A stretch of DNA of 64,000 nucleotides from Alphaproteobacteria bacterium. Its GTDB lineage: Bacteria; Pseudomonadota; Alphaproteobacteria; Paracaedibacterales; VGCI01. A program made the position numbers and the translations under genes. This document shows positions 1 through 64,000 of the stretch, piece after piece (the stretch's first letter is position 1; the number at the start of each line of letters is the position of its first letter). Under the pieces are notes generated by a model, which saw only the letters and a program-made list of their open reading frames with translations, was not told the DNA's origin and did not search any database. The stretch covers positions 16,935-80,934 of the forward strand of contig JAIESE010000020.1 in assembly GCA_019746225.1 (NCBI GenBank), in the 5' to 3' direction.

Positions 1-796
1 AAAATGCCCAAGATTTGATTCGCGGTGCATCAAAGGGAAGTTCTTCTGCTAGAATTTTGAGACGCCTTTCTAAGAGGGTTGAGAGCGGTATTGGTGTTGG
101 AAAATCGTTCAAAGCATTGCGAATCATGGCGCCCACCTCTGCACAAGGGTCACCAACGTATCCATGGGGATCAATTGCCTTCCAACCCGTCCCACTGCTC
201 AGAATATTATCATGATGAAGGTCTCCATGAAGAAGAACATCCTGACTCCGATCTTGAGTGAGGTCATGGAATAAACCTCTCGCCTTTGCCAGAAGTCTTT
301 CATCAAAGCTGCCTTCTAACAGAGGAAGAATCTTTGCAAGGTCAGAAAGGTGCCGAAATACGAAGTCGCTTTTGTGTTGTCCTTCGATATTTCGAATTGT
401 ATGGCAAATGATTTTTGTAGCCTCATCATCTTTTCCTTCCCTAACCAGCTTTTTAAGGGTATGTCCAGGCGTCAAATGTTCCATCAGATAGGCATTAAGA
501 GACTGATCAAAAGCATACATCTCCGGAACGCCTTTCTCAATGCACTTCAACCATCGCATCTCTGGGATGAGGGTCCCCGTTTCCGGGGCCATCTTCAGAA
601 TCGCCCTTTTTTGTTTGGCATTCATCTCAACAAGGCATACAAAATTATAGGAAAGATTTGCCATGGGTTTCAGGAATCGAAAGTCCCATATAGTCTCTAA
701 ATGCCGGATGCGATGGGGCAGATCCTTCAACCAAGCGTCACCAACTTCACCATAAATATCATGGACATTGGAAACAAAGGGTTGGCTGAATTGCAT
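1..796 (-). CDS. Aminoglycoside/hydroxyurea kinase-like phosphotransferase (3' end outside window)
   Basis: The minus-strand reading frame is open from an ATG at 796 to the window edge, giving about 265 residues, so the C-terminus is missing. It shows the phosphotransferase catalytic loop HGDLHHDNIL near residues 190-199, followed by IDPHGYVGDP, the metal-binding Asp segment. This pairing, with DPHGYVGDP, is typical of the APH(6)/streptomycin 6-kinase (aminoglycoside/hydroxyurea resistance kinase) family, which transfers ATP phosphate to small hydroxylated substrates. A GAGGAG ribosome site lies 6-10 bases upstream of the ATG. Chromosomal members often have no proven resistance role, so the substrate is unknown. 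It stands apart from the polysaccharide genes that follow, with about 110 bases between it and asnB. Confidence 0.8.
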   Translation of the reverse strand, partial: MQFSQPFVSNVHDIYGEVGDAWLKDLPHRIRHLETIWDFRFLKPMANLSYNFVCLVEMNAKQKRAILKMAPETGTLIPEMRWLKCIEKGVPEMYAFDQSLNAYLMEHLTPGHTLKKLVREGKDDEATKIICHTIRNIEGQHKSDFVFRHLSDLAKILPLLEGSFDERLLAKARGLFHDLTQDRSQDVLLHGDLHHDNILSSGTGWKAIDPHGYVGDPCAEVGAMIRNALNDFPTPIPLSTLLERRLKILAEELPFDAPRIKSWAF

Positions 797-906
797 TGAG
801 TCACTCCTCGCACGGAATATTGGCTAGGATTAAAAGGGGCACATCCAAATCTATAACATAATAACCAATCACGGGCAAAGCTGGGGCTCAATTGTGGTTT
901 CAAACC

Positions 907-2874
907 TCAACGATGGGCGAATAGCTTATCTCTTTTGACTTCAGGCTCTTGAAGTTGGGTTCGTGTATTGCGCCGCCAAGCTTCAAACATGAGTATCGAC
1001 CAAAGTTTCTCTTTGTGATCAGCCCGACCCTCCAAATGAGCTTTCCACAAGGCCCGAATGGGGCCCGGATCAAACGTGTCCATCAAGGTTGTCGGGTTCA
1101 TGAGATCTTCAGCCCAATCACGCAAAGGACCTCGAAGCCAAGTATCGATGGGCACCGCAAATCCCGATTTTGGTCGATCAATCAGATCTTGAGGAACATG
1201 CTTGTAAAGGAGTTGACGAAGCAACCACTTACTTGATCTCCCTTGGGTTTTAAAAGCAGTAGGCTGTGCCCAAGCCCATTCAACCACCCGATGATCAAGA
1301 AGCGGCACGCGCACCTCTAAACCAACACTCATGCTGGCGCGATCAACCTTTGTTAAGATGTCATCCGGCAGATACGTTAAGGTATCAAGGGCCTGCATTT
1401 TGGAAACAAAGTCATTAAAATGAGGAGATAATCTTGGCATGTTGGGGGCATAATGATGTGGCAAAATCTCTGAAGGTTCAGCCCAATAACTGATAAGGGA
1501 TTCATAGAGAGCTTCGGATGTCTTTGCCTTCATGCATCGGGCCAGTTTGTGCATTTTATGACCCAACTGAGCGGGTCGCTTTGATGCTGGAATCAAGGAA
1601 CTTAAGATATTCCAACCCGTAGGAGGCATCAGTGTTAAGAGGTTGGCAAAACTGCTTCGAAACGGGATATTCCTCATGGTTTTCCACATGGTATTTCCCC
1701 ACATATAACGGGAATATCCTGCAAACACCTCATCTCCCCCATCCCCAGATAGGCCAACGGTTACGGACTGCCGAGCCAGCTGAGACACCAAAAACGTTGG
1801 AATTTGGGAAGAATCCGCAAAAGGTTCATCATAGATATGAGGTAGGTTGGGAATGACATCCAGCGCTTGGCGTGGCGTTACCATTAACTCTGTATGATCC
1901 GTTCCAAGATAGGTCGCAATCGCTTTAGCATAAGGCGCCTCATTATATTCTTTCTCGGCAAAACCAATTGTAAACGTTTGAATGGGTTTTGGGCTGTGGC
2001 GTGCTGCAATTGCCGTAACAAGTGAGGAATCAATCCCCCCTGATAAAAATGTACCCAAAGGAACATCCGAAATCATCCGGCGCGTCACCGCATCATTGAG
2101 AAGGTCCTCGAGATCTTCCAACGCATTTTGAGGGGAGGGATCCGGATTTTGTTCGAGGGATGATAGACCTTGAGAAATCGCATCCTCCAAGGTCCAGAAA
2201 GCCTTTAGATTTACTTGTCCATCAGGTGTTCGGCATAATATTGTTCCAGGAGGAAGTTTGTGAACCTCCTTATAAATAGACAGCGGCGTTGGCACATACG
2301 CATGCTTGAGATAGCCGGCGAGAGCTTCCAGATTTAATTTGGGGTGAAAATCTGGATAGGCACACAAGGCCTTGAGTTCAGACCCAAATAAAAACGAAGA
2401 ACCTGATATCCCCCAATAAAGAGGCTTAATCCCCAAACGATCCCGAACAAGATATAAATGATGCTCTTTACGATCCCAAAGAGCAAAAGCAAATTTCCCA
2501 TTGAACTGTTTGACCGAGGCTTCTACTCCCCAAGCAGCGATGGCTTCTACCATAACTTCTGTATCGGAGTGACCACGAAAAACAATGCCCTGCGCTTCTA
2601 AAAGAGGACGGAGTTCTTTGTTGCTGTAGGTTTCACCGTTATAGACCATAACCCATCGACCACAGTGTGAAATCATTGGCTGATGTCCAGCAGGTGACAA
2701 ATCCTGAATTGATAAGCGGCGATGACCTAGGGCTAATCCAGCAGATTCATCAACCCAAGCACCTTCATCATCCGGACCGCGATGCCGAATGGCATTTGTC
2801 ATGTCTGACGTAATCCGCATTAAAGTCAATGCATTCGTAAGTCCAGGAGTGATAAAGCCAGCAATTCCACACAT
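907..2874 (-). CDS. asnB: Asparagine synthase (glutamine-hydrolysing), copy 1
   Basis: The 655-residue protein begins MCGIAGF. Cys2 is the nucleophile of the class II glutaminase domain (residues 1 to about 210; RHRGPDDEG and YNGE motifs). The C-terminal synthetase domain carries the PP-loop SGGIDSS, which binds ATP, and the GLSGDGGDEVFAGY motif. AsnB enzymes transfer glutamine amide nitrogen to aspartate or, in polysaccharide loci, probably to a carboxylate on a sugar. It is the last gene of a minus-strand run after an O-antigen-ligase-like gene and a CapD-like gene, 5 bases after the latter, which suggests a surface polysaccharide role. A paralogue lies at 20067-22001. Both active sites appear intact. 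Confidence 0.93.
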   Translation of the reverse strand: MCGIAGFITPGLTNALTLMRITSDMTNAIRHRGPDDEGAWVDESAGLALGHRRLSIQDLSPAGHQPMISHCGRWVMVYNGETYSNKELRPLLEAQGIVFRGHSDTEVMVEAIAAWGVEASVKQFNGKFAFALWDRKEHHLYLVRDRLGIKPLYWGISGSSFLFGSELKALCAYPDFHPKLNLEALAGYLKHAYVPTPLSIYKEVHKLPPGTILCRTPDGQVNLKAFWTLEDAISQGLSSLEQNPDPSPQNALEDLEDLLNDAVTRRMISDVPLGTFLSGGIDSSLVTAIAARHSPKPIQTFTIGFAEKEYNEAPYAKAIATYLGTDHTELMVTPRQALDVIPNLPHIYDEPFADSSQIPTFLVSQLARQSVTVGLSGDGGDEVFAGYSRYMWGNTMWKTMRNIPFRSSFANLLTLMPPTGWNILSSLIPASKRPAQLGHKMHKLARCMKAKTSEALYESLISYWAEPSEILPHHYAPNMPRLSPHFNDFVSKMQALDTLTYLPDDILTKVDRASMSVGLEVRVPLLDHRVVEWAWAQPTAFKTQGRSSKWLLRQLLYKHVPQDLIDRPKSGFAVPIDTWLRGPLRDWAEDLMNPTTLMDTFDPGPIRALWKAHLEGRADHKEKLWSILMFEAWRRNTRTQLQEPEVKRDKLFAHR

Positions 2875-2879
2875 AAATT

Positions 2880-4823
2880 TTAACCCGTTAACTTGAAAAA
2901 TTGCGCCGAATCTGCATCATCCTCATCCAGATTCATTCTTTCCAATAAGGCTACGATTTTAGCCGTTTGACCTTTTTCTAGGAGTTCCGTTAGCTTGATA
3001 AGGAGGTCTTCATCTTGCGCATGGACGCAACTATTGATTTCTCCCATCATAACACCAGGTGTTAGCGATTGAAGAAGATCTGTTTCCTCAAAAGAGGGCT
3101 TCTGGATGACTTCCCCAGAAAATTTAACCTTAACATCGATCTCAGGGATTAACCCATTGAGGAGGGAAAGGGAACGAATCAAGTCAAGGAAACGTGAAGG
3201 TTCTCCGCCGGAGAGGTGAAGAACTTGACCTTTCGTTTTCTCATTGAGCAAAGCTTTGACGATCGCCTTTAAAATCGTTCTTGCCGCTTCTTCGGCAGAC
3301 AATAAGTAGGAATATGAATCCGGTGACGGAATAGAAATATTAAGACCTTGATTTAACTGATCTTCCCAAAATGCTGTCACAGAGTCCAAATTATTCCATA
3401 CATCACTACAATTAACGACGAGAAACCTCATTTGACTTTTCTTCTTTGATGCCCGATCGATGGCTTGAATCTGGCGTGAAACAAGGGAAGAGATCAGCCT
3501 GGTTAATCGTGTTGGAGTTTGCGCATTTATGAGCACAAATAAGCAAGCTTCTGTCCTTTGAATATCTTGAACTAGATGAAGAGGGCTTAAAATATTTTTC
3601 TGAACAGCCATCAAAAGATTGTCAGCAACTAAATCAGGATGCGTTACCCGATCCCCATGAATAATAACCTGAGGTTGATGCGTCTTTATGAGTCGATCCA
3701 TGGTTGCCCGATCTGTAATAGACGCCAATACGTACTCACATTCCACATCGGGATAGAGTTGATCGAAACTAACCTTTAAGGAAGCTAAGGCCTGCTCAGA
3801 CGGGTCAACCAAGATTAACTGTTTGGGATAAAAACCCACGATATGGTTCGCAAGCTGATGAACAACAGGATCATGTACCCCAGTGATCAAAACACGTGTT
3901 GAGTCAAAGAGCACTTGAACTTCCTGCCAGGTGGAATTTAGAATTGTATTTTGATCAGATTCCAAACGTGCTTTCCCAATCAGATCCTCAAGATGAAGAG
4001 GTCTCAAAGTAACTTCATGAGTTGCTGGTGAAACCTCGAATCGTAAACTTAATATCCCCTTTCCTTGAAATTTGAGGAGAAGGTGGCGCAACGGCATGTG
4101 ATTTAAAGAATCTTGGGTAATGAGGAAGCGCTTTGGTTCTCGACCTTCTAATGATAATTTTTGAACGATAGAAACAAAGTCGCTAACCATCCCTAAAATT
4201 GGCACAGGAGGCGCCAAATCTTCATCACTCAATGGATGATTGAGGAGAATTCCTTCAAGATGATAGGGAAACGAGGTTCTATCCTCCCGATTCTTATCAT
4301 TCTCTCTAAGATAAGCCCCAATCTGTTCATTGTACCCAATCACAACAACAGGGATCTTTGGTGACAACTCTACTGTATTCGTCTTAATCTCCTCCCGTCG
4401 CCAAAATGGGGCTATTAGGCGGGGAAGGAGGAGGCCCGTCATAAATAAGACTGTATTAACAATAGGGGTAAGGGGGGGCAAATTTCCCATGAGAAGCATC
4501 AAAGGATGATAGAATAAGTTTGCTAAAACAGCACAGCCTAAAATTCCAGGAATATTTTCCATGGATATATATTTTGACGAGCCTTGATAGCTACGAACCC
4601 AAGAAAATAAGGCAAAGCAAATAAGGGCAAACACAAGGCAGTGCTTTAAAATGAAAGGCATTTGAAGGGTTTGAATTTCACTTCCGAGCAAAATCCTCAA
4701 AGTGACGTATAGACTCAAAAGAGCCACCAATAAATCAGAAACAAAAATGACCAATTCGGTCTTTAGCTTTTCACTTGTTCCTTCTTTATTTACTTTCAGT
4801 AAGTTGAGAATATATTCCTTCAT
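2880..4823 (-). CDS. CapD/FlaA1-like membrane protein with degenerate dehydratase domain
   Basis: The 647-residue protein has about four N-terminal membrane segments (roughly residues 22-135), a linker with a CoA-binding-like fold region and a C-terminal domain laid out like the UDP-sugar 4,6-dehydratases of the CapD/WbpM/PglF family. The nucleotide-binding glycine motif expected as GxxGxxG reads VLITGVHDPVVHQL, and the expected STDKAVxPT/MGxxKR catalytic stretch reads INAQTPTRL/ISSLVSR. Cofactor and catalytic residues therefore look lost, although the frame is intact. It may be a scaffold or regulatory pseudoenzyme. The start has an AAGGAAG site 4 bases upstream and overlaps the end of the O-antigen-ligase-like gene by 38 bases. 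The fold call comes from layout, not from conserved motifs. Confidence 0.65.
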   Translation of the reverse strand: MKEYILNLLKVNKEGTSEKLKTELVIFVSDLLVALLSLYVTLRILLGSEIQTLQMPFILKHCLVFALICFALFSWVRSYQGSSKYISMENIPGILGCAVLANLFYHPLMLLMGNLPPLTPIVNTVLFMTGLLLPRLIAPFWRREEIKTNTVELSPKIPVVVIGYNEQIGAYLRENDKNREDRTSFPYHLEGILLNHPLSDEDLAPPVPILGMVSDFVSIVQKLSLEGREPKRFLITQDSLNHMPLRHLLLKFQGKGILSLRFEVSPATHEVTLRPLHLEDLIGKARLESDQNTILNSTWQEVQVLFDSTRVLITGVHDPVVHQLANHIVGFYPKQLILVDPSEQALASLKVSFDQLYPDVECEYVLASITDRATMDRLIKTHQPQVIIHGDRVTHPDLVADNLLMAVQKNILSPLHLVQDIQRTEACLFVLINAQTPTRLTRLISSLVSRQIQAIDRASKKKSQMRFLVVNCSDVWNNLDSVTAFWEDQLNQGLNISIPSPDSYSYLLSAEEAARTILKAIVKALLNEKTKGQVLHLSGGEPSRFLDLIRSLSLLNGLIPEIDVKVKFSGEVIQKPSFEETDLLQSLTPGVMMGEINSCVHAQDEDLLIKLTELLEKGQTAKIVALLERMNLDEDDADSAQFFKLTG

Positions 4824-6054
4824 TCGCTTCCTTTTTACCGTTAAACATTGAGATTGTCAGGCCAATTATAATCCATAAACCCGAAATCCACCAGTTTTGC
4901 CAAAATCCTAAATTAACCCAAACGACAAGAAATGTCCCAGTAAATAATCCAGCGCTAACCGCCTTTTCGAGGGAAGATAAGCCAGTTCGATAAATATAGA
5001 ATAGGCTGAGATAGGCCAGAAGTGTTCCAAGAATGACGCCAGGAAGCCCGAGTTCTAACCAAAGCTGAAGAATCGCATTGTGGGGATGCATCGCAATAAG
5101 GGGGGTATGATTTTCCCATTTTTTTCCGCTTTCATCTACATAGGTCCAATCTCTAAAAAGAGACGCTTTGTCGTGTGAATGTGTTCCATCCATTCCAATA
5201 CCCCCAATTGGGTGTTCTAGACTGCTTGTTGCCACTTCATTCCAGATATAAAGTCGATCTAAATAGGCAGATGAATGAATGTAAGAGTTGTAGGCAGGGA
5301 CATACTCAGGCTTGAAAGCGTACAAACTGATAAAAGGAAATGCCACGATAAAAAGAGGTACAAAAAGACGCATACCCCATGAACTCAGTCGTGGAAAAAG
5401 GAGGGTCCCTACAAACGCGCAAAGTCCCATAAATAGGCCGATATACGATGTATCGCAGTCAATTTGAAACAGAGTCCAAAAGACAATAATGAGCAAAAAT
5501 CCACTTAGACTGAATCGCCAAAGAAAAGTGTAAGGCAATCGTAGGGCCCAGAGAATTGCTGGCCAAACGACCAAAGAAATGAGCAATGATCCTTGCGCAT
5601 ACGCTTTAGCCGAGGGTTTATTCAAATAATACCGCCAAGCTTGTCCCGACCAGTATTCTATAAGAAGGAAGAAAAGTCCTAAAAACAAGCCACCTAGTAA
5701 GGCACGAATCAGAGATTGCCGGGTACTTTGAGGTAAGCTTAAGCAAAGGCGGCACCAGAAGATACCAAGGAGAACAAGCACGAGTATTTTTAAACTCATG
5801 ATGAGTGAAACAATCGGGTATTTTGCCCATAATGTCGTCACTATTGCCCACAAAGGAATCAAGAAAAGCGTTACAACTAAAGGATACGGCAACTCTTCAA
5901 GAATCTGTTTTCGGCTATAATAGAGACCGATCAATCCCCCAATGATGATTTCCCAAACGACCCCATGAGGAACCAAAATGGATACGGGAATAAAGAGAAA
6001 GATTAAGACTTTAAGGAGTTGGTTTGCGAAAGGGGAGAGGACAACAGGGGTCAT
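4786..6054 (-). CDS. O-antigen ligase / Wzy-like polysaccharide polymerase
   Basis: The protein of about 422 residues is almost entirely hydrophobic, with around ten or more predicted membrane helices. A large loop contains MHPHNAILQLWLELGLPG (about residues 320-337), the conserved His-containing motif of the Wzy_C/O-antigen ligase family. These inner-membrane proteins join or polymerise undecaprenyl-linked glycans on the periplasmic side. The ATG at 6054 was chosen because it forms an ATGA overlap with the TGA of the upstream EVE-domain gene; an in-frame start 33 bases further upstream would overlap that gene more. It lies in one run with the CapD-like gene and asnB. Whether it is a ligase or a polymerase cannot be told from sequence. 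Confidence 0.8.
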   Translation of the reverse strand: MTPVVLSPFANQLLKVLIFLFIPVSILVPHGVVWEIIIGGLIGLYYSRKQILEELPYPLVVTLFLIPLWAIVTTLWAKYPIVSLIMSLKILVLVLLGIFWCRLCLSLPQSTRQSLIRALLGGLFLGLFFLLIEYWSGQAWRYYLNKPSAKAYAQGSLLISLVVWPAILWALRLPYTFLWRFSLSGFLLIIVFWTLFQIDCDTSYIGLFMGLCAFVGTLLFPRLSSWGMRLFVPLFIVAFPFISLYAFKPEYVPAYNSYIHSSAYLDRLYIWNEVATSSLEHPIGGIGMDGTHSHDKASLFRDWTYVDESGKKWENHTPLIAMHPHNAILQLWLELGLPGVILGTLLAYLSLFYIYRTGLSSLEKAVSAGLFTGTFLVVWVNLGFWQNWWISGLWIIIGLTISMFNGKKEANEGIYSQLTESK

Positions 6055-6461
6055 TTTTCTCCCCCCATAGTCAAAATGAGAGCCCAAGAAGCTTCGTCGA
6101 TGGGCATAACAGATAATCGAGATTGGCGAACAAGGGCTAAATGACCCAAGCGTTCCTCAAGCTTAATATCATCCAAGCTCACTGGTGCTTTTAAAGGCCT
6201 CACGGCTTTTACTTCCACCATCCCAAAGCGCCCTGTTTCATCCGTAGGATCGGGGTGGTAGGGGCGTGTAACTTCAACAATGCCAACGATTTGTCGATCA
6301 GAAACGGAATGGTAAAAGAAACACAAGTCACCCACTTTCATCGCTTTCAAATTGTTGGCGGCTTGATAGTTACGCACCCCATCCCAATGAGTTGTTTTCT
6401 TTGTAACTTGATCATTCCACGACCACGTGGATGGTTCTGTTTTGATAAGCCAATACTTCAT
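6051..6461 (-). CDS. EVE domain protein
   Basis: The 136-residue protein starts MKYWLIKTEPSTWSW, the N-terminal signature of the EVE domain (PUA-like fold), and contains WDGVRNYQAANNLK and FYHSV, both typical of bacterial EVE proteins. EVE domains bind modified bases and are often found with tRNA-related or glycerol phosphate genes. Its start overlaps the gpsA stop codon in a TAATG arrangement, suggesting translational coupling. Its TGA overlaps the next ATG in ATGA. In many alphaproteobacteria the order tsaD-gpsA-yciI-EVE is seen; here yciI is absent and tsaD lies 2 kb away. Length is normal for the family. Confidence 0.9.
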   Translation of the reverse strand: MKYWLIKTEPSTWSWNDQVTKKTTHWDGVRNYQAANNLKAMKVGDLCFFYHSVSDRQIVGIVEVTRPYHPDPTDETGRFGMVEVKAVRPLKAPVSLDDIKLEERLGHLALVRQSRLSVMPIDEASWALILTMGGEK

Positions 6462-7462
6462 TAGAACTCCAATTCTGATTGTCGAGATAAGATATTATCA
6501 ACAACCTCATCAATCGCAACATCGTTGTATATTATATCATAAACCGCCTGACACAAAGGCATCGGAATAGATAAGGTTTGGGAAAGCCGAAGCACAGCTG
6601 CAACCGTTGGCACCCCTTCGGCAATGAACGCCGTTTCTTTTAAGATTTTAGAGGCGTTTGCGCCTTCTTTTCCAAGTGCGATGCCAAGGCGCATATTGCG
6701 GGATTGTTCGCTCGAACAGGTCAACGTAACATCGCCAACTCCAGATAGCCCCATAAATGTATCGCTTTTTCCCCCGAGAGCCATACCCAGACGGCGCATT
6801 TCAGCGAGACCCCGGGTAATAAGGGCAGAAGCGGCATTGTTACCAAAGGACTTCCCTCGCACAATGCCACAGGCAATCGCGAGAACATTTTTGACAGCAC
6901 CGGCTACTTGAACGCCAATTGGATCATCGCTCACATAGCATCGGAATCGTAGATGACGTAAGCTTGACGCTACTAATCTAGCGACCTCTTCCTTCTCTGA
7001 GGCGATGGTAACCGCCGTTGGCAAATTCAGGCCCACCTCATCAGCAAAGGATGGTCCTGAGAGAATAACGATAGGATTGGGTAATATACTTCTGGTCATT
7101 GCAGATAGTAATTGAGGCTCTTTTTCTTCATTTCCTCTCACGATACCTTTTGCACAAATAACCCAAGGTGCATCGGGCTGCAAATATTGTTTGACCATAT
7201 GACAGGTTTCAGCAATTGTCTGGGCTGGTGTGACTTGCAAGACCATATCCGCTTCAGAAATAACACTCAAATCACTTGTTATCACAAGATCTGGAGGCAA
7301 AGAAATTCCTGGAAGGTAGACTAAATTTTCAAGGGTTTTATTGATAATAACCGATTGTTCAGGCTGACGTGGCAGAAGAGTCACCTGTTGTCCTGCGCGG
7401 TGGGCGGTTAGGGCAAGGGCCGTTCCCCAAGACCCAGCGCCAATAATGCATATCTTTTTCAT
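6461..7462 (-). CDS. gpsA: Glycerol-3-phosphate dehydrogenase [NAD(P)+]
   Basis: GpsA reduces dihydroxyacetone phosphate to sn-glycerol 3-phosphate for phospholipid synthesis in the cytoplasm. The sequence shows the Rossmann motif GAGSWGTALA near the start, the GPSFADEV motif, and GAVKNVLAIACG, whose Lys is catalytic. The C-terminal helical domain contains GLSGVGDVTLTC. It is about 333 residues, normal for the family. The ATG at 7462 (MKKICIIG) fits family alignments; an ATG three codons upstream (7471) is also possible and has AGAGAG close by. Its stop overlaps the start of the EVE gene, so the two are probably co-transcribed. Confidence 0.95.
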   Translation of the reverse strand: MKKICIIGAGSWGTALALTAHRAGQQVTLLPRQPEQSVIINKTLENLVYLPGISLPPDLVITSDLSVISEADMVLQVTPAQTIAETCHMVKQYLQPDAPWVICAKGIVRGNEEKEPQLLSAMTRSILPNPIVILSGPSFADEVGLNLPTAVTIASEKEEVARLVASSLRHLRFRCYVSDDPIGVQVAGAVKNVLAIACGIVRGKSFGNNAASALITRGLAEMRRLGMALGGKSDTFMGLSGVGDVTLTCSSEQSRNMRLGIALGKEGANASKILKETAFIAEGVPTVAAVLRLSQTLSIPMPLCQAVYDIIYNDVAIDEVVDNILSRQSELEF

Positions 7463-7647
7463 GATGAACATATACTCTCTTTGTGAACTTTATACTAGCT
7501 TTAATAGCAATAGAGGGTGCTGGAAACCATTGTTAAAGAGTTAATAAACTCTCATTTCTACGATGGGAGGCTCAACCAGATTAACCGGGTCTTAATGATT
7601 TCATGATAGGATGTAATTAGGAAATTTTTAAAGTTTAGGAGTCTTCT

Positions 7648-8652
7648 ATGTTGCGCCGTATCCTTATCGTCTTTGCACTGCTCAATTTTTCCACATACGC
7701 CATACAGGAAGAACCAAAAGACTGCCCCGCCCTAGTACAAGTGGATGAGACAGGCTTTCCTACTTCCCTCTCCTATCATGAGATGGACATTTTAGCAGGC
7801 GGAGGATGTTTAAATAATGAAGCTGGCATGAAGATCATGGCATTAGAACCACAGGCTATGATCGCTATTATTCCGGGTGCTGGCAAGAGACTCGTGAGAA
7901 GAACGCTCGCAAAACTCAATATATCTGAGGAAGCCAAAGCCCAAGCGTATGGGGATATAAAACAAGTTGGTAATCGCAAAGTCCGAACCTATCAATACAT
8001 TCCAGCCATCGGCAAGGTTGGTGGGCAATTTTCCGTATATTCTGAAGACTCGAACTCTCCTCCTCATTTGAGAAAATCCCTTGAAAAGCAAGATAGCCGA
8101 GTTATAGAAAAACTTAAAAGAAGGGACCTTGTTGCCACAACGGAATTGCAAAAAGGCAAGTCTGACCCTCTGGTGATCGAGCACTTCATAGAAGAACAGG
8201 TGGGTACATTAAGAGGTCTTCTAAGCCAGTCAAAATCAGACTATGAAAAAAACAAAGCTTTGATCATAGACGCTATACAAAAAAAGGATATGGAAGCTTA
8301 TGAGTATCTGTCCCTGTGGCTTCGAAAAACTGACTCCCAAATCATATTCCTACGCCAGCAAATATACTTATTCGAAAAGAAAATTAATGATGTAAGACGT
8401 GAGTTACCGCAAACGGAGCCTGTTGATTGGATCAATTTGAAAGGGATTTTTATTAACATTAATTTTATCCATCAAGAAATTGATCAGGAACTTAGTACAT
8501 TTATAGAACATCATCCTGACTTTATGAACCATCACCCAGGGTATCCCAAAGCCAGACAATTAGTAGGTATTAGAGGAAACTTCAACGTTGATGTTGCTCC
8601 AGAACCCCATAGCCCCCCTCTCCCTAAACGGTCGAGCCGGGAGAAGAAGTAA
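7648..8652 (+). CDS. Secreted hypothetical protein with helical region and PxxP tail
   Basis: I do not recognise this 334-residue protein. It starts with a clear signal peptide (MLRRILIVFALLNFSTYA) and has an AGGAG site 7 bases before the ATG. Residues about 170-260 are rich in charged and long aliphatic residues and look alpha-helical or coiled-coil. The C-terminus is proline-rich and basic, and holds SPPLPKRSSR, a PxxPx+ pattern like class II SH3 ligands; this may be chance. It lies on the opposite strand between gpsA and tsaD, two genes that are often adjacent in alphaproteobacteria, so it may be an acquired accessory gene. A strong hairpin follows it. Confidence 0.7.
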   Translation: MLRRILIVFALLNFSTYAIQEEPKDCPALVQVDETGFPTSLSYHEMDILAGGGCLNNEAGMKIMALEPQAMIAIIPGAGKRLVRRTLAKLNISEEAKAQAYGDIKQVGNRKVRTYQYIPAIGKVGGQFSVYSEDSNSPPHLRKSLEKQDSRVIEKLKRRDLVATTELQKGKSDPLVIEHFIEEQVGTLRGLLSQSKSDYEKNKALIIDAIQKKDMEAYEYLSLWLRKTDSQIIFLRQQIYLFEKKINDVRRELPQTEPVDWINLKGIFININFIHQEIDQELSTFIEHHPDFMNHHPGYPKARQLVGIRGNFNVDVAPEPHSPPLPKRSSREKK

Positions 8653-8669
8653 CGACCTAATCAGGGACG

Positions 8670-8708
8670 AAAAAGCCCTTCTCAGAGTCTGCATCTCTGT
8701 GAAGGGCT
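8670..8708 (-). terminator. Hairpin with T-tract on minus strand
   Basis: The arms AGCCCTTC and GAAGGGCT, extended by a near-complementary CAGAG/CTCTG pair, form a long stem. On the minus strand the stem is followed by TTTTTC, so it resembles an intrinsic terminator for leftward transcription, perhaps of read-through from tsaD. On the plus strand it directly follows the secreted hypothetical gene but has no T-tract. Confidence 0.55.
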
Positions 8709-8849
8709 CGCTCAATTGCCACGATGAAAGAATTCTTTGAAGATATCTTCTAACACCAAATATTTCAATGTATAGCTTGAGATTTTGGATCAAAACAGAT
8801 ACAATCTGCCACAGAATGTGATTGAATCAGTAAGTTGGGAGATGAATTG

Positions 8850-9564
8850 ATGGATATTACACGTTTCCCTTATTTTTCTTACCAAGATATGCTTGAACCT
8901 ATTGCAAACCCCATAACTTCAATGGCAAATATAAAATTTCTTACTTTTAGAAGAAAATATTTAAACAAAGAACAACTTCTTATTAGCAACGACATTGAAT
9001 TTTCATATGAATACTACTCCAAGGAATTATATCACTACGGGGTTTTTGAAAAAGATATACGGCATTATGAATCTACGTACCATATGTGGGATCATTTCCC
9101 CTCTAATTATCCCCGTCATGCCTACGATCATATAATAAAGACATCTTAATTATGCCCACGGGATGACAATCACGCAACAACACGATATTTATTGTGATTC
9201 TTTTGTTTTTGCTTCTCAGGCAGGTAATGAGGAAGTCAATAATTTTTACATCAATAAGAAAACCATATTTGAAGAATTCATATGCGGGTTATATAAAAAT
9301 TTCCAGTCTGTAATTGATCGGCTTTCTGACCATACATTTGTTTTACCTGATGATCGAGGGAAAAGTATAAATAAGGTTGATCTCCTCGCGCCCCGCCAAC
9401 GAGATTGTGGAATTTTACTGGTTGAAGGAAAGACAACGAAAGAAATTGCCAAGATCCTAAACATTTCACCTCGTACAGTGGAAGAGCATATAGATGTTCT
9501 GAAAGCAAAATTTGAAGCAACAAATCGAGCCCAACTCAGTTATTCATTACGTCAATATCTTTAA
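8850..9564 (+). pseudogene. LuxR-family regulator broken by a one-base frameshift
   Basis: Two overlapping frames together make one regulator of about 238 residues. The first (from ATG 8850, MDITRFPYFSY; GGGAG upstream) runs to a TAA at 9147-9149. The second, in the next frame, continues to 9564. Deleting one T of the TCTT at 9144-9147 joins them smoothly as KTSNYAHGMTITQ. The C-terminal part is a LuxR-type helix-turn-helix: APRQRDCGILLVEGKTTKEI, then LNISPRTVEEH, the recognition helix region. The N-terminal half has the size of a ligand-binding domain but is not recognised. As written the gene is disrupted; a sequencing error is the main alternative. The HTH fragment alone (ATG 9163) could still be translated. 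Confidence 0.75.
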
Positions 9565-9573
9565 CTTTATGGC

Positions 9574-10581
9574 CTACCCACACAAGGGCCAGCGGGGGCG
9601 GGGGATGAAGTCGAGGGTATCCGTCAATCCCAGTTTCAATTTTTCAATCCCCACCCAAGCAATCATGGCTGCATTATCTGTACATAAGGCTATAGGGGGG
9701 GCTGTAAAGGTAAGGCCTTGAATCTCACACAAAGAGGATAGACGCGCCCGTAGCGTCGCATTGGCCGCAACCCCACCAGCAACAACAAAATGCTGAACGG
9801 GCTTTTGAAGCATCTGAATGGCGTTCTTCGCCCGCTCTTCTAGACAATCAGCAACCGCTTCTTGAAAGCTCGCAGCTAAATCTGCCTTTTCTTCGGGGGA
9901 CAAGGGCGTATGTTTTTCTGCCGTCATACGAACAGCTGTCTTCAAGCCTGAGAATGAAAAATCACAACCCGGACGGCCTTTTAAGGGACGGGGCAACTCA
10001 TACCGTTTGCCATTTCCGTTAAGAGCCAGCCTTTCAAGGGCCGGGCCGCCCGGATAGCTGAGCCCAAAAATGCGAGCAACCTTATCAAAAGCTTCGCCAA
10101 CCGCATCATCTATGGTTGATCCCAGTAATCGATATTGTCCAACACCAGATACCTCTAAGAATTGGGAATGTCCGCCAGAGATTAAAAGGAGTAAAAACGG
10201 AAAAGGAAGATCATGGGTGAGGCGCCCGGTGAGGGCGTGACCCTCTAAATGATTGACGGCTATGAAAGGAAGATTTTTGGCAGCGGCCATGGCTTTTGCG
10301 GTCATCACACCAACGAGAACCCCACCAATCAAGCCTGGTCCTGCTGTTACGGCAATGCCATCCAAGTCATCGAGGGTTACATCAGCATCCTTCAAGGCTT
10401 GCTCAATAATGGGTTGGAGATGATCTAAATGGGCGCGGGCAGCTTTTTCGGGCACCACGCCACCATAGGGTTGATGACCCGGGATTTGGGATACCAGAAC
10501 ATTGGAAAGGATGGTTCGGTCATCGCGAACGATGGCCGCTGCCGTCTCATCACAACTGGTTTCAATTCCCAAAACAATCAT
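9574..10581 (-). CDS. tsaD: tRNA N6-adenosine threonylcarbamoyltransferase
   Basis: TsaD (Gcp/YgjD, Kae1 family) transfers the threonylcarbamoyl group to A37 of ANN-decoding tRNAs. The 335-residue protein starts MIVLGIETSCDETAAA, has the metal-binding HLEGH motif near residue 110, the ISGGHSQ motif and the C-terminal GGVAANATLRARL and CTDNAAMIAW motifs. All key motifs are present. An AAGGG site lies about 9 bases before the ATG. The gene starts 33 bases after typA ends, so the two are likely co-transcribed. It converges on the LuxR pseudogene, whose stop is 10 bases away. Confidence 0.96.
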   Translation of the reverse strand: MIVLGIETSCDETAAAIVRDDRTILSNVLVSQIPGHQPYGGVVPEKAARAHLDHLQPIIEQALKDADVTLDDLDGIAVTAGPGLIGGVLVGVMTAKAMAAAKNLPFIAVNHLEGHALTGRLTHDLPFPFLLLLISGGHSQFLEVSGVGQYRLLGSTIDDAVGEAFDKVARIFGLSYPGGPALERLALNGNGKRYELPRPLKGRPGCDFSFSGLKTAVRMTAEKHTPLSPEEKADLAASFQEAVADCLEERAKNAIQMLQKPVQHFVVAGGVAANATLRARLSSLCEIQGLTFTAPPIALCTDNAAMIAWVGIEKLKLGLTDTLDFIPRPRWPLCG

Positions 10582-10613
10582 GGCTCACAACCCTTCGCTT
10601 CTATAGGAAGCGG

Positions 10614-12434
10614 TTAGTTCTTTGCAGCGCGTTCTGCTCTTTTACGATCGTTTGGATCCAAAACTGCTTTGCGTAACCGAATGCTTTTGGGCGTGACTTC
10701 TACGCGTTCATCATCTTGAATGTAGGCAATCGCTTGCTCCAAAGTCATGATTTTGGGTGGCGTTAAGCGAATGGCTTCATCTTTTCCAGAGGCACGAACG
10801 TTGGAAAGCTGTTTGGCTTTTAACGGGTTAACCTCTAGGTCATTTTCGCGGCTATTTTCACCGATAATCATGCCTTGGTAAACTTGGGTGCCTGGATCTA
10901 AAAATAAGATACCACGTTCTTCTAAGGTGTTGAGAGAATAAGCAACAGCCTCACCACTACCATTACAAATCAACACGCCGTTGCGGCGCCCTTCGATTGG
11001 ACCTCGGAAAGGACCATAAGCGTGGAAGACGCGGCTCATAATGCCGGTACCACGCGTTTCAGTTAGGAATTGTCCATGATATCCGATTAATCCACGAGAA
11101 GGGGTCAAAAAGATAATTCGGGTCTTACCACCACCAGAGGGGCGCATATCTTGCATTTCAGATTTACGGGCGTTCATGCTTTCAACAACCGTACCCACGA
11201 ACTCATCATCCACATCGATCTGAATTTCTTCGATTGGTTCCAAACGACTCCCATCAGCGTCTGTTTGATAAAGTACACGTGGACGGCTGATGGAGAGCTC
11301 AAAACCCTCACGGCGCATGGTTTCAATAATCACACCAAGTTGCAATTCCCCGCGACCTGCGACTTCAAACGCATCTTTATCTGCGGTCTCAGTGACGCGA
11401 ATCGCCACGTTGCCTTCAGCTTCACGTGCTAAGCGATCCCGCAACATACGAGATGTTAATTTTGTACCCTCACGCCCAGCTAAGGGAGAGTCATTAATAG
11501 AAAACGTCATGGCCAAAGTAGGGGGATCTATTGGCTGACCAGGAAGTGCTTTTGTGATTTCGGGAGATGCAACCGTTTCTGCAACGGTCGCTTTTTCAAG
11601 ACCAGCAAGAGCTATAATGTCCCCTGCTTCGGCTTGGTCGATAGAAATGCGCTCTAAACCACGGAATGCAAGGAGTTTATTGATGCGTCCCGTCTCAACA
11701 ATATCACCTTCTCTATTTAAAACCCGAACCGGCATGTTGATTTTAGCCGTTCCTGAGAAAATGCGGCCCGTGAGAACACGTCCCAAATAGGGATCATATT
11801 CACGGGTGGTAATGAGCATTGCAAAGGGAGCATTTTCAACGGTTTTTGGGGCATGAACATGGTTAACAATTAAGTCAAACAACGGAGAAATATCGACACG
11901 ATCTTGAGTGAGGTCACGGACCGCCCAACCGCCACGACCTGAAGCATAGGCAATGGGAAAGTCCAGCTGGTCGTCATTGGCATCTAACGCCATGAACAAA
12001 TCAAATATTTCTTCCAACACTTCATCTGGACGGGCATCATGACGATCAATTTTATTGATAACAACGATTGGTCGCAAACCTAATTTCAAGGCTTTGCTTA
12101 AAACGAATTTCGTTTGAGGCATCGGGCCTTCAGCTGCATCGACAAGAACAACAACGCCATCAACCATAGAAAGGATACGTTCAACTTCACCACCAAAGTC
12201 CGCGTGGCCAGGAGTGTCGACGATATTGATACGTACGTCATGCCACAAAAGGGAAGTACACTTCGCCAAAATGGTAATGCCGCGCTCCCGTTCTAAATCG
12301 TTGGAATCCATGGCACGTTCAGCAACATTTTGGTTACTACGGAAGGTGCCGCTCTGCTTGAGCATGGTATCCACAAGGGTTGTTTTTCCGTGGTCAACGT
12401 GGGCAATAATGGCAATATTACGAATTTGATTCAT
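10614..12434 (-). CDS. typA: Ribosome-associated GTPase TypA/BipA
   Basis: The 606-residue protein has the translational GTPase motifs [12 protein letters not shown] (G1), RGITI (G2), [11 protein letters not shown] (G3) and NKIDR (G4) in residues about 10-135, followed by the beta-barrel, the EF-G-like domains and the TypA-specific C-terminal domain ([24 protein letters not shown]). BipA binds the ribosome and supports growth under stress and at low temperature. Length is normal. No strong ribosome site is visible before the ATG. It is followed closely by tsaD on the same strand. Confidence 0.96.
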
Positions 12435-12660
12435 CGTCGTTCAAGTATCCTAAAAATAAAGTAAAAAGTCTTCCTATGATATATATGGGTCAGTCTCTAT
12501 TGAAATACAACATCTTTATCAAGAAAAGCTGCTTGATCAGAGTTTACATAGACTCATATTAACAGGAAATAAAGTCTATCTTAAGGGACGAGTATACGCA
12601 TAATCTTGTAAAAATGGTAGTGAAATTCAATTGTCGTCGACTATAATCATCTAAATCTTC

Positions 12661-12692
12661 ATCAAAAAAGGCAGGCTCAAGGCCTGCCTTAA
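12661..12692 (-). terminator. Intrinsic terminator of the 12.7-14.6 kb gene
   Basis: Stem AAGGCAGGC / GCCTGCCTT with a short loop, followed on the minus strand by six T residues. It lies about 30 bases after the stop codon of the minus-strand gene at 12720-14633. Confidence 0.85.
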
Positions 12693-12719
12693 AAGAAGTA
12701 CGATTGATATACCTTATCG

Positions 12720-14633
12720 TTACTTTTTATTCAATTTTCCAAGAGCAGATTTTGTATTGGATGCCATTTTGCTTAAGGAGCCTACAACTGAAGGAATAAT
12801 AGTTGGGTGTAAGACGTGCATTTCTTCTACACAAGCAAGAATTGCCGCAGTGTACCAATTTCCAGAAGTCAAGCGAGCTCCAAAGACAAATTCTGTAACA
12901 TAGTTGAGAGCCCCGAGGGTTGCTTTAAATTTTAACGTATTATAGACCATGTTAAACGGCATTCTGGCAAGAATAATGCTATACCGCACATTCTCTAAAC
13001 GATTTTGAACACGTGCGGTATGATCAATTACTGGCGCTGCTGCAAGAGTTCCTCCACGAACAAGTCGGATAGTATTTTGGATATTAGTGGCAGTGCCCCT
13101 TAATAATGACCAGGCATACCCCAAACCGGAGCCTACAAAGCCTCTTCCTTCTAACTCCTCTTGTGCCGGAAGCATGGGGGCATTTTGCATTTCCTGAACT
13201 ATTTCTCTCATATCACCAATTCTAAAAGCAACTTCTTCAAATGTCACTCTCAGTTCCGGGATACTCAACTCATGACGCAAACTATGGACAGCTTGAACCG
13301 TTCCAGAAAGTCGCAAATAATTATGAGCGACGAGAGCAGGTACAGATCCATATCTTTTGGCGTTATCTGTGGTTAAAACAGAAGACAGAAACCCTGGTTG
13401 AATATGGGGACAGGGCTTCATCAGCACTTCTAATCTGTCACCAAAAAGTGGAATTCTTTCAAGACAGGCCACAAAATTCGGCTGAGAGTCAACCAAGAGA
13501 ACAACATCCTGGCTGCTTTGCGCTCTTTGTAGAACACGTATGATTCCGTCCCTTTCCAATCTCAAAGCCTCAATCTTATTCGACATTTCTTCTAAAACTC
13601 TATTTTTATTGGTCAGTGTTGTCTCTAAAACACATAGCTCACTCGAACAAGTATTGAGCAATGTCTGAGATGCAGCACTATTGAAGAGCATAGCAATGGC
13701 CCACCGACCCTCATTTTCCCTAGCTACTGTCTCTTCAAGAACCTTGAGTTCAGCCTTCTTCGCTTGAATTTCATCAGCAAGCCTTTGTGCCTCACCATCA
13801 TGGGTTTGGCGTTGTAATTCATCACCTAGAGAAACAAGTTCTGATCGCAAATCGTTGAGCCTTGTGTCCGATTTTTCAACCAAATCGTCTTGAAAGCTGT
13901 CGAGTTTGTCATGGAGTCTCTTAAATATTTCGCTTTGAATGAGTCGACCCATTTGAATTTGATCAATAGCATACGCAACGTTCGGTGCAACGACGTGAGG
14001 ACCGATAAGATGTTTGTTTGCATAATTCGTTACCGGCTTAAGACGCAAAATATCAATAATATGTTGGGGAAGCTTGCTTCTGAGATAGCTTGGCACATGG
14101 CTTTTACCGGATAGGTCAAAGCCAGATAGTTTTCTTAATGACTTTAAAAGGTCTCCAAGGCCAGCCGCACCAAAGACGGTTCCTTCAACTGTGCCATAAA
14201 GAATAGAGATAATTTTATCTGTGAAAGGCTTGATAAAGCGATCCCCATGTATTGCATAAAGTTCTACGGCCTCTCTATAAGCAACATTGGTGAAAACATT
14301 ACTTAAAGCAACGGCAACTTCATCTGTCATCAACACCTGACAAACATCTCGCATCCGGTAGGAATGTTCCAAGGTTAAAAAAGATGGTGCCTTTGGTGTT
14401 TGTGGGATAACAGCTAAGGGGTTAGAAGAATCAAGTCTTAGGGGCTGCTGATTGGGGCCCCTCACCAACTGTACAAGGGGCAGATCTTGGGGAAGCGGTG
14501 CAGCAGCATCGCGGTATATCACCTGCTGGGATTGGTTTCCTGATCCTGTGAATTGCGGTTTTTCTGCTCCAAAGGTTGGAAGCGTCACTATGCTTGAAAG
14601 CATAAAAGATGAGAGTAGCTTTTTAAAATGCAT
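12720..14633 (-). CDS. Large exported hypothetical protein with coiled coil
   Basis: I do not recognise this protein of about 637 residues. It opens with a signal peptide (MHFKKLLSSFMLSSIVTLPTFGA), so it is probably exported. The ATG at 14633 is preceded by AAGGA at 8 bases; a GTG six codons upstream is a weaker alternative. Residues about 235-310 are a strong coiled-coil candidate (heptad-like runs of Leu with Glu, Arg and Gln). The C-terminal third contains glycine-rich and amphipathic stretches, with possible membrane-interacting helices near residues 490-600. It stands alone with its own terminator and an AT-rich upstream region. A host-directed or envelope protein is possible; function is unknown. 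Confidence 0.75.
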   Translation of the reverse strand: MHFKKLLSSFMLSSIVTLPTFGAEKPQFTGSGNQSQQVIYRDAAAPLPQDLPLVQLVRGPNQQPLRLDSSNPLAVIPQTPKAPSFLTLEHSYRMRDVCQVLMTDEVAVALSNVFTNVAYREAVELYAIHGDRFIKPFTDKIISILYGTVEGTVFGAAGLGDLLKSLRKLSGFDLSGKSHVPSYLRSKLPQHIIDILRLKPVTNYANKHLIGPHVVAPNVAYAIDQIQMGRLIQSEIFKRLHDKLDSFQDDLVEKSDTRLNDLRSELVSLGDELQRQTHDGEAQRLADEIQAKKAELKVLEETVARENEGRWAIAMLFNSAASQTLLNTCSSELCVLETTLTNKNRVLEEMSNKIEALRLERDGIIRVLQRAQSSQDVVLLVDSQPNFVACLERIPLFGDRLEVLMKPCPHIQPGFLSSVLTTDNAKRYGSVPALVAHNYLRLSGTVQAVHSLRHELSIPELRVTFEEVAFRIGDMREIVQEMQNAPMLPAQEELEGRGFVGSGLGYAWSLLRGTATNIQNTIRLVRGGTLAAAPVIDHTARVQNRLENVRYSIILARMPFNMVYNTLKFKATLGALNYVTEFVFGARLTSGNWYTAAILACVEEMHVLHPTIIPSVVGSLSKMASNTKSALGKLNKK

Positions 14634-14651
14634 TAAATTATTCCTTTGCAC

Positions 14652-14957
14652 TACGTAAATTATTAATTCATGGGATTCAGGGTTATCATATCGTGTAGAT
14701 AGGTATCATTTCCCGTCAATTCAAGGGATACATATATTATATTCTTTGGGAGCCTTAAATTATATAAAGACAAATATATTTATATACAACAATAAGAAAA
14801 TGTCAAGTTTAGTGTATGTGTTTTCACAAATTTTGTGATTAATCTTAAGGTCTTGTAACAGGAGCACTTCATACCATCCAAACTTCCGGGGAAATTTGCT
14901 GTTGACATAAACCCTCATTTCGTAGCTCATAGAAATCAATACAAACCCGAAAAAGGG
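14652..14957. other. AT-rich intergenic region without visible genes
   Basis: About 305 bases separate two divergently transcribed genes. It is AT-rich and should hold both promoters. A TTGACA hexamer lies at 14902-14907 on the plus strand, but no convincing -10 hexamer is found at 16-18 bases. No RNA gene or open frame was seen. Confidence 0.5.
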
Positions 14958-14966
14958 ATGAGAATC

Positions 14967-16301
14967 ATGGGCTTACTTTCCTCACTCAATCGCGATCAAA
15001 AAGAATTCATTGGACTCTTGCAAATCGGTACCTTTCTTGAATATTTTGACCTCATGCTCTATGTCCACATGGCTGTGGTGATGAACGTCCTTTTCTTTCC
15101 CAAAACGGATCCTCAAACAGCAGCTCTTTTAGCAGCTTTGGCTTTTTGCTCTACTTATGTGATGCGACCCATTGGCGCTCTGATCTTTGGGTGGCTAGGA
15201 GACAATATCGGCCGCAAGTCGACGATTATTATCACAACAATTATGATGTCCCTATCTTGTATTCTCATGGCCAACCTTCCCACCTATGCTCAAATCGGGA
15301 TATCGGCCGCCTGGATCATGACCATATGTCGCATCATGCAAGGAATGTCTTCTATGGGAGAGATTATCGGGGCAGAAATTTATGTGACCGAAAGCATTCC
15401 GCGTCCGAATTCCTATCCAGCAGTGGCTTGGATCATCATTGCCGCCTCCATTGGAGCGATGGTCGCCACGGGCGTTGCGACCCTTGTGACTTCCTATTAT
15501 ATGAACTGGCGTATTGCGTTCTGGATTGGCGCAGGGATTGCGCTTGTGGGAGCTGTGGCGCGCACCCGTCTTCGTGAAACACCAGATTTTCTTGAGTTAA
15601 AAAGACAAAAGATGAAGGAAGCCATGGATGAATTGAGCCAGGGGGAGAAGAGTCGTTCTGTTTCAAAGAAATCGAGGCCATCTTGGAAAGAACCAGTAAA
15701 GTCAAAAACGTTGCTATCCTACTTTTTAATATATTGCGGGTGGCCTTTATGTTTTTATATGACTTTCATTTATTTTAATCCCATCCTCGAATCGCGTTTT
15801 GGCTATTCTCCTGTAGACATAATCAAACACAACTTCTATTTAACATGTTTTATGGTTGTTGCTGATATCTTTTGGGCCAATATGAGCCGACACTTCCATC
15901 CGATTCGAATCCTAAAGTTTCGGTGGGGGTGCGCTTTCATCCTCATGGTCTCCATACCCTTTCTCATAGATAGTTTGACGAACATTCAGGTGCTTATTTT
16001 GATTCAAGTATCCCTTCTTTTCTTCAACTTGAGTGGCTTGCCGGCAGAGGCTGTCTTAATCTACCACTTACCCATCTACCGTCGATTTACCTTTGCGAGC
16101 TTCATATACGCCCTCTCTCGCGCCTCGATGTACATCATTACGTCGTTTGGACTGGTGTTCCTGGGAAATTATTTTGGCATCTTTGGCATTTATTTTATCA
16201 CAATCCCAATAACCCTAGTTTTCCTATACGGTGTTCGTCACTTCGAGAGTTTAGAGCGAAAAATCGGGGTATATCCGAATCTTTCCTTTCCCAGCAAATG
16301 A
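14967..16301 (+). CDS. MFS transporter, proline/betaine (ProP)-like
   Basis: The protein of about 444 residues has twelve hydrophobic segments. It shows GWLGDNIGRKS between helices 2 and 3, the signature major-facilitator loop (GxLaDrxGRk), and FLEYFDLMLY at the N-terminus, typical of the metabolite:H+ symporter branch that includes ProP. ESIPRPNSYPAVAW and RLRETPDF also match this branch. It would import a small organic solute with protons; the substrate is not predictable. In Holosporales and Rickettsiales such permeases are often multiplied to take up host metabolites. Start: ATG 14967 has AAAGGG about 10 bases upstream; an ATG at 14958 is directly adjacent to that site and less likely. 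Confidence 0.88.
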   Translation: MGLLSSLNRDQKEFIGLLQIGTFLEYFDLMLYVHMAVVMNVLFFPKTDPQTAALLAALAFCSTYVMRPIGALIFGWLGDNIGRKSTIIITTIMMSLSCILMANLPTYAQIGISAAWIMTICRIMQGMSSMGEIIGAEIYVTESIPRPNSYPAVAWIIIAASIGAMVATGVATLVTSYYMNWRIAFWIGAGIALVGAVARTRLRETPDFLELKRQKMKEAMDELSQGEKSRSVSKKSRPSWKEPVKSKTLLSYFLIYCGWPLCFYMTFIYFNPILESRFGYSPVDIIKHNFYLTCFMVVADIFWANMSRHFHPIRILKFRWGCAFILMVSIPFLIDSLTNIQVLILIQVSLLFFNLSGLPAEAVLIYHLPIYRRFTFASFIYALSRASMYIITSFGLVFLGNYFGIFGIYFITIPITLVFLYGVRHFESLERKIGVYPNLSFPSK

Positions 16302-16351
16302 GGGCTATTCTTGCTTAATAGACTGAAGCAAAACATTGGAGGCACATAATT

Positions 16352-16798
16352 ATGTCATCTGAACCAGGAATGAGTCTTAAGAAAGAAAAGAAAGCCTTTA
16401 AAATCATCAATTGGCGTGAAGCCTTAAAAGAGGCGACACTAGATCCTGCCGTTAATATTAAAATAGCCTTTCTTGGGGGAGATGACACCATGATGATGGG
16501 TGTCACAGAGTTACAACCGGGCACAAAAATCAATGCTCATGTGCATGGACAGGATGTGGAGCTCTACCATATTTTAAAAGGGGAAGGAGAAATCTACATC
16601 GGGGCGCAAGAGGGGGAAAGCGTTCGATGGAATGACCCTGTCAGAGTGAAGGATGGAGATGTTTTTGGCATTAATCCCGGAATGGTTCATCAATTAAAAA
16701 ACACTTCCGATCACCAACCGCTTGTGCTGATATTTAGCACCCCTATGAGCCACCTAAAAGGGGATCGCGTCGTTACATCAGATTATGTAAGCCCCTAG
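16352..16798 (+). CDS. Cupin-domain protein
   Basis: The 148-residue protein contains the two cupin motifs: PGTKINAHVHGQDVELYHIL, with the metal-binding His/His/Glu pattern, and DVFGINPGMVHQLKN, with the second His. It is a single-domain cupin, a small metal-binding beta-barrel found in dioxygenases, isomerases and sensor proteins. A GGAGG site stands 9 bases before the ATG. It lies 50 bases after the MFS gene on the same strand, so the two may be co-transcribed. The substrate is unknown. Confidence 0.85.
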   Translation: MSSEPGMSLKKEKKAFKIINWREALKEATLDPAVNIKIAFLGGDDTMMMGVTELQPGTKINAHVHGQDVELYHILKGEGEIYIGAQEGESVRWNDPVRVKDGDVFGINPGMVHQLKNTSDHQPLVLIFSTPMSHLKGDRVVTSDYVSP

Positions 16799-16895
16799 AA
16801 AAAAAGAAATTTTGTCGCAAAAATCCCCTCAATCGTGTAAGAAAGGTATAGGCTTACCTAGCAAAAGGTAGGATATTTCAGAGGCATACGAGGTA

Positions 16896-18005
16896 ATGAC
16901 GCAACGGAACGGTTTAACATCGATATTTATTCTCATTAGGTCTCTTAACGTTGGAGGTGCCGAACGACAGGCTTGTGTCTTAGCAAAAGCGCTTCATGAC
17001 AAAGGAATGAACGTTACGGTTGGCGTATTCTATTCGGGAGGGGCTCTTGAAGAAGAGCTCCGACAGGCTGGTGTGGCGATCTATCCGCTTGATAAGAAAG
17101 GCCGATGGGATTTAGTGGGTTGGTTCTGGCGATATATAAAAGCGATTCGCAAAGTAAACCCCGATGTCATTTATAGTTTCCTGACCACCTCTAACATCGT
17201 TGCCCTTGCGGGACGTCTGTTCATTAACAAACCCGTCGTTTGGGGAATTCGCGCGTCCTATATGAATCTTGAAGCTTATGATTGGTTGGCAAAACTAACG
17301 GCTTGGGTCGAAAATAAACTATCCCGATTCGCAAATATCATCATTTTTAACGCCCAATACAGTCGCCAGTACCATGAATCGCTGGGGTATCGCCTTCAAA
17401 GGGCGATGGTTATCCCTAATGGCATTGATACGGATGTGTTTCGACCTCAAGGGGAATCGGTTAAGGATGCCACTCGGGATCAGTTGGGCATTCCGCGTGA
17501 TGCTGTTGTGGTTGGCATGTTGGCCCGCGTTGACCCCATGAAAGATTATGAGACCTATTTAAACTCAGCGAACGCTTTGATTTTGCGTCATAAAAAGTTG
17601 TATTTTATTGCAGCTGGTGCGGGCACGAAAGAGGCGCCTTGGACTTATCCCCCTCGGTTCATTCCCCTAGGCATTTGGAAAAATGTTCCAGAATTATTAA
17701 ATGCGTTGGACATCATGGTATTAAGTTCTTTTGGGGAGGGGTTCCCAAATGTCGTCGGCGAGGCCATGGCTTGCGGAATACCCACAATTGTGTCAGATGT
17801 TGGGGATGCTGCATATATTGTAGGAGATCAAGGCATGACAATTCCTTCCAAAGACCCTGCAGCTCTTATTCAAGCTATTGAAACCTACTTAAAAAAGCCC
17901 CCTTCTCAAAAGGCTATTCGAAATCGCATTGTTACGCATTTTAGTGTAACGCAAATGGTTGATCTCACTCTCCAAACCTTAACGAGAGCCTGTCATCGCC
18001 CATGA
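16896..18005 (+). CDS. Glycosyltransferase family 4 (polysaccharide operon)
   Basis: The 369-residue protein has a GT-B fold pattern: NVGGAERQACVLAKAL at the N-terminus, a linker to VVGMLARVDPMKDYETY, and the nucleotide-sugar-binding EX7E motif in FGEGFPNVVGEAMACGIP near residues 280-297. GT4 enzymes add a sugar from an NDP donor with retention of configuration, here probably onto a lipid-linked surface glycan. It is the first gene of a four-gene operon; its last codons overlap the next gene in ATGA. GAGGTA precedes the ATG with very short spacing. It is clearly paralogous to the next gene. Confidence 0.92.
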   Translation: MTQRNGLTSIFILIRSLNVGGAERQACVLAKALHDKGMNVTVGVFYSGGALEEELRQAGVAIYPLDKKGRWDLVGWFWRYIKAIRKVNPDVIYSFLTTSNIVALAGRLFINKPVVWGIRASYMNLEAYDWLAKLTAWVENKLSRFANIIIFNAQYSRQYHESLGYRLQRAMVIPNGIDTDVFRPQGESVKDATRDQLGIPRDAVVVGMLARVDPMKDYETYLNSANALILRHKKLYFIAAGAGTKEAPWTYPPRFIPLGIWKNVPELLNALDIMVLSSFGEGFPNVVGEAMACGIPTIVSDVGDAAYIVGDQGMTIPSKDPAALIQAIETYLKKPPSQKAIRNRIVTHFSVTQMVDLTLQTLTRACHRP

Positions 18006-19096
18006 AAATTGCACATATCATTACTGGACTTGATTTAGGCGGAGCAGAGCGGCAACTCCAAGCCCTTGTCACCACCCAAGATGACCCTACACTTTCCCAT
18101 GTTGTTATATCTTTGAAAGATGAAGGTATCATCGGGAAGCAATTGGCCTGCCAACCGGGCGTCCATCTCTATTGCTTAAACTTACACAAGTCTTTCCGCG
18201 GCCTTTGGCAGCTCTATAAGATTTTGCGCCGAGAAAAACCAGATGTTGTTCAAACATGGCTTTATCATGCGGATTTAATTGGCCTCATTATTGGTAAATT
18301 AGCCCGTGTTCCTTATATCGTATGGAATATTCGATGTTCCAACATGGACTTGTCGAAGTATTCAAAATCAACGGGACTTGTTATAAAACTTTTGAAATAC
18401 CTCTCAAAATTTCCAAATGCCCTTATTGCCAATTCGAGAGCAGGGCAAAACTTTCACACACGTCTCGGTTACAAACCGCGTCAATGGGTTCTTATCCCCA
18501 ATGGCATTGATACGGACCTCTTTCACCCAAATAGCTTTTTCCGCCAAGAATTTCGCAGATCTCTCAAGATTCCACAAAATGCACTTGTCGTGGGTATGCT
18601 GGGTCGGGTGGATCCCATGAAAGATCACAAGACCTTCCTGGTAGCCATGGAACACCTATCCCATATCAACGAGGATATCTATTGCCTTGTCGCAGGCAAG
18701 GGAACCGATGATGCCCCTTGGCAGGTCACTCTTCCGCGACTCGAGAGACTCGGGATGTTGGAAAATGCCCCTGAGTTCATAAATGCTCTCGATATCATGG
18801 TGTTATCTTCTGCTTTTGGAGAGGGTTTTCCCAATGTGGTTGGAGAGGCGATGGCGTGTGGAATTCCAACGATCGTAACCGATGTGGGTGATGCAGCTGC
18901 TTTGGTTCAAACCCCAGAACAAATTGTTCCCCCAAAGAATGTTGGCGAACTCATTCATGCTTTAAAGAGGCTTCTTGCTCACTCCACTGAAGAAAGACGG
19001 GAAATTGGTCAAAAAAGTCGCGAACGCATCTTAAAGAATTTTAGCCTTCCAACAATGCGGCAACGGTATGCGCTCTTTTATAAGAGTTTGAGATAA
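18002..19096 (+). CDS. Glycosyltransferase family 4, paralogue of the preceding gene
   Basis: The 364-residue GT4 protein starts MKIAHIITGLDLGGAERQLQ and keeps VVGMLGRVDPMKDHKTF and EGFPNVVGEAMACGIPTIV. Many blocks match the upstream gene, for example LIPNGIDTDLFHPN, so the pair arose by tandem duplication and probably adds successive sugars to one glycan. It overlaps the upstream gene by 4 bases. The methyltransferase-like gene follows after 12 bases. The donor and acceptor sugars cannot be predicted. Confidence 0.92.
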   Translation: MKIAHIITGLDLGGAERQLQALVTTQDDPTLSHVVISLKDEGIIGKQLACQPGVHLYCLNLHKSFRGLWQLYKILRREKPDVVQTWLYHADLIGLIIGKLARVPYIVWNIRCSNMDLSKYSKSTGLVIKLLKYLSKFPNALIANSRAGQNFHTRLGYKPRQWVLIPNGIDTDLFHPNSFFRQEFRRSLKIPQNALVVGMLGRVDPMKDHKTFLVAMEHLSHINEDIYCLVAGKGTDDAPWQVTLPRLERLGMLENAPEFINALDIMVLSSAFGEGFPNVVGEAMACGIPTIVTDVGDAAALVQTPEQIVPPKNVGELIHALKRLLAHSTEERREIGQKSRERILKNFSLPTMRQRYALFYKSLR

Positions 19097-19108
19097 TGAG
19101 AATTATAT

Positions 19109-20056
19109 ATGCTTAAAACAGGAATCTATCGTACTGAGCAGTTGAATGATCCAAAGCAACTCATATACAGGTCTCAAGAGGATAAAAAAATCTCAATAAC
19201 GCTCTATCATAGTGTTATTGATGACCCCTCTAAAACCGAGATTGCAGAGCAAATTCTGTTAAACTTTACGGATGAGCGTGGCGCCTATAAAAGAACATAT
19301 TCAAATCGATTTGAGGATTTTGATCAACAAACTCTTAAAGAGATCCAACGTTATTTTACGCAAGATCATCCCTTAATGCTTCACGATGCCGGGGTCAGTG
19401 ATGGAAGAACATCTTGTGATTTTTTTCACAAAATCCAGCCCCTCTTTCCGAAGGTCAATTATCATGCATCAGATTATGATCCCCAAATATTTACGATTGA
19501 ATCTGGAAGGACAAAAGTCGTTTTCAATAAGCACAACAAAGTTCTCGAAATTGTTTTCCCTCCTTTTGTTTTCAATGGGAATCGAGATGCCTATCGTTAT
19601 CCCATAAATCACATTATTCGTTATTTGTTAGACAAAACACTTATCAAAAGACTCCTTTCAAAATATCAACAGGGCCTCATCAAAGCTCAAATGGATTTGT
19701 TATTTTGTCATCAGGCGATCGCTCTTTCTCAAAACGATAAACGCTTCCATCTTGAGCAGCATGATCTGTTGAAGGCCTTACCTGTTAAAAATTCCATTGA
19801 TATATTTCGGGCAATGAACATCTTAAATCCAAGCTATTTTAGCCGCCAAGAGTTTGAAACCATCCTCACCCATATTTATGACGGACTGACGAAGCAAGGG
19901 CTTTTCATAACAGGATCCAATGAAGAATCCAACACAACCGTCAATGGGGGGATTTTTCAAAAAACGCTCACAGGATTTGAAAAAGTAGGGCATTCTGGAA
20001 CAGGATCAGCGATAGAATCCATCATTTCGAATTACAGATCGCCTCGTCAAGATTAG
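19109..20056 (+). CDS. CheR-like SAM-dependent methyltransferase fold protein
   Basis: The 315-residue protein is not firmly recognised. LMLHDAGVSDGRTSCDFF near residue 90 resembles the SAM-binding GxG motif in a relaxed form. YHASDYDPQIF matches the acidic residue after strand 2. IDIFRAMNILNPSYFSRQEF resembles the 'CRNVLIYF' segment of CheR-type and small-molecule methyltransferases, followed by LTKQGLFITGSN, which resembles strand 5. It sits between two GT4 genes and asnB in one operon, so it may methylate a sugar or glycan. Spacing is 12 bases upstream and 10 bases downstream. Enzymatic function is inferred only. Confidence 0.65.
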   Translation: MLKTGIYRTEQLNDPKQLIYRSQEDKKISITLYHSVIDDPSKTEIAEQILLNFTDERGAYKRTYSNRFEDFDQQTLKEIQRYFTQDHPLMLHDAGVSDGRTSCDFFHKIQPLFPKVNYHASDYDPQIFTIESGRTKVVFNKHNKVLEIVFPPFVFNGNRDAYRYPINHIIRYLLDKTLIKRLLSKYQQGLIKAQMDLLFCHQAIALSQNDKRFHLEQHDLLKALPVKNSIDIFRAMNILNPSYFSRQEFETILTHIYDGLTKQGLFITGSNEESNTTVNGGIFQKTLTGFEKVGHSGTGSAIESIISNYRSPRQD

Positions 20057-20066
20057 GAAAAAACAT

Positions 20067-22001
20067 ATGTGTGGCATTACGGGATTTTGGTCATTTACAT
20101 CTAAATTATCTGACTATTCCTTTGATCGGATTGCTCAAGAAATGGCGGATCAACTGTCAAGCAGAGGGCCAGATTCAAGCGGCGTGTGGTGGGAAAAGGA
20201 AGCTCATTTAGCCTTTGGACACCGACGCCTTGCAATTGTTGATTTAACCGAAACGGGTCATCAACCGATGATCTCTTCCTCAGGACGCTTTGTGATCACC
20301 TATAATGGAGAAGTTTATAACGCTCCAGAAATTCATGAAAATCTGATCTCTAAAGGATACACTTTTCGAGGGACTTCAGACACAGAAGTTATTTTAACGG
20401 CGTGTGAAGCCTATGGTGTTGAAGAAGCAACGAAACAGCTCATCGGAATGTTTGCGTTCGCATTGTGGGATGCACAAGACCACAAACTTCACCTTGTTCG
20501 GGATCGCCTCGGCATTAAGCCCCTATACTGGGGGATACATCAACAAACCTTGTTCTTTGGGTCTCAAGTCAAGAGCTTTCGCCCCCACCCCCTTTGGCGC
20601 CCTGAACTGAATAGAGATGCGTTGCCCAACTATTTTCGGTTCAATTATATCCCCGGCCCTGCGTCCATTTATAAAGACATTCAAAAATTGCCTCCGGGAT
20701 GTATTGCGACCATTGAAGGGCAAAATAAAGTATCGGTAAAGCCTTATTGGACGATGAATGAGGCAATTCAAGGAGGTCAATCTCACCCTTTTCAATCTCC
20801 TTCCGAGTGGGTTGATCAACTGGACACTCTCTTAAAAGATGCTGTCAAGCGATGCATGGTCTCGGACGTTCCCATAGGAGCCTTTCTGTCAGGCGGTATC
20901 GATAGTTCAACGGTCGTTGCTTTAATGCAAAGCGTCAGCTCAACCCCTGTTCAAACCTTTAGCATTGGGTTTGATGAAGAGGGTTATAATGAAGCAACTC
21001 ATGCCGCAGCCGTTGCGCGTCATCTTGGAACGCACCATCACGAGCTCTATTTAAAATCAAGGGAGGCTTTAGATATCATCCCCACCATACCACAGTGGTG
21101 CGATGAGCCTTTTGCAGACCCATCCCAAATTCCAACCTTTCTCGTATCACGCCTCGCCCAAAAGCACTTAAAGGTTTGCTTATCTGGGGATGGAGGGGAC
21201 GAGTTTTTTGCAGGCTACAATCGCTATTTTCAAGCCAACCAGCTGTGGAAATGGGTATCGCCTTTGCCACTTCCTTTACGGAAATTGTCAGCATCAGGAA
21301 TCAAACTCTTATCCCCTTCCCAATGGGATTTTTTGGCCAACTTCATCCCAGGAAAAAAGAGTCATCCCATGGTGGGGGACAGAGCCCATAAACTGGCAAG
21401 CTTGCTCGTCTGTCCCGATCGTAGAAACCTTTACCTCAACCTCATCAGCCTTTGGAATAACCCAACAGATCTGGTACCAGGTGCCAAAGACCAACTCTCT
21501 TCACTTTGGATTTCAGATTCAACAAGTTCGAAGAATTCCTTTATTGAAGAGATGCAATACCTCGACAGTGTGACCTATCTGCCGGACGATATTTTATCAA
21601 AAGTTGATTATGCCAGCATGGCCGTCAGTTTAGAAAGTCGTGTGCCCTTGCTTGATCATCGTGTCGTTGAGCTCTCATGGAAAATTCCTCTTGAGCTGAA
21701 GCTAAAACATCCCCAAGGGAAATGGATTTTGCGCCAAGTATTGAAGAAGTATGTTCCAGAATCCCTCACGGAGCGCCCAAAGATGGGATTTGGTGTTCCC
21801 ATAGATCAATGGCTGAGAGGGGCTTTGCGCCCCTGGGCGGAGGAGCTTTTATCGGAAGCATCCTTAAGCGATTCTGGCCTAAATTCCATCCCTATTCGCC
21901 ATCGGTGGGCCGAACATGTGTCAGGCACCCGAAACTGGCAGTACTCCCTTTGGTCCATCCTCATGTTCCAGGCTTGGAGGAAGTCTGTGGGAACAACATA
22001 G
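20067..22001 (+). CDS. asnB: Asparagine synthase (glutamine-hydrolysing), copy 2
   Basis: The 644-residue protein starts MCGITGFW (Cys2 nucleophile) and has SRGPDSSGVW, YNGEVYN, the PP-loop SGGIDSSTV and CLSGDGGDEFFAGYNRY. Domain order and length match copy 1 at 907-2874, of which it is a clear paralogue. It closes the GT4-GT4-methyltransferase operon, 10 bases after the preceding stop, so it is more likely an amidotransferase acting on polysaccharide precursors than the cell's asparagine supply. It converges on acnA with 21 bases between the stop codons. Confidence 0.93.
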   Translation: MCGITGFWSFTSKLSDYSFDRIAQEMADQLSSRGPDSSGVWWEKEAHLAFGHRRLAIVDLTETGHQPMISSSGRFVITYNGEVYNAPEIHENLISKGYTFRGTSDTEVILTACEAYGVEEATKQLIGMFAFALWDAQDHKLHLVRDRLGIKPLYWGIHQQTLFFGSQVKSFRPHPLWRPELNRDALPNYFRFNYIPGPASIYKDIQKLPPGCIATIEGQNKVSVKPYWTMNEAIQGGQSHPFQSPSEWVDQLDTLLKDAVKRCMVSDVPIGAFLSGGIDSSTVVALMQSVSSTPVQTFSIGFDEEGYNEATHAAAVARHLGTHHHELYLKSREALDIIPTIPQWCDEPFADPSQIPTFLVSRLAQKHLKVCLSGDGGDEFFAGYNRYFQANQLWKWVSPLPLPLRKLSASGIKLLSPSQWDFLANFIPGKKSHPMVGDRAHKLASLLVCPDRRNLYLNLISLWNNPTDLVPGAKDQLSSLWISDSTSSKNSFIEEMQYLDSVTYLPDDILSKVDYASMAVSLESRVPLLDHRVVELSWKIPLELKLKHPQGKWILRQVLKKYVPESLTERPKMGFGVPIDQWLRGALRPWAEELLSEASLSDSGLNSIPIRHRWAEHVSGTRNWQYSLWSILMFQAWRKSVGTT

Positions 22002-22022
22002 ATTTTTTACGAATTCGAATTC

Positions 22023-24722
22023 TCATCCATCCTTCGACAACCCCCGCAAGACATATGGCAGAATCCCACCATTGCGGAAATAATCCACCTCGTCTTGTGT
22101 GTCGATGCGGCACAAAAGTGTATGACTACTCACTTGACCATCGGGTCTCGTAATTGCGGCTGTAACGGTCATCCCAGGCTTAATATCTCCGCTCACCCCT
22201 GTAATATCAATGACCTCATCCCCTGTAAGGCCAAGGGTTTTGCGACTTTCGCCATTAAGAAAAGTGAGGGGCAAAACGCCCATGCCAACCAAGTTGGAGC
22301 GATGAATGCGCTCAAAGCTCTCGGCAATCACTGCTTTTACGCCCAGCAAAAGAGGGCCCTTTGCAGCCCAATCCCGCGAAGATCCCGTCCCATATTCTTT
22401 CCCTGCAAACACGATGAGCGGCGTTCCTTCTTCTTGATATTTCATGGCCGCTGTATAGATGGGCAACACTTCAGCCGCAGAACCGTTGCGCGCAAAATAT
22501 TTGGTGAGACCCCCCGTTGTTCCGGGGAGCATCTCATTACTCAATCGGATGTTGGCAAAGGTCCCGCGCATCATGATTTCATGATTTCCGCGACGCGCCC
22601 CATAACTGTTGAAGTCATTAATGGGAACGCCGAAGTGTTGAAGATACTCCCCAGCGGGACCATCGGTTTTAATGCTGCCTGCCGGAGAAATATGATCCGT
22701 CGTCACGCTATCCCCCAGCACAGCTAAAATGCGCGCACCTTTAACGTCTGATAATTTTCCAAGCGTCGAGGTGATCCCCTCAAAGTAAGGGGGGTTTTTG
22801 ACGTACGTACTATTGTCTTTCCAAGAATAAGTGAGGCTGGCCTTTTCTTGAATTTTCGCCCAAGCGTCGTCCCCTTTAAACACATCTGCATACCGTTTGC
22901 GAAACATTTCAGGCGTTAAGAATTGATCGATGGCCTGTTGAATTTCAGCATCTGTTGGCCATACATCTTTAAGATATACGGGGTTGCCATCGGTGTCATG
23001 CCCAAGAGGTTCTGTGGTCAAATCGATGAGCATGGATCCCGCCAACGCATAGGCAACAACAAGGGGGGGAGAGCATAAGAAATTCGCTTTCACATGAGAA
23101 TTAATGCGCCCCTCAAAGTTTCGATTCCCCGAAAGAACAGCGCACATCGTCAGGTCATGAGACTCGATGGCTTTTGCAATTTCGGGGCTCAAGGGGCCTG
23201 AATTTCCGATGCACGTTGTGCATCCATATCCCACCAAATTGAACCCCAAAGCATCTAAATCTTTATCCAGCCCAGACTTTTCCAAATAGTCTGAGACCAC
23301 TTGAGATCCAGGAGCCAGGGACGTTTTTACCCAAGGTTTTGGAAAGAGTCCTCTTGCTCGAGCCTTGCGCGCCACCAGACCTGCCCCCAGCATGACAGCG
23401 GGATTTGAGGTGTTCGTGCAGCTGGTAATGGCCGCAATGACAATGTCTCCGTGATGCAAGGAATACTCCTTACCATCGATGGGATAGGATTCATGGGCGT
23501 GTTTATGCTCATCCTGTAACGCCGTTTGGCACGCGGATTTTGCATCCGATAACAAGACTTTATCTTGGGGTCGTTTTGGACCCGCAATGGTGGGAAGAAC
23601 CGATGCCAAATCCAGGATCAAGGTTTCTGAAAATTGAGGGTCTGGGGTCGATTCATCTCGCCACAACCCTTGAGCCTTCGCATAGGCTTCAACCAAGGCG
23701 ATTCGGTGCGGCTCGCGCCCTGTGAATTTTAAATACGCGATGGTTTTCTGATCAATAGGAAAGAACCCGCACGTTGCCCCGTATTCTGGTGCCATGTTCG
23801 CAATCGTGGCGCGGTCCGCAAGACTTAGCGCATCGAGGCCCTCACCATAAAACTCCACAAATTTCCCAACCACACCCTTGGCGCGCAACATGTTGGTTAC
23901 GGTTAATACCAGGTCTGTTGCGGTTGCGCCTTCTGGGAGTTTGCCCGTCATTTTAAAGCCCACAACTTTGGGAATCAGCATCGACACAGCCTGGCCCAGC
24001 ATAGCAGCCTCAGCCTCAATGCCGCCGACGCCCCATCCAAGAACCGCCAAACCATTCACCATGGTGGTGTGACTGTCTGTTCCCACAAGGGTGTCAGGAT
24101 AAGCAACTTGCCGCCCCGACGCATCCTCAGATACCCAAACCACTTGGGCCAGATATTCAAGATTCACCTGATGGCAAATGCCGGTCCCCGGGGGAACCAC
24201 TCGAAAGTTCTGAAAGGCCTCTTGGCCCCACCTCAAAAAAGCATAGCGTTCGTGATTGCGTTGATACTCCAGCGTCACATTGTGAGAGAAAGCCTCTGGT
24301 GTTCCAAAAACATCCGCCATCACAGAATGGTCAATAATTAAGTCTACCGGGATCAACGGATTAATAAGGGTTGGATCGCCCTTCAAGGTCGTCATCGCAT
24401 CCCGCATGGCCGCCAAGTCCACAATAGCCGGAACGCCTGTAAAATCTTGCATCAAAACGCGCGCCGGGATGTAGGCAATTTCCGTGGAATCATGGCCATT
24501 ACTTATGCTCTGCACCGCGGCTCGAATATCATCAAGCGTGACACGCTTTCCATCCTCATGGCGCAACAAATTCTCAATCAAAACTTTTAAAGAATAAGGG
24601 AGATGGTTGAGTGATGGGAGGCCTGCCTGTTCCGCTGCGAGCAAGCTGTAATAATCATACTCTTGTCCCAATACTTTGAGGGTGCGACGAATGTTTAATG
24701 AATCTTGTCCAACGGCCGTCAT
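22023..24722 (-). CDS. acnA: Aconitate hydratase A
   Basis: AcnA isomerises citrate to isocitrate in the TCA cycle using a [4Fe-4S] cluster. The 899-residue protein has the cluster cysteines in AITSCTNTSNP and GYGCTTCIGNSG, the DSHTTMVNGL motif, and a C-terminal swivel domain with GTGSSRDWAAKGP. Length and motif order are those of the AcnA/IRP family. A GGGAGA site lies just before the ATG. The gene is monocistronic; a MITE-like repeat lies upstream. Confidence 0.97.
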   Translation of the reverse strand: MTAVGQDSLNIRRTLKVLGQEYDYYSLLAAEQAGLPSLNHLPYSLKVLIENLLRHEDGKRVTLDDIRAAVQSISNGHDSTEIAYIPARVLMQDFTGVPAIVDLAAMRDAMTTLKGDPTLINPLIPVDLIIDHSVMADVFGTPEAFSHNVTLEYQRNHERYAFLRWGQEAFQNFRVVPPGTGICHQVNLEYLAQVVWVSEDASGRQVAYPDTLVGTDSHTTMVNGLAVLGWGVGGIEAEAAMLGQAVSMLIPKVVGFKMTGKLPEGATATDLVLTVTNMLRAKGVVGKFVEFYGEGLDALSLADRATIANMAPEYGATCGFFPIDQKTIAYLKFTGREPHRIALVEAYAKAQGLWRDESTPDPQFSETLILDLASVLPTIAGPKRPQDKVLLSDAKSACQTALQDEHKHAHESYPIDGKEYSLHHGDIVIAAITSCTNTSNPAVMLGAGLVARKARARGLFPKPWVKTSLAPGSQVVSDYLEKSGLDKDLDALGFNLVGYGCTTCIGNSGPLSPEIAKAIESHDLTMCAVLSGNRNFEGRINSHVKANFLCSPPLVVAYALAGSMLIDLTTEPLGHDTDGNPVYLKDVWPTDAEIQQAIDQFLTPEMFRKRYADVFKGDDAWAKIQEKASLTYSWKDNSTYVKNPPYFEGITSTLGKLSDVKGARILAVLGDSVTTDHISPAGSIKTDGPAGEYLQHFGVPINDFNSYGARRGNHEIMMRGTFANIRLSNEMLPGTTGGLTKYFARNGSAAEVLPIYTAAMKYQEEGTPLIVFAGKEYGTGSSRDWAAKGPLLLGVKAVIAESFERIHRSNLVGMGVLPLTFLNGESRKTLGLTGDEVIDITGVSGDIKPGMTVTAAITRPDGQVSSHTLLCRIDTQDEVDYFRNGGILPYVLRGLSKDG

Positions 24723-24842
24723 GAAAAGTTCTCCCTGAAGTGGCTATGGATTAAGGGTAGCTTGATTTAAAGAGGATGACAAGAGAGGGGGGGTCTCCAA
24801 AGCTTCGAGGGTATTAACGTTAAGGGACAAAGATCATCTAAC

Positions 24843-25068
24843 GGCTGTATTTTACCTCTCCCCTTGTGGGAGAGGTCGCAACACGCCGAGACGAAGTCGA
24901 GGCATGGTGCGAGTGAGGGGTGTGTTTCTACAAATAGGATGATTTGCTAATATTCTCGAATAATAAGTTATGGCTAAAACCTTTTCAATCCAATATCACC
25001 CCTCACCCGACCTTTACGCTTTCGCTCAAGGTCGACCTCTCCCACAAGGGGAGAGGTAAAATACAGCC
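24843..25068. repeat. MITE-like element with 36-bp perfect terminal inverted repeats
   Basis: Bases 24843-24878 and 25033-25068 are perfect inverted repeats of 36 bases. Each contains an internal hairpin around CCTCTCCC/GGGAGAGG. Inside them are further imperfect arms (GAGTGAGGGGTG against CACCCCTCAC), and a unique AT-rich centre of about 75 bases. The total is 226 bases with no coding frame. It resembles the RIME-type intergenic palindromes of Rhizobiales in wording and layout. No clear target-site duplication is visible. A half copy lies at 29170-29213. Confidence 0.85.
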
Positions 25069-25265
25069 CATAAATATTGAGCTATATCAGAAGCAATATA
25101 AACTTTCGTCCTAGTATCCATCACTTTTTATTAACACCCCCCCATCTCAGAAGCCCCACTAGCGTATTTATACGGTATTGCACAGCAAAAAAAGTAATGT
25201 ATATAGATGTATCTCACTTTTTCAAATAAGCATTTATACTTAGTCACCCAATAAAGGAACACAAG

Positions 25266-26240
25266 ATGTTTAATTTTAAAGCAAATATTATTTTAGGGTG
25301 CGCCCTAGCGCTCCTGTCGAACGCAACTTATAGCGGAGAGGTTCCAAAAGAGAGTCTTGCAGATAACCCCTTGTCCTCGCTTCGAACATCTTCTCTCAAA
25401 CATCTACCTCGTGGGGAAGAGAATGAATCAAGTCCTGTCTTTTCAAAGGAGACCAAAGAGAATAATGGCGTCTTTCCCAGAGAGATATTTGAGCGCCTTA
25501 TCAGATTCTCATCTCAAAAAAAGGCTAAAAAGGCTTTGGAAAAGATTAAGGAATTGTCCCTGAACAACAGGACTATGCGCAAGGCTGTCCTTCGTACAGG
25601 TCACCTAAAACCAATAAACACTATGGAAGATTCCCAGCTCATAAACCTTCTCATAGACTGCGGCAACAATCTGAGATCACTGGATTTGAACTTCTGTAGA
25701 CATAGCACCGCCGAGGCGGCCCTTATCACAGTATCCCAGAATTGTCGGAACCTGACCTCACTGGAGCTGGAGGAATGTTACATGATCACCCCCGAGACTC
25801 TCATCGCGGTATCACAGAATTGTCGGAACCTGACCTCACTGGATCTGGAGGAATGTTTTCAAATCACCCCCGAGACTATCATCGCGGTGTCACAAAATTG
25901 TCGGAACCTGACCTCATTGAATCTGAGGGGATGTGACCAGATCACCCCTGAGGCCCTCATCACAGTGTCACAAAATTGTCGCATACTGACCTCACTGGAT
26001 CTGAGTTTCTGCCGCCTGATCACCCCAGAGGCCCTCATCGCAGTGTCACAGAATTGTCCGAACCTGACCTCACTGAATCTGAGGGGATGTGACCAGATCA
26101 CCCCTGAAGCCCTCATCACGGTGTTACAGAATTGTCGGAACCTGACCTCACTGGATCTGGCTAGTTGTAAAAAGATTACTGGAAAGACTATACGCAAAAT
26201 TAAGAAAATAAGGCCTGGCATTGAAATTTCTACATTTTAG
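25266..26240 (+). CDS. Secreted leucine-rich-repeat protein (cysteine-containing LRR), effector candidate
   Basis: The 324-residue protein begins with a signal peptide (MFNFKANIILGCALALLSNA) and ends in seven LRRs of 26 residues (from residue 135), consensus NLTSLxLxxCxxITPEALI, the cysteine-containing (LRR_CC/AMN1-like) type usual in eukaryotic F-box proteins. Residues about 77-115 (FPREIFERLIRFS...) weakly resemble an F-box or other helical adaptor. LRR_CC domains bind proteins; in endosymbionts such proteins are often host-directed. AAAGGA precedes the ATG at good spacing. It is alone on the plus strand between the MITE and RNase G. Repeats 4 and 6 are nearly identical at DNA level. The host role is inferred. 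Confidence 0.85.
   Translation: MFNFKANIILGCALALLSNATYSGEVPKESLADNPLSSLRTSSLKHLPRGEENESSPVFSKETKENNGVFPREIFERLIRFSSQKKAKKALEKIKELSLNNRTMRKAVLRTGHLKPINTMEDSQLINLLIDCGNNLRSLDLNFCRHSTAEAALITVSQNCRNLTSLELEECYMITPETLIAVSQNCRNLTSLDLEECFQITPETIIAVSQNCRNLTSLNLRGCDQITPEALITVSQNCRILTSLDLSFCRLITPEALIAVSQNCPNLTSLNLRGCDQITPEALITVLQNCRNLTSLDLASCKKITGKTIRKIKKIRPGIEISTF
25668..26213 (+). repeat. In-frame 78-bp tandem repeats encoding LRRs
   Basis: Seven tandem units of 26 codons lie within the LRR gene. Most units share long near-identical blocks around CAGAATTGTCGGAACCTGAC, and units 4 and 6 are almost the same, pointing to recent duplication or gene conversion. The array is coding, not a CRISPR. Confidence 0.85.
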
Positions 26241-26290
26241 AACACACTATATTTAACTTTATAGGGTCTATAATTTTGTGCTGCCCACAG

Positions 26291-27433
26291 TCACGCGGGA
26301 AGTGCCAAATTGACACTCTCCCCAAGGGGCAAACGCCTTTTGGGAAGTCGTGTTTCCACCCATCCCAGCTTTGACCACCCAAAAATATCGAGCGGTAAAT
26401 GAGCCATGTCCGCGTGCTTCAAAAGGAGGGATTTCAGAGAGTCTCGATCTTGAGGGGAAGTTTCACTGCCCATAAAATCAATGATGATGTTCCCCCCAAG
26501 ATGCCGACATTTTAAGTGTTGAATGATGACGGGAATCGCTTCTTTGTTCGTCTGGCGAGCATCTTTATCCCCTTGGTTAACATCAATCACAACAGCAGCG
26601 GCTGTAACATCGATGACGATATTTCCTCCACTAGGTAAAGGGACAACATCTTGAAAAAGGGAGTCCCAAAAATCCTCTAGACCATAATCTTGGAACAAAG
26701 TTAGATGGTGTTTTAACACGTTCGGCAATAAGTCTGGCCGATGGACTATTAAAAAATCCCTGACCTCTTTCAGGATAATATCATCATCCACCAAAATGGT
26801 ATTTTGCTCTTGAGGATCCAAATCACGCATCCATCGTTGGGACATCGGCAGGGCATCATAAGGGGTGAGGCAAGGCGCCTTATTCGATAGCTTTTCAATC
26901 TCAGAGACCCTTTGATGCAAGAGCGAAATCTCAGCTTGAACATCCTCGAGGGGAGCATGGGCAGCCGCCTCTCTCAACGTGATTGGGGCATCGGGCGAGA
27001 AATGGGTGCGAAAGTGATTCCTCAATTGTGGATCTTGAATTTTTGACGAGAGGAGGAATTTTTTCTGATAGGGATGCAACAAACTATACCGCCCTCCCAG
27101 CGTAATTTTGCACGTTAAGAGAGGCCCTTTGTGCTCCGTTCCTTTATCTGGAATCGCTTCACGCCGCACTTGCACAAGAATGGCTTGACCTACAATGGGT
27201 TTTGGAAAAGATGGTTCTTGGGGCAAAAGACCGACACCATGATCGCCTAAATTTATGAAAGAATGGGAAGATTCAACACGGCTGACGCGCCCCCAATAAA
27301 TTTGATCCAAGCGTGCAGAGGGTACAGATTTTGAAGCATGCTCCTCAATATCCACATCCAAAATCTCACCATTCTTGAGATACGCAACGCGTTGAAAGTG
27401 ATCTTGTTTGCTGATGAAAATCTTTACCGGCAT
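26291..27433 (-). CDS. rng: Ribonuclease E/G family protein (RNase G-like, short form)
   Basis: The 380-residue protein starts with an S1-like RNA-binding region (IYWGRVSRVESSHSFINLG) and contains the catalytic, metal-binding aspartates in AAVVIDVNQGD and GGNIIIDFMGSE. RNase G/E enzymes cleave single-stranded AU-rich RNA and mature 16S rRNA 5' ends. It is shorter than E. coli RNase G and ends after LPLGESVNLALPA without the CPxC zinc-link, as do other short alphaproteobacterial forms. Zinc-linked tetramer formation is therefore doubtful. It lies 7 bases downstream of znuB on the same strand and may be co-transcribed with the zinc transporter. Confidence 0.88.
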   Translation of the reverse strand: MPVKIFISKQDHFQRVAYLKNGEILDVDIEEHASKSVPSARLDQIYWGRVSRVESSHSFINLGDHGVGLLPQEPSFPKPIVGQAILVQVRREAIPDKGTEHKGPLLTCKITLGGRYSLLHPYQKKFLLSSKIQDPQLRNHFRTHFSPDAPITLREAAAHAPLEDVQAEISLLHQRVSEIEKLSNKAPCLTPYDALPMSQRWMRDLDPQEQNTILVDDDIILKEVRDFLIVHRPDLLPNVLKHHLTLFQDYGLEDFWDSLFQDVVPLPSGGNIVIDVTAAAVVIDVNQGDKDARQTNKEAIPVIIQHLKCRHLGGNIIIDFMGSETSPQDRDSLKSLLLKHADMAHLPLDIFGWSKLGWVETRLPKRRLPLGESVNLALPA

Positions 27434-27440
27434 TTATATC

Positions 27441-28235
27441 CTATCGGGCACGGGCAACAATTGACCCGAGAAACAACAACAGACTGCAGACAACGATTGT
27501 TGGACCTGACGGGGTGTTGAAAGCAATCGCTGCAAGCAACCCTGAAGCTATGCCCAAAAAGGCGGCAGCCATCCCTATAAATGCCATTTGTTCCGGGCTT
27601 CTTGCAAAGCGTCCAGCGGTGGCTGCTGGCATAATGAGAAGCGCTGGCATCAAAAGCGCCCCAACAGCTTTTAAGGCAATAGCGACCGTCAGGGCCAATA
27701 TCACCATAAAAGCGGCGCGCACAACCCCAACAGAAACGCCGGCGGTTTGGGCGAGTTCCTCATCCAACGTCAAGAGCAGAAGCTCGCGCCATTTCCAATA
27801 AAAGAAGGCAGCAACCAAGAGAGCGCATCCATAGATCCAGAAGAGATCTTGCAAGCGAATCGACAAAATATCTCCCACTAGATAACTTTCTAAATCCACG
27901 TTGGAGCCACTTTTGGAGAGCGCCAAAAACCCTAAGGCCAGGGCGCTATAGGAAATGATCCCAAGCCACGCATCGGCGGATAAGTGTTGGCGGCTATGGG
28001 TTTTAGCGAGGATGGTTGCGCATAACAAACAAACACCGACAATGCCGATGTTGATGTCGATGTGAAGGACGATGCCAAGGGCAACGCCAAGAAGGGAGGA
28101 GTGGGCCAAGGCATCTCCAAAAAATGCCATACGACGCCACACAAGAAAGCATCCCAACGGCCCGGTTGTGAGCGCAAGTCCAAACCCTGCCAGAAGTGCT
28201 TTGCAAACCAAGGGATTAAAAAATAAATCAGTCAT
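27441..28235 (-). CDS. znuB: Zinc/manganese ABC transporter permease
   Basis: The protein of about 264 residues has seven to eight hydrophobic helices and FLVWRRMAFFGDALAHSSLLG near the N-terminus, the hallmark of the ABC-3 (ZnuB/MntB) permease family. It forms the inner-membrane pore for zinc with ZnuC. The ATG at 28235 (MTDLFFNP) overlaps the znuC stop by 8 bases, so it is preferred to a longer frame that extends into znuC. The operon is znuC-znuB followed by the RNase G gene. The binding protein znuA lies 5 kb away. Confidence 0.92.
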   Translation of the reverse strand: MTDLFFNPLVCKALLAGFGLALTTGPLGCFLVWRRMAFFGDALAHSSLLGVALGIVLHIDINIGIVGVCLLCATILAKTHSRQHLSADAWLGIISYSALALGFLALSKSGSNVDLESYLVGDILSIRLQDLFWIYGCALLVAAFFYWKWRELLLLTLDEELAQTAGVSVGVVRAAFMVILALTVAIALKAVGALLMPALLIMPAATAGRFARSPEQMAFIGMAAAFLGIASGLLAAIAFNTPSGPTIVVCSLLLFLGSIVARAR

Positions 28236-28965
28236 AATCACAAGCTCCGTCGTGGCGATGATCGTGGTCATGTTTGTAAGGGGCTACGAACAACTGCAAA
28301 TACATAGGATCAGCTGTAACCTGGCTAGGGTGCCCTGAACAGCAAATATGGGTGTTAAGACAGACCACCTCATCACTGGCAGCCATCACCAAGTGAAGAT
28401 CATGGGAAACCAGCAACACCGCACATCCGCGGTTATCCCGAATCTTGGCGATGAGCTGATAAAGCTCCTCTTGACCCAAGACATCAACCCCTTGCATAGG
28501 CTCATCCAACACAAGCAAATCTGGAGAGATTAGAAGCGCGCGCGCCAACATTACCCGCTGCAGTTCCCCCCCAGAAAGAACCTTCAATTGGGAGTGTTTT
28601 AGGGCAAGAGCCCCAACTTCTTTCAAACAGGAATCAATTAAAAAGCTAATTTTCGAAAGACTTTCTTTGCTGGCTAAGCTTAAAAAGCGCTCCACGGTCA
28701 TGGGCAATGTGGGGTTAATGTCCAATTTTTGAGGCATATAGCCAATTTTGAGGCCTGGTTTGCGGGTCAGCGCACCCGAAGAGATGGGGATAAGATCCAG
28801 CAGCACCTTTAACAACGTCGTTTTGCCCGCGCCATTGGGTCCGATCAACGTCATGATTTTGCCTGGCATCAAGGACAATGACACATCCTCAAGGATCACT
28901 TTTTCGCCTGCAGGAGTGGGGCGTCGAACCCATACATGATCTGCGCTAATAAGGGGTGTTGCCAT
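28228..28965 (-). CDS. znuC: Zinc ABC transporter ATP-binding protein with His-rich tail
   Basis: The protein of about 245 residues has Walker A GPNGAGKTTLLK, the signature LSGGELQRVMLARAL, and Walker B LLVLDEPMQGVD. It energises zinc import with ZnuB. The C-terminus is unusually His/Asp-rich (YKHDHDHRHDGACDYD), which could bind zinc and gate transport; this is inference. The ATG at 28965 (MATPLISADHVWV) has AAAGAAG upstream. It is the first gene of the znuCB-rng run. No clear Zur-type palindrome was found upstream. Confidence 0.92.
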   Translation of the reverse strand: MATPLISADHVWVRRPTPAGEKVILEDVSLSLMPGKIMTLIGPNGAGKTTLLKVLLDLIPISSGALTRKPGLKIGYMPQKLDINPTLPMTVERFLSLASKESLSKISFLIDSCLKEVGALALKHSQLKVLSGGELQRVMLARALLISPDLLVLDEPMQGVDVLGQEELYQLIAKIRDNRGCAVLLVSHDLHLVMAASDEVVCLNTHICCSGHPSQVTADPMYLQLFVAPYKHDHDHRHDGACDYD

Positions 28966-29169
28966 CAACAAACTTCTTTCTCAAAAAAAACAGGGCCCAA
29001 TGTTAGAAAAAGACGAATAAAATCAAGACCAACAAGGGAACTTAAAGTCATCTTAGAGCACGCCAAGCTCGCCAAATCAAGAAAAATTTCGTGGATATAA
29101 GCAAATAGCTTGCACCTTACCAATAAGCCGGATGTTGATATTTCCACGCTCGCAAACCGTTTGGAATTC

Positions 29170-29213
29170 CTGTACTTTACCTCTCCCACAAGGGGAGAGG
29201 TAATGAACAGCCC
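29170..29213. repeat. Half copy of the CTCTCCCACAAGGGGAGAGG repeat
   Basis: A single hairpin with the same core palindrome and the same flanking words (ACTTTACC on the left, GAACAGCCC on the right) as the arms of the MITE at 24843-25068. It lies in the 340-base gap between the SH3-protein gene and znuC. The rest of that gap shows no gene. Confidence 0.75.
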
Positions 29214-29308
29214 TTAGAGAATCATTGTCAGTTATTGTTAATACTCTCAATAAGTTAAAATAATGAGGTTTAAAGGGCTGAAGCAGTGAATCAGGGGGCA
29301 CAAGGAAC

Positions 29309-29806
29309 CTACTTAAACTTCTCTTCGTGAGGATAGACACCCCATATACAGCGGCGCTTGATCCAGCCGCGATGGCCATGCACGTCCACGCGGCACCAAT
29401 CATTGCGACACTCAAGGAGTTTGCCCAAAACTCCGGGTTCAAGGTGGGCAAGGATTGCTGAATTTTCTTCTGGGTTCTTATACAGCTTTCGTTGCTTTTG
29501 TTGAACAACGGCGGTGCGTTTCCCGCAAAGCAGGCTTTTATGAACCCACCCTTGGGTTCCTTGCCAGTCGCGAATTTGCCGCCATGTATCGAATTCTGCG
29601 ATTATTTCAACCGGAAATCCTGGGCGCACAAACGTCCATTCCGTCGGGTAGTTATTCCCTGGCCCCACATGCAGATTCACTGTTTTCGCCCGAAGAGAGG
29701 CAAATCGCGGTAACGTTAAGGGGGAGGGTCCACAAGGTTTTAAAGGAACCGCAAACGCTTCCCCAATCCCTAAGATCAATAACATAAATATTAAACCATG
29801 CTTCAT
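29309..29806 (-). CDS. Periplasmic SH3-domain protein
   Basis: The 165-residue protein has a signal peptide (MKHGLIFMLLILGIGEAFA) and two bacterial SH3-like segments: ASLRAKTVNLHVGPGNNYPT with WVHKSLLCG, then a second unit ending HGHRGWIKRRCIWGVYPHE. This is the SH3_4-type family found across alphaproteobacteria, probably binding cell wall peptides. It starts 3 bases after dut ends and is probably co-transcribed with ubiE and dut. Four cysteines or more may form disulfides in the periplasm. Confidence 0.85.
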   Translation of the reverse strand: MKHGLIFMLLILGIGEAFAVPLKPCGPSPLTLPRFASLRAKTVNLHVGPGNNYPTEWTFVRPGFPVEIIAEFDTWRQIRDWQGTQGWVHKSLLCGKRTAVVQQKQRKLYKNPEENSAILAHLEPGVLGKLLECRNDWCRVDVHGHRGWIKRRCIWGVYPHEEKFK

Positions 29807-29808
29807 GC

Positions 29809-30294
29809 TTATCTTGTTCCTGTGGAACCAAATCCACCAGCCCCACGGTCGGTTTGATCCAAACTTTGTTTTTCATCCCAAACGATCGAGGTCACCGAAG
29901 CGATAACCATTTGGGCAAATCGCATGCCTCGGGTAATCGTCACAGCATCTGGTCCATGATTGATCAATATCCCCTTAAGCTCCCCGCGATAGTCTGCATC
30001 CACCGTCCCTGGAGAATTTAGAATTGCCAAGCCATTTTTGGCAGCTAAGCCTGACCGCGAGCGAATTTGAGCCTCAAACCCTTGGGGAAGCGCGATCGAA
30101 ACACCCGTCGGAATCACTTGCCACTGCCCGGGCTCAATCAGCACATCTTGCTCAACTGCGGCATAAAGATCCAAACCCGCACTGAGAGGAGTACCATAAG
30201 AGGGGAGGGGCAAATCAAGCCCGTGGGGAAGGCGTGTGAGGCCAACTTTCAATCGATGATCTGAAGATTCTTGATGGGCACCTAAAGTTGACAT
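29809..30294 (-). CDS. dut: Deoxyuridine 5'-triphosphate nucleotidohydrolase
   Basis: Dut hydrolyses dUTP to dUMP, supplying dTMP synthesis and keeping uracil out of DNA. The 161-residue protein shows all five trimeric dUTPase motifs in order: [34 protein letters not shown] and the C-terminal [10 protein letters not shown]. It lies between ubiE (15 bases) and the SH3-protein gene (3 bases) on one strand. In many alphaproteobacteria ubiB and coaBC stand between ubiE and dut; they are not here. Confidence 0.96.
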
Positions 30295-30309
30295 GGGATT
30301 TATCCTTTA

Positions 30310-31062
30310 TTATTGTTTGATACCTGTATGAATACACGATATACCATTACACAAATTTTGCCAATTCACTGTTGAAAAACCAGCGGATTTGATCATCTCG
30401 GCGAGGGTTTCTTGGTCTGGAAATTGACGTATACTCTCCACCAAATACTGATAAGCATCCCGGTCTTTTGCAACATATTCTCCAAGAGTGGGCAGAACCT
30501 TAAAGGAATAAAAATCATAGATTTGCTGCAAGGGAGGCATAGTAATATGGCTAAACTCCAAACACACAAATTTTCCGCCTGTTTTTAGAACGCGAAACGC
30601 TTCCGCCAGTGCTTTGTCGATATGTGTCACATTTCTCAGACCATAAGCAATTGTATACAAGTCTTGCGAGTTATCCGCGACGGGTAGATTTTCGGCGTTT
30701 CCACAAACCCAGTTGATGCCTTTTCCAGGAAGTAGCCCCTGGTTAATCGCCCGATCTCGCCCGACTTCAACCATGGCGGATGTCAAATCACACACGGTGA
30801 TCTGGAGATTTAAGTGAGGATAGGTTTTTGCAAGACGAAACGCAATGTCTCCGGTTCCTCCTGCCACATCAAGGACACGGCTGTTTTGAGCCAGAGTCAA
30901 ATCCATCACCATATGATCTTTCCACAATCGATGAATCCCTAAGCTCATCAAATCATTCATCAGATCATAATTTGAGGCCACGCGCCGAAAAACATCCATA
31001 ACACGCTTGGTTTTCTCTTCAAACGAAACGCCTTCAAATCCAAAATGTGTCTGCTCTGTCAT
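30310..31062 (-). CDS. ubiE: Ubiquinone/menaquinone C-methyltransferase
   Basis: The protein of about 250 residues carries the SAM motif VLDVAGGTGDIAFRLAK and the family signatures YDLMNDLMSLGIHRLWKD near the N-terminus and YGLRNV further on. UbiE methylates the benzoquinol ring in ubiquinone synthesis. The ATG at 31062 is used (GAGG about 9 bases upstream); an in-frame GTG 15 bases earlier is less likely. The frame is intact with normal length. Confidence 0.95.
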   Translation of the reverse strand: MTEQTHFGFEGVSFEEKTKRVMDVFRRVASNYDLMNDLMSLGIHRLWKDHMVMDLTLAQNSRVLDVAGGTGDIAFRLAKTYPHLNLQITVCDLTSAMVEVGRDRAINQGLLPGKGINWVCGNAENLPVADNSQDLYTIAYGLRNVTHIDKALAEAFRVLKTGGKFVCLEFSHITMPPLQQIYDFYSFKVLPTLGEYVAKDRDAYQYLVESIRQFPDQETLAEMIKSAGFSTVNWQNLCNGISCIHTGIKQ

Positions 31063-31088
31063 ACCTTGGCGCCTCACTCTAAATTACT

Positions 31089-31496
31089 TTATTGCCCTTC
31101 GGGCTGATATCCATGAAAACATGCCTCAATGCGCCAACCGTTGGGGTCAATGATAAAGGCTCCATAATACCCGGGATGATATTCAGGCCGCACACCCGGA
31201 GCGCCATTATCCTTACCCCCCAGAGCTACGCATTTTGCATACCAATCTTGAACGGCTTTCATATTTGGCGCCAGAAAAGCACAATGGACACCTCGGGCTC
31301 GACCCACGTCTTCCTCCTCACTTCCCATATCGCTAATCCAAAAGGAAGGCTTGGCATCTTTGCCATATCCTGCAAACTTCCCCTCCGGAATATCGAAACT
31401 CATGAGGCGTTCGCACCCAAGCAAAGCTAAGGTCTGATCGTAGAAATTGAGGCTCTGGTCAAAATCTTTTACAGATAGGGAAAAATGATCAAGCAT
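31089..31496 (-). CDS. Glyoxalase/VOC-superfamily protein
   Basis: The 135-residue protein starts MLDHFSLSVKDFDQSLNFYD, the standard opening of single-domain VOC proteins, and contains HCAFLAPN and FIIDPNGWRIEACFHG, which hold putative metal ligands. VOC proteins include glyoxalases, dioxygenases and resistance proteins; substrate is unknown. The ATG at 31496 overlaps the upstream ABM-like gene by 8 bases, so the two are coupled. It lies 27 bases upstream of ubiE. Confidence 0.88.
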   Translation of the reverse strand: MLDHFSLSVKDFDQSLNFYDQTLALLGCERLMSFDIPEGKFAGYGKDAKPSFWISDMGSEEEDVGRARGVHCAFLAPNMKAVQDWYAKCVALGGKDNGAPGVRPEYHPGYYGAFIIDPNGWRIEACFHGYQPEGQ

Positions 31497-31839
31497 GGGA
31501 GTGTTCCTTACTAAACAAAAAATCATCGATAACTTCCATACAAATTTCTTGATATGGCTGATCTTTGTCAATGCATTTCTTGAGCGACTCAATGGCATCC
31601 TTGATTTCTATGCTCAAGGATTCGTCCACATTTTCTCCCTCTTGAGGCCAGGAAGCATCTCGCATGGCCTTATCCGGCCAACGTGAATAAGCAACCCACT
31701 CTCCCTCCGCTGTTTTGTGAAGACACGAACCAAGCGCGCCTCGATGCTCGATGAAATATTGTGCGATTTGACGCCAGAGCCTTTTATACTCTGCTTCAAC
31801 ACCCTGATGCACATGCCCTTTATAAATGACCGCAAACAT
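31489..31839 (-). CDS. Antibiotic-biosynthesis-monooxygenase-like (ABM, dimeric alpha/beta barrel) protein
   Basis: The 116-residue protein starts MFAVIYKGHVHQGVEAEYKR and continues with RGALGSCLHKT and YSRWPDKAMRDASW, a pattern typical of small ABM/dimeric ferredoxin-like proteins. Members include monooxygenases and haem-degrading enzymes, but many have no known role. A GGGAGG site lies 6 bases before the ATG at 31839. It overlaps the VOC gene by 8 bases. It is transcribed divergently from prfB. Confidence 0.7.
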   Translation of the reverse strand: MFAVIYKGHVHQGVEAEYKRLWRQIAQYFIEHRGALGSCLHKTAEGEWVAYSRWPDKAMRDASWPQEGENVDESLSIEIKDAIESLKKCIDKDQPYQEICMEVIDDFLFSKEHSHA

Positions 31840-31931
31840 CTTTAGCCTCCCTTTCTGAACACAACCATTGCACAAATCCTGGCTTGCCGTTAAATCTTAA
31901 TGTTAACTACATAGACGAGGAGTGTGCCTTT

Positions 31932-33048
31932 ATGCGAGCAGAAATTGAATCCATGGTCAAACAAATTGAACAAAGTCTTTCTTTGTTACGGAGGCATCTT
32001 TGACTGGGACCAAGCGCTCCTTCGACTAGAATCTCTCAATCAAGAGGCTGAATCCCCCGACCTTTGGAACAATCAAGCAGCCGCCCAAAAGCTCTTGAAA
32101 GAACGGGATGCGTTGCAAACATCCATTACACGCATTCAAAACTTACAAAAACAATTGACCGATAATGTGGAGCTCATCGACCTTGCTGAATCAGAAGGGG
32201 AGATAGCCATTATCCTTGAGGCGGAAACTCAGCTGGCAAGTTTGCACAAAATTGCCGCCCGTCTTCAATTGGAAACTTTGCTCTCTGGAGAAGCGGATAG
32301 TAATGACTGCTTCCTTGAAATTAATGCGGGCGCTGGGGGAACCGAGGCTCAAGATTGGGCCTCCATGCTGTCGCGCCTCTATAGCCGCTGGGCAGATTCC
32401 AAGGGTTATAAAATTGAAATTTTGGAAGAGAGTCCTGGGGAAGAGGCAGGCATAAAGTCCATTACTTTAAAAATTATGGGACATCAAGCTTACGGATGGT
32501 TGAAAACAGAAAGTGGGGTCCACAGATTGGTTCGCATATCCCCCTTTGACTCGAATGCCAGACGCCATACCAGCTTTGCCTCTGTCTGGGTTTTTCCCGT
32601 GATTGATGACTCCATCGATATTGCCATCGAAGATAAAGACTTACGCATTGATACCTATCGGGCTTCAGGTGCGGGCGGACAGCACGTCAACAAGACAGAA
32701 AGTGCCATTCGCATCACCCACATCCCCACGAATATTGTTGTGCAATGTCAAAACGATCGTTCCCAACACCGCAATCGCGCTCAAGCCATGTCCATGTTAA
32801 AAGCAAGACTCTATGAACTTGAACTGCGTAAAAAAGAAGAAAAGCTCATGGCCCAAAGTGCCGGAAAAACAGACATTGGGTGGGGACATCAAATCCGCTC
32901 CTATGTCTTGCAGCCCTATCAAATGGTAAAAGATACCCGCACGAGTGTTGAACGTGGAAATGCAGCGGCCGTGTTGGATGGCGATATTGATTGCTTTCTT
33001 GAAGCTGCCCTTGCGATGCGGATTGGCGGCATGGATCAGACAGGTTAA
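31932..33048 (+). CDS. prfB: Peptide chain release factor 2, with programmed +1 frameshift
   Basis: RF2 releases peptides at UGA and UAA. Translation starts at ATG 31932 ([14 protein letters not shown]), runs 23 codons to CTT, meets an in-frame TGA at 32001-32003, and continues in the +1 frame from GAC at 32002, giving about 371 residues. The downstream frame has the SPF stop-codon recognition tripeptide ([14 protein letters not shown]) and the peptidyl-release motif [12 protein letters not shown]. Without the frameshift only a 23-residue peptide is made, so RF2 controls its own level. The arrangement is the conserved bacterial one. It is divergent from the ABM-like gene. Confidence 0.96.
31989..32004 (+). 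promoter_or_regulatory. prfB programmed frameshift site
   Basis: The sequence CGGAGGCATCTTTGAC contains an internal Shine-Dalgarno-like GGAGG, 3 bases spacing, then the slippery CTT TGA C. It is the same architecture as E. coli (AGGGGGTATCTTTGAC). Low RF2 causes a pause at TGA and a +1 slip on CTT. Confidence 0.95.
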
Positions 33049-33114
33049 GAAACTCCAGAGGACTTGATTTTCAGGTGTTTTATTCTATTTTATAGAGTAG
33101 AAGGAGATTGTATC

Positions 33115-33375
33115 ATGCCTGCTCTTGCACATCAATTGTCTTACACGTCACGGGATGCCTCACAAGAAGACACTGGAGTTCTTCGTACGTTAAAAAAGAA
33201 AGTCAGAGAACGCTTTTCCAGGGTATCAAAACCCGTAGGCCATCTCGGAGGGGCAAGCCCGGAGAACCACAAAGCCTTAAAAGATCATCTTGATCCATTA
33301 GATTGGGAACGAGATTTAGAATACTGGCCAAAAAAGGGCAGCACCCACGAAGATATGGAAATCCAAATCGGTTAG
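33115..33375 (+). CDS. Small hypothetical protein, 86 residues
   Basis: I do not recognise this protein. It begins MPALAHQLSYTSRDASQED, with no signal peptide or membrane segment, a basic middle (LKKKVRERFSRVSK) and an acidic C-terminal half (DWERDLEYWPKKGSTHED). A strong AGAAGGAG site 7 bases before ATG 33115 supports real translation. It lies 66 bases after prfB on the same strand and converges on znuA with 14 bases between the stops. Confidence 0.65.
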   Translation: MPALAHQLSYTSRDASQEDTGVLRTLKKKVRERFSRVSKPVGHLGGASPENHKALKDHLDPLDWERDLEYWPKKGSTHEDMEIQIG

Positions 33376-33389
33376 GACTTTTCTTGAGG

Positions 33390-34331
33390 TTACTTTAATC
33401 CCTTTAAAAAGGAGGCGGCAAGGTTGCGCATCATCAGAAAATAAGCCTCCCTATCTGCTTTTAGACCAATCCCTAAATAGTCGAGTGCTTCAATCCGCGC
33501 GTTCGTATTATCCATGAGCGTGGTAATTTTATCCGTTGAGAATTGGGGTTCAGTAAAGACACACTCTACGTTATTGTTCTGAATATAATCAGAAATTTGC
33601 AAGAAATGTTGGGCATTAAACCCGTAATGACTATCCCCCATTAAAGCCCCAATCGCTTTAGTTTTAAAGTGACGATCAAAATACTGGGTTCCGTCATGGT
33701 AAACCACATAAGGCTTATCTCTTACCGGTGCTAACAGGGCTTGAAGTTCTGTGTCTAGTTCCTCAAGCCGTTTAATCATTTCTTTTGCATTTTCAAAGTA
33801 TCTGACCTCATGTTGAGGATCAATGATCGAGAGCGCTTCTGCAATACCATTTACAATGACGATCGCGTTCTGGGGATCCAGCCACAAATGACCATCGGTT
33901 GAATGATCATGATGGTCATGGTGGTGAATTTTACCCCCATCATCATATTCATGAGAATGATCATGGCTTCCCCACAATCCTCCCTGACGTAAGGGATATA
34001 TCTTCATACCGGGAATGCTCTGTAGGGTGATCACCCGTTGACAGCTTTTTGCGCTTTCTATAACCCGTCGCAAGGGTGTTTCGTAAGAGGGGCCAACCCA
34101 AACAATGACTTTAGCCTTTTGAATTTGTCGCACTTCATTTGGAGCAAGGGGCTGCGTGTGGGGAGACCGTTCTCCAGTCATTAAAAGAGTGGGGAGTTTC
34201 ACGCCAGCCATCACACCAGCAACGAGAGAATGGATCGGCTTAATCGTAACAACAACATTGGGAACAGCAGCCCTCGTGTTGAAACAGAACCCAAGGACCA
34301 CGAAAAAGTAGAAAATAAAACGACACTTCAT
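33390..34331 (-). CDS. znuA: Zinc ABC transporter periplasmic binding protein
   Basis: The 313-residue protein has a signal peptide (MKCRFIFYFFVVLGFCFNTRA), the cluster 9 binding fold (TIKPIHSLVAGVM) and the His/Asp-rich loop typical of ZnuA (HDHSHEYDD and HHHDHHDHSTDGH, near residues 117-145). HLWLDPQNA and the second-lobe HDG and EPQ motifs are present. It captures zinc in the periplasm and gives it to ZnuB/C, encoded about 5 kb to the left. It stands alone and is divergent from the outer-membrane protein gene at 34495. Confidence 0.95.
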   Translation of the reverse strand: MKCRFIFYFFVVLGFCFNTRAAVPNVVVTIKPIHSLVAGVMAGVKLPTLLMTGERSPHTQPLAPNEVRQIQKAKVIVWVGPSYETPLRRVIESAKSCQRVITLQSIPGMKIYPLRQGGLWGSHDHSHEYDDGGKIHHHDHHDHSTDGHLWLDPQNAIVIVNGIAEALSIIDPQHEVRYFENAKEMIKRLEELDTELQALLAPVRDKPYVVYHDGTQYFDRHFKTKAIGALMGDSHYGFNAQHFLQISDYIQNNNVECVFTEPQFSTDKITTLMDNTNARIEALDYLGIGLKADREAYFLMMRNLAASFLKGLK

Positions 34332-34494
34332 GGTATTAAGCAGTAGGGGAATCCTGAAGAACTGTCAAGAAAATCCCAAAATTAAAATCAATGAAATATT
34401 TTACTAAAAGTTTAATTAGCACATTGACTCTGCGCCAAAAGTCGCACAGGATTGGAATTGAAGTCCAATTTCTGTACCAAGAGGAGTGTAATTA

Positions 34495-35274
34495 ATGATT
34501 TGTCAGTTTAAAAAGTTAAGGCTTAGTGCCATTTTCGTTGCCATTTTGACGGGATTAGCCCCAGTTGAAGCATCTACATCAACCACAACGACGGGGTATC
34601 CAGGTCGAACACAAGGCACATCATTAGGCTTGGGTGTTGGGGTAAAATTCCTCAATTTAAAAAATATTTCAACCATGACGACATCCGCCGCGGTTCCTGT
34701 CACGACGCGTTCATATGACGCCTTTGCTAACGCTTCAAGCCCAACAATTAGCGTTTATGCACGCCAATACACGCCTAACCTCATCTTTATTCCAAGCTTT
34801 TTTGGATTTGAATTTGATTATTTAACAAACCTAAAGAAAAATCCCCTCTATTTCAATTTTAACGGCTCACCACAAGGGGATACTGGATACTCTTATAAAG
34901 AGAATTGGGACGCCCGTGCCATGTTTGGTGTTCAATTAGGGTGTTGGTCTCAGCTCGATTTCTGGGCTCAAGTCGGCTTACAAGTCACCTACTTTGAGTA
35001 TGAGGGGATCACAAAACAACCTAATGGTGTCGTAAACCGCTTTAAGTTGGATAACAACTTGGCTCTTGCACCCGCTGGTGGCCTTGAAATTCGCTATTCA
35101 CAGCCTTGTTTGATCGGCAATAGGGTTGTGACTGATTTCATTCTAGGTTGGACAGCTGGCTATCGAAATGCCTTCAAGGTATTAGGCACTGCTGCCAACG
35201 CAAATTCATATACAATGGCGATGAGCTCTAACTTTAGCCACACCATTAATTTGAAAGTGATGTTCCGATTCTAA
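34495..35274 (+). CDS. Outer-membrane beta-barrel-like protein
   Basis: The 259-residue protein has a signal peptide (MICQFKKLRLSAIFVAILTGLAPVEA), alternating hydrophobic/polar strands rich in Gly, Tyr and Phe, and ends in KVMFRF, with the C-terminal Phe that BAM recognises on outer-membrane beta-barrels. Its family is not identified; the size fits an 8-10 stranded barrel. A GAGGAG site precedes the ATG, and a strong terminator lies just after the gene, so it is an independent unit, likely well expressed. It is the last gene before the putative origin. Confidence 0.75.
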   Translation: MICQFKKLRLSAIFVAILTGLAPVEASTSTTTTGYPGRTQGTSLGLGVGVKFLNLKNISTMTTSAAVPVTTRSYDAFANASSPTISVYARQYTPNLIFIPSFFGFEFDYLTNLKKNPLYFNFNGSPQGDTGYSYKENWDARAMFGVQLGCWSQLDFWAQVGLQVTYFEYEGITKQPNGVVNRFKLDNNLALAPAGGLEIRYSQPCLIGNRVVTDFILGWTAGYRNAFKVLGTAANANSYTMAMSSNFSHTINLKVMFRF

Positions 35275-35292
35275 TTTTGACCTAATCACACC

Positions 35293-35332
35293 AAAAAACC
35301 CTTGATGGCAACTTGCTCTCAAGGGTTTTTTT
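35293..35332 (+). terminator. Intrinsic terminator after the barrel-protein gene
   Basis: Stem AACCCTTGA / TCAAGGGTT, loop of about 13 bases, followed by eight T residues. It also has an A-tract upstream, so it could work in both directions, insulating the origin region. Confidence 0.92.
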
Positions 35333-35339
35333 GTGACTC

Positions 35340-35884
35340 CCCGCTGGCTGCATGTCAACATATAGCTTCTATTTTGAGACGTTTCATCATCCTATCTCCC
35401 CATGTTCATTGGCTCCTGACATCGACCCGTATTAGAAACTCGGTAAGGATAAGTGCACTTAAAATATCAAAGAAATGATGGTGCAAGATCTCTAGGGCAT
35501 CCTTGTGGGTAACCTTGTGCATAAGATGAAGTAAACTGACCTCTGACAAGGGGACAATACACACATCCCCACTCCTTTTCTTATTTCTGGGGATAAGAGG
35601 GGATAACTCTTCAGGTTATAAGCATCTTTTGCCCTTGTGGGTAGAGTTCTACACACCCCCCTAGAAGTCGGATTTATCCACAAAAGAGCTCACAAATGAC
35701 TTGCATTATATTTTGTTATTATTCAATATATTATATATTTTTCCCCGTTATTTTTTCGCCTTTTATCACTCCTTAAAACTCTGTGGATATCTTGTTTAGA
35801 GAATTGTGTCCCCATAATTCACACCCATCTACTACCACTACAACTACCTTTATTAATTAATACAATTGTGATTATGTAGAGCAC
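35340..35884. other. Putative chromosomal replication origin (oriC)
   Basis: This 545-base gene-free region lies directly upstream of hemE, as oriC does in Caulobacter and relatives. It has a perfect DnaA box TTATCCACA at 35674-35682. Similar 9-mers on the other strand are at 35782-35790 (ATATCCACA), 35504-35512 (TTACCCACA), 35516-35524 (TTATGCACA) and 35636-35644 (CTACCCACA). A very AT-rich stretch at 35700-35760, next to the perfect box, could be the unwinding element. Genes to the right run mostly rightward from here and most to the left run leftward. No skew was computed. Confidence 0.75.
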
Positions 35885-36916
35885 ATGAAGCTAGTTTTAA
35901 ATACCCTGCAAGGAAATAAAAATTCAACGCCTCCCATTTGGCTTTTACGTCAAGCGGGACGATATTTGCCTGAGTATCGCGAATTGCGAAGAAAAGTTCC
36001 CTCCTTTATGGACTTTTGTTTCCATGAAGACTATGCAACACAGGTAACCTTACAGCCTTTGCAACGGTTTGAATTAGATGCAGCAATCCTTTTTAGCGAT
36101 ATTCTTGTCATCCCACACGTCCTTGGTCAACGTGTTCAAGTGATCGAAAAAATAGGACCTGTCTTGGATCCACTGCCTTCCCCCTTTTTTGAACAGGCAA
36201 AAGATATTGATCTCAATGAGGCCTTAGAAATTCCGTTAAGAATTCTTACAAATATTCGAAGAAAATTACCGTCAACAAAGACTGTTATTGGCTTTTCAGG
36301 AAGTCCATGGACGATTGCGACATATATGCTTGAGGAAGGAAAATCAACCTCCTTTAAAAAAATTAAACATCTTCTTGAGTCAAGAAATCCGATATTTACA
36401 CAAACAATGGCGGTATTGGAAGAGTCTGTCGGAACGTTTCTCTGTGCACAAATAACAGCAGGGGCTGATGTTATTCAAATATTTGATTCTTGGGCAAAGG
36501 CTGTTCCTGAACCCCACCAAAAAGAATGGATTGTTGATCCGATACGAAGGATAATTTCTCGCATTCGTGTTGTCCACCCCACGACGCCGATCATTTACTA
36601 CGGGAGAGGTGTTTCAGAACTTTATCCGCAGATTGTGAATGATTTTTCTAACATTGCCTTCGGTGTCGATGAAAGTGTTCCCATTTCTGTGATGAAGGAC
36701 AAGATTCAAAAACTCGGGCCTGTACAGGGAAATTTAAGTCCCCAGATTTTGGTGGAAGGCGGTGAGGTTATGAGAAATACTGTAAGAGAGCTTTTGACGA
36801 CTTTTCAAGAAACTCCTTATGTGTTTAATCTTGGTCATGGTATTGTTCCCCAAACCCCCGTACATCATGTGGGTGAGTTAGTAGATCTTGTTAAGGGAAA
36901 CGAAATTTTAAGATGA
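35885..36916 (+). CDS. hemE: Uroporphyrinogen decarboxylase
   Basis: HemE converts uroporphyrinogen III to coproporphyrinogen III in haem synthesis. The 343-residue protein has the N-terminal signature PPIWLLRQAGRYLPEYRELR, with the substrate-binding Arg, then FSDILVIPHVLG, with the catalytic Asp, and GFSGSPWTIATYM. The C-terminal NLGHGIVPQTP motif is complete. It starts right after the putative oriC, overlaps hemH in ATGA, and is the first gene of the hemE-hemH-hemJ-rho run. No strong ribosome site is visible. Confidence 0.96.
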   Translation: MKLVLNTLQGNKNSTPPIWLLRQAGRYLPEYRELRRKVPSFMDFCFHEDYATQVTLQPLQRFELDAAILFSDILVIPHVLGQRVQVIEKIGPVLDPLPSPFFEQAKDIDLNEALEIPLRILTNIRRKLPSTKTVIGFSGSPWTIATYMLEEGKSTSFKKIKHLLESRNPIFTQTMAVLEESVGTFLCAQITAGADVIQIFDSWAKAVPEPHQKEWIVDPIRRIISRIRVVHPTTPIIYYGRGVSELYPQIVNDFSNIAFGVDESVPISVMKDKIQKLGPVQGNLSPQILVEGGEVMRNTVRELLTTFQETPYVFNLGHGIVPQTPVHHVGELVDLVKGNEILR

Positions 36917-37905
36917 CCCAATCCCCCCCACCCCGTCCAGAAAGGCTTGCAGTGGTTTTGATGAATTTGGGCGGGCCAGATACACTTGATGCCGTTCGCC
37001 CCTTTTTGAAAAATCTTTTTTCAGATCCAGCAATCATTACGCTTCCATGGCCGTTGAGGGCTTTATTAGCCTGGTTTATTTCTCGTGTACGTACCAAAAA
37101 AGCGAGAAAAATTTATCAACAAATGGGGGGTGGATCTCCTCTTTTAGCGAACACACGGGCGCAACAAATTCTGCTGCGTGATCGTTTGCGAGACCAACTC
37201 CCCCATAAAAAAGTTGATGTTTTTATTGCGATGCGGTACTGGCATCCCTTTACATCAGAAGCAGTATCCCTTACAAAATCCTTCCAACCGGATCAGATTA
37301 TTTTACTACCTCTGTACCCTCAATATTCTACCACTACGACAGGATCGAGTTTTTTGGAATGGCACAAGTCTGCCAAGGAAAATGGACTGAACGCCTCAAC
37401 GTGGGAGATTCGGTGTTACCCTCAAGATGAAGGTTTCATTCATGCGCATGTGGATTTATTGCTCCCCTGGATTGACAAAGCGACCGTACATGGAAAACCC
37501 CGTATTTTATTTTCTGCTCACGGTTTACCCCAAAAAGTAATCGATGCAGGTGATCCTTATGAGGTTCAAATTCATGAAACCGTCTCAGCAATAATGAAAC
37601 AAGTACCCTCTGGAGTGGAGCATGTTGTGTGTTATCAAAGCAAGGTTGGTCCCATGAAATGGTTGGAACCATCCTTAGAGCAAGAGGTGATACGGGCAGG
37701 AAAGGAGAAAGTTCCTGTTATTGTTGTTCCTGTATCCTTTGTGTCAGAACACTCAGAAACACTTGTAGAATTGGATCGAGATTATCGCACCCTTGCAGAG
37801 TCTCTGGGGGTTCCGTTCTATGGTCGCGTTCCAACATTGAGCGACCATCCCTCCTATATCCAAGCTCTTGCAGGGCTTGTAAGTAGGGAATTAAATCAAA
37901 AATAA
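36913..37905 (+). CDS. hemH: Ferrochelatase
   Basis: HemH inserts Fe2+ into protoporphyrin IX. The 330-residue protein has LMNLGGPDTLDAVRPFLKNLF at the N-terminus, then LPLYPQYSTTTTGS, the active-site signature LFSAHGLPQKVIDAGDPY with its catalytic His, and VSFVSEHSETLVELD with the second key Glu. It overlaps hemE by 4 bases and is followed 13 bases later by hemJ, so the three terminal haem genes form one operon. Confidence 0.96.
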   Translation: MTQSPPPRPERLAVVLMNLGGPDTLDAVRPFLKNLFSDPAIITLPWPLRALLAWFISRVRTKKARKIYQQMGGGSPLLANTRAQQILLRDRLRDQLPHKKVDVFIAMRYWHPFTSEAVSLTKSFQPDQIILLPLYPQYSTTTTGSSFLEWHKSAKENGLNASTWEIRCYPQDEGFIHAHVDLLLPWIDKATVHGKPRILFSAHGLPQKVIDAGDPYEVQIHETVSAIMKQVPSGVEHVVCYQSKVGPMKWLEPSLEQEVIRAGKEKVPVIVVPVSFVSEHSETLVELDRDYRTLAESLGVPFYGRVPTLSDHPSYIQALAGLVSRELNQK

Positions 37906-37917
37906 GGGGTATAAACC

Positions 37918-38361
37918 ATGTACGATTGGCTTGTTGATTCAGAAGTATGGATAAAAGTGATCCATGTTTTTTTTGTTATGGCATGGATGGCGGGTATATT
38001 CTATCTCCCACGGCTCTTTGTCTACCATGTGGGCGTGTCCCCAAAATCCGAGGCTGCACAACTGTTTTGCGTCATGGAATATCGATTGTATAAGATCATT
38101 ATGGTGCCGTCGATGCTTTTATCCTTGGCATCTGGTATTTTTCTTGCTATGATTCAGCAGACGTGGTCATCAGGGTGGTTTCATCTTAAATTGACCGGGG
38201 TTATTTTTCTGGTAATTTTTCATCATTTGTTAAGTCACTGGAGAAAACAATTAGCCACAGGGACGTGTACACGCACTGCTCTCTTTTTCCGAATCATTAA
38301 TGAGGTGCCCGCACTTTTATTGATCATTATTATCATTAGTGTTATTGTCAAACCGTTTTAG
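37918..38361 (+). CDS. hemJ: Protoporphyrinogen oxidase HemJ
   Basis: HemJ oxidises protoporphyrinogen IX in bacteria lacking HemG and HemY. The 147-residue protein has four membrane helices and the family signature [23 protein letters not shown] in its first helix region (given here at residues 13-35, His and Arg conserved) with LKL and NEVPALLL further on. It follows hemH by 13 bases and precedes rho by 18 bases, a placement seen in many alphaproteobacteria. Confidence 0.9.
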
Positions 38362-38378
38362 CTTTATCAGGGAAAATC

Positions 38379-39650
38379 ATGCAATTACAGGAACTTAAGC
38401 GCAAACCGCCAGCAGAACTATTGGCGCAGGCAGAAGAATTAGAAATTGAAAACGCCAGTGCATTACGCAAACAGGATTTAATGTTTGCGATTTTAAAAAA
38501 ATTGGCAGAAAAAGATGTTCCCATCTTTGGGGACGGGGTTGTCGAAATCCTCCAAGATGGTTTTGGATTTTTGCGCTCTCCAGAGTCAAACTACCTTCCG
38601 GGGCCAGATGATATTTATGTATCCCCTAGCCAAGTGCGCCGTTTTGGCTTGCGTACCGGTGATACAGTCGAGGGGCAAATTCGAGCCCCCAAAGACAGCG
38701 AACGTTATTTTGCCCTCCTAAAGCTCAATACCATCAATTTTGAGCCACCAGATAATATTAAATATCGCATCAACTTTGACAACCTCACTCCTCTTTATCC
38801 GGAGAAGCGGTTGACTCTTGAGGTTGAAGGCGAAGGCAATGTTTCCAATGGCAAAGACTTTACCCAAAGGGTCATTGATCTTGTTGCGCCATTAGGAAAA
38901 GGTCAACGTGCGTTGATTGTGGCGCCTCCTCGAACTGGTAAAACCGTTATGTTGCAAAACATTGCCCACTCTATTGCGACCAATCATCCAGAAATTTATC
39001 TCATTGTTCTTCTTATTGATGAACGACCAGAGGAAGTCACGGACATGGCGCGTTCTGTTAAGGGCGAAGTTGTTTCTTCAACTTTCGATGAACCTGCTTC
39101 ACGACACGTTCAAGTTGCTGAAATGGTCATTGAAAAGGCAAAGCGTCTTGTTGAACAAAAACGAGATGTTGTTATCTTGCTTGACTCCATTACCCGTCTG
39201 GGGCGGGCCTACAACACGGTTGTACCATCTTCTGGTAAGGTTTTGACAGGTGGTGTTGATGCGAACGCCCTACAGCGTCCTAAGCGCTTCTTTGGAGCCG
39301 CACGTAACATCGAGGAAGGTGGATCTTTAACGATTATTGCAACCGCCTTGGTCGATACGGGATCTCGTATGGATGACGTGATCTTTGAAGAATTTAAAGG
39401 AACCGGTAACGCTGAAATTATTTTGGATCGTAAGCTTGCGGATAAACGTACCTTCCCATCCATTGATATCACCAAGTCAGGCACTCGTAAGGAAGAACTT
39501 CTGATTACTGATAAGGCTGAGCTGTCCAAAATGTGGGTCTTGCGCCGTATTCTGAATCCAATGGGTACTGTCGAAGCCATGGAATTCTTGCATGATAAGT
39601 TGAAATACAGCAAGAGCAACACTGACTTTTTCGAGACTATGAATTCTTAA
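38379..39650 (+). CDS. rho: Transcription termination factor Rho
   Basis: Rho is a hexameric RNA helicase ending transcription at Rho-dependent sites. The 423-residue protein has the Rho N-terminal helical domain, the cold-shock-like RNA-binding domain ([16 protein letters not shown]), Walker [12 protein letters not shown], Walker [17 protein letters not shown] and the [20 protein letters not shown] segment carrying the Q and R loop regions. It is complete and normal in length. A long palindromic repeat lies just downstream. Confidence 0.97.
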
Positions 39651-39676
39651 GGCCAGGGTGCTGGAAATAATATTAT

Positions 39677-39784
39677 GTCATTGCGAGGAGCGAAGCGACG
39701 CGGCAATCCATGTATTTAAATATGAACTACATGATTCTTTTTGTTGCCCCTGGATTGCCGCGTCGCTTCGCTCCTCGCAATGAC
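39677..39784. repeat. GTCATTGCGAG palindromic repeat, copy 1
   Basis: Two perfect inverted 34-base arms (39677-39710 and 39751-39784) flank about 40 bases. The ends read GTCATTGCGAGGAGCGAAGC and the complement. It would form a very strong hairpin in RNA between rho and coaE. Related copies are at 47759, 49725 and 59094. Confidence 0.9.
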
Positions 39785-39831
39785 CGCTTAATTTATTCAC
39801 CTAACCACTTTTTCCTAAATGGATTTACTTC

Positions 39832-40440
39832 ATGATCATTTTAGGTCTAACGGGGTCGATGGGGATGGGAAAGTCAACAGTCACTAAGATGTTGCGCCTT
39901 GTCTTTCATGTTCCTGTATGGGATGCGGATCAGGGTGTGCGGGACCTTCTGGCCACAGATCTCGACCTGATTGCAGAAATTAGAACCCTCTATCCTGAAG
40001 TCATGGTCTTAGGGAAGATTGATCGATCTCTTTTACGCAGCCGCGCCTTTGAAGACGAGGCGTGCCTCTCCACTTTAGAGCGCCTCATTCATGAACGCGC
40101 TTTTTCCCTTGCCCTTCAGTTTCTTGCAAAAATGCGACATCTAAAGGTTCCTTTGTGTGTGCTGGATGTGCCATTATTGTTTGAGGTGGGTTGGGATGAG
40201 CTTTGTACTCATACAGCTGTGATTTATGCCCCTCCCGCGATTCAACAGGAACGTTTATTAAGGCGTGCCGATCTGAACGAGACGCGAATCCAGCATATCT
40301 TGCGTCGCCAATGGACCAGTGAGGAAAAAAGAGCGAGGGCTACATATGAAATTCAATCCGGACTCTCAAAGAGAAATACTTTTCAACAACTTGACAAAAT
40401 AATCACTGAAATAAGTAAAGAGAAACTTCAAGATGCGTGA
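39832..40440 (+). CDS. coaE: Dephospho-CoA kinase
   Basis: CoaE phosphorylates dephospho-CoA, the last step in coenzyme A synthesis. The 202-residue protein has the P-loop GLTGSMGMGKST at the start, WDADQGVRDLL and LDVPLLFEVGWDEL, all family motifs. A usual P-loop has GSGKS; here it is GMGKS, as in several alphaproteobacteria. It overlaps dnaQ by 8 bases, the conserved coaE-dnaQ pair. Confidence 0.94.
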   Translation: MIILGLTGSMGMGKSTVTKMLRLVFHVPVWDADQGVRDLLATDLDLIAEIRTLYPEVMVLGKIDRSLLRSRAFEDEACLSTLERLIHERAFSLALQFLAKMRHLKVPLCVLDVPLLFEVGWDELCTHTAVIYAPPAIQQERLLRRADLNETRIQHILRRQWTSEEKRARATYEIQSGLSKRNTFQQLDKIITEISKEKLQDA

Positions 40441-41122
40441 AATTGTTTTAGACACAGAAACCACAGGACTCGACCCCGCAGATGGCCACCGAATTATCGA
40501 AATCGGTTGTGTGGAGTTGTTCAATTATCTGCCCACAGGTAAGGTCTATCATACCTATATTAACCCTGAACGAGATGTGCCCCAAGAAGCCTCCGCCATC
40601 AGTGGTATCAAGACAGAATTCTTGAAACCATTTCCCCTATTTTCCGCGATCGTAGAGGAATTTTTAGAGTTTATCGGTGATGATAAGCTCGTTATTCACA
40701 ATGCCTCTTTTGATCTAAAATTCTTAAATTCAGAGCTCGGGCGCTTAAACCACCCCCTTCTTTTACCCCACCGGGCAACGGATACCTTGAAAATTGCCCG
40801 AGCCAAATTCCCAGGATCCCCGGCGAGTCTTGATGCTTTGTGCCGTCGTTTTGAAATTGACTTGAGTAGTCGCTCAAAGCACGGAGCCTTGGTGGACTCC
40901 GAATTGTTAGCCAAAGTGTACCTTGAACTTGTGGGGGGGCGTCAGACGGCATTTTCTTTTGGGGGAAAGCCATCCACTGAACAAGTATTGGAAAAATCCG
41001 GAAATGCCGTGGCAACATTGCGACCCTCCCGATCTGCACGTCCCCACCAGGCCACGCCTGATGAAATCTTAGCTCACAATGATCTTATTGGGACTATTAA
41101 AGGAAGCTTGTGGAAGCGTTAA
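40433..41122 (+). CDS. dnaQ: DNA polymerase III epsilon subunit (proofreading exonuclease)
   Basis: DnaQ is the 3'-5' proofreading exonuclease of the replicase. The 229-residue protein has ExoI VLDTETTGLDPADGHRIIEI, ExoII HNASFDLKFLN and ExoIII HGALVDSELLA, giving the DEDDh catalytic set. The C-terminal tail would bind the polymerase alpha subunit. It is translated in overlap with coaE, and an AT-rich gap follows it. Confidence 0.95.
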   Translation: MREIVLDTETTGLDPADGHRIIEIGCVELFNYLPTGKVYHTYINPERDVPQEASAISGIKTEFLKPFPLFSAIVEEFLEFIGDDKLVIHNASFDLKFLNSELGRLNHPLLLPHRATDTLKIARAKFPGSPASLDALCRRFEIDLSSRSKHGALVDSELLAKVYLELVGGRQTAFSFGGKPSTEQVLEKSGNAVATLRPSRSARPHQATPDEILAHNDLIGTIKGSLWKR

Positions 41123-41421
41123 ATGCGTGAGAAAAAATATCTGAAACATCCTATGCCCATAGAGTTAAACGAATTAAATCATTAAAGAAAAAAATTCGAA
41201 CACCTTAATTAGATAAAACCCACAATTTCATTTATAAAAAATTCATATTTATTAAAATTTATTTTGTATATTAAATATATTTTTTTATTAACTAAAAAAT
41301 TAAATTTTGTTGACTGTTCTGTTTATAAGTTTTACAAATTATAACTTAATATAGTGTTTTATAATTATATAAAAATACAAAATTCAATATATAAAAATTT
41401 ATAAAAAAGTGATAATTAAAT
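41123..41421. other. Very AT-rich intergenic region
   Basis: About 300 bases almost entirely of A and T (long runs such as AAATTTATT patterns) between dnaQ and the secreted 695-residue protein gene. No gene, hairpin terminator or repeat of the known families was seen. It probably holds the promoter of the downstream accessory gene, and its composition marks the edge of a likely acquired segment. Confidence 0.6.
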
Positions 41422-43509
41422 ATGTTAAGATACCAATGTATTTTAAAGGCAAGTTATATTCTGTATTTTGGAATATTCACCCCCCTAGTGACTGCACCTA
41501 TGTATTCTATGGAAAATGCTCCCCAGATGCCTTCTCAGCAGGGCTTTTTTGGTGAAGCGATAAGAATAGCATCAACAATAATGAGTCCAATGGGAACTCC
41601 AATGGGAACTCCAAGGGGAAGTAAAGAGAACAGTCCTACAAAGCCATCCTATAAATCTCCTACAAAAACCTCGAGCCCTTTGAGGGAAAATGGGAGTCCT
41701 TTGAGAGATACGCTCAACGTCCGAGAAGGGGGAAGACAGTTAAATTTGCGCTCTCCTCGCAAATTGGTTTTTGATGAAATTCCCATGGTAGATCCCGATT
41801 TTGAACGAGGCTTAAAACTTTCCAGGCAATTTCAAACTTCTGATACGAGCGAAAACCACACGAAGCCATACTTATCGGCTCTTCCTCACCCACAATGTGT
41901 GGAAGAGATTGAAAAGTTCGTCCAGAGTACATTAATGGATAGCGGGGAAGGGGACAAATCTGCCGTACTAAAAGCAGTATTATCAAAAAGAGAACCGGGA
42001 AGTGTGCTCAATTATTCTTTAGAAGAATGGGGAGAAACACGCCCCTTTCACATGACACTCAAAGGCGCCGAAGAGGCAGATGAAGATCAAAGATCTCAGA
42101 TAAAGAGGGTTTTAGAAAGGGCAACATTTACCTGCAATTCAGTGGGGACTTTAGGGCGCTATATCGTCATCTTTTTGAATGAACCAACCTTTGATGGGCA
42201 AGTGACCGAGGGTGAAAATCTGCTGCTCTCAAAGCATTTGCAATACAAAGTCGACCCGCATACGCAAGAACGCCTTTCCAGGATGCATATTTCACTCCTA
42301 AAAATCACGAGTGAAAAGCCGCAAATGAAGTGCGTTCATGAAGGGCAGGACAGAATTAACGTCCCAATTCCAAATGAAAAGTTTAATAAGGAAATAGAGG
42401 ATATTAAAGCAAAAAGAGATTACTTCAATCGCACTCAAATTGAGAGAGAAATATCAAGAGCCTTTCTTACATTTTTGTATGTAAAATCCGAAGATGTTCG
42501 AAGAAGTCTTTGTGAGGTAAGGGGAGAAAATATCCATAAAATAGAACATTTTATCTCATTGGCGACCGAGAATTTTTTTCGGGCGTTCCTAAATATACCT
42601 CAAATCGCTCAACAGTATTTTTACAAACTGTATGGGGTTACAATTAATGTTGATAAAGGAATAAAATTAAAAACAAAAGAAGGACAATATTCACATATAG
42701 ATATGGAATCTATCTTCGATTTTCTTTCAAATAGTTTTTTGAATTTGAGACATATTGAAATTTATGGAAATTCAAGGTTTGATGATTTTCAAAATACATT
42801 GAGATTCTACATTTATAAAACCCAGAATGTAATTAAGAGACGCGAAGATGAAATTCAGTACGGGAGAACAGAAATAAACTCAGATGATATATTTGGAAAT
42901 GATCAAGTAGAATTATCAGAAGAAGATAAAGAATCGTTTATAATAAATAACTTAGAAGATAAAATGTTATTAAGAAAATTAAAAAAAGTCTTATCTTATT
43001 TGTTTGTAAAAGATAGATATTATGGAATAATTATTAATCCAAAACTATTTGATGAATTTTGTGGAAGAAATGAAGAAGCGGTAACCCTTGTAAAAAAATA
43101 TCAGCCTTCTGATTCAGAATATACAGATGATATCCTAAATCGTTTAAAATCGGGTGTGGGGGATTTTTTGCAATATGCTATTAAGTTTGAGGACTATAGT
43201 GTCGATAGAAATTTCAATTTTCATATTATATTCACTCCAAGCATTATCCCCTTTTTGAAAATTGAAGAAGAAATCCTTGATACAGTAGAAAAAGAAATGA
43301 AGGCGACATTAACGGAGAAAATTCAAGCTTTAGAGTATCAAAGAGATCATGGAGGAAGCCTTGAGGAGGTAACTTTCAAAGATTCTCTCATTGTAGATGC
43401 AAACTATTGGCGTGATATTTTAACAAAGCTGAGAGCGCACGCACAGGTACTTCTTAAAGATACCAGAATATTATTCAGCGCTTTGAATTTCCAAGGTTCA
43501 CTCAAGTAA
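41422..43509 (+). CDS. Secreted hypothetical protein with clustered S-P-x-K/R sites, effector candidate
   Basis: I do not recognise this 695-residue protein. Residues 1-26 form a signal-like hydrophobic N-terminus. Residues 50-115 are a disordered Ser/Pro/Thr/Lys-rich segment with five matches to the CDK consensus [ST]Px[KR]: SPTK at 71 and 79, SPLR at 85 and 92, SPRK at 111, plus short MGTP repeats. The remainder is mostly charged and helical, rich in Glu, Lys, Ile and Asn. The base composition changes along the gene: up to about 42.4 kb it is balanced, while 42.5-43.2 kb is strongly AT-rich. It is flanked by an AT-rich gap. A host-targeted role is inference only. Confidence 0.7.
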   Translation: MLRYQCILKASYILYFGIFTPLVTAPMYSMENAPQMPSQQGFFGEAIRIASTIMSPMGTPMGTPRGSKENSPTKPSYKSPTKTSSPLRENGSPLRDTLNVREGGRQLNLRSPRKLVFDEIPMVDPDFERGLKLSRQFQTSDTSENHTKPYLSALPHPQCVEEIEKFVQSTLMDSGEGDKSAVLKAVLSKREPGSVLNYSLEEWGETRPFHMTLKGAEEADEDQRSQIKRVLERATFTCNSVGTLGRYIVIFLNEPTFDGQVTEGENLLLSKHLQYKVDPHTQERLSRMHISLLKITSEKPQMKCVHEGQDRINVPIPNEKFNKEIEDIKAKRDYFNRTQIEREISRAFLTFLYVKSEDVRRSLCEVRGENIHKIEHFISLATENFFRAFLNIPQIAQQYFYKLYGVTINVDKGIKLKTKEGQYSHIDMESIFDFLSNSFLNLRHIEIYGNSRFDDFQNTLRFYIYKTQNVIKRREDEIQYGRTEINSDDIFGNDQVELSEEDKESFIINNLEDKMLLRKLKKVLSYLFVKDRYYGIIINPKLFDEFCGRNEEAVTLVKKYQPSDSEYTDDILNRLKSGVGDFLQYAIKFEDYSVDRNFNFHIIFTPSIIPFLKIEEEILDTVEKEMKATLTEKIQALEYQRDHGGSLEEVTFKDSLIVDANYWRDILTKLRAHAQVLLKDTRILFSALNFQGSLK

Positions 43510-43522
43510 TTTTAAAAGAATA

Positions 43523-44026
43523 TCACGACAATTTCGTGAAGGTGACCTTAAGTTTTAAGGGGGGGTGCTCACCCTCCCCATCGTCTTCGAAATCGATCTT
43601 CATCTTGTAAGTTCCAGCTTCACAATTCCCTTTTGTAAAATAATCAAAAATATTATCTACCGCCCTTGAGCCGCTTGAATAGCGGGTGAAACAGGATAAA
43701 GAGGGAGCATCGATTGGCTCATCATCCCTCAAAGTTTCAAGGTAACACTGTGAATTCTTAATAAGAAATGGATATAAAAATTCCCATTCCGAAACCTTTG
43801 GAGGATTTGAAATGACTTCGTCTTGGGGGCGTGTTCCAGGAAAATGTATTGTAAGGCTCGTGTGTTGAGGGGGGATGTGGCCTATTTCAACTTTAGAAAT
43901 TTTATAACAACTCGGTATATTATTTCTTATGTTACTAAGAAAATTCTCTTCTTCTGTTGCCTTAGACAAACAGGTGCATATAAAAAAAAGAACAAGCGTA
44001 TATATTGTATTCTTTAAATGTTCCAT
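43523..44026 (-). CDS. Small exported hypothetical protein
   Basis: The protein of about 167 residues is unrecognised. It has a signal peptide (MEHLKNTIYTLVLFFICTCLSKA). The mature part has five cysteines or so, is acidic, and ends with beta-like segments (YKMKIDFEDDGEGEHPPLKL). An upstream ATG at 44041 in the same frame is possible; the start with GGA at about 9 bases and a compact signal peptide was preferred. It converges on the 695-residue protein gene with 13 bases between the stops, and is divergent from tssF. Confidence 0.6.
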   Translation of the reverse strand: MEHLKNTIYTLVLFFICTCLSKATEEENFLSNIRNNIPSCYKISKVEIGHIPPQHTSLTIHFPGTRPQDEVISNPPKVSEWEFLYPFLIKNSQCYLETLRDDEPIDAPSLSCFTRYSSGSRAVDNIFDYFTKGNCEAGTYKMKIDFEDDGEGEHPPLKLKVTFTKLS

Positions 44027-44282
44027 TTCTGTCATCCACATAAGTCATTTATCAAACGAAGTTAACATAGATTTTATGAAAAAAATATTTTATTCGTCAA
44101 AATTAACAAAAGTAAGATTTTTACGCACTGACTGTGATGATATTGCCTTAACCAAGCTCAGATCCATCATTCCTTTTTAAGGGTGCGCCCCCTCCTGGTG
44201 GCTTCGGAAATAAAACCCTCTTCCGCTTTATGGGAAGCCCTGCCTATAATTTAATTAAAATTATAGATAGAAGGGCAGAAAT

Positions 44283-46112
44283 TTGATTCGGGGCACGCAA
44301 GATCCTTTTCTGACATATTACCACCGGGAGCTGACCTATTTGCGTCAGGCGGGGGGGATTTTTGCCAACAAGCACCCCAAAATCGCTCGCCGACTAGGGA
44401 TAAACCTTGAGGAGTCGCCGGATCCGCATATGGAACGTCTTCTCGAGTCGTTTGCCTTTCTCACAGCCCGCCTCAGTCAGGAAATCGATGATCGGTTGCC
44501 CCAGATATCAGCGGCCCTTCTGGGCGTGTTGTATCCGCAGCTCATCAATCCGATACCCGCCATGGCCATTGCTCATTTTGAAGCGGATGCAACCAAAGGA
44601 TCCTTGACGACGGGGTTTCCTATCCCCAAGGAAACGCCGTTGTTTACAAATGCGGAAGAAGGCGTCTCCTGTCGGTTTCGAACTGTTTATGACATTACTT
44701 TGTGGCCAATTTCCGTAACCCACGTGGACTTTGTCCAAAAGGATGCTTATGACATTAAAGGATATGGGCCAAAAGTCCCCTGGTATTTGCGCATTCGCCT
44801 CAAAGCCCAGGAAGGGCTCCTTTTTTCCGATCTCGCCTTAAAGAGGCTTTCCTTCCATCTCAATGGAGATCGCTTGCTCACTTTTGAGATGTATGGGGCA
44901 ATATTTGGGCAACATACCCCCCATGTTTTGGTGTCGACAGATCAACAGACGGCTACCCCGTTACCCATGCCATCCATAACACCTGTGGGGTTTGATGATA
45001 ATCATTTGATTTTGCCCCACCCGGGTCATGCCCACCCCGCTTACCAATTGATTCAGGAATATTTTCACTTTCCGGAAAAGTACTTATTTTTCACCGTTGA
45101 AAATATTTCTACCGCAGGGGTGGGGAATGAACTGGATCTCCTTATTGCCATAGAAGATACGGAAGTCGTTGGAAACATTAAGCTTCATCCCCGGAATTTT
45201 CTGTTAGGGTGCACACCCATGGTGAACCTCTTTCGACGGACAACAGATCCCCTTCGCCTGGATCATCGGCATACTGAATATCGGTTGGTGCCTGATCAGC
45301 GTCGGGAGAGAACGACGGAGATTTATAGTATTAATCGGATTATGGCGACTGTAGAGGGCCAACCAGATCCGATCGAGTTTCAACCTTATTTCTCTTTTAA
45401 TCACAAAACCACTCAGCTCAGACCCGATGCGAACAACACCTCGTTTTGGATTGCCAGACGGGCCGCTTCGTTGCAACAAAATATGCCCGGTACAGAAATG
45501 TTTTTGACCTTTGTCGACCTCGACTTCAATCCCAAGTTGCCTGCTGTTCAAACCATATATGGGGAAACTTTGTGTACCAATCGCTATTTGGCGGACCAGA
45601 TGACGGCAGGAACCTTGATGCAAATTGAAGATCGCGCCCCCATTGCTCAAATCGTGTGCTTGGATAAGCCAGTTTCGCAAGTTCATTCCCCAACGGACGG
45701 CGAAACTCTGTGGCGCTTGATCTCTCACCTGTCCGTGAATCATCTCTCCTTGACGCAAGGAGAGTCATCTTTGGAGGCTCTCAAGGAAATGCTGCGGCTT
45801 TATGCCGGTCCAGAATCGATTTATCGCCATGGGGAGATTAATGCCATCCAAGCGCTTTCGGCGAAGCCAATTGTCCGGCGCGTGGGTGATCAAGCCTGGC
45901 GCGGATTTATTCCAGGCGTTGAGGTTTCCTTGACCATGAATGAAGAAGAATTGGCCGGGAGCAGCATCTTTTTGATGGGCTCAGTCTTACGGTATTTCTT
46001 TGCCTTACAGGTGTCCTTAAATTCGTTTGTCGAGGTTGTACTTTACAGCCCCCGACGTAAAGGTGAGTGGATGAGATGGCAACCGTTGCCCGGCGAACAG
46101 ATTCTTCTTTAG
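44283..46112 (+). CDS. tssF: Type VI secretion baseplate protein TssF
   Basis: TssF (VasA/ImpG) is part of the TssEFGK baseplate wedge, on which the T6SS tail tube and sheath assemble. The 609-residue protein starts TTG at 44283 with AGAAGGG about 7 bases upstream. It has the family opening DPFLTYYHRELTYLRQAGGIF, HPKIARRLG and DPHMERLLESFAFLTARL, and the C-terminal LTMNEEELAGSSIFLMGSVL segment. It overlaps tssG by 37 bases. No other T6SS genes are in the window. Length is normal. Confidence 0.93.
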   Translation: MIRGTQDPFLTYYHRELTYLRQAGGIFANKHPKIARRLGINLEESPDPHMERLLESFAFLTARLSQEIDDRLPQISAALLGVLYPQLINPIPAMAIAHFEADATKGSLTTGFPIPKETPLFTNAEEGVSCRFRTVYDITLWPISVTHVDFVQKDAYDIKGYGPKVPWYLRIRLKAQEGLLFSDLALKRLSFHLNGDRLLTFEMYGAIFGQHTPHVLVSTDQQTATPLPMPSITPVGFDDNHLILPHPGHAHPAYQLIQEYFHFPEKYLFFTVENISTAGVGNELDLLIAIEDTEVVGNIKLHPRNFLLGCTPMVNLFRRTTDPLRLDHRHTEYRLVPDQRRERTTEIYSINRIMATVEGQPDPIEFQPYFSFNHKTTQLRPDANNTSFWIARRAASLQQNMPGTEMFLTFVDLDFNPKLPAVQTIYGETLCTNRYLADQMTAGTLMQIEDRAPIAQIVCLDKPVSQVHSPTDGETLWRLISHLSVNHLSLTQGESSLEALKEMLRLYAGPESIYRHGEINAIQALSAKPIVRRVGDQAWRGFIPGVEVSLTMNEEELAGSSIFLMGSVLRYFFALQVSLNSFVEVVLYSPRRKGEWMRWQPLPGEQILL

Positions 46113-47182
46113 AAGAGCAAATTGAAAAAACACCCTATGAGTTTGATTTTCATCAAGCGATTCGGTTGTTGGAAAAAATGCGCCCGGAAGCTCACCCCTT
46201 GGGTGAAGGCTCCAATCCCTTAAAAGAGGCGGTGAGTATTGAATCGCGCGTGACGTTGTCTCCTTCGGGCGCAGACATTCAAAGTTTGACCCTTTCCGAA
46301 ACCGACAAACCACCTGTTCTCACCGTAAATTTCGTTGGCCTTGCGGGCATACAAGGACCCCTACCCACGCCCTATACGGAACTCCTGATGGAGCGCTTGC
46401 GTCATAAAGACACGAGCTTTAAAGATTTCCTCGATATGTTCAATCATCGCCTGGCAAGTTTTTGGCATCGCATGCGCAAAAAAATTGTCTTAGGGATTGC
46501 GCAAGTGCGCCCAGACAAAACGCCCGCCGGGAAAGTCTTCTTAGATTTGGTCGGAATCGAGTCGGAGCCGTTACGCAATCGATTGGCTGTTTCGGATCAA
46601 GCATTGCTCTCTTTTGCTCCCGCCTTTTGGAAGCGCCCGCGATCTATGGTTGGGTTGCAGCGCATGTTGCGGTCTTACTTTGGTTTGCCGATTGTCGTGT
46701 CGCAGTTTCAAGGGGGATGGCAAAGGCCCCCAGAAAAGGATTGGACGCGCATTGGGGTAAGGGAGCTGGCGCAGCATCAAGTGTTGGGGAAATCGGCCGT
46801 GCTCGGGCAGCGATCTTGGCAACAGACGACCGGCATCGCGCTTCATATCCCGCCACTGACCTATAAGCAATACATCAGCTTTCAACAAGAAACAGCTCTG
46901 GAATTTACAGCATTGCGGGACCTGACGTATTTCTATATTGGTTTGGGTCAAACGGTGGATGTCACGTTTGCGGTGCACCGGGAAGAAATTGCCCCGACTC
47001 TCCTCAACCGTCAATTCGGCCTGGGGCGAACAACGTGGATGACCCGAGGCGGCGGCAAAGGCTTTCCCAAAGACCCAGAGGTCCGCATGGTCATGCGGCG
47101 GGCAGAATATACCCCCTTGTCAATTCCAACTATTCCCGAGATGCGTGTCAAATTGTCGACGCGAGAAGAGCTAAAAATCTAA
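46076..47182 (+). CDS. tssG: Type VI secretion baseplate protein TssG
   Basis: TssG (VasB/ImpH) pairs with TssF in the T6SS baseplate. The protein of about 368 residues has the family motifs YEFDFHQAIRLLEKMRP near the N-terminus, GLAGIQGPLPTPYTELLMER, and FLDMFNHRLASFWHR. It starts inside tssF (ATG 46076; GTG 46067 is the alternative), so the two are translationally coupled and probably made in equal amounts. The rest of the T6SS must be elsewhere if functional. Confidence 0.93.
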   Translation: MATVARRTDSSLEEQIEKTPYEFDFHQAIRLLEKMRPEAHPLGEGSNPLKEAVSIESRVTLSPSGADIQSLTLSETDKPPVLTVNFVGLAGIQGPLPTPYTELLMERLRHKDTSFKDFLDMFNHRLASFWHRMRKKIVLGIAQVRPDKTPAGKVFLDLVGIESEPLRNRLAVSDQALLSFAPAFWKRPRSMVGLQRMLRSYFGLPIVVSQFQGGWQRPPEKDWTRIGVRELAQHQVLGKSAVLGQRSWQQTTGIALHIPPLTYKQYISFQQETALEFTALRDLTYFYIGLGQTVDVTFAVHREEIAPTLLNRQFGLGRTTWMTRGGGKGFPKDPEVRMVMRRAEYTPLSIPTIPEMRVKLSTREELKI

Positions 47183-47288
47183 CTCCACCTTCATTCAAAT
47201 CGTTCCGCAATTCTCTCACCGATGGAGAGGGATACGCTGACTAGCGCTCGCGTGTTTTTCTCTCTATAATCCCCAGAGGAGACCTCAA

Positions 47289-47693
47289 ATGATTGCACGC
47301 AATTTTACCTTAGATCCCCAACTGGACGCATCAACGATCCTGGTTCATGATCTGCCCCTGTGTCAGGTTCGTCTGAAAAATGATCGCCGCTTTCCCTGGC
47401 TTGTCTTGATTCCGCGACAAGAGAATCTTGTGGAAGTGTTTGATCTCAGTCATACGGACCAGCTACTGTTGTGGTCAGAAATTGGCACGATCGCAAAGCT
47501 CATGCATCAGAAATATGACGCAGATAAGATGAATATCGAAATTTTGGGAAATAAGGTCCGCCAACTCCATATCCACATCATTGCCCGCTATAAAGCCGAC
47601 GCTGCCTGGCCAAACTCCATCTTGAATTTTGGAACCGCTGAGCCGTATGGATCTGATGAGCTGCCCACTATTATTGCGGGGCTTGGGTTTTAG
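47289..47693 (+). CDS. HIT-family hydrolase
   Basis: The 134-residue protein has the histidine triad in QLHIHIIARY, with the nucleophilic His in the HxH pattern, and FPWLVLIPRQENLVEVFDL, the usual N-terminal core of the HIT family. HIT enzymes hydrolyse or transfer nucleotides from phosphoramidates and dinucleoside polyphosphates. Start ATG at 47289 has GAGGAGAC nearby. It follows tssG by about 100 bases. A long palindromic repeat follows. Confidence 0.88.
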   Translation: MIARNFTLDPQLDASTILVHDLPLCQVRLKNDRRFPWLVLIPRQENLVEVFDLSHTDQLLLWSEIGTIAKLMHQKYDADKMNIEILGNKVRQLHIHIIARYKADAAWPNSILNFGTAEPYGSDELPTIIAGLGF

Positions 47694-47758
47694 GGGTTGG
47701 ATTCAGCATTACTTCCTACAGGTATCATTACGATCCCCCATATATGCAAATAAATTCA

Positions 47759-47905
47759 GTCATTGCGAGCGAAGCACGGCAATCCATGTATTCAAAAATT
47801 CTTGGCGCCTCTCATAAGTTGAAAAATTAAATACATAGATTGCCGCGTCCCGCCTGTGCGGTGCACAGGCGCTCCTCGCAATGACATAACGTTTTGAACT
47901 ATTTC
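47759..47905. repeat. GTCATTGCGAG palindromic repeat, copy 2
   Basis: Left arm from 47759 (GTCATTGCGAGCGAAGCACG), right arm 47830-47885, with an inner hairpin GCCTGTGC/GCACAGGC in the right arm. After the right arm a shared tail (GTTTTGAACTATTTCA) also occurs after copy 3 at 49725, in the same orientation. Confidence 0.88.
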
Positions 47906-47924
47906 ACCACCCCCATTGAAATTC

Positions 47925-47952
47925 TTGACAATAGTACTATATGTGATACTAT
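47925..47952 (+). promoter_or_regulatory. Probable hicB promoter with palindromic spacer
   Basis: TTGACA (-35) at 47925-47930 and TACTAT at 47947-47952 (16-base spacer). Between them lies the perfect palindrome ATAGTACTAT (47931-47940), with TACTAT repeated 12 bases later. The repeats may be the binding site of the HicB ribbon-helix-helix domain; this is inference. Confidence 0.5.
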
Positions 47953-47958
47953 AGAGAT

Positions 47959-48342
47959 ATGAGTAAGGCAGACAAAAAGCTACTGGCGATGAATGACTAT
48001 CCATTTACGGTTCGTCATCTCTCAGAAGAAGAGGGTGGCGGTTATCTTGCCGAAGCCTTAGATCTTAACGGATGTATTGCTGATGGCGAGACTATTGAAG
48101 AAGCGATTCATAATTTACAAGATGCGATTACGTCTTGGATTGAGACAGCGCGCGATCTCGGCCGCCCCATCCCTCTCCCCTCTACCGATGAAGATTACAG
48201 TGGAAGATGGGTTGTTAGAACGCCAAAAAGTGTTCATCACAAACTCGTCGATATGGCAAAAAGAGAAGGTGTGAGCCTCAATACACTCACCGTTAGCCTG
48301 TTATCGGAAGGGTTGGGAAACAGATCCGCTCGACACGAATGA
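47959..48342 (+). CDS. hicB: HicB-family antitoxin, without HicA
   Basis: The 127-residue protein has an N-terminal HicB_like domain (PFTVRHLSEEEGGGYLAEAL, GCIADGETIEEAIHNLQDAI) and a C-terminal DNA-binding ribbon-helix-helix/Arc-like segment (RTPKSVHHKLVDMAKREGVS). HicB usually neutralises the mRNA interferase HicA encoded next to it. No HicA-like frame lies on either side: upstream is the palindromic repeat, downstream crcB. It lies close to a convincing promoter. The ribosome site is weak; ATG 47989 is an alternative start. Confidence 0.85.
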   Translation: MSKADKKLLAMNDYPFTVRHLSEEEGGGYLAEALDLNGCIADGETIEEAIHNLQDAITSWIETARDLGRPIPLPSTDEDYSGRWVVRTPKSVHHKLVDMAKREGVSLNTLTVSLLSEGLGNRSARHE

Positions 48343-48453
48343 CGGGGGTGAGGGGTAAATTATTTATGACTATTTCAACCTCTCTCAAATCCTGTTGACG
48401 CCTTCTCCAATTCCAGCAAAGCTTATATCAATAACCGAAGAGGAGAACCCACG

Positions 48454-48840
48454 ATGCTCACCACCTATATCGCGATTGGACTCGGCGGCGCGCTCGGCGC
48501 CCTATCCCGATTTGGGTTAGGCCGCCTCCTGCCCGCCACCGCCTTCACCCACTTCCCCCTCCAGATTTTTTTGGTGAATGCAATCGGGTGTCTGATGATG
48601 GGCGTCGTCTTGGAATCCATGGCGTTTTATGGCGCCCTTTCAGCCCCGATGCGCTCGTTCCTCACCACAGGATTCCTCGGGGGATTCACCACCTTCTCCG
48701 CCTTCGCCCTCGAGTTTGGTTTATTGGTCGACAAAGACCTCCCCGCCCACGCCATCTTTTACGCAGTGTCCAGCGTGATGGTCAGCCTCTTCTGCTTCTT
48801 CATTGGGATACGCGCGGTACGCCTTGTGGCGCTGGGGTGA
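48454..48840 (+). CDS. crcB: Fluoride channel CrcB/FluC
   Basis: CrcB exports fluoride through a dual-topology dimer in the inner membrane. The 128-residue protein has four helices, GGALGALSRFGLGRL at the start, FLVNAIGCLMMG and TTGFLGGFTTFSAF, which holds the conserved Phe-box region. An AGAGGAG site precedes the ATG. No fluoride riboswitch consensus was seen upstream. Its last 41 bases overlap the converging gene at 48800-49384. Confidence 0.93.
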   Translation: MLTTYIAIGLGGALGALSRFGLGRLLPATAFTHFPLQIFLVNAIGCLMMGVVLESMAFYGALSAPMRSFLTTGFLGGFTTFSAFALEFGLLVDKDLPAHAIFYAVSSVMVSLFCFFIGIRAVRLVALG

Positions 48841-49384
48841 GGGAGGGGGAATCGCTCGTTGATAAATTAGGAAACAACTTCCATTCGTATTGCCTCAATT
48901 CCTTTGCACTTTCTTCATAAGGACGATTTATGATTTTCTCCATATCTTTGAGAAGATCTATTGACTGACTTGAAGAAAGGCTTCTAGAAGGAATCTCAGG
49001 TTTTCCACCACCGACTGATTCTGTTACACTTGGCATGTTTCGAATGCTATGTAATTTTGAGTATTGTTTTTTAAAATCTTCATAAATAGGCTTAATTTCT
49101 TCCATGCAGTCATTGTGATTTTTATGACAATAAATGATCGTACCAATCAATGAATTAATACTTCGTTGAGCCGGGTCATAATATGTTTTTAAGGTTTCTC
49201 TTTCACTTTTTTGCAATGAAGGAATATCCCTTAAAATCTGATCTGAAAAAGTTTTACTTTCAGCTAGATATGCAACAAGATGCACTTCTTCGATAGGGAT
49301 AGATCTATGACCCAACCAATTAACTAATACAAAGACTATCAATAATCCCACTATTATAGAAATAGTATCTTTAAGTATCCCCAT
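48800..49384 (-). CDS. Membrane-anchored hypothetical protein
   Basis: The 194-residue protein is unrecognised. It starts MGILKDTISIIVGLLIVFVLVNWLG, a single membrane anchor. The rest is charged and helical with a Ser-rich linker (PSRSLSSSQS near residue 140). Start ATG 49384 follows the stop of the 61-residue gene by one base. The C-terminal frame overlaps crcB convergently by 41 bases. Together with the upstream gene it makes a two-gene operon of unknown role. Confidence 0.65.
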   Translation of the reverse strand: MGILKDTISIIVGLLIVFVLVNWLGHRSIPIEEVHLVAYLAESKTFSDQILRDIPSLQKSERETLKTYYDPAQRSINSLIGTIIYCHKNHNDCMEEIKPIYEDFKKQYSKLHSIRNMPSVTESVGGGKPEIPSRSLSSSQSIDLLKDMEKIINRPYEESAKELRQYEWKLFPNLSTSDSPSLTPAPQGVPRVSQ

Positions 49385-49385
49385 T

Positions 49386-49571
49386 CTAAGTGCCCAAGTT
49401 CTCCCATTGAACAATCGATTCAGCTAAAGCCTTATATATTCTATCTCGATCATTGTCATTAAGACCTAATTCCCTTGCTACAGCTCTAGCTGTATCAGCA
49501 AATCGGAAGAAATCTTTTTGATTTGTTACTGCGTTTCGTAAAGCAATTTCAATTTCTAAACCACCGTCCAT
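49386..49571 (-). CDS. Small hypothetical protein, 61 residues, first gene of a pair
   Basis: The protein starts MDGGLEIEIALRNAVTNQKD and is helical and acidic, with LGLNDNDRDRIYKALAESIV in its second half. It has no membrane segment. GGAGAGG lies upstream of the ATG at 49571. Its TAG is one base before the ATG of the membrane-anchored gene, so the two are likely coupled. The size and order are compatible with a small partner of the anchored protein, but no family is recognised. Confidence 0.6.
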   Translation of the reverse strand: MDGGLEIEIALRNAVTNQKDFFRFADTARAVARELGLNDNDRDRIYKALAESIVQWENLGT

Positions 49572-49724
49572 TCTTCATCCTCTCCTTCGGCTTATTATGT
49601 TTTCATGATTACACTCAAGTTATTAACATTATATTAACCAATGAAGATCTTCCCCAGGATTTCGATTTTATCACCAAGATGGGGTACTAAAAAAAGCCAC
49701 ACATTCGGAATTAGAAAAAAATCC

Positions 49725-49872
49725 GTCATTGCGAGCGAAGCGCGGCAATCCATGTATTCAAAATCTCCAACAGCGTCTCATAGATGGAATGAGTCAAATA
49801 CATAGATTGCCGCGTCCCGCCTGCACGTTGCGCAGGCGCTCCTCGCAATGACATAAGGTTTTGAACTATTTC
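49725..49872. repeat. GTCATTGCGAG palindromic repeat, copy 3
   Basis: The element at 49725-49852 with shared tail to 49872 matches copy 2 at 47759-47905 in layout, orientation and most bases, including the inner GC-rich hairpin (here GCCTGCAC/TTGCGCAGGC). The two copies bracket hicB, crcB and the two-gene operon. Apart from this repeat, the 440-base gap between 49572 and 50012 shows no gene. Confidence 0.88.
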
Positions 49873-50012
49873 AACCCTTCTCCGCGATCCTTCGACTTCG
49901 GAATGGGATCATTGATCCCATTCCCACGCTCAAGGACGAACGGATAGAGGGGGAATACTGACACAACTAATTGAAATTATTGAATTATCCCGCCAACCCC
50001 CGAGCTCGCCCC

Positions 50013-51620
50013 TTAACTTGGCAAGATATCGAACGACGCGTGGATCAGGGTTTTTGTGTAAATTTGTTTGGGCTTCGTGAAGAGCTTTTCAGTCTCCCCT
50101 TCTTCCACGATGCGGCCCTCTTGCATGACGATGATGCGATGGCTCATGGCCCGCACCACTTTCAAATCATGGCTGATGAAGAGGTAGGCGAGGTGATACC
50201 GCTTTTGAAGATCGCGAAGAAGTTCAATCACTTCCGCTTGAATGGACCGATCGAGCGCGGATGTTGGCTCATCAAGAATCAACAACTTTGGTTTGAGAAT
50301 AAGGGCCCGGGCAATGGCGATGCGCTGTCTCTGGCCCCCTGAAAACTCATGGGGGTAACGGTGACGGGCTTCCGGCGACAATCCAACTTCCTGCAAGATG
50401 GTCTGCACTTGTTTATCCACGGCCTTCCGGTCGAGATTCTTTTGATGAATTTCCAAACCTTCCGCCACGATTTGACCAACGGAAAGTCGGGGATTCAAAG
50501 AGCTAAAGGGGTCTTGAAAAATGATCTGCATTTGGGGGCGCATCGGGCGAATCGCCCTTCGGGACAGTCCTTGAAGATGGACGCCGCAAAAATCGATGTC
50601 ACCCTTGCATTCAACAAGGCGCAAGACCGCATAAGCAAGGGTACTTTTGCCGGAGCCACTCTCGCCCACAATCCCCACGGTCTCTCCTGAGACGACCGAA
50701 AACGATATACCATCGACCGCCTTTACATCAGCCGACCCGCGCGTAATCCATGACTTTTTTTGGCCCTTAAAAGTGACTTCAATATCCGTCGTCGTTAAAA
50801 TTGGCGATCGTGATTTCGGAACAGGGGTGGGATGGCCTTTGGGTTCACAGGCAAGAAGATGTTTGGTGTAGGGGTGCTTCGGCTTCTTCAATACCGTTGC
50901 GGTGAGCCCTTGCTCAACCACTTCGCCTTCCCGCATGACCGCAACCGTCTTCGCCATTTTGGCCACCATGCCCAAGTCATGGCTGATCAACAACAACCCC
51001 ATCTTGAACTGCTCTTGTAAGCGTCGGATTAAATCAAGGATACCCGCTTGAATGGTGACATCTAAAGCGGTCGTAGGCTCGTCCGCAATGAGGAGCTTTG
51101 GCTCGCACGCCAAGGCCATGGCGATCATTACCCGCTGACGTTGCCCCCCGGATAATTGATGAGGATAGGCTTGGAGTCGGTTCACCCCATCGGCAAATCC
51201 AACCAGATGAAGCAGCTCCACAACGCGATCCTTGGCTTGGATTTTCGTCATGCCTTTATGAATCAGGAGTGGTTCTGCAATCTGCTTTTCGAGAGAGTGT
51301 AAAGGGTTCAAAGCTGTCATCGGTTCTTGGAAAATCATCCCGATGTCATGACCACGAATTTTTCGTAAATCCGCCTCGGGCGCATTCAACAACTCCTGTC
51401 CTTCAAACAGAATCGATCCGGTCGGATGAGAGGCCATGGGATAAGGGAGAAGACCCAGAATCGATAACGCACTCACCGATTTACCCGACCCACTTTCCCC
51501 CACCAACGCCAAAGTTTCCCCTTGCTTCAGGGAAAAAGAGATGTTCTTGACGGCTTCCGTCGGGGGCTGGTTGCGACTGTGAAAATGAACAGAGAGGTTT
51601 TCAACTTTTAATAATGTCAT
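50013..51620 (-). CDS. yejF: Peptide ABC transporter, fused double ATP-binding protein (YejF-like)
   Basis: The 535-residue protein contains two ABC ATPase domains: Walker A GESGSGKSVSALS and signature LSGGQRQRVMIAMAL in the first, GESGSGKSTLAYAVLR and FSGGQRQRIAIARAL in the second, with Walker B LLIADEPTTALD and LLILDEPTSALD. Such doubles power oligopeptide/microcin C-type importers. Its start overlaps yejE by 4 bases (ATGA). Operon yejB-yejE-yejF is complete except for the binding protein YejA. Confidence 0.93.
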   Translation of the reverse strand: MTLLKVENLSVHFHSRNQPPTEAVKNISFSLKQGETLALVGESGSGKSVSALSILGLLPYPMASHPTGSILFEGQELLNAPEADLRKIRGHDIGMIFQEPMTALNPLHSLEKQIAEPLLIHKGMTKIQAKDRVVELLHLVGFADGVNRLQAYPHQLSGGQRQRVMIAMALACEPKLLIADEPTTALDVTIQAGILDLIRRLQEQFKMGLLLISHDLGMVAKMAKTVAVMREGEVVEQGLTATVLKKPKHPYTKHLLACEPKGHPTPVPKSRSPILTTTDIEVTFKGQKKSWITRGSADVKAVDGISFSVVSGETVGIVGESGSGKSTLAYAVLRLVECKGDIDFCGVHLQGLSRRAIRPMRPQMQIIFQDPFSSLNPRLSVGQIVAEGLEIHQKNLDRKAVDKQVQTILQEVGLSPEARHRYPHEFSGGQRQRIAIARALILKPKLLILDEPTSALDRSIQAEVIELLRDLQKRYHLAYLFISHDLKVVRAMSHRIIVMQEGRIVEEGETEKLFTKPKQIYTKTLIHASFDILPS

Positions 51621-52645
51621 CGGGCCATGACCTTACGGGGATCAAACGCATCGCGGACCGCCTCCCCAATAAAGATGAGGAGGCTCAAGAGAATTGCGAG
51701 GGAGAAGAAGGCCGTGAGCCCGAGCCACGGCGATTGAACATGGTTCTTCCCTTGGGTTAGTAACTCTCCCAAGGAGGCGGAGCCCGGTGGCAATCCAAAG
51801 CCGAGGAAATCTAACGTGGTCAGGGTCGTAATGGATGTGTTCAAGATAAACGGCAGATACGTCAACGTCGCCACCATGGCATTGGGTAAAATGTGACGCC
51901 CCATAATGCGCCAAGTGGGCACGCCCAAAGCTTCCGCTGCGCGGACATAATCTAAGGACCGGGTGCGGAAGAATTCAGCACGAACAACCGGCACCAGACC
52001 CATCCAGCTGAAGATCAGCATGATTCCCAACAACATCCAAAAATTAGGTTCAATCATACTGGACAAGATAATGAGCAGGAACAAGATGGGCAGCCCGCTC
52101 CAAATCTCAATAATGCGCTGACCAATAAGGTCAACCCGTCCGCCAAAGTACCCCTGAATCGCACCCGTCATGACCCCGATGATTGAGGAGAATAAGGTGA
52201 GAATCAACCCAAAGAAAATGGACACACGCAAACCATAAATAAGCCGGGCAAGCACGTCGCGCCCCTGATCATCCGTGCCCAACCAGTTGTCGAGAGAAGG
52301 TGGCGAAGGGGCGGGAACCTTTAAATTAAAGTTCACGGTGCTGATGTGAAAGGGGATCGGCGGGAAAATCATCCACCCTTTTTTCTCGATGAGTTTTTGC
52401 ACATAACTATCGCGATAATTGGTGGCGGTTTGAAATTTTCCACCCCATTGTGTTTCCGGATAGGTCTGAAAAATGGGTACGTACCACTTTCCTTCATAGG
52501 AAACGACGATGGGCTTATCGTTGGCGATAAATTCAGAGAACATAATGATAAAAAATAAAACCCCAAAAATCCTCAACGACCAATAGCCCCGTCGGTTGGC
52601 TTTAAATTGGGCAATGCGCCTTTGCGTGAGGGGTGAAAAGGTCAT
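51617..52645 (-). CDS. yejE: Peptide ABC transporter permease (YejE-like)
   Basis: The 342-residue permease has the YejE-specific N-terminal part (RRIAQFKANRRGYWSLRIFG; a periplasmic domain with QTYPETQWGGKF) and the binding-protein-dependent permease core with DNWLGTDDQGRDVLARLIYG and the EAA loop (AAEALGVPTWRIMGRHILPN). It overlaps its neighbours by 4 bases on each side. It forms the import pore with YejB. Confidence 0.93.
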   Translation of the reverse strand: MTFSPLTQRRIAQFKANRRGYWSLRIFGVLFFIIMFSEFIANDKPIVVSYEGKWYVPIFQTYPETQWGGKFQTATNYRDSYVQKLIEKKGWMIFPPIPFHISTVNFNLKVPAPSPPSLDNWLGTDDQGRDVLARLIYGLRVSIFFGLILTLFSSIIGVMTGAIQGYFGGRVDLIGQRIIEIWSGLPILFLLIILSSMIEPNFWMLLGIMLIFSWMGLVPVVRAEFFRTRSLDYVRAAEALGVPTWRIMGRHILPNAMVATLTYLPFILNTSITTLTTLDFLGFGLPPGSASLGELLTQGKNHVQSPWLGLTAFFSLAILLSLLIFIGEAVRDAFDPRKVMAR

Positions 52646-53742
52646 GCTCGACTCGCTGTCAAATCAATACGCCGGTCAACCAGCATGTAGGCTAAATCAC
52701 CGATGAGATGGAAAAACATCCCCACCAGGGTATACATATATAAAGTTCCAAACATTACGGGATAATCGCGATTCATGGCAGACTCAAAGCCCAGCAATCC
52801 CATTCCATCGAGGGAGAATAAAACCTCAATCACAAGATTTGAGGTAAACAAGATCCCCACGAATGCGGTGGGAAATCCTGCAATCACCACCAACATGGCA
52901 TTGCGGAATATATGTCCATAAAGAACGCGCCGTTCACTTAACCCCTTCGCTCGGGCCGTGATCACGTATTGTTTGTTAATCTCTTCGAGGAAGGAATTCT
53001 TAGTCAACAACGTCAACTTCGCAAATCCACTAATGACCATGGCCAACACGGGCAAAGTTAAATGCCACAAGTAATCTGTTGCTTTTCCAAAGGCGGTCAA
53101 CTCTTCCCAATTGTCCGACATAAGTCCACGCAAAGGGAAAACACTCCAGAAGCTTCCTCCGGCAAAGAGTAGGATGAGAAAGAGCGCGAACAAGAAAGAA
53201 GGAACCGCATACCCAACCACGATGACAGCACTTGTCCATACATCAAAGGTGGACCCATCCCGAACGGCTTTTAAGACACCCAATGGAATGGAGATCAGGT
53301 AGACAAGAAGCGTGGTCCACAACCCCAAAGAAAGAGAGACAGGAAATTTTTCCCCGAGTAGAGATATAACGCTCTGATCGCGAAAATAGCTGCGTCCAAA
53401 GTCAAAGGTCAGATAATTTTTAATCATGTGGATGAAGCGCAAATGGGCCGGTTTATCAAAGCCAAATTGGACTTCGAGCTCCTTAATAAAAGCCGGGTCA
53501 ATTCCTTGAGCGCCGCGATAGCTACTCTCGTACCCCCCGGTACCAGCCATGGGCATATGCCCCTCCGCTTGGCCACCGCCGCCAAGGCGCATATCCACAT
53601 CTGATGATTGTCCGCGAATTTTAGCCAACACTTGCTCAACCGGGCCACCAGGGGCCGCTTGAACAATGATGAAGTTAATCAGCATGATCCCAAACAACGT
53701 GGGAATGATGAGCAACAAACGGTGAAAAATATACTTTAGCAT
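52642..53742 (-). CDS. yejB: Peptide ABC transporter permease (YejB-like)
   Basis: The 366-residue permease starts MLKYIFHRLLLIIPTLFGIM, has the typical YejB insertion (EQVLAKIRGQ, a Gly-rich loop and GIDPAFIKELEVQFGFDKP) and the EAA loop TARAKGLSERRVLYGHIFRN. It is the first gene of the minus-strand yejBEF operon. The space upstream holds no yejA; the next gene is an unrelated beta-barrel-like protein. Confidence 0.93.
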   Translation of the reverse strand: MLKYIFHRLLLIIPTLFGIMLINFIIVQAAPGGPVEQVLAKIRGQSSDVDMRLGGGGQAEGHMPMAGTGGYESSYRGAQGIDPAFIKELEVQFGFDKPAHLRFIHMIKNYLTFDFGRSYFRDQSVISLLGEKFPVSLSLGLWTTLLVYLISIPLGVLKAVRDGSTFDVWTSAVIVVGYAVPSFLFALFLILLFAGGSFWSVFPLRGLMSDNWEELTAFGKATDYLWHLTLPVLAMVISGFAKLTLLTKNSFLEEINKQYVITARAKGLSERRVLYGHIFRNAMLVVIAGFPTAFVGILFTSNLVIEVLFSLDGMGLLGFESAMNRDYPVMFGTLYMYTLVGMFFHLIGDLAYMLVDRRIDLTASRA

Positions 53743-53843
53743 TACCTACTATTAAATACCAATTTCCCCATCAATTGAACACAGAAAACACAAAATTTCT
53801 CAAACGTATCTGAAAAATAAAGAAGGGATACTATCTAAAGCCC

Positions 53844-54653
53844 CTAAAACTTATACCGGATGCCAAGGGAGACCATGGGGACATTGCGCCACATTTTATG
53901 ACTATTGATCAAATAGGCCGTATGCTCTTTGACCGTGTTGACCACCGTTTCGATGTTTCGTCCGGTGCCTGTGAGACTAACCCGTGGACGCACTTTTCCT
54001 TGGAACCAAAACCCTGCGTCTGCGCTTAAGCTGATCCCCGTACACCCGAGAGAGCCGGTGTCATATCCAATCCCAAGATACGGCACGATCGCCCAGCGAT
54101 ATTTATAGTTCGCTGTGATGGTTCCATACACACTTGCCGGTTGCCCCAGGAGCGTGCCCGTAACCGTATGGGTCATTTGCATCCGATCGCCGTTATAAGC
54201 AATACCACCACTGAACCGAAAGCCATTCTTCCAAGGATTCCAGTCGGCCATTAGTCCAAGTTTTTGAGGTTTAAATCGGATCCTGTCATAGGTTTGACCA
54301 TCCAGATAATAAGCTCTATAGGAGCGCACCAACCCTGCAGCAATCATCCGTAATTTAAATGTGTTGTTGAAATGATAGCCAAGTTCGAGAACGAGACTTG
54401 GAACATAAGCACCCCGAAAACCAATAAACCAACCCGCTTGGGATGCTGTTGGTGGTGCTTCAGCTTTTTCAGATCCTTTGGCATCCGAAGATGAGGACTT
54501 CCCAGCAGGTACCTCAGTAGGAGCCTTTTCAGGAGCTTTTGCTGAGGACTTTGTAGACGCCGGGGCTTTCTTTTCTTCTGCAAGAACCCAAGACGAAGAT
54601 GCCACCAGGAGCATTAAGACCAATCCTGTAGTTTTGTTGAATAAAGTAGCCAA
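53844..54653 (-). CDS. Outer-membrane barrel-like protein with Lys/Ala/Pro linker
   Basis: The protein of 269 residues is proposed to start at TTG 54653, which has GTGGAG 7 bases upstream and yields a clear signal peptide (MATLFNKTTGLVLMLLVASS, cleaved after VLA). Residues about 30-70 are a low-complexity Lys/Ala/Pro/Ser linker, which may span peptidoglycan. The rest has alternating beta-strands and ends in GIRYKF with a C-terminal Phe, as outer-membrane barrels do. The family is not recognised. It is not part of the yej operon, whose first gene starts about 100 bases downstream. Confidence 0.7.
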   Translation of the reverse strand: MATLFNKTTGLVLMLLVASSSWVLAEEKKAPASTKSSAKAPEKAPTEVPAGKSSSSDAKGSEKAEAPPTASQAGWFIGFRGAYVPSLVLELGYHFNNTFKLRMIAAGLVRSYRAYYLDGQTYDRIRFKPQKLGLMADWNPWKNGFRFSGGIAYNGDRMQMTHTVTGTLLGQPASVYGTITANYKYRWAIVPYLGIGYDTGSLGCTGISLSADAGFWFQGKVRPRVSLTGTGRNIETVVNTVKEHTAYLINSHKMWRNVPMVSLGIRYKF

Positions 54654-54768
54654 GATTAGTCTCCACAATTTATGTAAAATCCTTTTTATTCTTAGGCAAT
54701 TATCCCAAAAATGACAAGGGGAAAGTGAATTAGGTTCCCCCATTACTTCACTTTCCCCCACACATACT

Positions 54769-55917
54769 TCACTGAAACGGTTTAAAAACCAGGATCGAAA
54801 CCCCCGTTGCAAGAGTAATTTGATCATCTAATTCTAACTTTGCTTGTTTGCCGATTTTGATGAACTCACTCAACGTACGTTCTTGCCCGCCCATGGCCAG
54901 GGCAATGATGTCCGAATCAATCAAAAGACTGCCATCCACAGTTTTGGGGAAGACCTTTTCAATTACGAAAATTCGTCCATTTTGTTGGTCTGATAAAGCA
55001 GTCCGTGTATTTTTCAAAATCGTCACGCAATCCTCATCCTTCCAGTTATGAAGGACCCGTTTAATGGTATAAACATCCGCCGCGGGCACCACTTCAAAGA
55101 AGCTTCCGCCAATCATTTTTACATTTGGCAAAGTACAGTCTTTAACTGTTCCCGCAAGATCGAAAAGGATCCCCTCCAAATTGGGATTCTGCCCTAGCAC
55201 CCGCGATAAGAGACCTCCCGTTCCCCCGCCAATATCGCAATAACTTTTATGCCCTTTGAAAACTTGCGCCCGAGAGACTTCATCATCTTCTCGTTCAGAA
55301 AAGTTTCTCATCCCCTTATTAAACTGCTCCATGGCTTTCGGGTTTTGTTCAAGGTAAGCATAATAATCCATCCCATTCAGTTGATCAAAAGGGGAGTCAT
55401 CATTCGTCAAAGCCAAACCAACCTGCCCTACAGCTTCCCACCTCTTCTTATCCGACTCTTTTGCAATTGCTGGTTGCAGAGAGTTCTCAGCCGTACTGAT
55501 CAGAAGCGAAGAATTTTCATTCAATGAAAAGGTCTCGTCATCATTCATAGTCACAATCTGATGATTGGCAAGAACGCGCATCAGACGCTTCACGGACTCT
55601 GCTTTGAAACCCTTTCCAGATGCTATATCTGCCGCTGTTTTTGGCTTTCCGTCTTGAAGCACATCAAAAAGTTTGTGCTCTGACGCTACATGAAGCGCCC
55701 TTGCGGGAAGGTACCCATAGGCGACCCGTCGCACCACTTGATCCGGTTTCTGATTAAGCGAGATATCCATTGCTTTTGGACAGCTCAACACACCAAGCGT
55801 AAATCCTGTTACCATCAAATTTCTCACAATCTTTGTCACAAGACTTTGCTCTGGCGAATGATTCTTCGCAGTCCTTCCTGTATCTGTATTAAGTGTTATA
55901 GATGTTTTCATCGTCAT
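54769..55917 (-). CDS. SAM-dependent O-methyltransferase (acetylserotonin/hydroxyneurosporene type)
   Basis: The 382-residue protein has a winged-helix dimerisation domain (LFDVLQDGKPKTAADIASG, LMRVLANHQIV) and a SAM domain with DIGGGTGGLLSRVLGQNP, then IKRVLHNWKDEDCVTIL, whose His is the usual general base. This is the plant-type/hydroxyneurosporene O-methyltransferase family acting on small hydroxylated molecules. The N-terminus has an extra 60 residues with a hydrophobic stretch (LMVTGFTLGVLSCPKAMD), unusual for a cytoplasmic enzyme; a later start is possible. It is divergent from a TetR gene with operator-like repeats between. Confidence 0.85.
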   Translation of the reverse strand: MTMKTSITLNTDTGRTAKNHSPEQSLVTKIVRNLMVTGFTLGVLSCPKAMDISLNQKPDQVVRRVAYGYLPARALHVASEHKLFDVLQDGKPKTAADIASGKGFKAESVKRLMRVLANHQIVTMNDDETFSLNENSSLLISTAENSLQPAIAKESDKKRWEAVGQVGLALTNDDSPFDQLNGMDYYAYLEQNPKAMEQFNKGMRNFSEREDDEVSRAQVFKGHKSYCDIGGGTGGLLSRVLGQNPNLEGILFDLAGTVKDCTLPNVKMIGGSFFEVVPAADVYTIKRVLHNWKDEDCVTILKNTRTALSDQQNGRIFVIEKVFPKTVDGSLLIDSDIIALAMGGQERTLSEFIKIGKQAKLELDDQITLATGVSILVFKPFQ

Positions 55918-55949
55918 TTCTATTCTCCAAGTTTGTTAATTTCCGGCTT

Positions 55950-56021
55950 GAATTAACCGAATGTTCAATTAATTAATCTGGTTAAAATCCAATGTCAACA
56001 AAAAAATTGAACAATCGTTCA
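55950..56021. promoter_or_regulatory. Probable TetR operator region
   Basis: Between the divergent methyltransferase and tetR genes lie TGAAC-AATC-GTTCA (56008-56021, perfect 5-base arms) and GAATGTTC (55960-55967), which shares the GTTC half-site. This is the usual position and form for TetR autoregulation. Confidence 0.6.
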
Positions 56022-56055
56022 GTTTTGTGGTAAACAAGATGTGAAGGAGAGGAAA

Positions 56056-56652
56056 ATGGCACGTCCAAAGGTAGAAAATCACAAAACAGCGGGACTCATT
56101 TTAGACAGTGCTGAACGGCATTTCTTACAGAAAGGCTTTAAGGGCACCTCCATTAACGATGTGGCGGACGATGCCAAAATCAATAAAAGCCTGATTTATC
56201 ATCACTTCAAAGATAAAGAAAACTTATGGAAAGCTGTGAAAGAACGCATCTTGAACGAGGCGAGTCAAAACCAGCTAGAGGACCTTGACTTCAAGCACCC
56301 TACTCTCAAACAGTTCCTGGACGTCTTTATTCCCTTTCGATTTCATGTTTATGCGCACTATCCCAAGCTAATACGCTTGATGGAATGGCAACGCCTGGAA
56401 CCCGATAACGAGGCAATTATGTTCGTCAACAGCAAAGCCTTTGTCGGTCTAGATACACACATCCATGCCCTTCAAAAATCAGGACAAATCCGAAGCGACC
56501 TCAAACCCGACGTGATATTTTATGTCGTTTTGTCCATGGCTTCCAATGGTTTTATGGATAAGGTGAAATTTCTTGAAACAGAAAAGGGACGGAAAGATTA
56601 TCAGAAATTCATCACGGAAAGCCTGATGACAATCCTCAGCCCAAAACCTTGA
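56056..56652 (+). CDS. TetR-family transcriptional regulator
   Basis: The 198-residue protein has the TetR helix-turn-helix at the N-terminus (AERHFLQKGFKGTSINDVAD, then KINKSLIYHHFKDKENLW) and an all-helical ligand domain. The ATG at 56056 has AAGGAGAGG upstream. It likely represses itself, the divergent O-methyltransferase and the downstream EamA transporter, which starts 66 bases later. The ligand is unknown. Confidence 0.92.
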   Translation: MARPKVENHKTAGLILDSAERHFLQKGFKGTSINDVADDAKINKSLIYHHFKDKENLWKAVKERILNEASQNQLEDLDFKHPTLKQFLDVFIPFRFHVYAHYPKLIRLMEWQRLEPDNEAIMFVNSKAFVGLDTHIHALQKSGQIRSDLKPDVIFYVVLSMASNGFMDKVKFLETEKGRKDYQKFITESLMTILSPKP

Positions 56653-56717
56653 AGTTTCCTCTATTTCCTTGAAACATCTCAGAAGACTCTTTACGTTTAA
56701 GGAAAGGGGAAGTGCTC

Positions 56718-57650
56718 ATGAACCTCATTCTGTTTAGCATCACCGCTCTGATTTGGGGCTCCACATGGCTCGCCATCAAGCTGCAATTGGGCGTGGTGTT
56801 GCCTTTATGGTCTCTTGTGTATCGCTTTGGTATTGCAGCCATTCTTTTAATTGCCTACTGCATTCTTACCAAGCGGACGCTTTCCTTTACGCGCACTGAG
56901 CATCGGTGGATTGCCACCCAAGCCCTCTTCACCTATTTTCTGAATTACGTCCTGTTTTACTTTGCGACCGATTATTTTATCAGCGGCATTGTGGCCACCT
57001 TGTTTGCAAGCATCATGGTGATGAGCATCATCAATGGAAGGATTTTCCTTGGCAACCCTATTGAACTCCGAACGGTGCTTGGGGCCATTGTTGGCCTTTC
57101 TGGTCTTGCGTGCATCATTTGGGCGGAAGTGATCCGCCTCTCTGATAAAGATTTTTGGTACATCTTTGGCGGTGTCGTCTTGGGCGTTGCCGGGGCCTAC
57201 AGCGCTTCTTTGGGACAAATTGTTGTGATGCTCAATGAAAGACGGGGCCTGCCCTTGGTTCAAACAAACGCGTTGGGATTTGCTTATGGAACCTTCTATA
57301 TGGTTACAGTCGCGCTTCTCTTGAGACAAGCGCCGGGCTTTGACACCTCTTGGACTTACGTGTCCTCCCTTCTTTATTTGGCAACCCTTGGAACGGTGGT
57401 TGGATTTTTATGTTATCTGACCTTAGTGACCCGCATCGGCCCTGAGAAAAGCGCCTACGTGTTTGTTCTCATTCCCATCATCGCCATGGGCATTTCTGGC
57501 TATGCGGAGCACATGATTTGGACGCCCGAAGCCGTCATTGGAAGCGCACTTGTTCTGATCGGGAACGTCATTGTCATGACCAAAAAAGGGTTTCGTTGGA
57601 GATTCTGGACCAGAAAAGAAGTTTCCGTATCTGCAATGGCCTCTGACTAG
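56718..57650 (+). CDS. EamA/DMT-superfamily transporter
   Basis: The protein of 310 residues has ten membrane helices in two EamA repeats: MNLILFSITALIWGSTWLAI opens the first, and GGVVLGVAGAYSASLGQIVV the second. DMT transporters export amino acids, nucleosides or toxic metabolites. ATG 56718 has AAAGGGGAAG upstream. Its place behind tetR and opposite an O-methyltransferase suggests export of a methylated small compound. Base composition is somewhat more GC-rich than the genes that follow. Confidence 0.9.
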   Translation: MNLILFSITALIWGSTWLAIKLQLGVVLPLWSLVYRFGIAAILLIAYCILTKRTLSFTRTEHRWIATQALFTYFLNYVLFYFATDYFISGIVATLFASIMVMSIINGRIFLGNPIELRTVLGAIVGLSGLACIIWAEVIRLSDKDFWYIFGGVVLGVAGAYSASLGQIVVMLNERRGLPLVQTNALGFAYGTFYMVTVALLLRQAPGFDTSWTYVSSLLYLATLGTVVGFLCYLTLVTRIGPEKSAYVFVLIPIIAMGISGYAEHMIWTPEAVIGSALVLIGNVIVMTKKGFRWRFWTRKEVSVSAMASD

Positions 57651-57720
57651 AAAGTATAAATCCCTTTCTTTACCAAAAAATCAAATGATAATGAACTACT
57701 AAATTGCCCTTTTTGATAAA

Positions 57721-57747
57721 TTGACTTTTCCCTTTAAATAATATACA
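57721..57747 (+). promoter_or_regulatory. Promoter-like element A, shared with 60666
   Basis: TTGACT at 57721-57726 and TAATATACA ending near 57747. A second copy with the same spacing (18 bases from TTGACT to TAATATA) lies at 60666-60692, before the LuxR/NB-ARC gene. It is absent before the second oxidase gene. Confidence 0.5.
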
Positions 57748-57794
57748 GTTTGTTTTTCAAATTTGCTTTACAAATACGAATGGAATTTATGTTT

Positions 57795-59024
57795 ATGGAT
57801 CATAAGACTACGTTTATAACCTTGTTTGCAGTGACGCTTTCTTTCTTCAGTCCCCACTATCTCAATGCGATGGAAGCTGAACGTGTCGTTCATTATTTTT
57901 CTCCCCCTCAACTGGAAGAAGAAAACATTGGCAAGAAGGTGCTTTGTGTTCGCCCAGTCTATAAGGATGCTCTCGATATAACTAAGGAAGAAATTGGGGA
58001 GAAACTGGTTTTTACCAATAGTGGTTATGGCGGATCAGGAATAACCATCGGTGAGGGTGGCGTTGACTACCAATTAGAACAATTTATGAAATTAGACATA
58101 GAGAGACAGACCTCTATTACGGTCTTAGGGGCAGGCTGGATCGGCTCATTGACTGCGCTCAAGCTCTACGCCATGGGGTATAAGAACCTTACAGTTTTTG
58201 CAGATAATCTATCCGATATTCCTTCCTTCAAGGCAGGAGGACTTGTTTTAACGAGTATGGGCCAATTTCCGTCTGAGTTTGAGAGAACACGCGCCATTGA
58301 ATTCGGGATCAATTCGTACCAAAAATTCCAACACGCCCTTGGCCTTGATGACCAGCGTCATCCCTTTATTCCATCAGATGGAGATTTTGTCCGTAGGCTT
58401 CCCTATTATACTTATGAAAAATCCGAAGGTTTAGAACCTTACGTTAAAGCCGGTATCATGAAATCCGCAATTGATGTGAGGTTGAAAATTCTCGAAACGG
58501 GTCTTTCTCATAACCTTTTCTGCTACGAAGAGGGCATATTTGTTAACACGACTTCGGTGCTTCAACACTTTCACGATCTCCTCTTTCGCAAATTTCAAAT
58601 TCCTTTCATAAACCGGTTGGTTACAGATTTTCGGGATATCTCGAGTCCTGTGATCTTTAACTGTGCCGGTGTGCGCGCCGCAGACATGCCCGGAAGGAAG
58701 AACCGAGCCTCCTACATACCCACCCTAGGTCACTTGATTATGGGAAAAGATCAAGAGCCAACCAAGGAAAAAAGTGTCCAAAATTGTATGATCATTGCCG
58801 CTGGAGAAAAAAGTACTTTGGATGGCAAGTATTGCCATACATCCTACTATGGGTTTCCAAAAAGCTATACTTCTGGAGATGACACTTATCAGTTTGTCAC
58901 CGGTGGGACCTATATCCCTGGCGTTTCTGTGAATGAGAAAGGGGAGTTGGCTCAAAACCACTATCCCGAAATGTTCGATGCCGTTTGGGGAAAAGCCAGA
59001 AAATTTTATGGATACAAAGAGTAG
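57795..59024 (+). CDS. Secreted DAO-like FAD oxidoreductase, apparently circularly permuted (paralogue 1)
   Basis: The protein of 409 residues has a signal peptide (MDHKTTFITLFAVTLSFFSP). It then has CVRPVY (Arg at residue 53) and TNSGYGGSGITIGEGGV (residues 75-90), which match the C-terminal substrate-Arg and flavin signature of D-amino-acid oxidases (GFRP...HNYGHGGxGxTxxxG). Only after these come the Rossmann motif GAGWIGS (residue 112) and AGGL, then FNCAGVRAADM and TGGTYIPG near the end. The order is thus permuted relative to the family. FAD binding and amine oxidation are inferred. Starts at 57780 or 57789 are possible. A paralogue follows. Confidence 0.75.
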   Translation: MDHKTTFITLFAVTLSFFSPHYLNAMEAERVVHYFSPPQLEEENIGKKVLCVRPVYKDALDITKEEIGEKLVFTNSGYGGSGITIGEGGVDYQLEQFMKLDIERQTSITVLGAGWIGSLTALKLYAMGYKNLTVFADNLSDIPSFKAGGLVLTSMGQFPSEFERTRAIEFGINSYQKFQHALGLDDQRHPFIPSDGDFVRRLPYYTYEKSEGLEPYVKAGIMKSAIDVRLKILETGLSHNLFCYEEGIFVNTTSVLQHFHDLLFRKFQIPFINRLVTDFRDISSPVIFNCAGVRAADMPGRKNRASYIPTLGHLIMGKDQEPTKEKSVQNCMIIAAGEKSTLDGKYCHTSYYGFPKSYTSGDDTYQFVTGGTYIPGVSVNEKGELAQNHYPEMFDAVWGKARKFYGYKE

Positions 59025-59093
59025 TGCCTCACTCAGACAAGAGTGGGAGATGGTATGCTTCAACATAATAGCGAAAGTTATTCAAATAATTAC

Positions 59094-59128
59094 GTCATTG
59101 CTACGTCGCATTCGCTCCTCGCAATGAC
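59094..59128. repeat. Mini copy of the GTCATTGCGAG palindrome
   Basis: A 35-base palindrome with the GTCATTG and CGCTCCTCGCAATGAC ends of the longer copies but no long centre. It lies between the two oxidase paralogues. Confidence 0.75.
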
Positions 59129-59209
59129 AGAGTTAGCACCCTCTTTAAAATCCCAAGCGCTCCTAGTCCGACCATTTAACTTACACTCCTATCCAACACA
59201 AAACGTTTT

Positions 59210-59246
59210 AGCCGACCTAGGGAATGTACCTAGGTCGGGCTTTTAG
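59210..59246 (+). terminator. Terminator between the oxidase paralogues
   Basis: A perfect 10-base stem CCGACCTAGG / CCTAGGTCGG with a 7-base loop, followed by GCTTTT. It lies about 190 bases after the first oxidase gene. The 330-base gap 59025-59354 has this terminator, the mini repeat and no gene. Confidence 0.8.
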
Positions 59247-59354
59247 GGAATTCCCTGGGTAGTTTCTGTCCTCCCTTTTTAATAACCATCCAATCGATAC
59301 TCTCGAAAACATGAAGAGTTATCGTTTGTTAATTATTAAAAAGGAACAGTTTAT

Positions 59355-60611
59355 ATGATAGTATTTAATAAAAATATTTCAAAAATTATTTTCACCGTTA
59401 CTCTTTCTCTCTTAAATTCTTATGCCCTCAAGGCTATGAATTCTGAGGGAACGGAAGAACGGCCGGTACATTATTTTACAGCGCCACAACTGGAAGATAC
59501 GAACAGAGGTGAGGAAGTGTATTGTGTCCGCCCTGTCTTTTCAGGATCCTTGGATATGAGTTCTGAAGTGATTGGGGGAAAACACGTTATTTCCACAAGT
59601 GGTTTCGGGGGATCAGGGATCACCCTTTCGGAAGGGGCCGTTGAATATCAAATACAAAAGTTTATAACCGAGGTCCTTCCAACATTAAAAAGGGGCAGAG
59701 AAACGCCTATAACTGTGCTGGGCGCAGGGTGGGTAGGCTCATTGACTGCTCTCCATCTGCAAAAAGAGGGCTTTAAAAACCTCCATATCATTGCTGAGAG
59801 CTTGGAACGGATAACTTCCTTTAATGCAGGGGGCCTCATTGCCCCAGTGTCAATGCAAAACTCTCCCGAATTCCAAGTCCTTGTAGATCAATTCGGCGTT
59901 AATGCCTACAAAGGATATCGAGATGCGCTTGCAGGGCGCCATCCATTTATCAACGCGGACAATGGGCAATCTGTCATGCCCGTTCCCTATTATACAGGGG
60001 ATCGAGAAAATTCTGGGCTAGAACCATATGTTACGGCTGGCGTGATGCGCCCCGCCAAAGATATAAAATTGCAAATACTCGACACAGAAGTATCCCATGA
60101 TCTTGTTTGTTATGAAGATGGTATTTTTGTGAATACACCTTCCGTTCTCCAGCAATTTTATGGCCAACTCTTCAGGAAATTTCAAATTCCATTAACGCAA
60201 CGGCTCATAACAGAGTTCTCTGAGATTGAAGACTCAGTGATCTTTAATTGTGCAGGGATACGCGCAGCAGATATGAAAGAGAGAAGACAAATGCGTGATT
60301 CCTACCGTCCAACTCTGGGTCATCTAATCATGGGAAAAGATCAAGAGCCAACCAAGGAATTAAGTGTCAAAAACAGTATGATCCTAACCTATGGGGAAGA
60401 GACAAAAACCCCTGATGGCTTGAATTGCACAGATTCATTCTATAGTTTTCCAAAGCATTATGGGCCTTACGATGTTGTGTTTGGAGGGACCTTTATCGAA
60501 GGGGTTGCGGTCGATCACACAGGTAAACTCGACCCAAAATATAAGTATCCTGAAAAACTCGACCTGATATGGGATTCAACTCGGAAGTTTTTTGGAGCTT
60601 CACGTATGTAA
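59355..60611 (+). CDS. Secreted DAO-like FAD oxidoreductase, apparently circularly permuted (paralogue 2)
   Basis: The 418-residue protein has a signal peptide (MIVFNKNISKIIFTVTLSLL). CVRPVF (Arg59) and HVISTSGFGGSGITLSEG (77-94) stand before GAGWVGSLTALHL (123-135) and AGGLIAP, then FNCAGIRAADM, TLGHLIMGKDQ and VVFGGTFIEGV near the end. The residues fit the D-amino-acid oxidase pattern almost throughout, but the C-terminal family segment is N-terminal. The typical HNY before the glycines is STS here. AAGGA precedes the ATG. Paralogue 1 is 330 bases upstream, and a strong terminator follows. Substrate is unknown. Confidence 0.75.
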   Translation: MIVFNKNISKIIFTVTLSLLNSYALKAMNSEGTEERPVHYFTAPQLEDTNRGEEVYCVRPVFSGSLDMSSEVIGGKHVISTSGFGGSGITLSEGAVEYQIQKFITEVLPTLKRGRETPITVLGAGWVGSLTALHLQKEGFKNLHIIAESLERITSFNAGGLIAPVSMQNSPEFQVLVDQFGVNAYKGYRDALAGRHPFINADNGQSVMPVPYYTGDRENSGLEPYVTAGVMRPAKDIKLQILDTEVSHDLVCYEDGIFVNTPSVLQQFYGQLFRKFQIPLTQRLITEFSEIEDSVIFNCAGIRAADMKERRQMRDSYRPTLGHLIMGKDQEPTKELSVKNSMILTYGEETKTPDGLNCTDSFYSFPKHYGPYDVVFGGTFIEGVAVDHTGKLDPKYKYPEKLDLIWDSTRKFFGASRM

Positions 60612-60626
60612 ATAATTTGATATTAG

Positions 60627-60657
60627 AAAAGCCTTATGGAATCCATAAGGCTTTTTC
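60627..60657 (+). terminator. Terminator of oxidase paralogue 2
   Basis: Stem AGCCTTATGG / CCATAAGGCT with a 3-base loop, followed by TTTTTCT and preceded by an A-run. It begins about 15 bases after the stop codon. Confidence 0.93.
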
Positions 60658-60665
60658 TCAACCAT

Positions 60666-60692
60666 TTGACTTTTTTAGATAAATAATATAGT
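60666..60692 (+). promoter_or_regulatory. Promoter-like element B, shared with 57721
   Basis: TTGACT (60666-60671), 15-base spacer, TATAGT (60687-60692, five of six -10 consensus). It matches the element before the first oxidase gene, including spacing. If used, transcription starts near 60699, which supports ATG 60736 as the start of the downstream gene. Confidence 0.55.
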
Positions 60693-60735
60693 GTGTTCTT
60701 CTTTATCATATGAAAATAAAAAGCAAATTAATGAC

Positions 60736-63700
60736 ATGCTGAATTCGCATAAAATATATAGTCATGACTTAACAAAGATTAATGATATAGCATTTTCTCG
60801 TCGAGAAATTGAAGTCATTTCTTTTTTGATTAGTGGACGATCTGCTAAGAAAATAGCCTCTATTTTGAATATCTCTCCCAAAACAGTTGAGTTCCATTGC
60901 GCACGCATCATGCAAAAACTGTCTTGCAACTCTCGAGAAAGCATTATCGATTTTGTGGAAAAGTCTCCCCAATATCATACCTTAAAAACTTATCATACCC
61001 GTCTTATTGCAGAAATCCTATTTGAGGATTTGTTGAAAAAACTACCCGAACCATCTGAGACAGAAACCGCTGTATATGTTTGGACGTCCAAAGATCATTT
61101 GGAAGAATTAGCTCATTTGAAAAAGCATTTGAAATCAGCAAAATTCAAACTCACATCTGTCAATGTGGGTGAAGCAGGAAGCCAGCTACAAAGTTTGTTC
61201 CAAAACAAAGAAGGCACGCTCCTTAAAATCGAAGGGGTGAATGCCACTACAAATAATGAAATTTCGACTCTTTTTTTAGATGAGTCAGCTTTGCCACCAG
61301 ATGCGTTAAAAAACATATGTTATAATACATTAATTGTTGAAACTGTTCATTTCGATGACTATTTCACTTTATTCCTCTCCGTCCTTAAGGTGTTTTTTTC
61401 AAAGAGTCTGCTTAATTCGTTGTTTGGTGATTTTGTTAAGCACCATTTATCTCATAAAAATCAGAACCATACAAAACACCAGGAGAGGAGGTTCAGCGCT
61501 TCTTTAAGATTTTCATCTCAGCTGAGAAAGACCTTTTCCAAAAATTCCTCCTGTGCGATCTTGATTGGAATGTTGATTTTAGGTTGTGTCACGTCACTTT
61601 TATTAGTCAACTTCTGGAAAAATATACCCACTAATGCAGCAGCCCCCACCCGATTAATTTCTGAGCTATATCTTCCCCCAGAAGACCATCTTCTGAAACG
61701 TCAAAAATTACTCTTAAAGATTAAGGAGAGTTTTAACGCCCCCAATAAAATTCAAACAACATTGCTACAGGGTATCGGTGGCTCAGGGAAAACTACTTTG
61801 GCTCGTCAATTTGCCCGTTCGAGTTCTTCAGAAATTATTTGGGAAATCAATGCTGAAACGAAAGACACTTTAATAAAATCCTTCGAAAGATTCGCTCGAG
61901 CGATCTATAATTCAGAATCCGATGTGAAAGCCTTAGCAGAGCTAGATGAGTTAAAAAGAGATGAGTTTCGAGAAGAAAAACTCATGACATTTATCAAGGA
62001 AAAACTAAGGCATCATCCGAACTGGTTTTTGATATTTGACAATATCGAGAACTTTCCCGCCCTCCAAAACTATATACCCAATGACAAAGACGCCTGGGGA
62101 GTTGGCTGTGTTTTGTTAACATCGAGGGATCGAAACATACAAATGAACAGTATCGTTCAGCACACAGTTGAGATTGGAGAGCTGAATGAATCAGAAAGAT
62201 TGTCCCTATTTCTCACAATGTCAGGGAAAAAATCACTCTCAAATTCTGAAGAAAAAATGCGTCTCTTGAAATTTTTAGAGGAGGTCCCTCCTTATCCTCT
62301 AGATATATCTCTTGCCGCAAAATACCTTATGACGGCAAATATTTCTTATGAGCAATACGTAAAGAATTTGTCCGAATCAAAAGCTGATTTTATTGACCTA
62401 CAAAATAGCATTTTGGTAGATTCCGGTTCATACAAAATAAATCGTCTTCATATTGTTGCCCTTACATTAGATAAACTTTTGAAGGAAAATGAAGGGTTTG
62501 CAGACCTTCTATTGTTTATATCTTTAATTAATTCTCAAAACATCCCAAGAGAATTGCTCACACACCATCAGAACTCTGTTGCGGTCGATAATTTTATTTA
62601 CCAAGCAAAGAAATCCTCTCTTGTATCTGAAGATGAGACGTTGGCATCTTCCCCTCAATCAACCTTATCGATGCATCGAACGATTCAGAAAATTTCCCTC
62701 GCTTATCTGAAGAAGAAAATCCCCCCGCAGGAAGTTCAGGGTCACATCCTCGAAATTTCTAACACACTCAATACTTATTTAAGTCAAGAGATTGAAAAGG
62801 AATATGCACCAACACTCATTCCTCTCACCGCCATTTGCGAATCATTTCTTGAAAACGGGGAGGTGATTCCCGTCCCCATGATGAATTCTCTTAAAATCGG
62901 ATTGGGTTGGACATATGGGTACCTCGGTGATTATGGACGAGCCAAGCAACTTCTTGAGCACACTCTAAAAGACTTGGAAGGGAACGATTCACAAGACCTG
63001 CTGCTAACCTCCCGAGCTCTTGCCTATCTTGGAAACATCTATAGAGAAATTGGTGATTTTAAGGGGGCACTAAAATTTTTAAAAGACAGTCAGACGATAT
63101 TACTTAATCATTTTTCGCAAAAGGGGAGCGATCTTGGTTTTGTTTATGCCAACCTTGGATACATTCAGAATAATTTGGGAAATAATGATCAAGCAAAAGG
63201 TTTGTTAGAAGAAGCTCTTCACCTTTATAGAACACATGTGCCGGATAATCATCTCGGTATCGCAAGAGCCCTTGGGTACTTAGGATATGTTCATAAGGGG
63301 TTGGGAAATTACGCAAGAGCTCTGGAGCTTCTCGAGGAAAGTCAAGATTATTATACCAAGCACTCCCCTGATAATAGGGACTTGGTTCGTGTTTTGATGG
63401 AGCTTGGTAGCATTTATAAAGAACTTGGTTATTTAGAGAAGTCTAAAACGCTTCTTGAAGAAAGCCTCCATCTTTATAAAAGACACCTCCCCCTTAACCA
63501 TACAAATGTGGCTTGGGTTTTGGGACGCCTTGGAGGGGCTTATTTAGAACTAAATGAAATGAGTAAAGCCAAAGATGCTTTGGAGAAAAATTTAAAAGGA
63601 TATTCAGAAGATGGTGAGGATAATCAAGAAAATATAACCAAAATCTTTATTGATTTATCACATCCAATTTTAACGAACCAGTTTCCAGCCAAACAGAAAA

Positions 63701-64000
63701 ATACAGAAAGAACTGGCAGCTATCTTGGCTATAATTATAGAAGTTTGGGGGATTATGTTAAAGCCAAAGACATTTTAGAGAAAGGCCTCCAAACCTATAA
63801 AATGCACTTCCCACAAAACCACATTGGCATTGCACGTGATTTAAGCTTGCTGGGATGCGTTCATAAAGAATTAGGGAATTACACAAAGGCTGTTGCTCTT
63901 CTTGAGGAGAGTAAAAAATATTATAAGCAATATTTTCCAGACCACTTTATGGAACTCGTAAGCGTTATCATAGGCCTTGGAACATCCTATAAAGAACTGG
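60736..64000 (+). CDS. LuxR-type HTH - hydrophobic segment - NB-ARC-like ATPase - TPR regulator (3' end outside window)
   Basis: The frame is open to the window edge, over 1,088 residues. Residues 20-78 are a LuxR-type HTH (FSRREIEVISFLISGRSAKK, ILNISPKTVEFHCARIMQKL). Residues 273-295 are hydrophobic (CAILIGMLILGCVTSLLLVN) after a basic stretch, like a membrane anchor. Walker A GIGGSGKTTLARQ is at 346-358 and Walker B WFLIFDNIE at 430-438, followed by VLLTSRDRN, the NB-ARC sensor 1 pattern. From about 719 on, TPRs of kinesin-light-chain type repeat (LGNYARALELLEESQDYY). Start is ATG 60736; GTG 60691 is in the promoter-like element. It is a STAND-type signal transducer; the signal is unknown. 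Confidence 0.88.
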   Translation, partial: MLNSHKIYSHDLTKINDIAFSRREIEVISFLISGRSAKKIASILNISPKTVEFHCARIMQKLSCNSRESIIDFVEKSPQYHTLKTYHTRLIAEILFEDLLKKLPEPSETETAVYVWTSKDHLEELAHLKKHLKSAKFKLTSVNVGEAGSQLQSLFQNKEGTLLKIEGVNATTNNEISTLFLDESALPPDALKNICYNTLIVETVHFDDYFTLFLSVLKVFFSKSLLNSLFGDFVKHHLSHKNQNHTKHQERRFSASLRFSSQLRKTFSKNSSCAILIGMLILGCVTSLLLVNFWKNIPTNAAAPTRLISELYLPPEDHLLKRQKLLLKIKESFNAPNKIQTTLLQGIGGSGKTTLARQFARSSSSEIIWEINAETKDTLIKSFERFARAIYNSESDVKALAELDELKRDEFREEKLMTFIKEKLRHHPNWFLIFDNIENFPALQNYIPNDKDAWGVGCVLLTSRDRNIQMNSIVQHTVEIGELNESERLSLFLTMSGKKSLSNSEEKMRLLKFLEEVPPYPLDISLAAKYLMTANISYEQYVKNLSESKADFIDLQNSILVDSGSYKINRLHIVALTLDKLLKENEGFADLLLFISLINSQNIPRELLTHHQNSVAVDNFIYQAKKSSLVSEDETLASSPQSTLSMHRTIQKISLAYLKKKIPPQEVQGHILEISNTLNTYLSQEIEKEYAPTLIPLTAICESFLENGEVIPVPMMNSLKIGLGWTYGYLGDYGRAKQLLEHTLKDLEGNDSQDLLLTSRALAYLGNIYREIGDFKGALKFLKDSQTILLNHFSQKGSDLGFVYANLGYIQNNLGNNDQAKGLLEEALHLYRTHVPDNHLGIARALGYLGYVHKGLGNYARALELLEESQDYYTKHSPDNRDLVRVLMELGSIYKELGYLEKSKTLLEESLHLYKRHLPLNHTNVAWVLGRLGGAYLELNEMSKAKDALEKNLKGYSEDGEDNQENITKIFIDLSHPILTNQFPAKQKNTERTGSYLGYNYRSLGDYVKAKDILEKGLQTYKMHFPQNHIGIARDLSLLGCVHKELGNYTKAVALLEESKKYYKQYFPDHFMELVSVIIGLGTSYKEL

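Follow-up and report, generated by a model that had tools for sequence, protein, structure and literature searches.

A tandem gene pair in an alphaproteobacterial genome very probably encodes circularly permuted relatives of D-amino-acid oxidase that belong to a multi-phylum bacterial family

D-amino-acid oxidase (DAAO; EC 1.4.3.3; human and pig enzymes, 2du8 and 1an9) is a textbook flavoenzyme, whose canonical order can be read as a Rossmann strand, the body, a GGT strand with a helix and, finally, the RP...HNYGHGG segment. Canonical prokaryotic DAAOs are found on actinobacterial plasmids (L108-L112, L113 and L114), in a haloarchaeon (L115), in an alphaproteobacterium (L136) and on a plasmid of Burkholderia glumae (L231, with HNYAHGG at its C-terminus). 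They share G-[LF]-RP...HNY[GA]HGGxG or near variants, NC-G and GG, and in all of them the signature is C-terminal. Human D-aspartate oxidase (DASPO; EC 1.4.3.1; 6rkf) and ThiO/glycine oxidase (TIGR02352) are the other described systems of relevance here. ThiO belongs to the same superfamily, and its NCBIfam model matches 52 of the 53 members of our alignment A2 at E 1e-5; B (28.1 bits) and A (19.9 bits), the proteins described below, score far under its cut-off of 250.8 bits, and the ThiO-like proteins that we read have the canonical order without the HNYGHGG signature.

The pair of genes analyzed here, A and B, lies on the forward strand of the window, by which we mean the whole stretch of 64,000 nucleotides that was analyzed, part of a 2.38 Mb assembly of a bacterium which we take to be probably a Paracaedibacterales/Holosporales-like endosymbiont of protists. 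Gene A (57795..59021, stop codon to 59024; 409 aa) was assigned to the permuted DAAO family from its open reading frame, its identity to B and profile comparison, and is read from the ATG at 57795, other in-frame starts lying further upstream; gene B (59355..60608, stop codon to 60611; 418 aa) was assigned from its open reading frame, its Pfam matches before and after rotation and its predicted structure, and both reading frames are present and open in the window sequence. Each protein begins with a putative Sec-type signal peptide, delimited by eye (A, residues 1-25, ...HYLNA before ME, 57795..57869; B, residues 1-27, ...YALKA before MN, 59355..59435), and the predicted model of B has a pLDDT of 51-57 across residues 1-30. 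Then follows a segment which profile comparison equates with the C-terminal portion of canonical DAAO (A, approximately residues 37-104, 57903..58106; B, residues 44-116, 59484..59702). It contains CVRP (A, residue 51, 57945-57956; B, residue 57, 59523-59534) and, about 26 residues later, G[YF]GGSGIT (GYGGSGIT in A, residue 77, 58023-58046; GFGGSGIT in B, residue 83, 59601-59624), and leads through a helix into the body. The body (A, residues 106-409, 58110..59021, canonical DAAO 1 to approximately 270; B, residues 117-418, 59703..60608, matching human DAAO 1-272) opens with the Rossmann motif (GAGWIG in A, residue 112, 58128-58145; GAGWVG in B, residue 123, 59721-59738) and closes with NCAG (289 in A, 298 in B), LGHLIMGK, FPK (354 and 365), GGT (370, the single occurrence in A, and 377) and a final helix. 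The permuted motif order that the initial annotation had read from both proteins is thereby borne out.

A and B share 52% identity over 411 columns, with dN of about 0.36, dS of about 2.6 (near saturation) and dN/dS of about 0.14; as dN lies far below a nearly saturated dS, the pair appears to be under purifying selection. Among 144 genomes, 16 matched a gene B query, and the tandem pair occurs in the window genome only; one of four congeners matched, with a single copy (L010), and the gene of a relative from the same order (G015) contains an internal stop. Compared with DAAO and DASPO proper, A and B have in common the FAD Rossmann GxGxxG, the DAO body, the RP pair with R283 and Tyr228, but most of the HNYGHGGxGxT signature is replaced, what is left of it is not C-terminal and the canonical segment order is interrupted at approximately residue 272; because they differ in both order and signature, we regard them as a related permuted branch and not as DAAO proper.

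The sequence comparisons with a canonical-order profile (322 columns), built from seven bacterial DAAOs (L108-L110, L112-L114 and L136), address this order directly. In native order, the window group (A, B and L010) aligned with columns 4-256 of 322 (score 95.5), and after rotation with columns 5-309 (score 118.9); its N-terminal segment on its own aligned with columns 256-309 (score 34.1, E 5.9e-5, probability 65%), compared with a score of 14.8 and a probability of 0.4% for the reversed-segment control. When 11 relatives were added, the probability for the segment was 98.2% (E 3.3e-14; reversed control 0.5%). The same pattern is found for the window group with its close relatives (rotated 236.1, native 159.7, reversed segment 161.4) and for the Tat-type group (rotated 450.4, native 306.3, reversed segment 305.2), whose N-terminal segment matched the canonical profile with an E of 4e-26. 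Rotation thus yields one collinear, full-length profile alignment, which the reversed-segment control does not. Chance resemblance of motifs was considered and rejected, given that the reversed-segment control fails.

Scores against single-protein and structural references agree with this picture to differing degrees. In native order A (25.9 bits) and B (30.5 bits) cover the Pfam DAO model only partially, around its cut-off of 27.9 bits, and rotation raises B from 30.5 to 36.3 bits while leaving it in two stretches; B alone is too diverged to decide the permutation by Pfam rotation. The relatives L072, L019 and L014 go from two Pfam DAO stretches to one after rotation, L072 then spanning positions 2-352 of 353 with 120.6 bits, and the gains are small (L019, 112.3 to 117.0 bits; L014, 82.6 to 91.0 bits) because the two stretches are already summed in native order. 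Against PDB sequences, native B gave weak Rossmann stretches only (best E 0.55), and rotated L072 had human D-aspartate oxidase 6rkf as its best match, over 326 residues with an E of 1.7e-22. In the predicted structure of B, human DAAO 1-272 is covered by residues 117-417, with residues 44-116 left unmatched, and a whole-model match for B is absent among the 50 VIA rows listed. For L072, 6rkf is the best or tied structural match and differs by the same permutation, and among the listed matches only MnmC starts at residue 14-15; a permuted structure may nevertheless have been solved. Scans with doubled sequences gave full-length alignments in a minority of cases only, mostly short, signal-less proteins. 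Canonical-profile rotation, rotation against Pfam and PDB, predicted structures and the relatives described below agree with the earlier proposal that the permutation predates the duplication of A and B, and we hold it to be almost certain that both proteins adopt a permuted DAAO fold.

We propose that A and B are tandem duplicates from a naturally occurring, circularly permuted branch akin to the D-amino-acid and D-aspartate oxidases. In this branch, approximately columns 256-318 of the 322-column canonical profile stand at the front, so that the new termini fall after the GGT strand/helix and before the substrate-Arg strand, and the old termini are joined by a short linker. The permutation is predicted to leave fold and active-site layout as they were, with the carboxylate-binding R283 and the glycine-rich flavin loop still contributed by the moved segment, and Tyr228 and the Rossmann motif for FAD by the body.

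The permutation is not peculiar to the window and characterizes a large, multi-phylum bacterial family. A scan of genome contigs with B alone returned 27 stretches and no relative. Searching the genome collection with alignment A1 gave at least 596 matching stretches, 518 of which are relatives, and 79 loci were kept from these. In all 79, G[HYF]GGxG occurs exactly once and is N-terminal, and GxGxxG lies downstream of it in 78, the contig of L068 stopping before that point; this set is biased toward permuted forms, the confirmation query having itself been permuted. An additional C-terminal signature of the normal kind, one of the two observations named in advance as speaking against permutation, is thus rejected for these relatives. 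Permuted genes are present in isolates of Qipengyuania, Sphingopyxis italica, Sphingobium, Asticcacaulis, Bradyrhizobium, Polynucleobacter, Pseudoxanthomonas, Runella, Dyadobacter, Algoriphagus, Nonomuraea and Herbidospora, among others; the isolates represent Alpha-, Beta- and Gammaproteobacteria as well as Bacteroidota and Actinomycetota. Members from Dependentiae come from metagenome-assembled genomes (MAGs) and one complete genome (L065), and those from Acidobacteriota, Planctomycetota and Verrucomicrobiota from MAGs only. The order is thus confined neither to the pair nor to Holosporales-like bacteria, the group in which the initial annotation had suggested that homologues be sought. One closely similar aquatic group bears many phylum labels and may partly be mis-binned.

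A less biased count, which nevertheless misses variants such as HNYAHGG, was obtained by searching 398 sampled genomes of Pseudomonadota for a DNA pattern that encodes HNYGHGG. The pattern occurs at 18 sites in 18 genomes, all within near-full-length permuted matches, and its reversed form at 3 sites. In the same 398 genomes, for which the best 5-6 candidates per genome were scored so that rare forms may escape, the permuted profile (E 1e-12) matched 21, through permuted genes in 20 of them and through a ThiO-like protein in G295. The canonical profile matched 37, a number that is not a count of canonical DAAOs, because 19 were matched via permuted genes as two swapped pieces and 14 further places lack the signature. 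These 14 places, in 13 of the 18 other genomes (two in G564; G354, G507, G591, G636 and G680 left out), encode ThiO-like or other DAO proteins without HNYGHGG. Canonical-order genes do exist in Pseudomonadota, as illustrated by L136 and L231. Rotated L072 matched 62 plasmid records, most of them in one piece and contributed mainly by B. glumae and Vibrio strains (37 Burkholderia records and 10 Vibrio, the Vibrio genes being classed by their match pattern), and 4 of the 60 records listed matched in two pieces, as permuted genes do.

How the permuted order arose, and whether it is real, can be considered from the breakpoint and from the trees. With a canonical HMM (318 columns) and 97 permuted proteins of more than 300 aa, the body match ended at column 259 or earlier in all 97 (65 at columns 240-259, 31 at 190-239 and A at 72), and a second, upstream stretch starting at column 246 or later was present in 95; in L048 and L010, an upstream stretch above 5 bits is absent. 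This shared breakpoint region favours a single event, of which the trees give no proof, and the permutation is apparently old and broad within the DAAO family. In a careful tree of 72 proteins, which omits L115, two ThiO-like rows and L017, the 56 permuted rows form one side of a branch (support 66/99, unstarred), and A, B and L010 group together (100/99) within a clade of 22 permuted rows (100/99). A quick tree of 76 proteins with a ThiO-like root instead nests the canonical clade (96, starred) within the permuted rows, through joining branches with support of 80-94 (unstarred), so that the permuted rows need two changes. Taken at face value, the latter tree would fit the reverse direction, in which the permuted order is old in the DAAO clade and the canonical DAAO order arose inside it; since the outgroups have the canonical order and two changes would be required, and since the careful tree places the permuted rows on one side of a branch, we regard this as improbable. 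Convergence of a non-homologous N-terminal segment on glycine-rich motifs could appeal to the short and diverged similarity of the window group alone (probability 65%, as above), yet many relatives retain G-x-RP-x-R...HNYGHGGxG, the Tat-type segment matches with the E value given above and reversed controls fail, which makes it very unlikely. An assembly or binning artefact would have its best case in the many relatives known from MAG contigs with possibly mis-binned taxon labels, but nothing of the kind was found at the window itself and the isolates Qipengyuania, Sphingopyxis italica, Polynucleobacter, Runella, Dyadobacter, Nonomuraea and Herbidospora share the order; we consider its probability to be negligible.

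The active-site residues, given in pig DAAO numbering, were counted in 57 permuted and 12 canonical rows. R283 is present in 56 of the permuted rows (H in L029), in all 12 canonical rows and in A and B; Y228 in 40 of 57, including A and B (N in L010); and G310, G312, G313 and G315 in all 57. H307 (50/57), N308 (54/57), Y309 (53/57), H311 (51/57) and R286 (52/57) are likewise conserved in most permuted rows. In A these five positions read T307, N308, S309, Y311 and Y286, and in B S307, T308, S309, F311 and F286, so that, of the HNYGHGGxGxT signature that most other permuted rows keep, GG-G-T is left in both proteins and N308 in A. The joint loss of H307, Y309, H311 and R286 is found in A, B and L010 only; no other permuted row departs at more than two of these positions (H307 in L012, L014, L037 and L056; Y309 in L012; H311 in L017, L043 and L045; R286 as K in L053 and L054). 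R283, T317 and the glycines of the flavin loop persist in A, B and L010. The caution expressed earlier about catalysis was thus well placed, as the substrate Arg is kept and HNY (partly), H311 and R286 are replaced in the window clade. According to PMC9844085, the carboxylate Tyr228 is not universal among DAAOs, hydride transfer in DAAO-type enzymes needs little assistance from residues, and conservation across a broad set is limited to the fingerprint and the Arg; on that account, loss of HNY by itself does not equal loss of activity.

Export signals were counted with simple patterns in 98 permuted proteins, including the truncated L060, L062, L068 and L083 and leaving aside L058, whose start was not found. 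A hydrophobic 14-mer precedes the moved segment in 67, a Tat-like RRx[FLIMVA] lies near the start in 57 and a lipobox-like string occurs in 37, and signal-less members include Polynucleobacter, the Nonomuraea group and two Dependentiae. By these patterns a signal peptide is predicted to be usual in the permuted family, in about two thirds of its members, and the earlier view that such a peptide is unusual on a DAO-fold protein does not extend to this family. In five canonical genes with annotated starts, only 6-13 residues precede GxGxxG, which leaves no room for a signal peptide.

With respect to function, the most likely candidate is an exported FAD amino-acid oxidase or dehydrogenase, with substrate and activity judged from sequence. 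The proteins would be exported, by a Sec-like route in A and B and by Tat-like or lipoprotein-like routes in many relatives, and would use FAD to oxidize amino acids (probably the D-enantiomers) to imino acids, with electrons passing to O2 to give H2O2 or to the respiratory chain; we infer export, FAD binding, reaction and D-specificity alike. We have good confidence in this explanation as a whole, an exported permuted DAAO-related pair that oxidizes amino acids, and consider it likely, too, that the wider permuted family consists of amino-acid oxidases or dehydrogenases. The genomic neighborhood was scanned for 103 of 110 immediate neighbors at 60 loci, in two sets of 55 and 48. RidA-type proteins were the most frequent neighbor in the first set (6/55; L074, L090, L091, L093, L104 and L105), and one YjgF-type protein was found among the 48. 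RidA removes imino acids produced by amino-acid oxidases, and its presence fits amino-acid oxidation for that reason, although all six cases come from Bacteroidota and thus represent few independent events. No RidA lies next to A or B, the single match of that genome being on another contig (C25), and a Pfam scan of the neighbors gave no common partner in the aquatic clade. In the window, the neighbors of A and B read as TetR-like, EamA-type transporter-like and LuxR/NB-ARC/TPR-like, without a clear functional hint.

Two further readings concern the chemistry itself. The permuted proteins could be dehydrogenases that feed electrons to the membrane in the manner of DadA instead of oxidases that use O2, as signal-like stretches in 67 of 98 relatives and the presumed cost of H2O2 in the envelope would suggest; the proteins closest to them, in sequence as in structure, are oxidases, and we find this somewhat unlikely. 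Alternatively, the wider family would consist of amino-acid oxidases which the window clade (A, B and L010) has left for another substrate or a non-catalytic role. The joint loss of four residues confined to this clade, the absence of Y228 from L010 and the internal stop in G015 point in that direction, and R283, the flavin-loop glycines and T317 in all three proteins, Y228 in A and B and a dN/dS of about 0.14 at near-saturated dS point away from it, so that such a departure is a real though lesser possibility. Altered activity may follow from the replacement of H307, Y309, H311 and R286 in both proteins and of N308 in B, and on balance we lean slightly toward the window pair being still active as an amino-acid oxidase or dehydrogenase.

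A description of permuted DAAOs was not found in the literature searched, which excluded preprints and most subscription papers, and the string "permut" does not occur in the accessible parts of PMC9844085 and PMC4699246; the branch is new in the sense that no mention of it was found there. A permuted, multi-phylum lineage that profile searches see piecemeal may account for some of the missing bacterial DAAOs, and the family constitutes a natural test of whether moving the termini of a protein can open an export route. More tentatively, an ancient permutation might have detached the N-terminus of DAAO from its Rossmann core, so that signal peptides and lipid anchors could be added, giving rise to an exported class of D-amino-acid oxidases more numerous than the canonical form among the Pseudomonadota sampled, with the window clade as a further step toward a new substrate or acceptor; we hold this extended scenario to be doubtful, the canonical-order genes of Pseudomonadota lowering its probability slightly. 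Three annotated plasmid records name a gene of the permuted family only "FAD-dependent oxidoreductase".

Among the relatives from genomes of the window's own order (loci L011, L018, L027 and L026), the coding sequence is interrupted by a stop, split between frames or damaged in its signature, and the permuted family is undergoing decay in several of the genomes behind these loci. On the Mesorhizobium plasmid pOM4, the permuted gene (L118:2926-3989) is annotated as two overlapping coding sequences, with the annotation break falling within the Rossmann motif, and is probably a decayed gene. The order also contributes a third permuted type, represented by loci L028 and L021, which is devoid of a signal, carries the motif G[LM]RPYR...HNYGHGGAG and sits on its own long branch.

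On plasmids of Rhizobium (L116:1482-5708) and Bradyrhizobium (L117:1366-5693), the permuted gene has an FAD-binding oxidoreductase gene on one side and a gene for a thiamine-pyrophosphate enzyme on the other, all three on the same strand, and this three-gene set possibly forms an operon. A DAAO relative in canonical order, with HNYAHGG at its C-terminus, is located on Burkholderia glumae plasmids (L231:580-1746), where it is flanked by aminotransferase and quinone oxidoreductase genes; this type is present in many strains of the species.

Within the window, a partly palindromic, repeat-like stretch lies between genes A and B (59085-59130; cattgctacgtcgcattcgctcctcgcaatgaca). Directly 3' of gene B, a large open reading frame (60691-63999), which continues beyond the window end, appears by eye to contain a LuxR-like HTH, a membrane stretch, an NB-ARC-like ATPase and TPR-like repeats. 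Also judged by eye, an adjacent pair of open reading frames (44283-47182) resembles TssF and TssG of the type VI secretion baseplate, and 54769-55917 on the minus strand encodes a methyltransferase-like protein of the O-methyltransferase type, which carries an apparent signal or membrane stretch close to its N-terminus.
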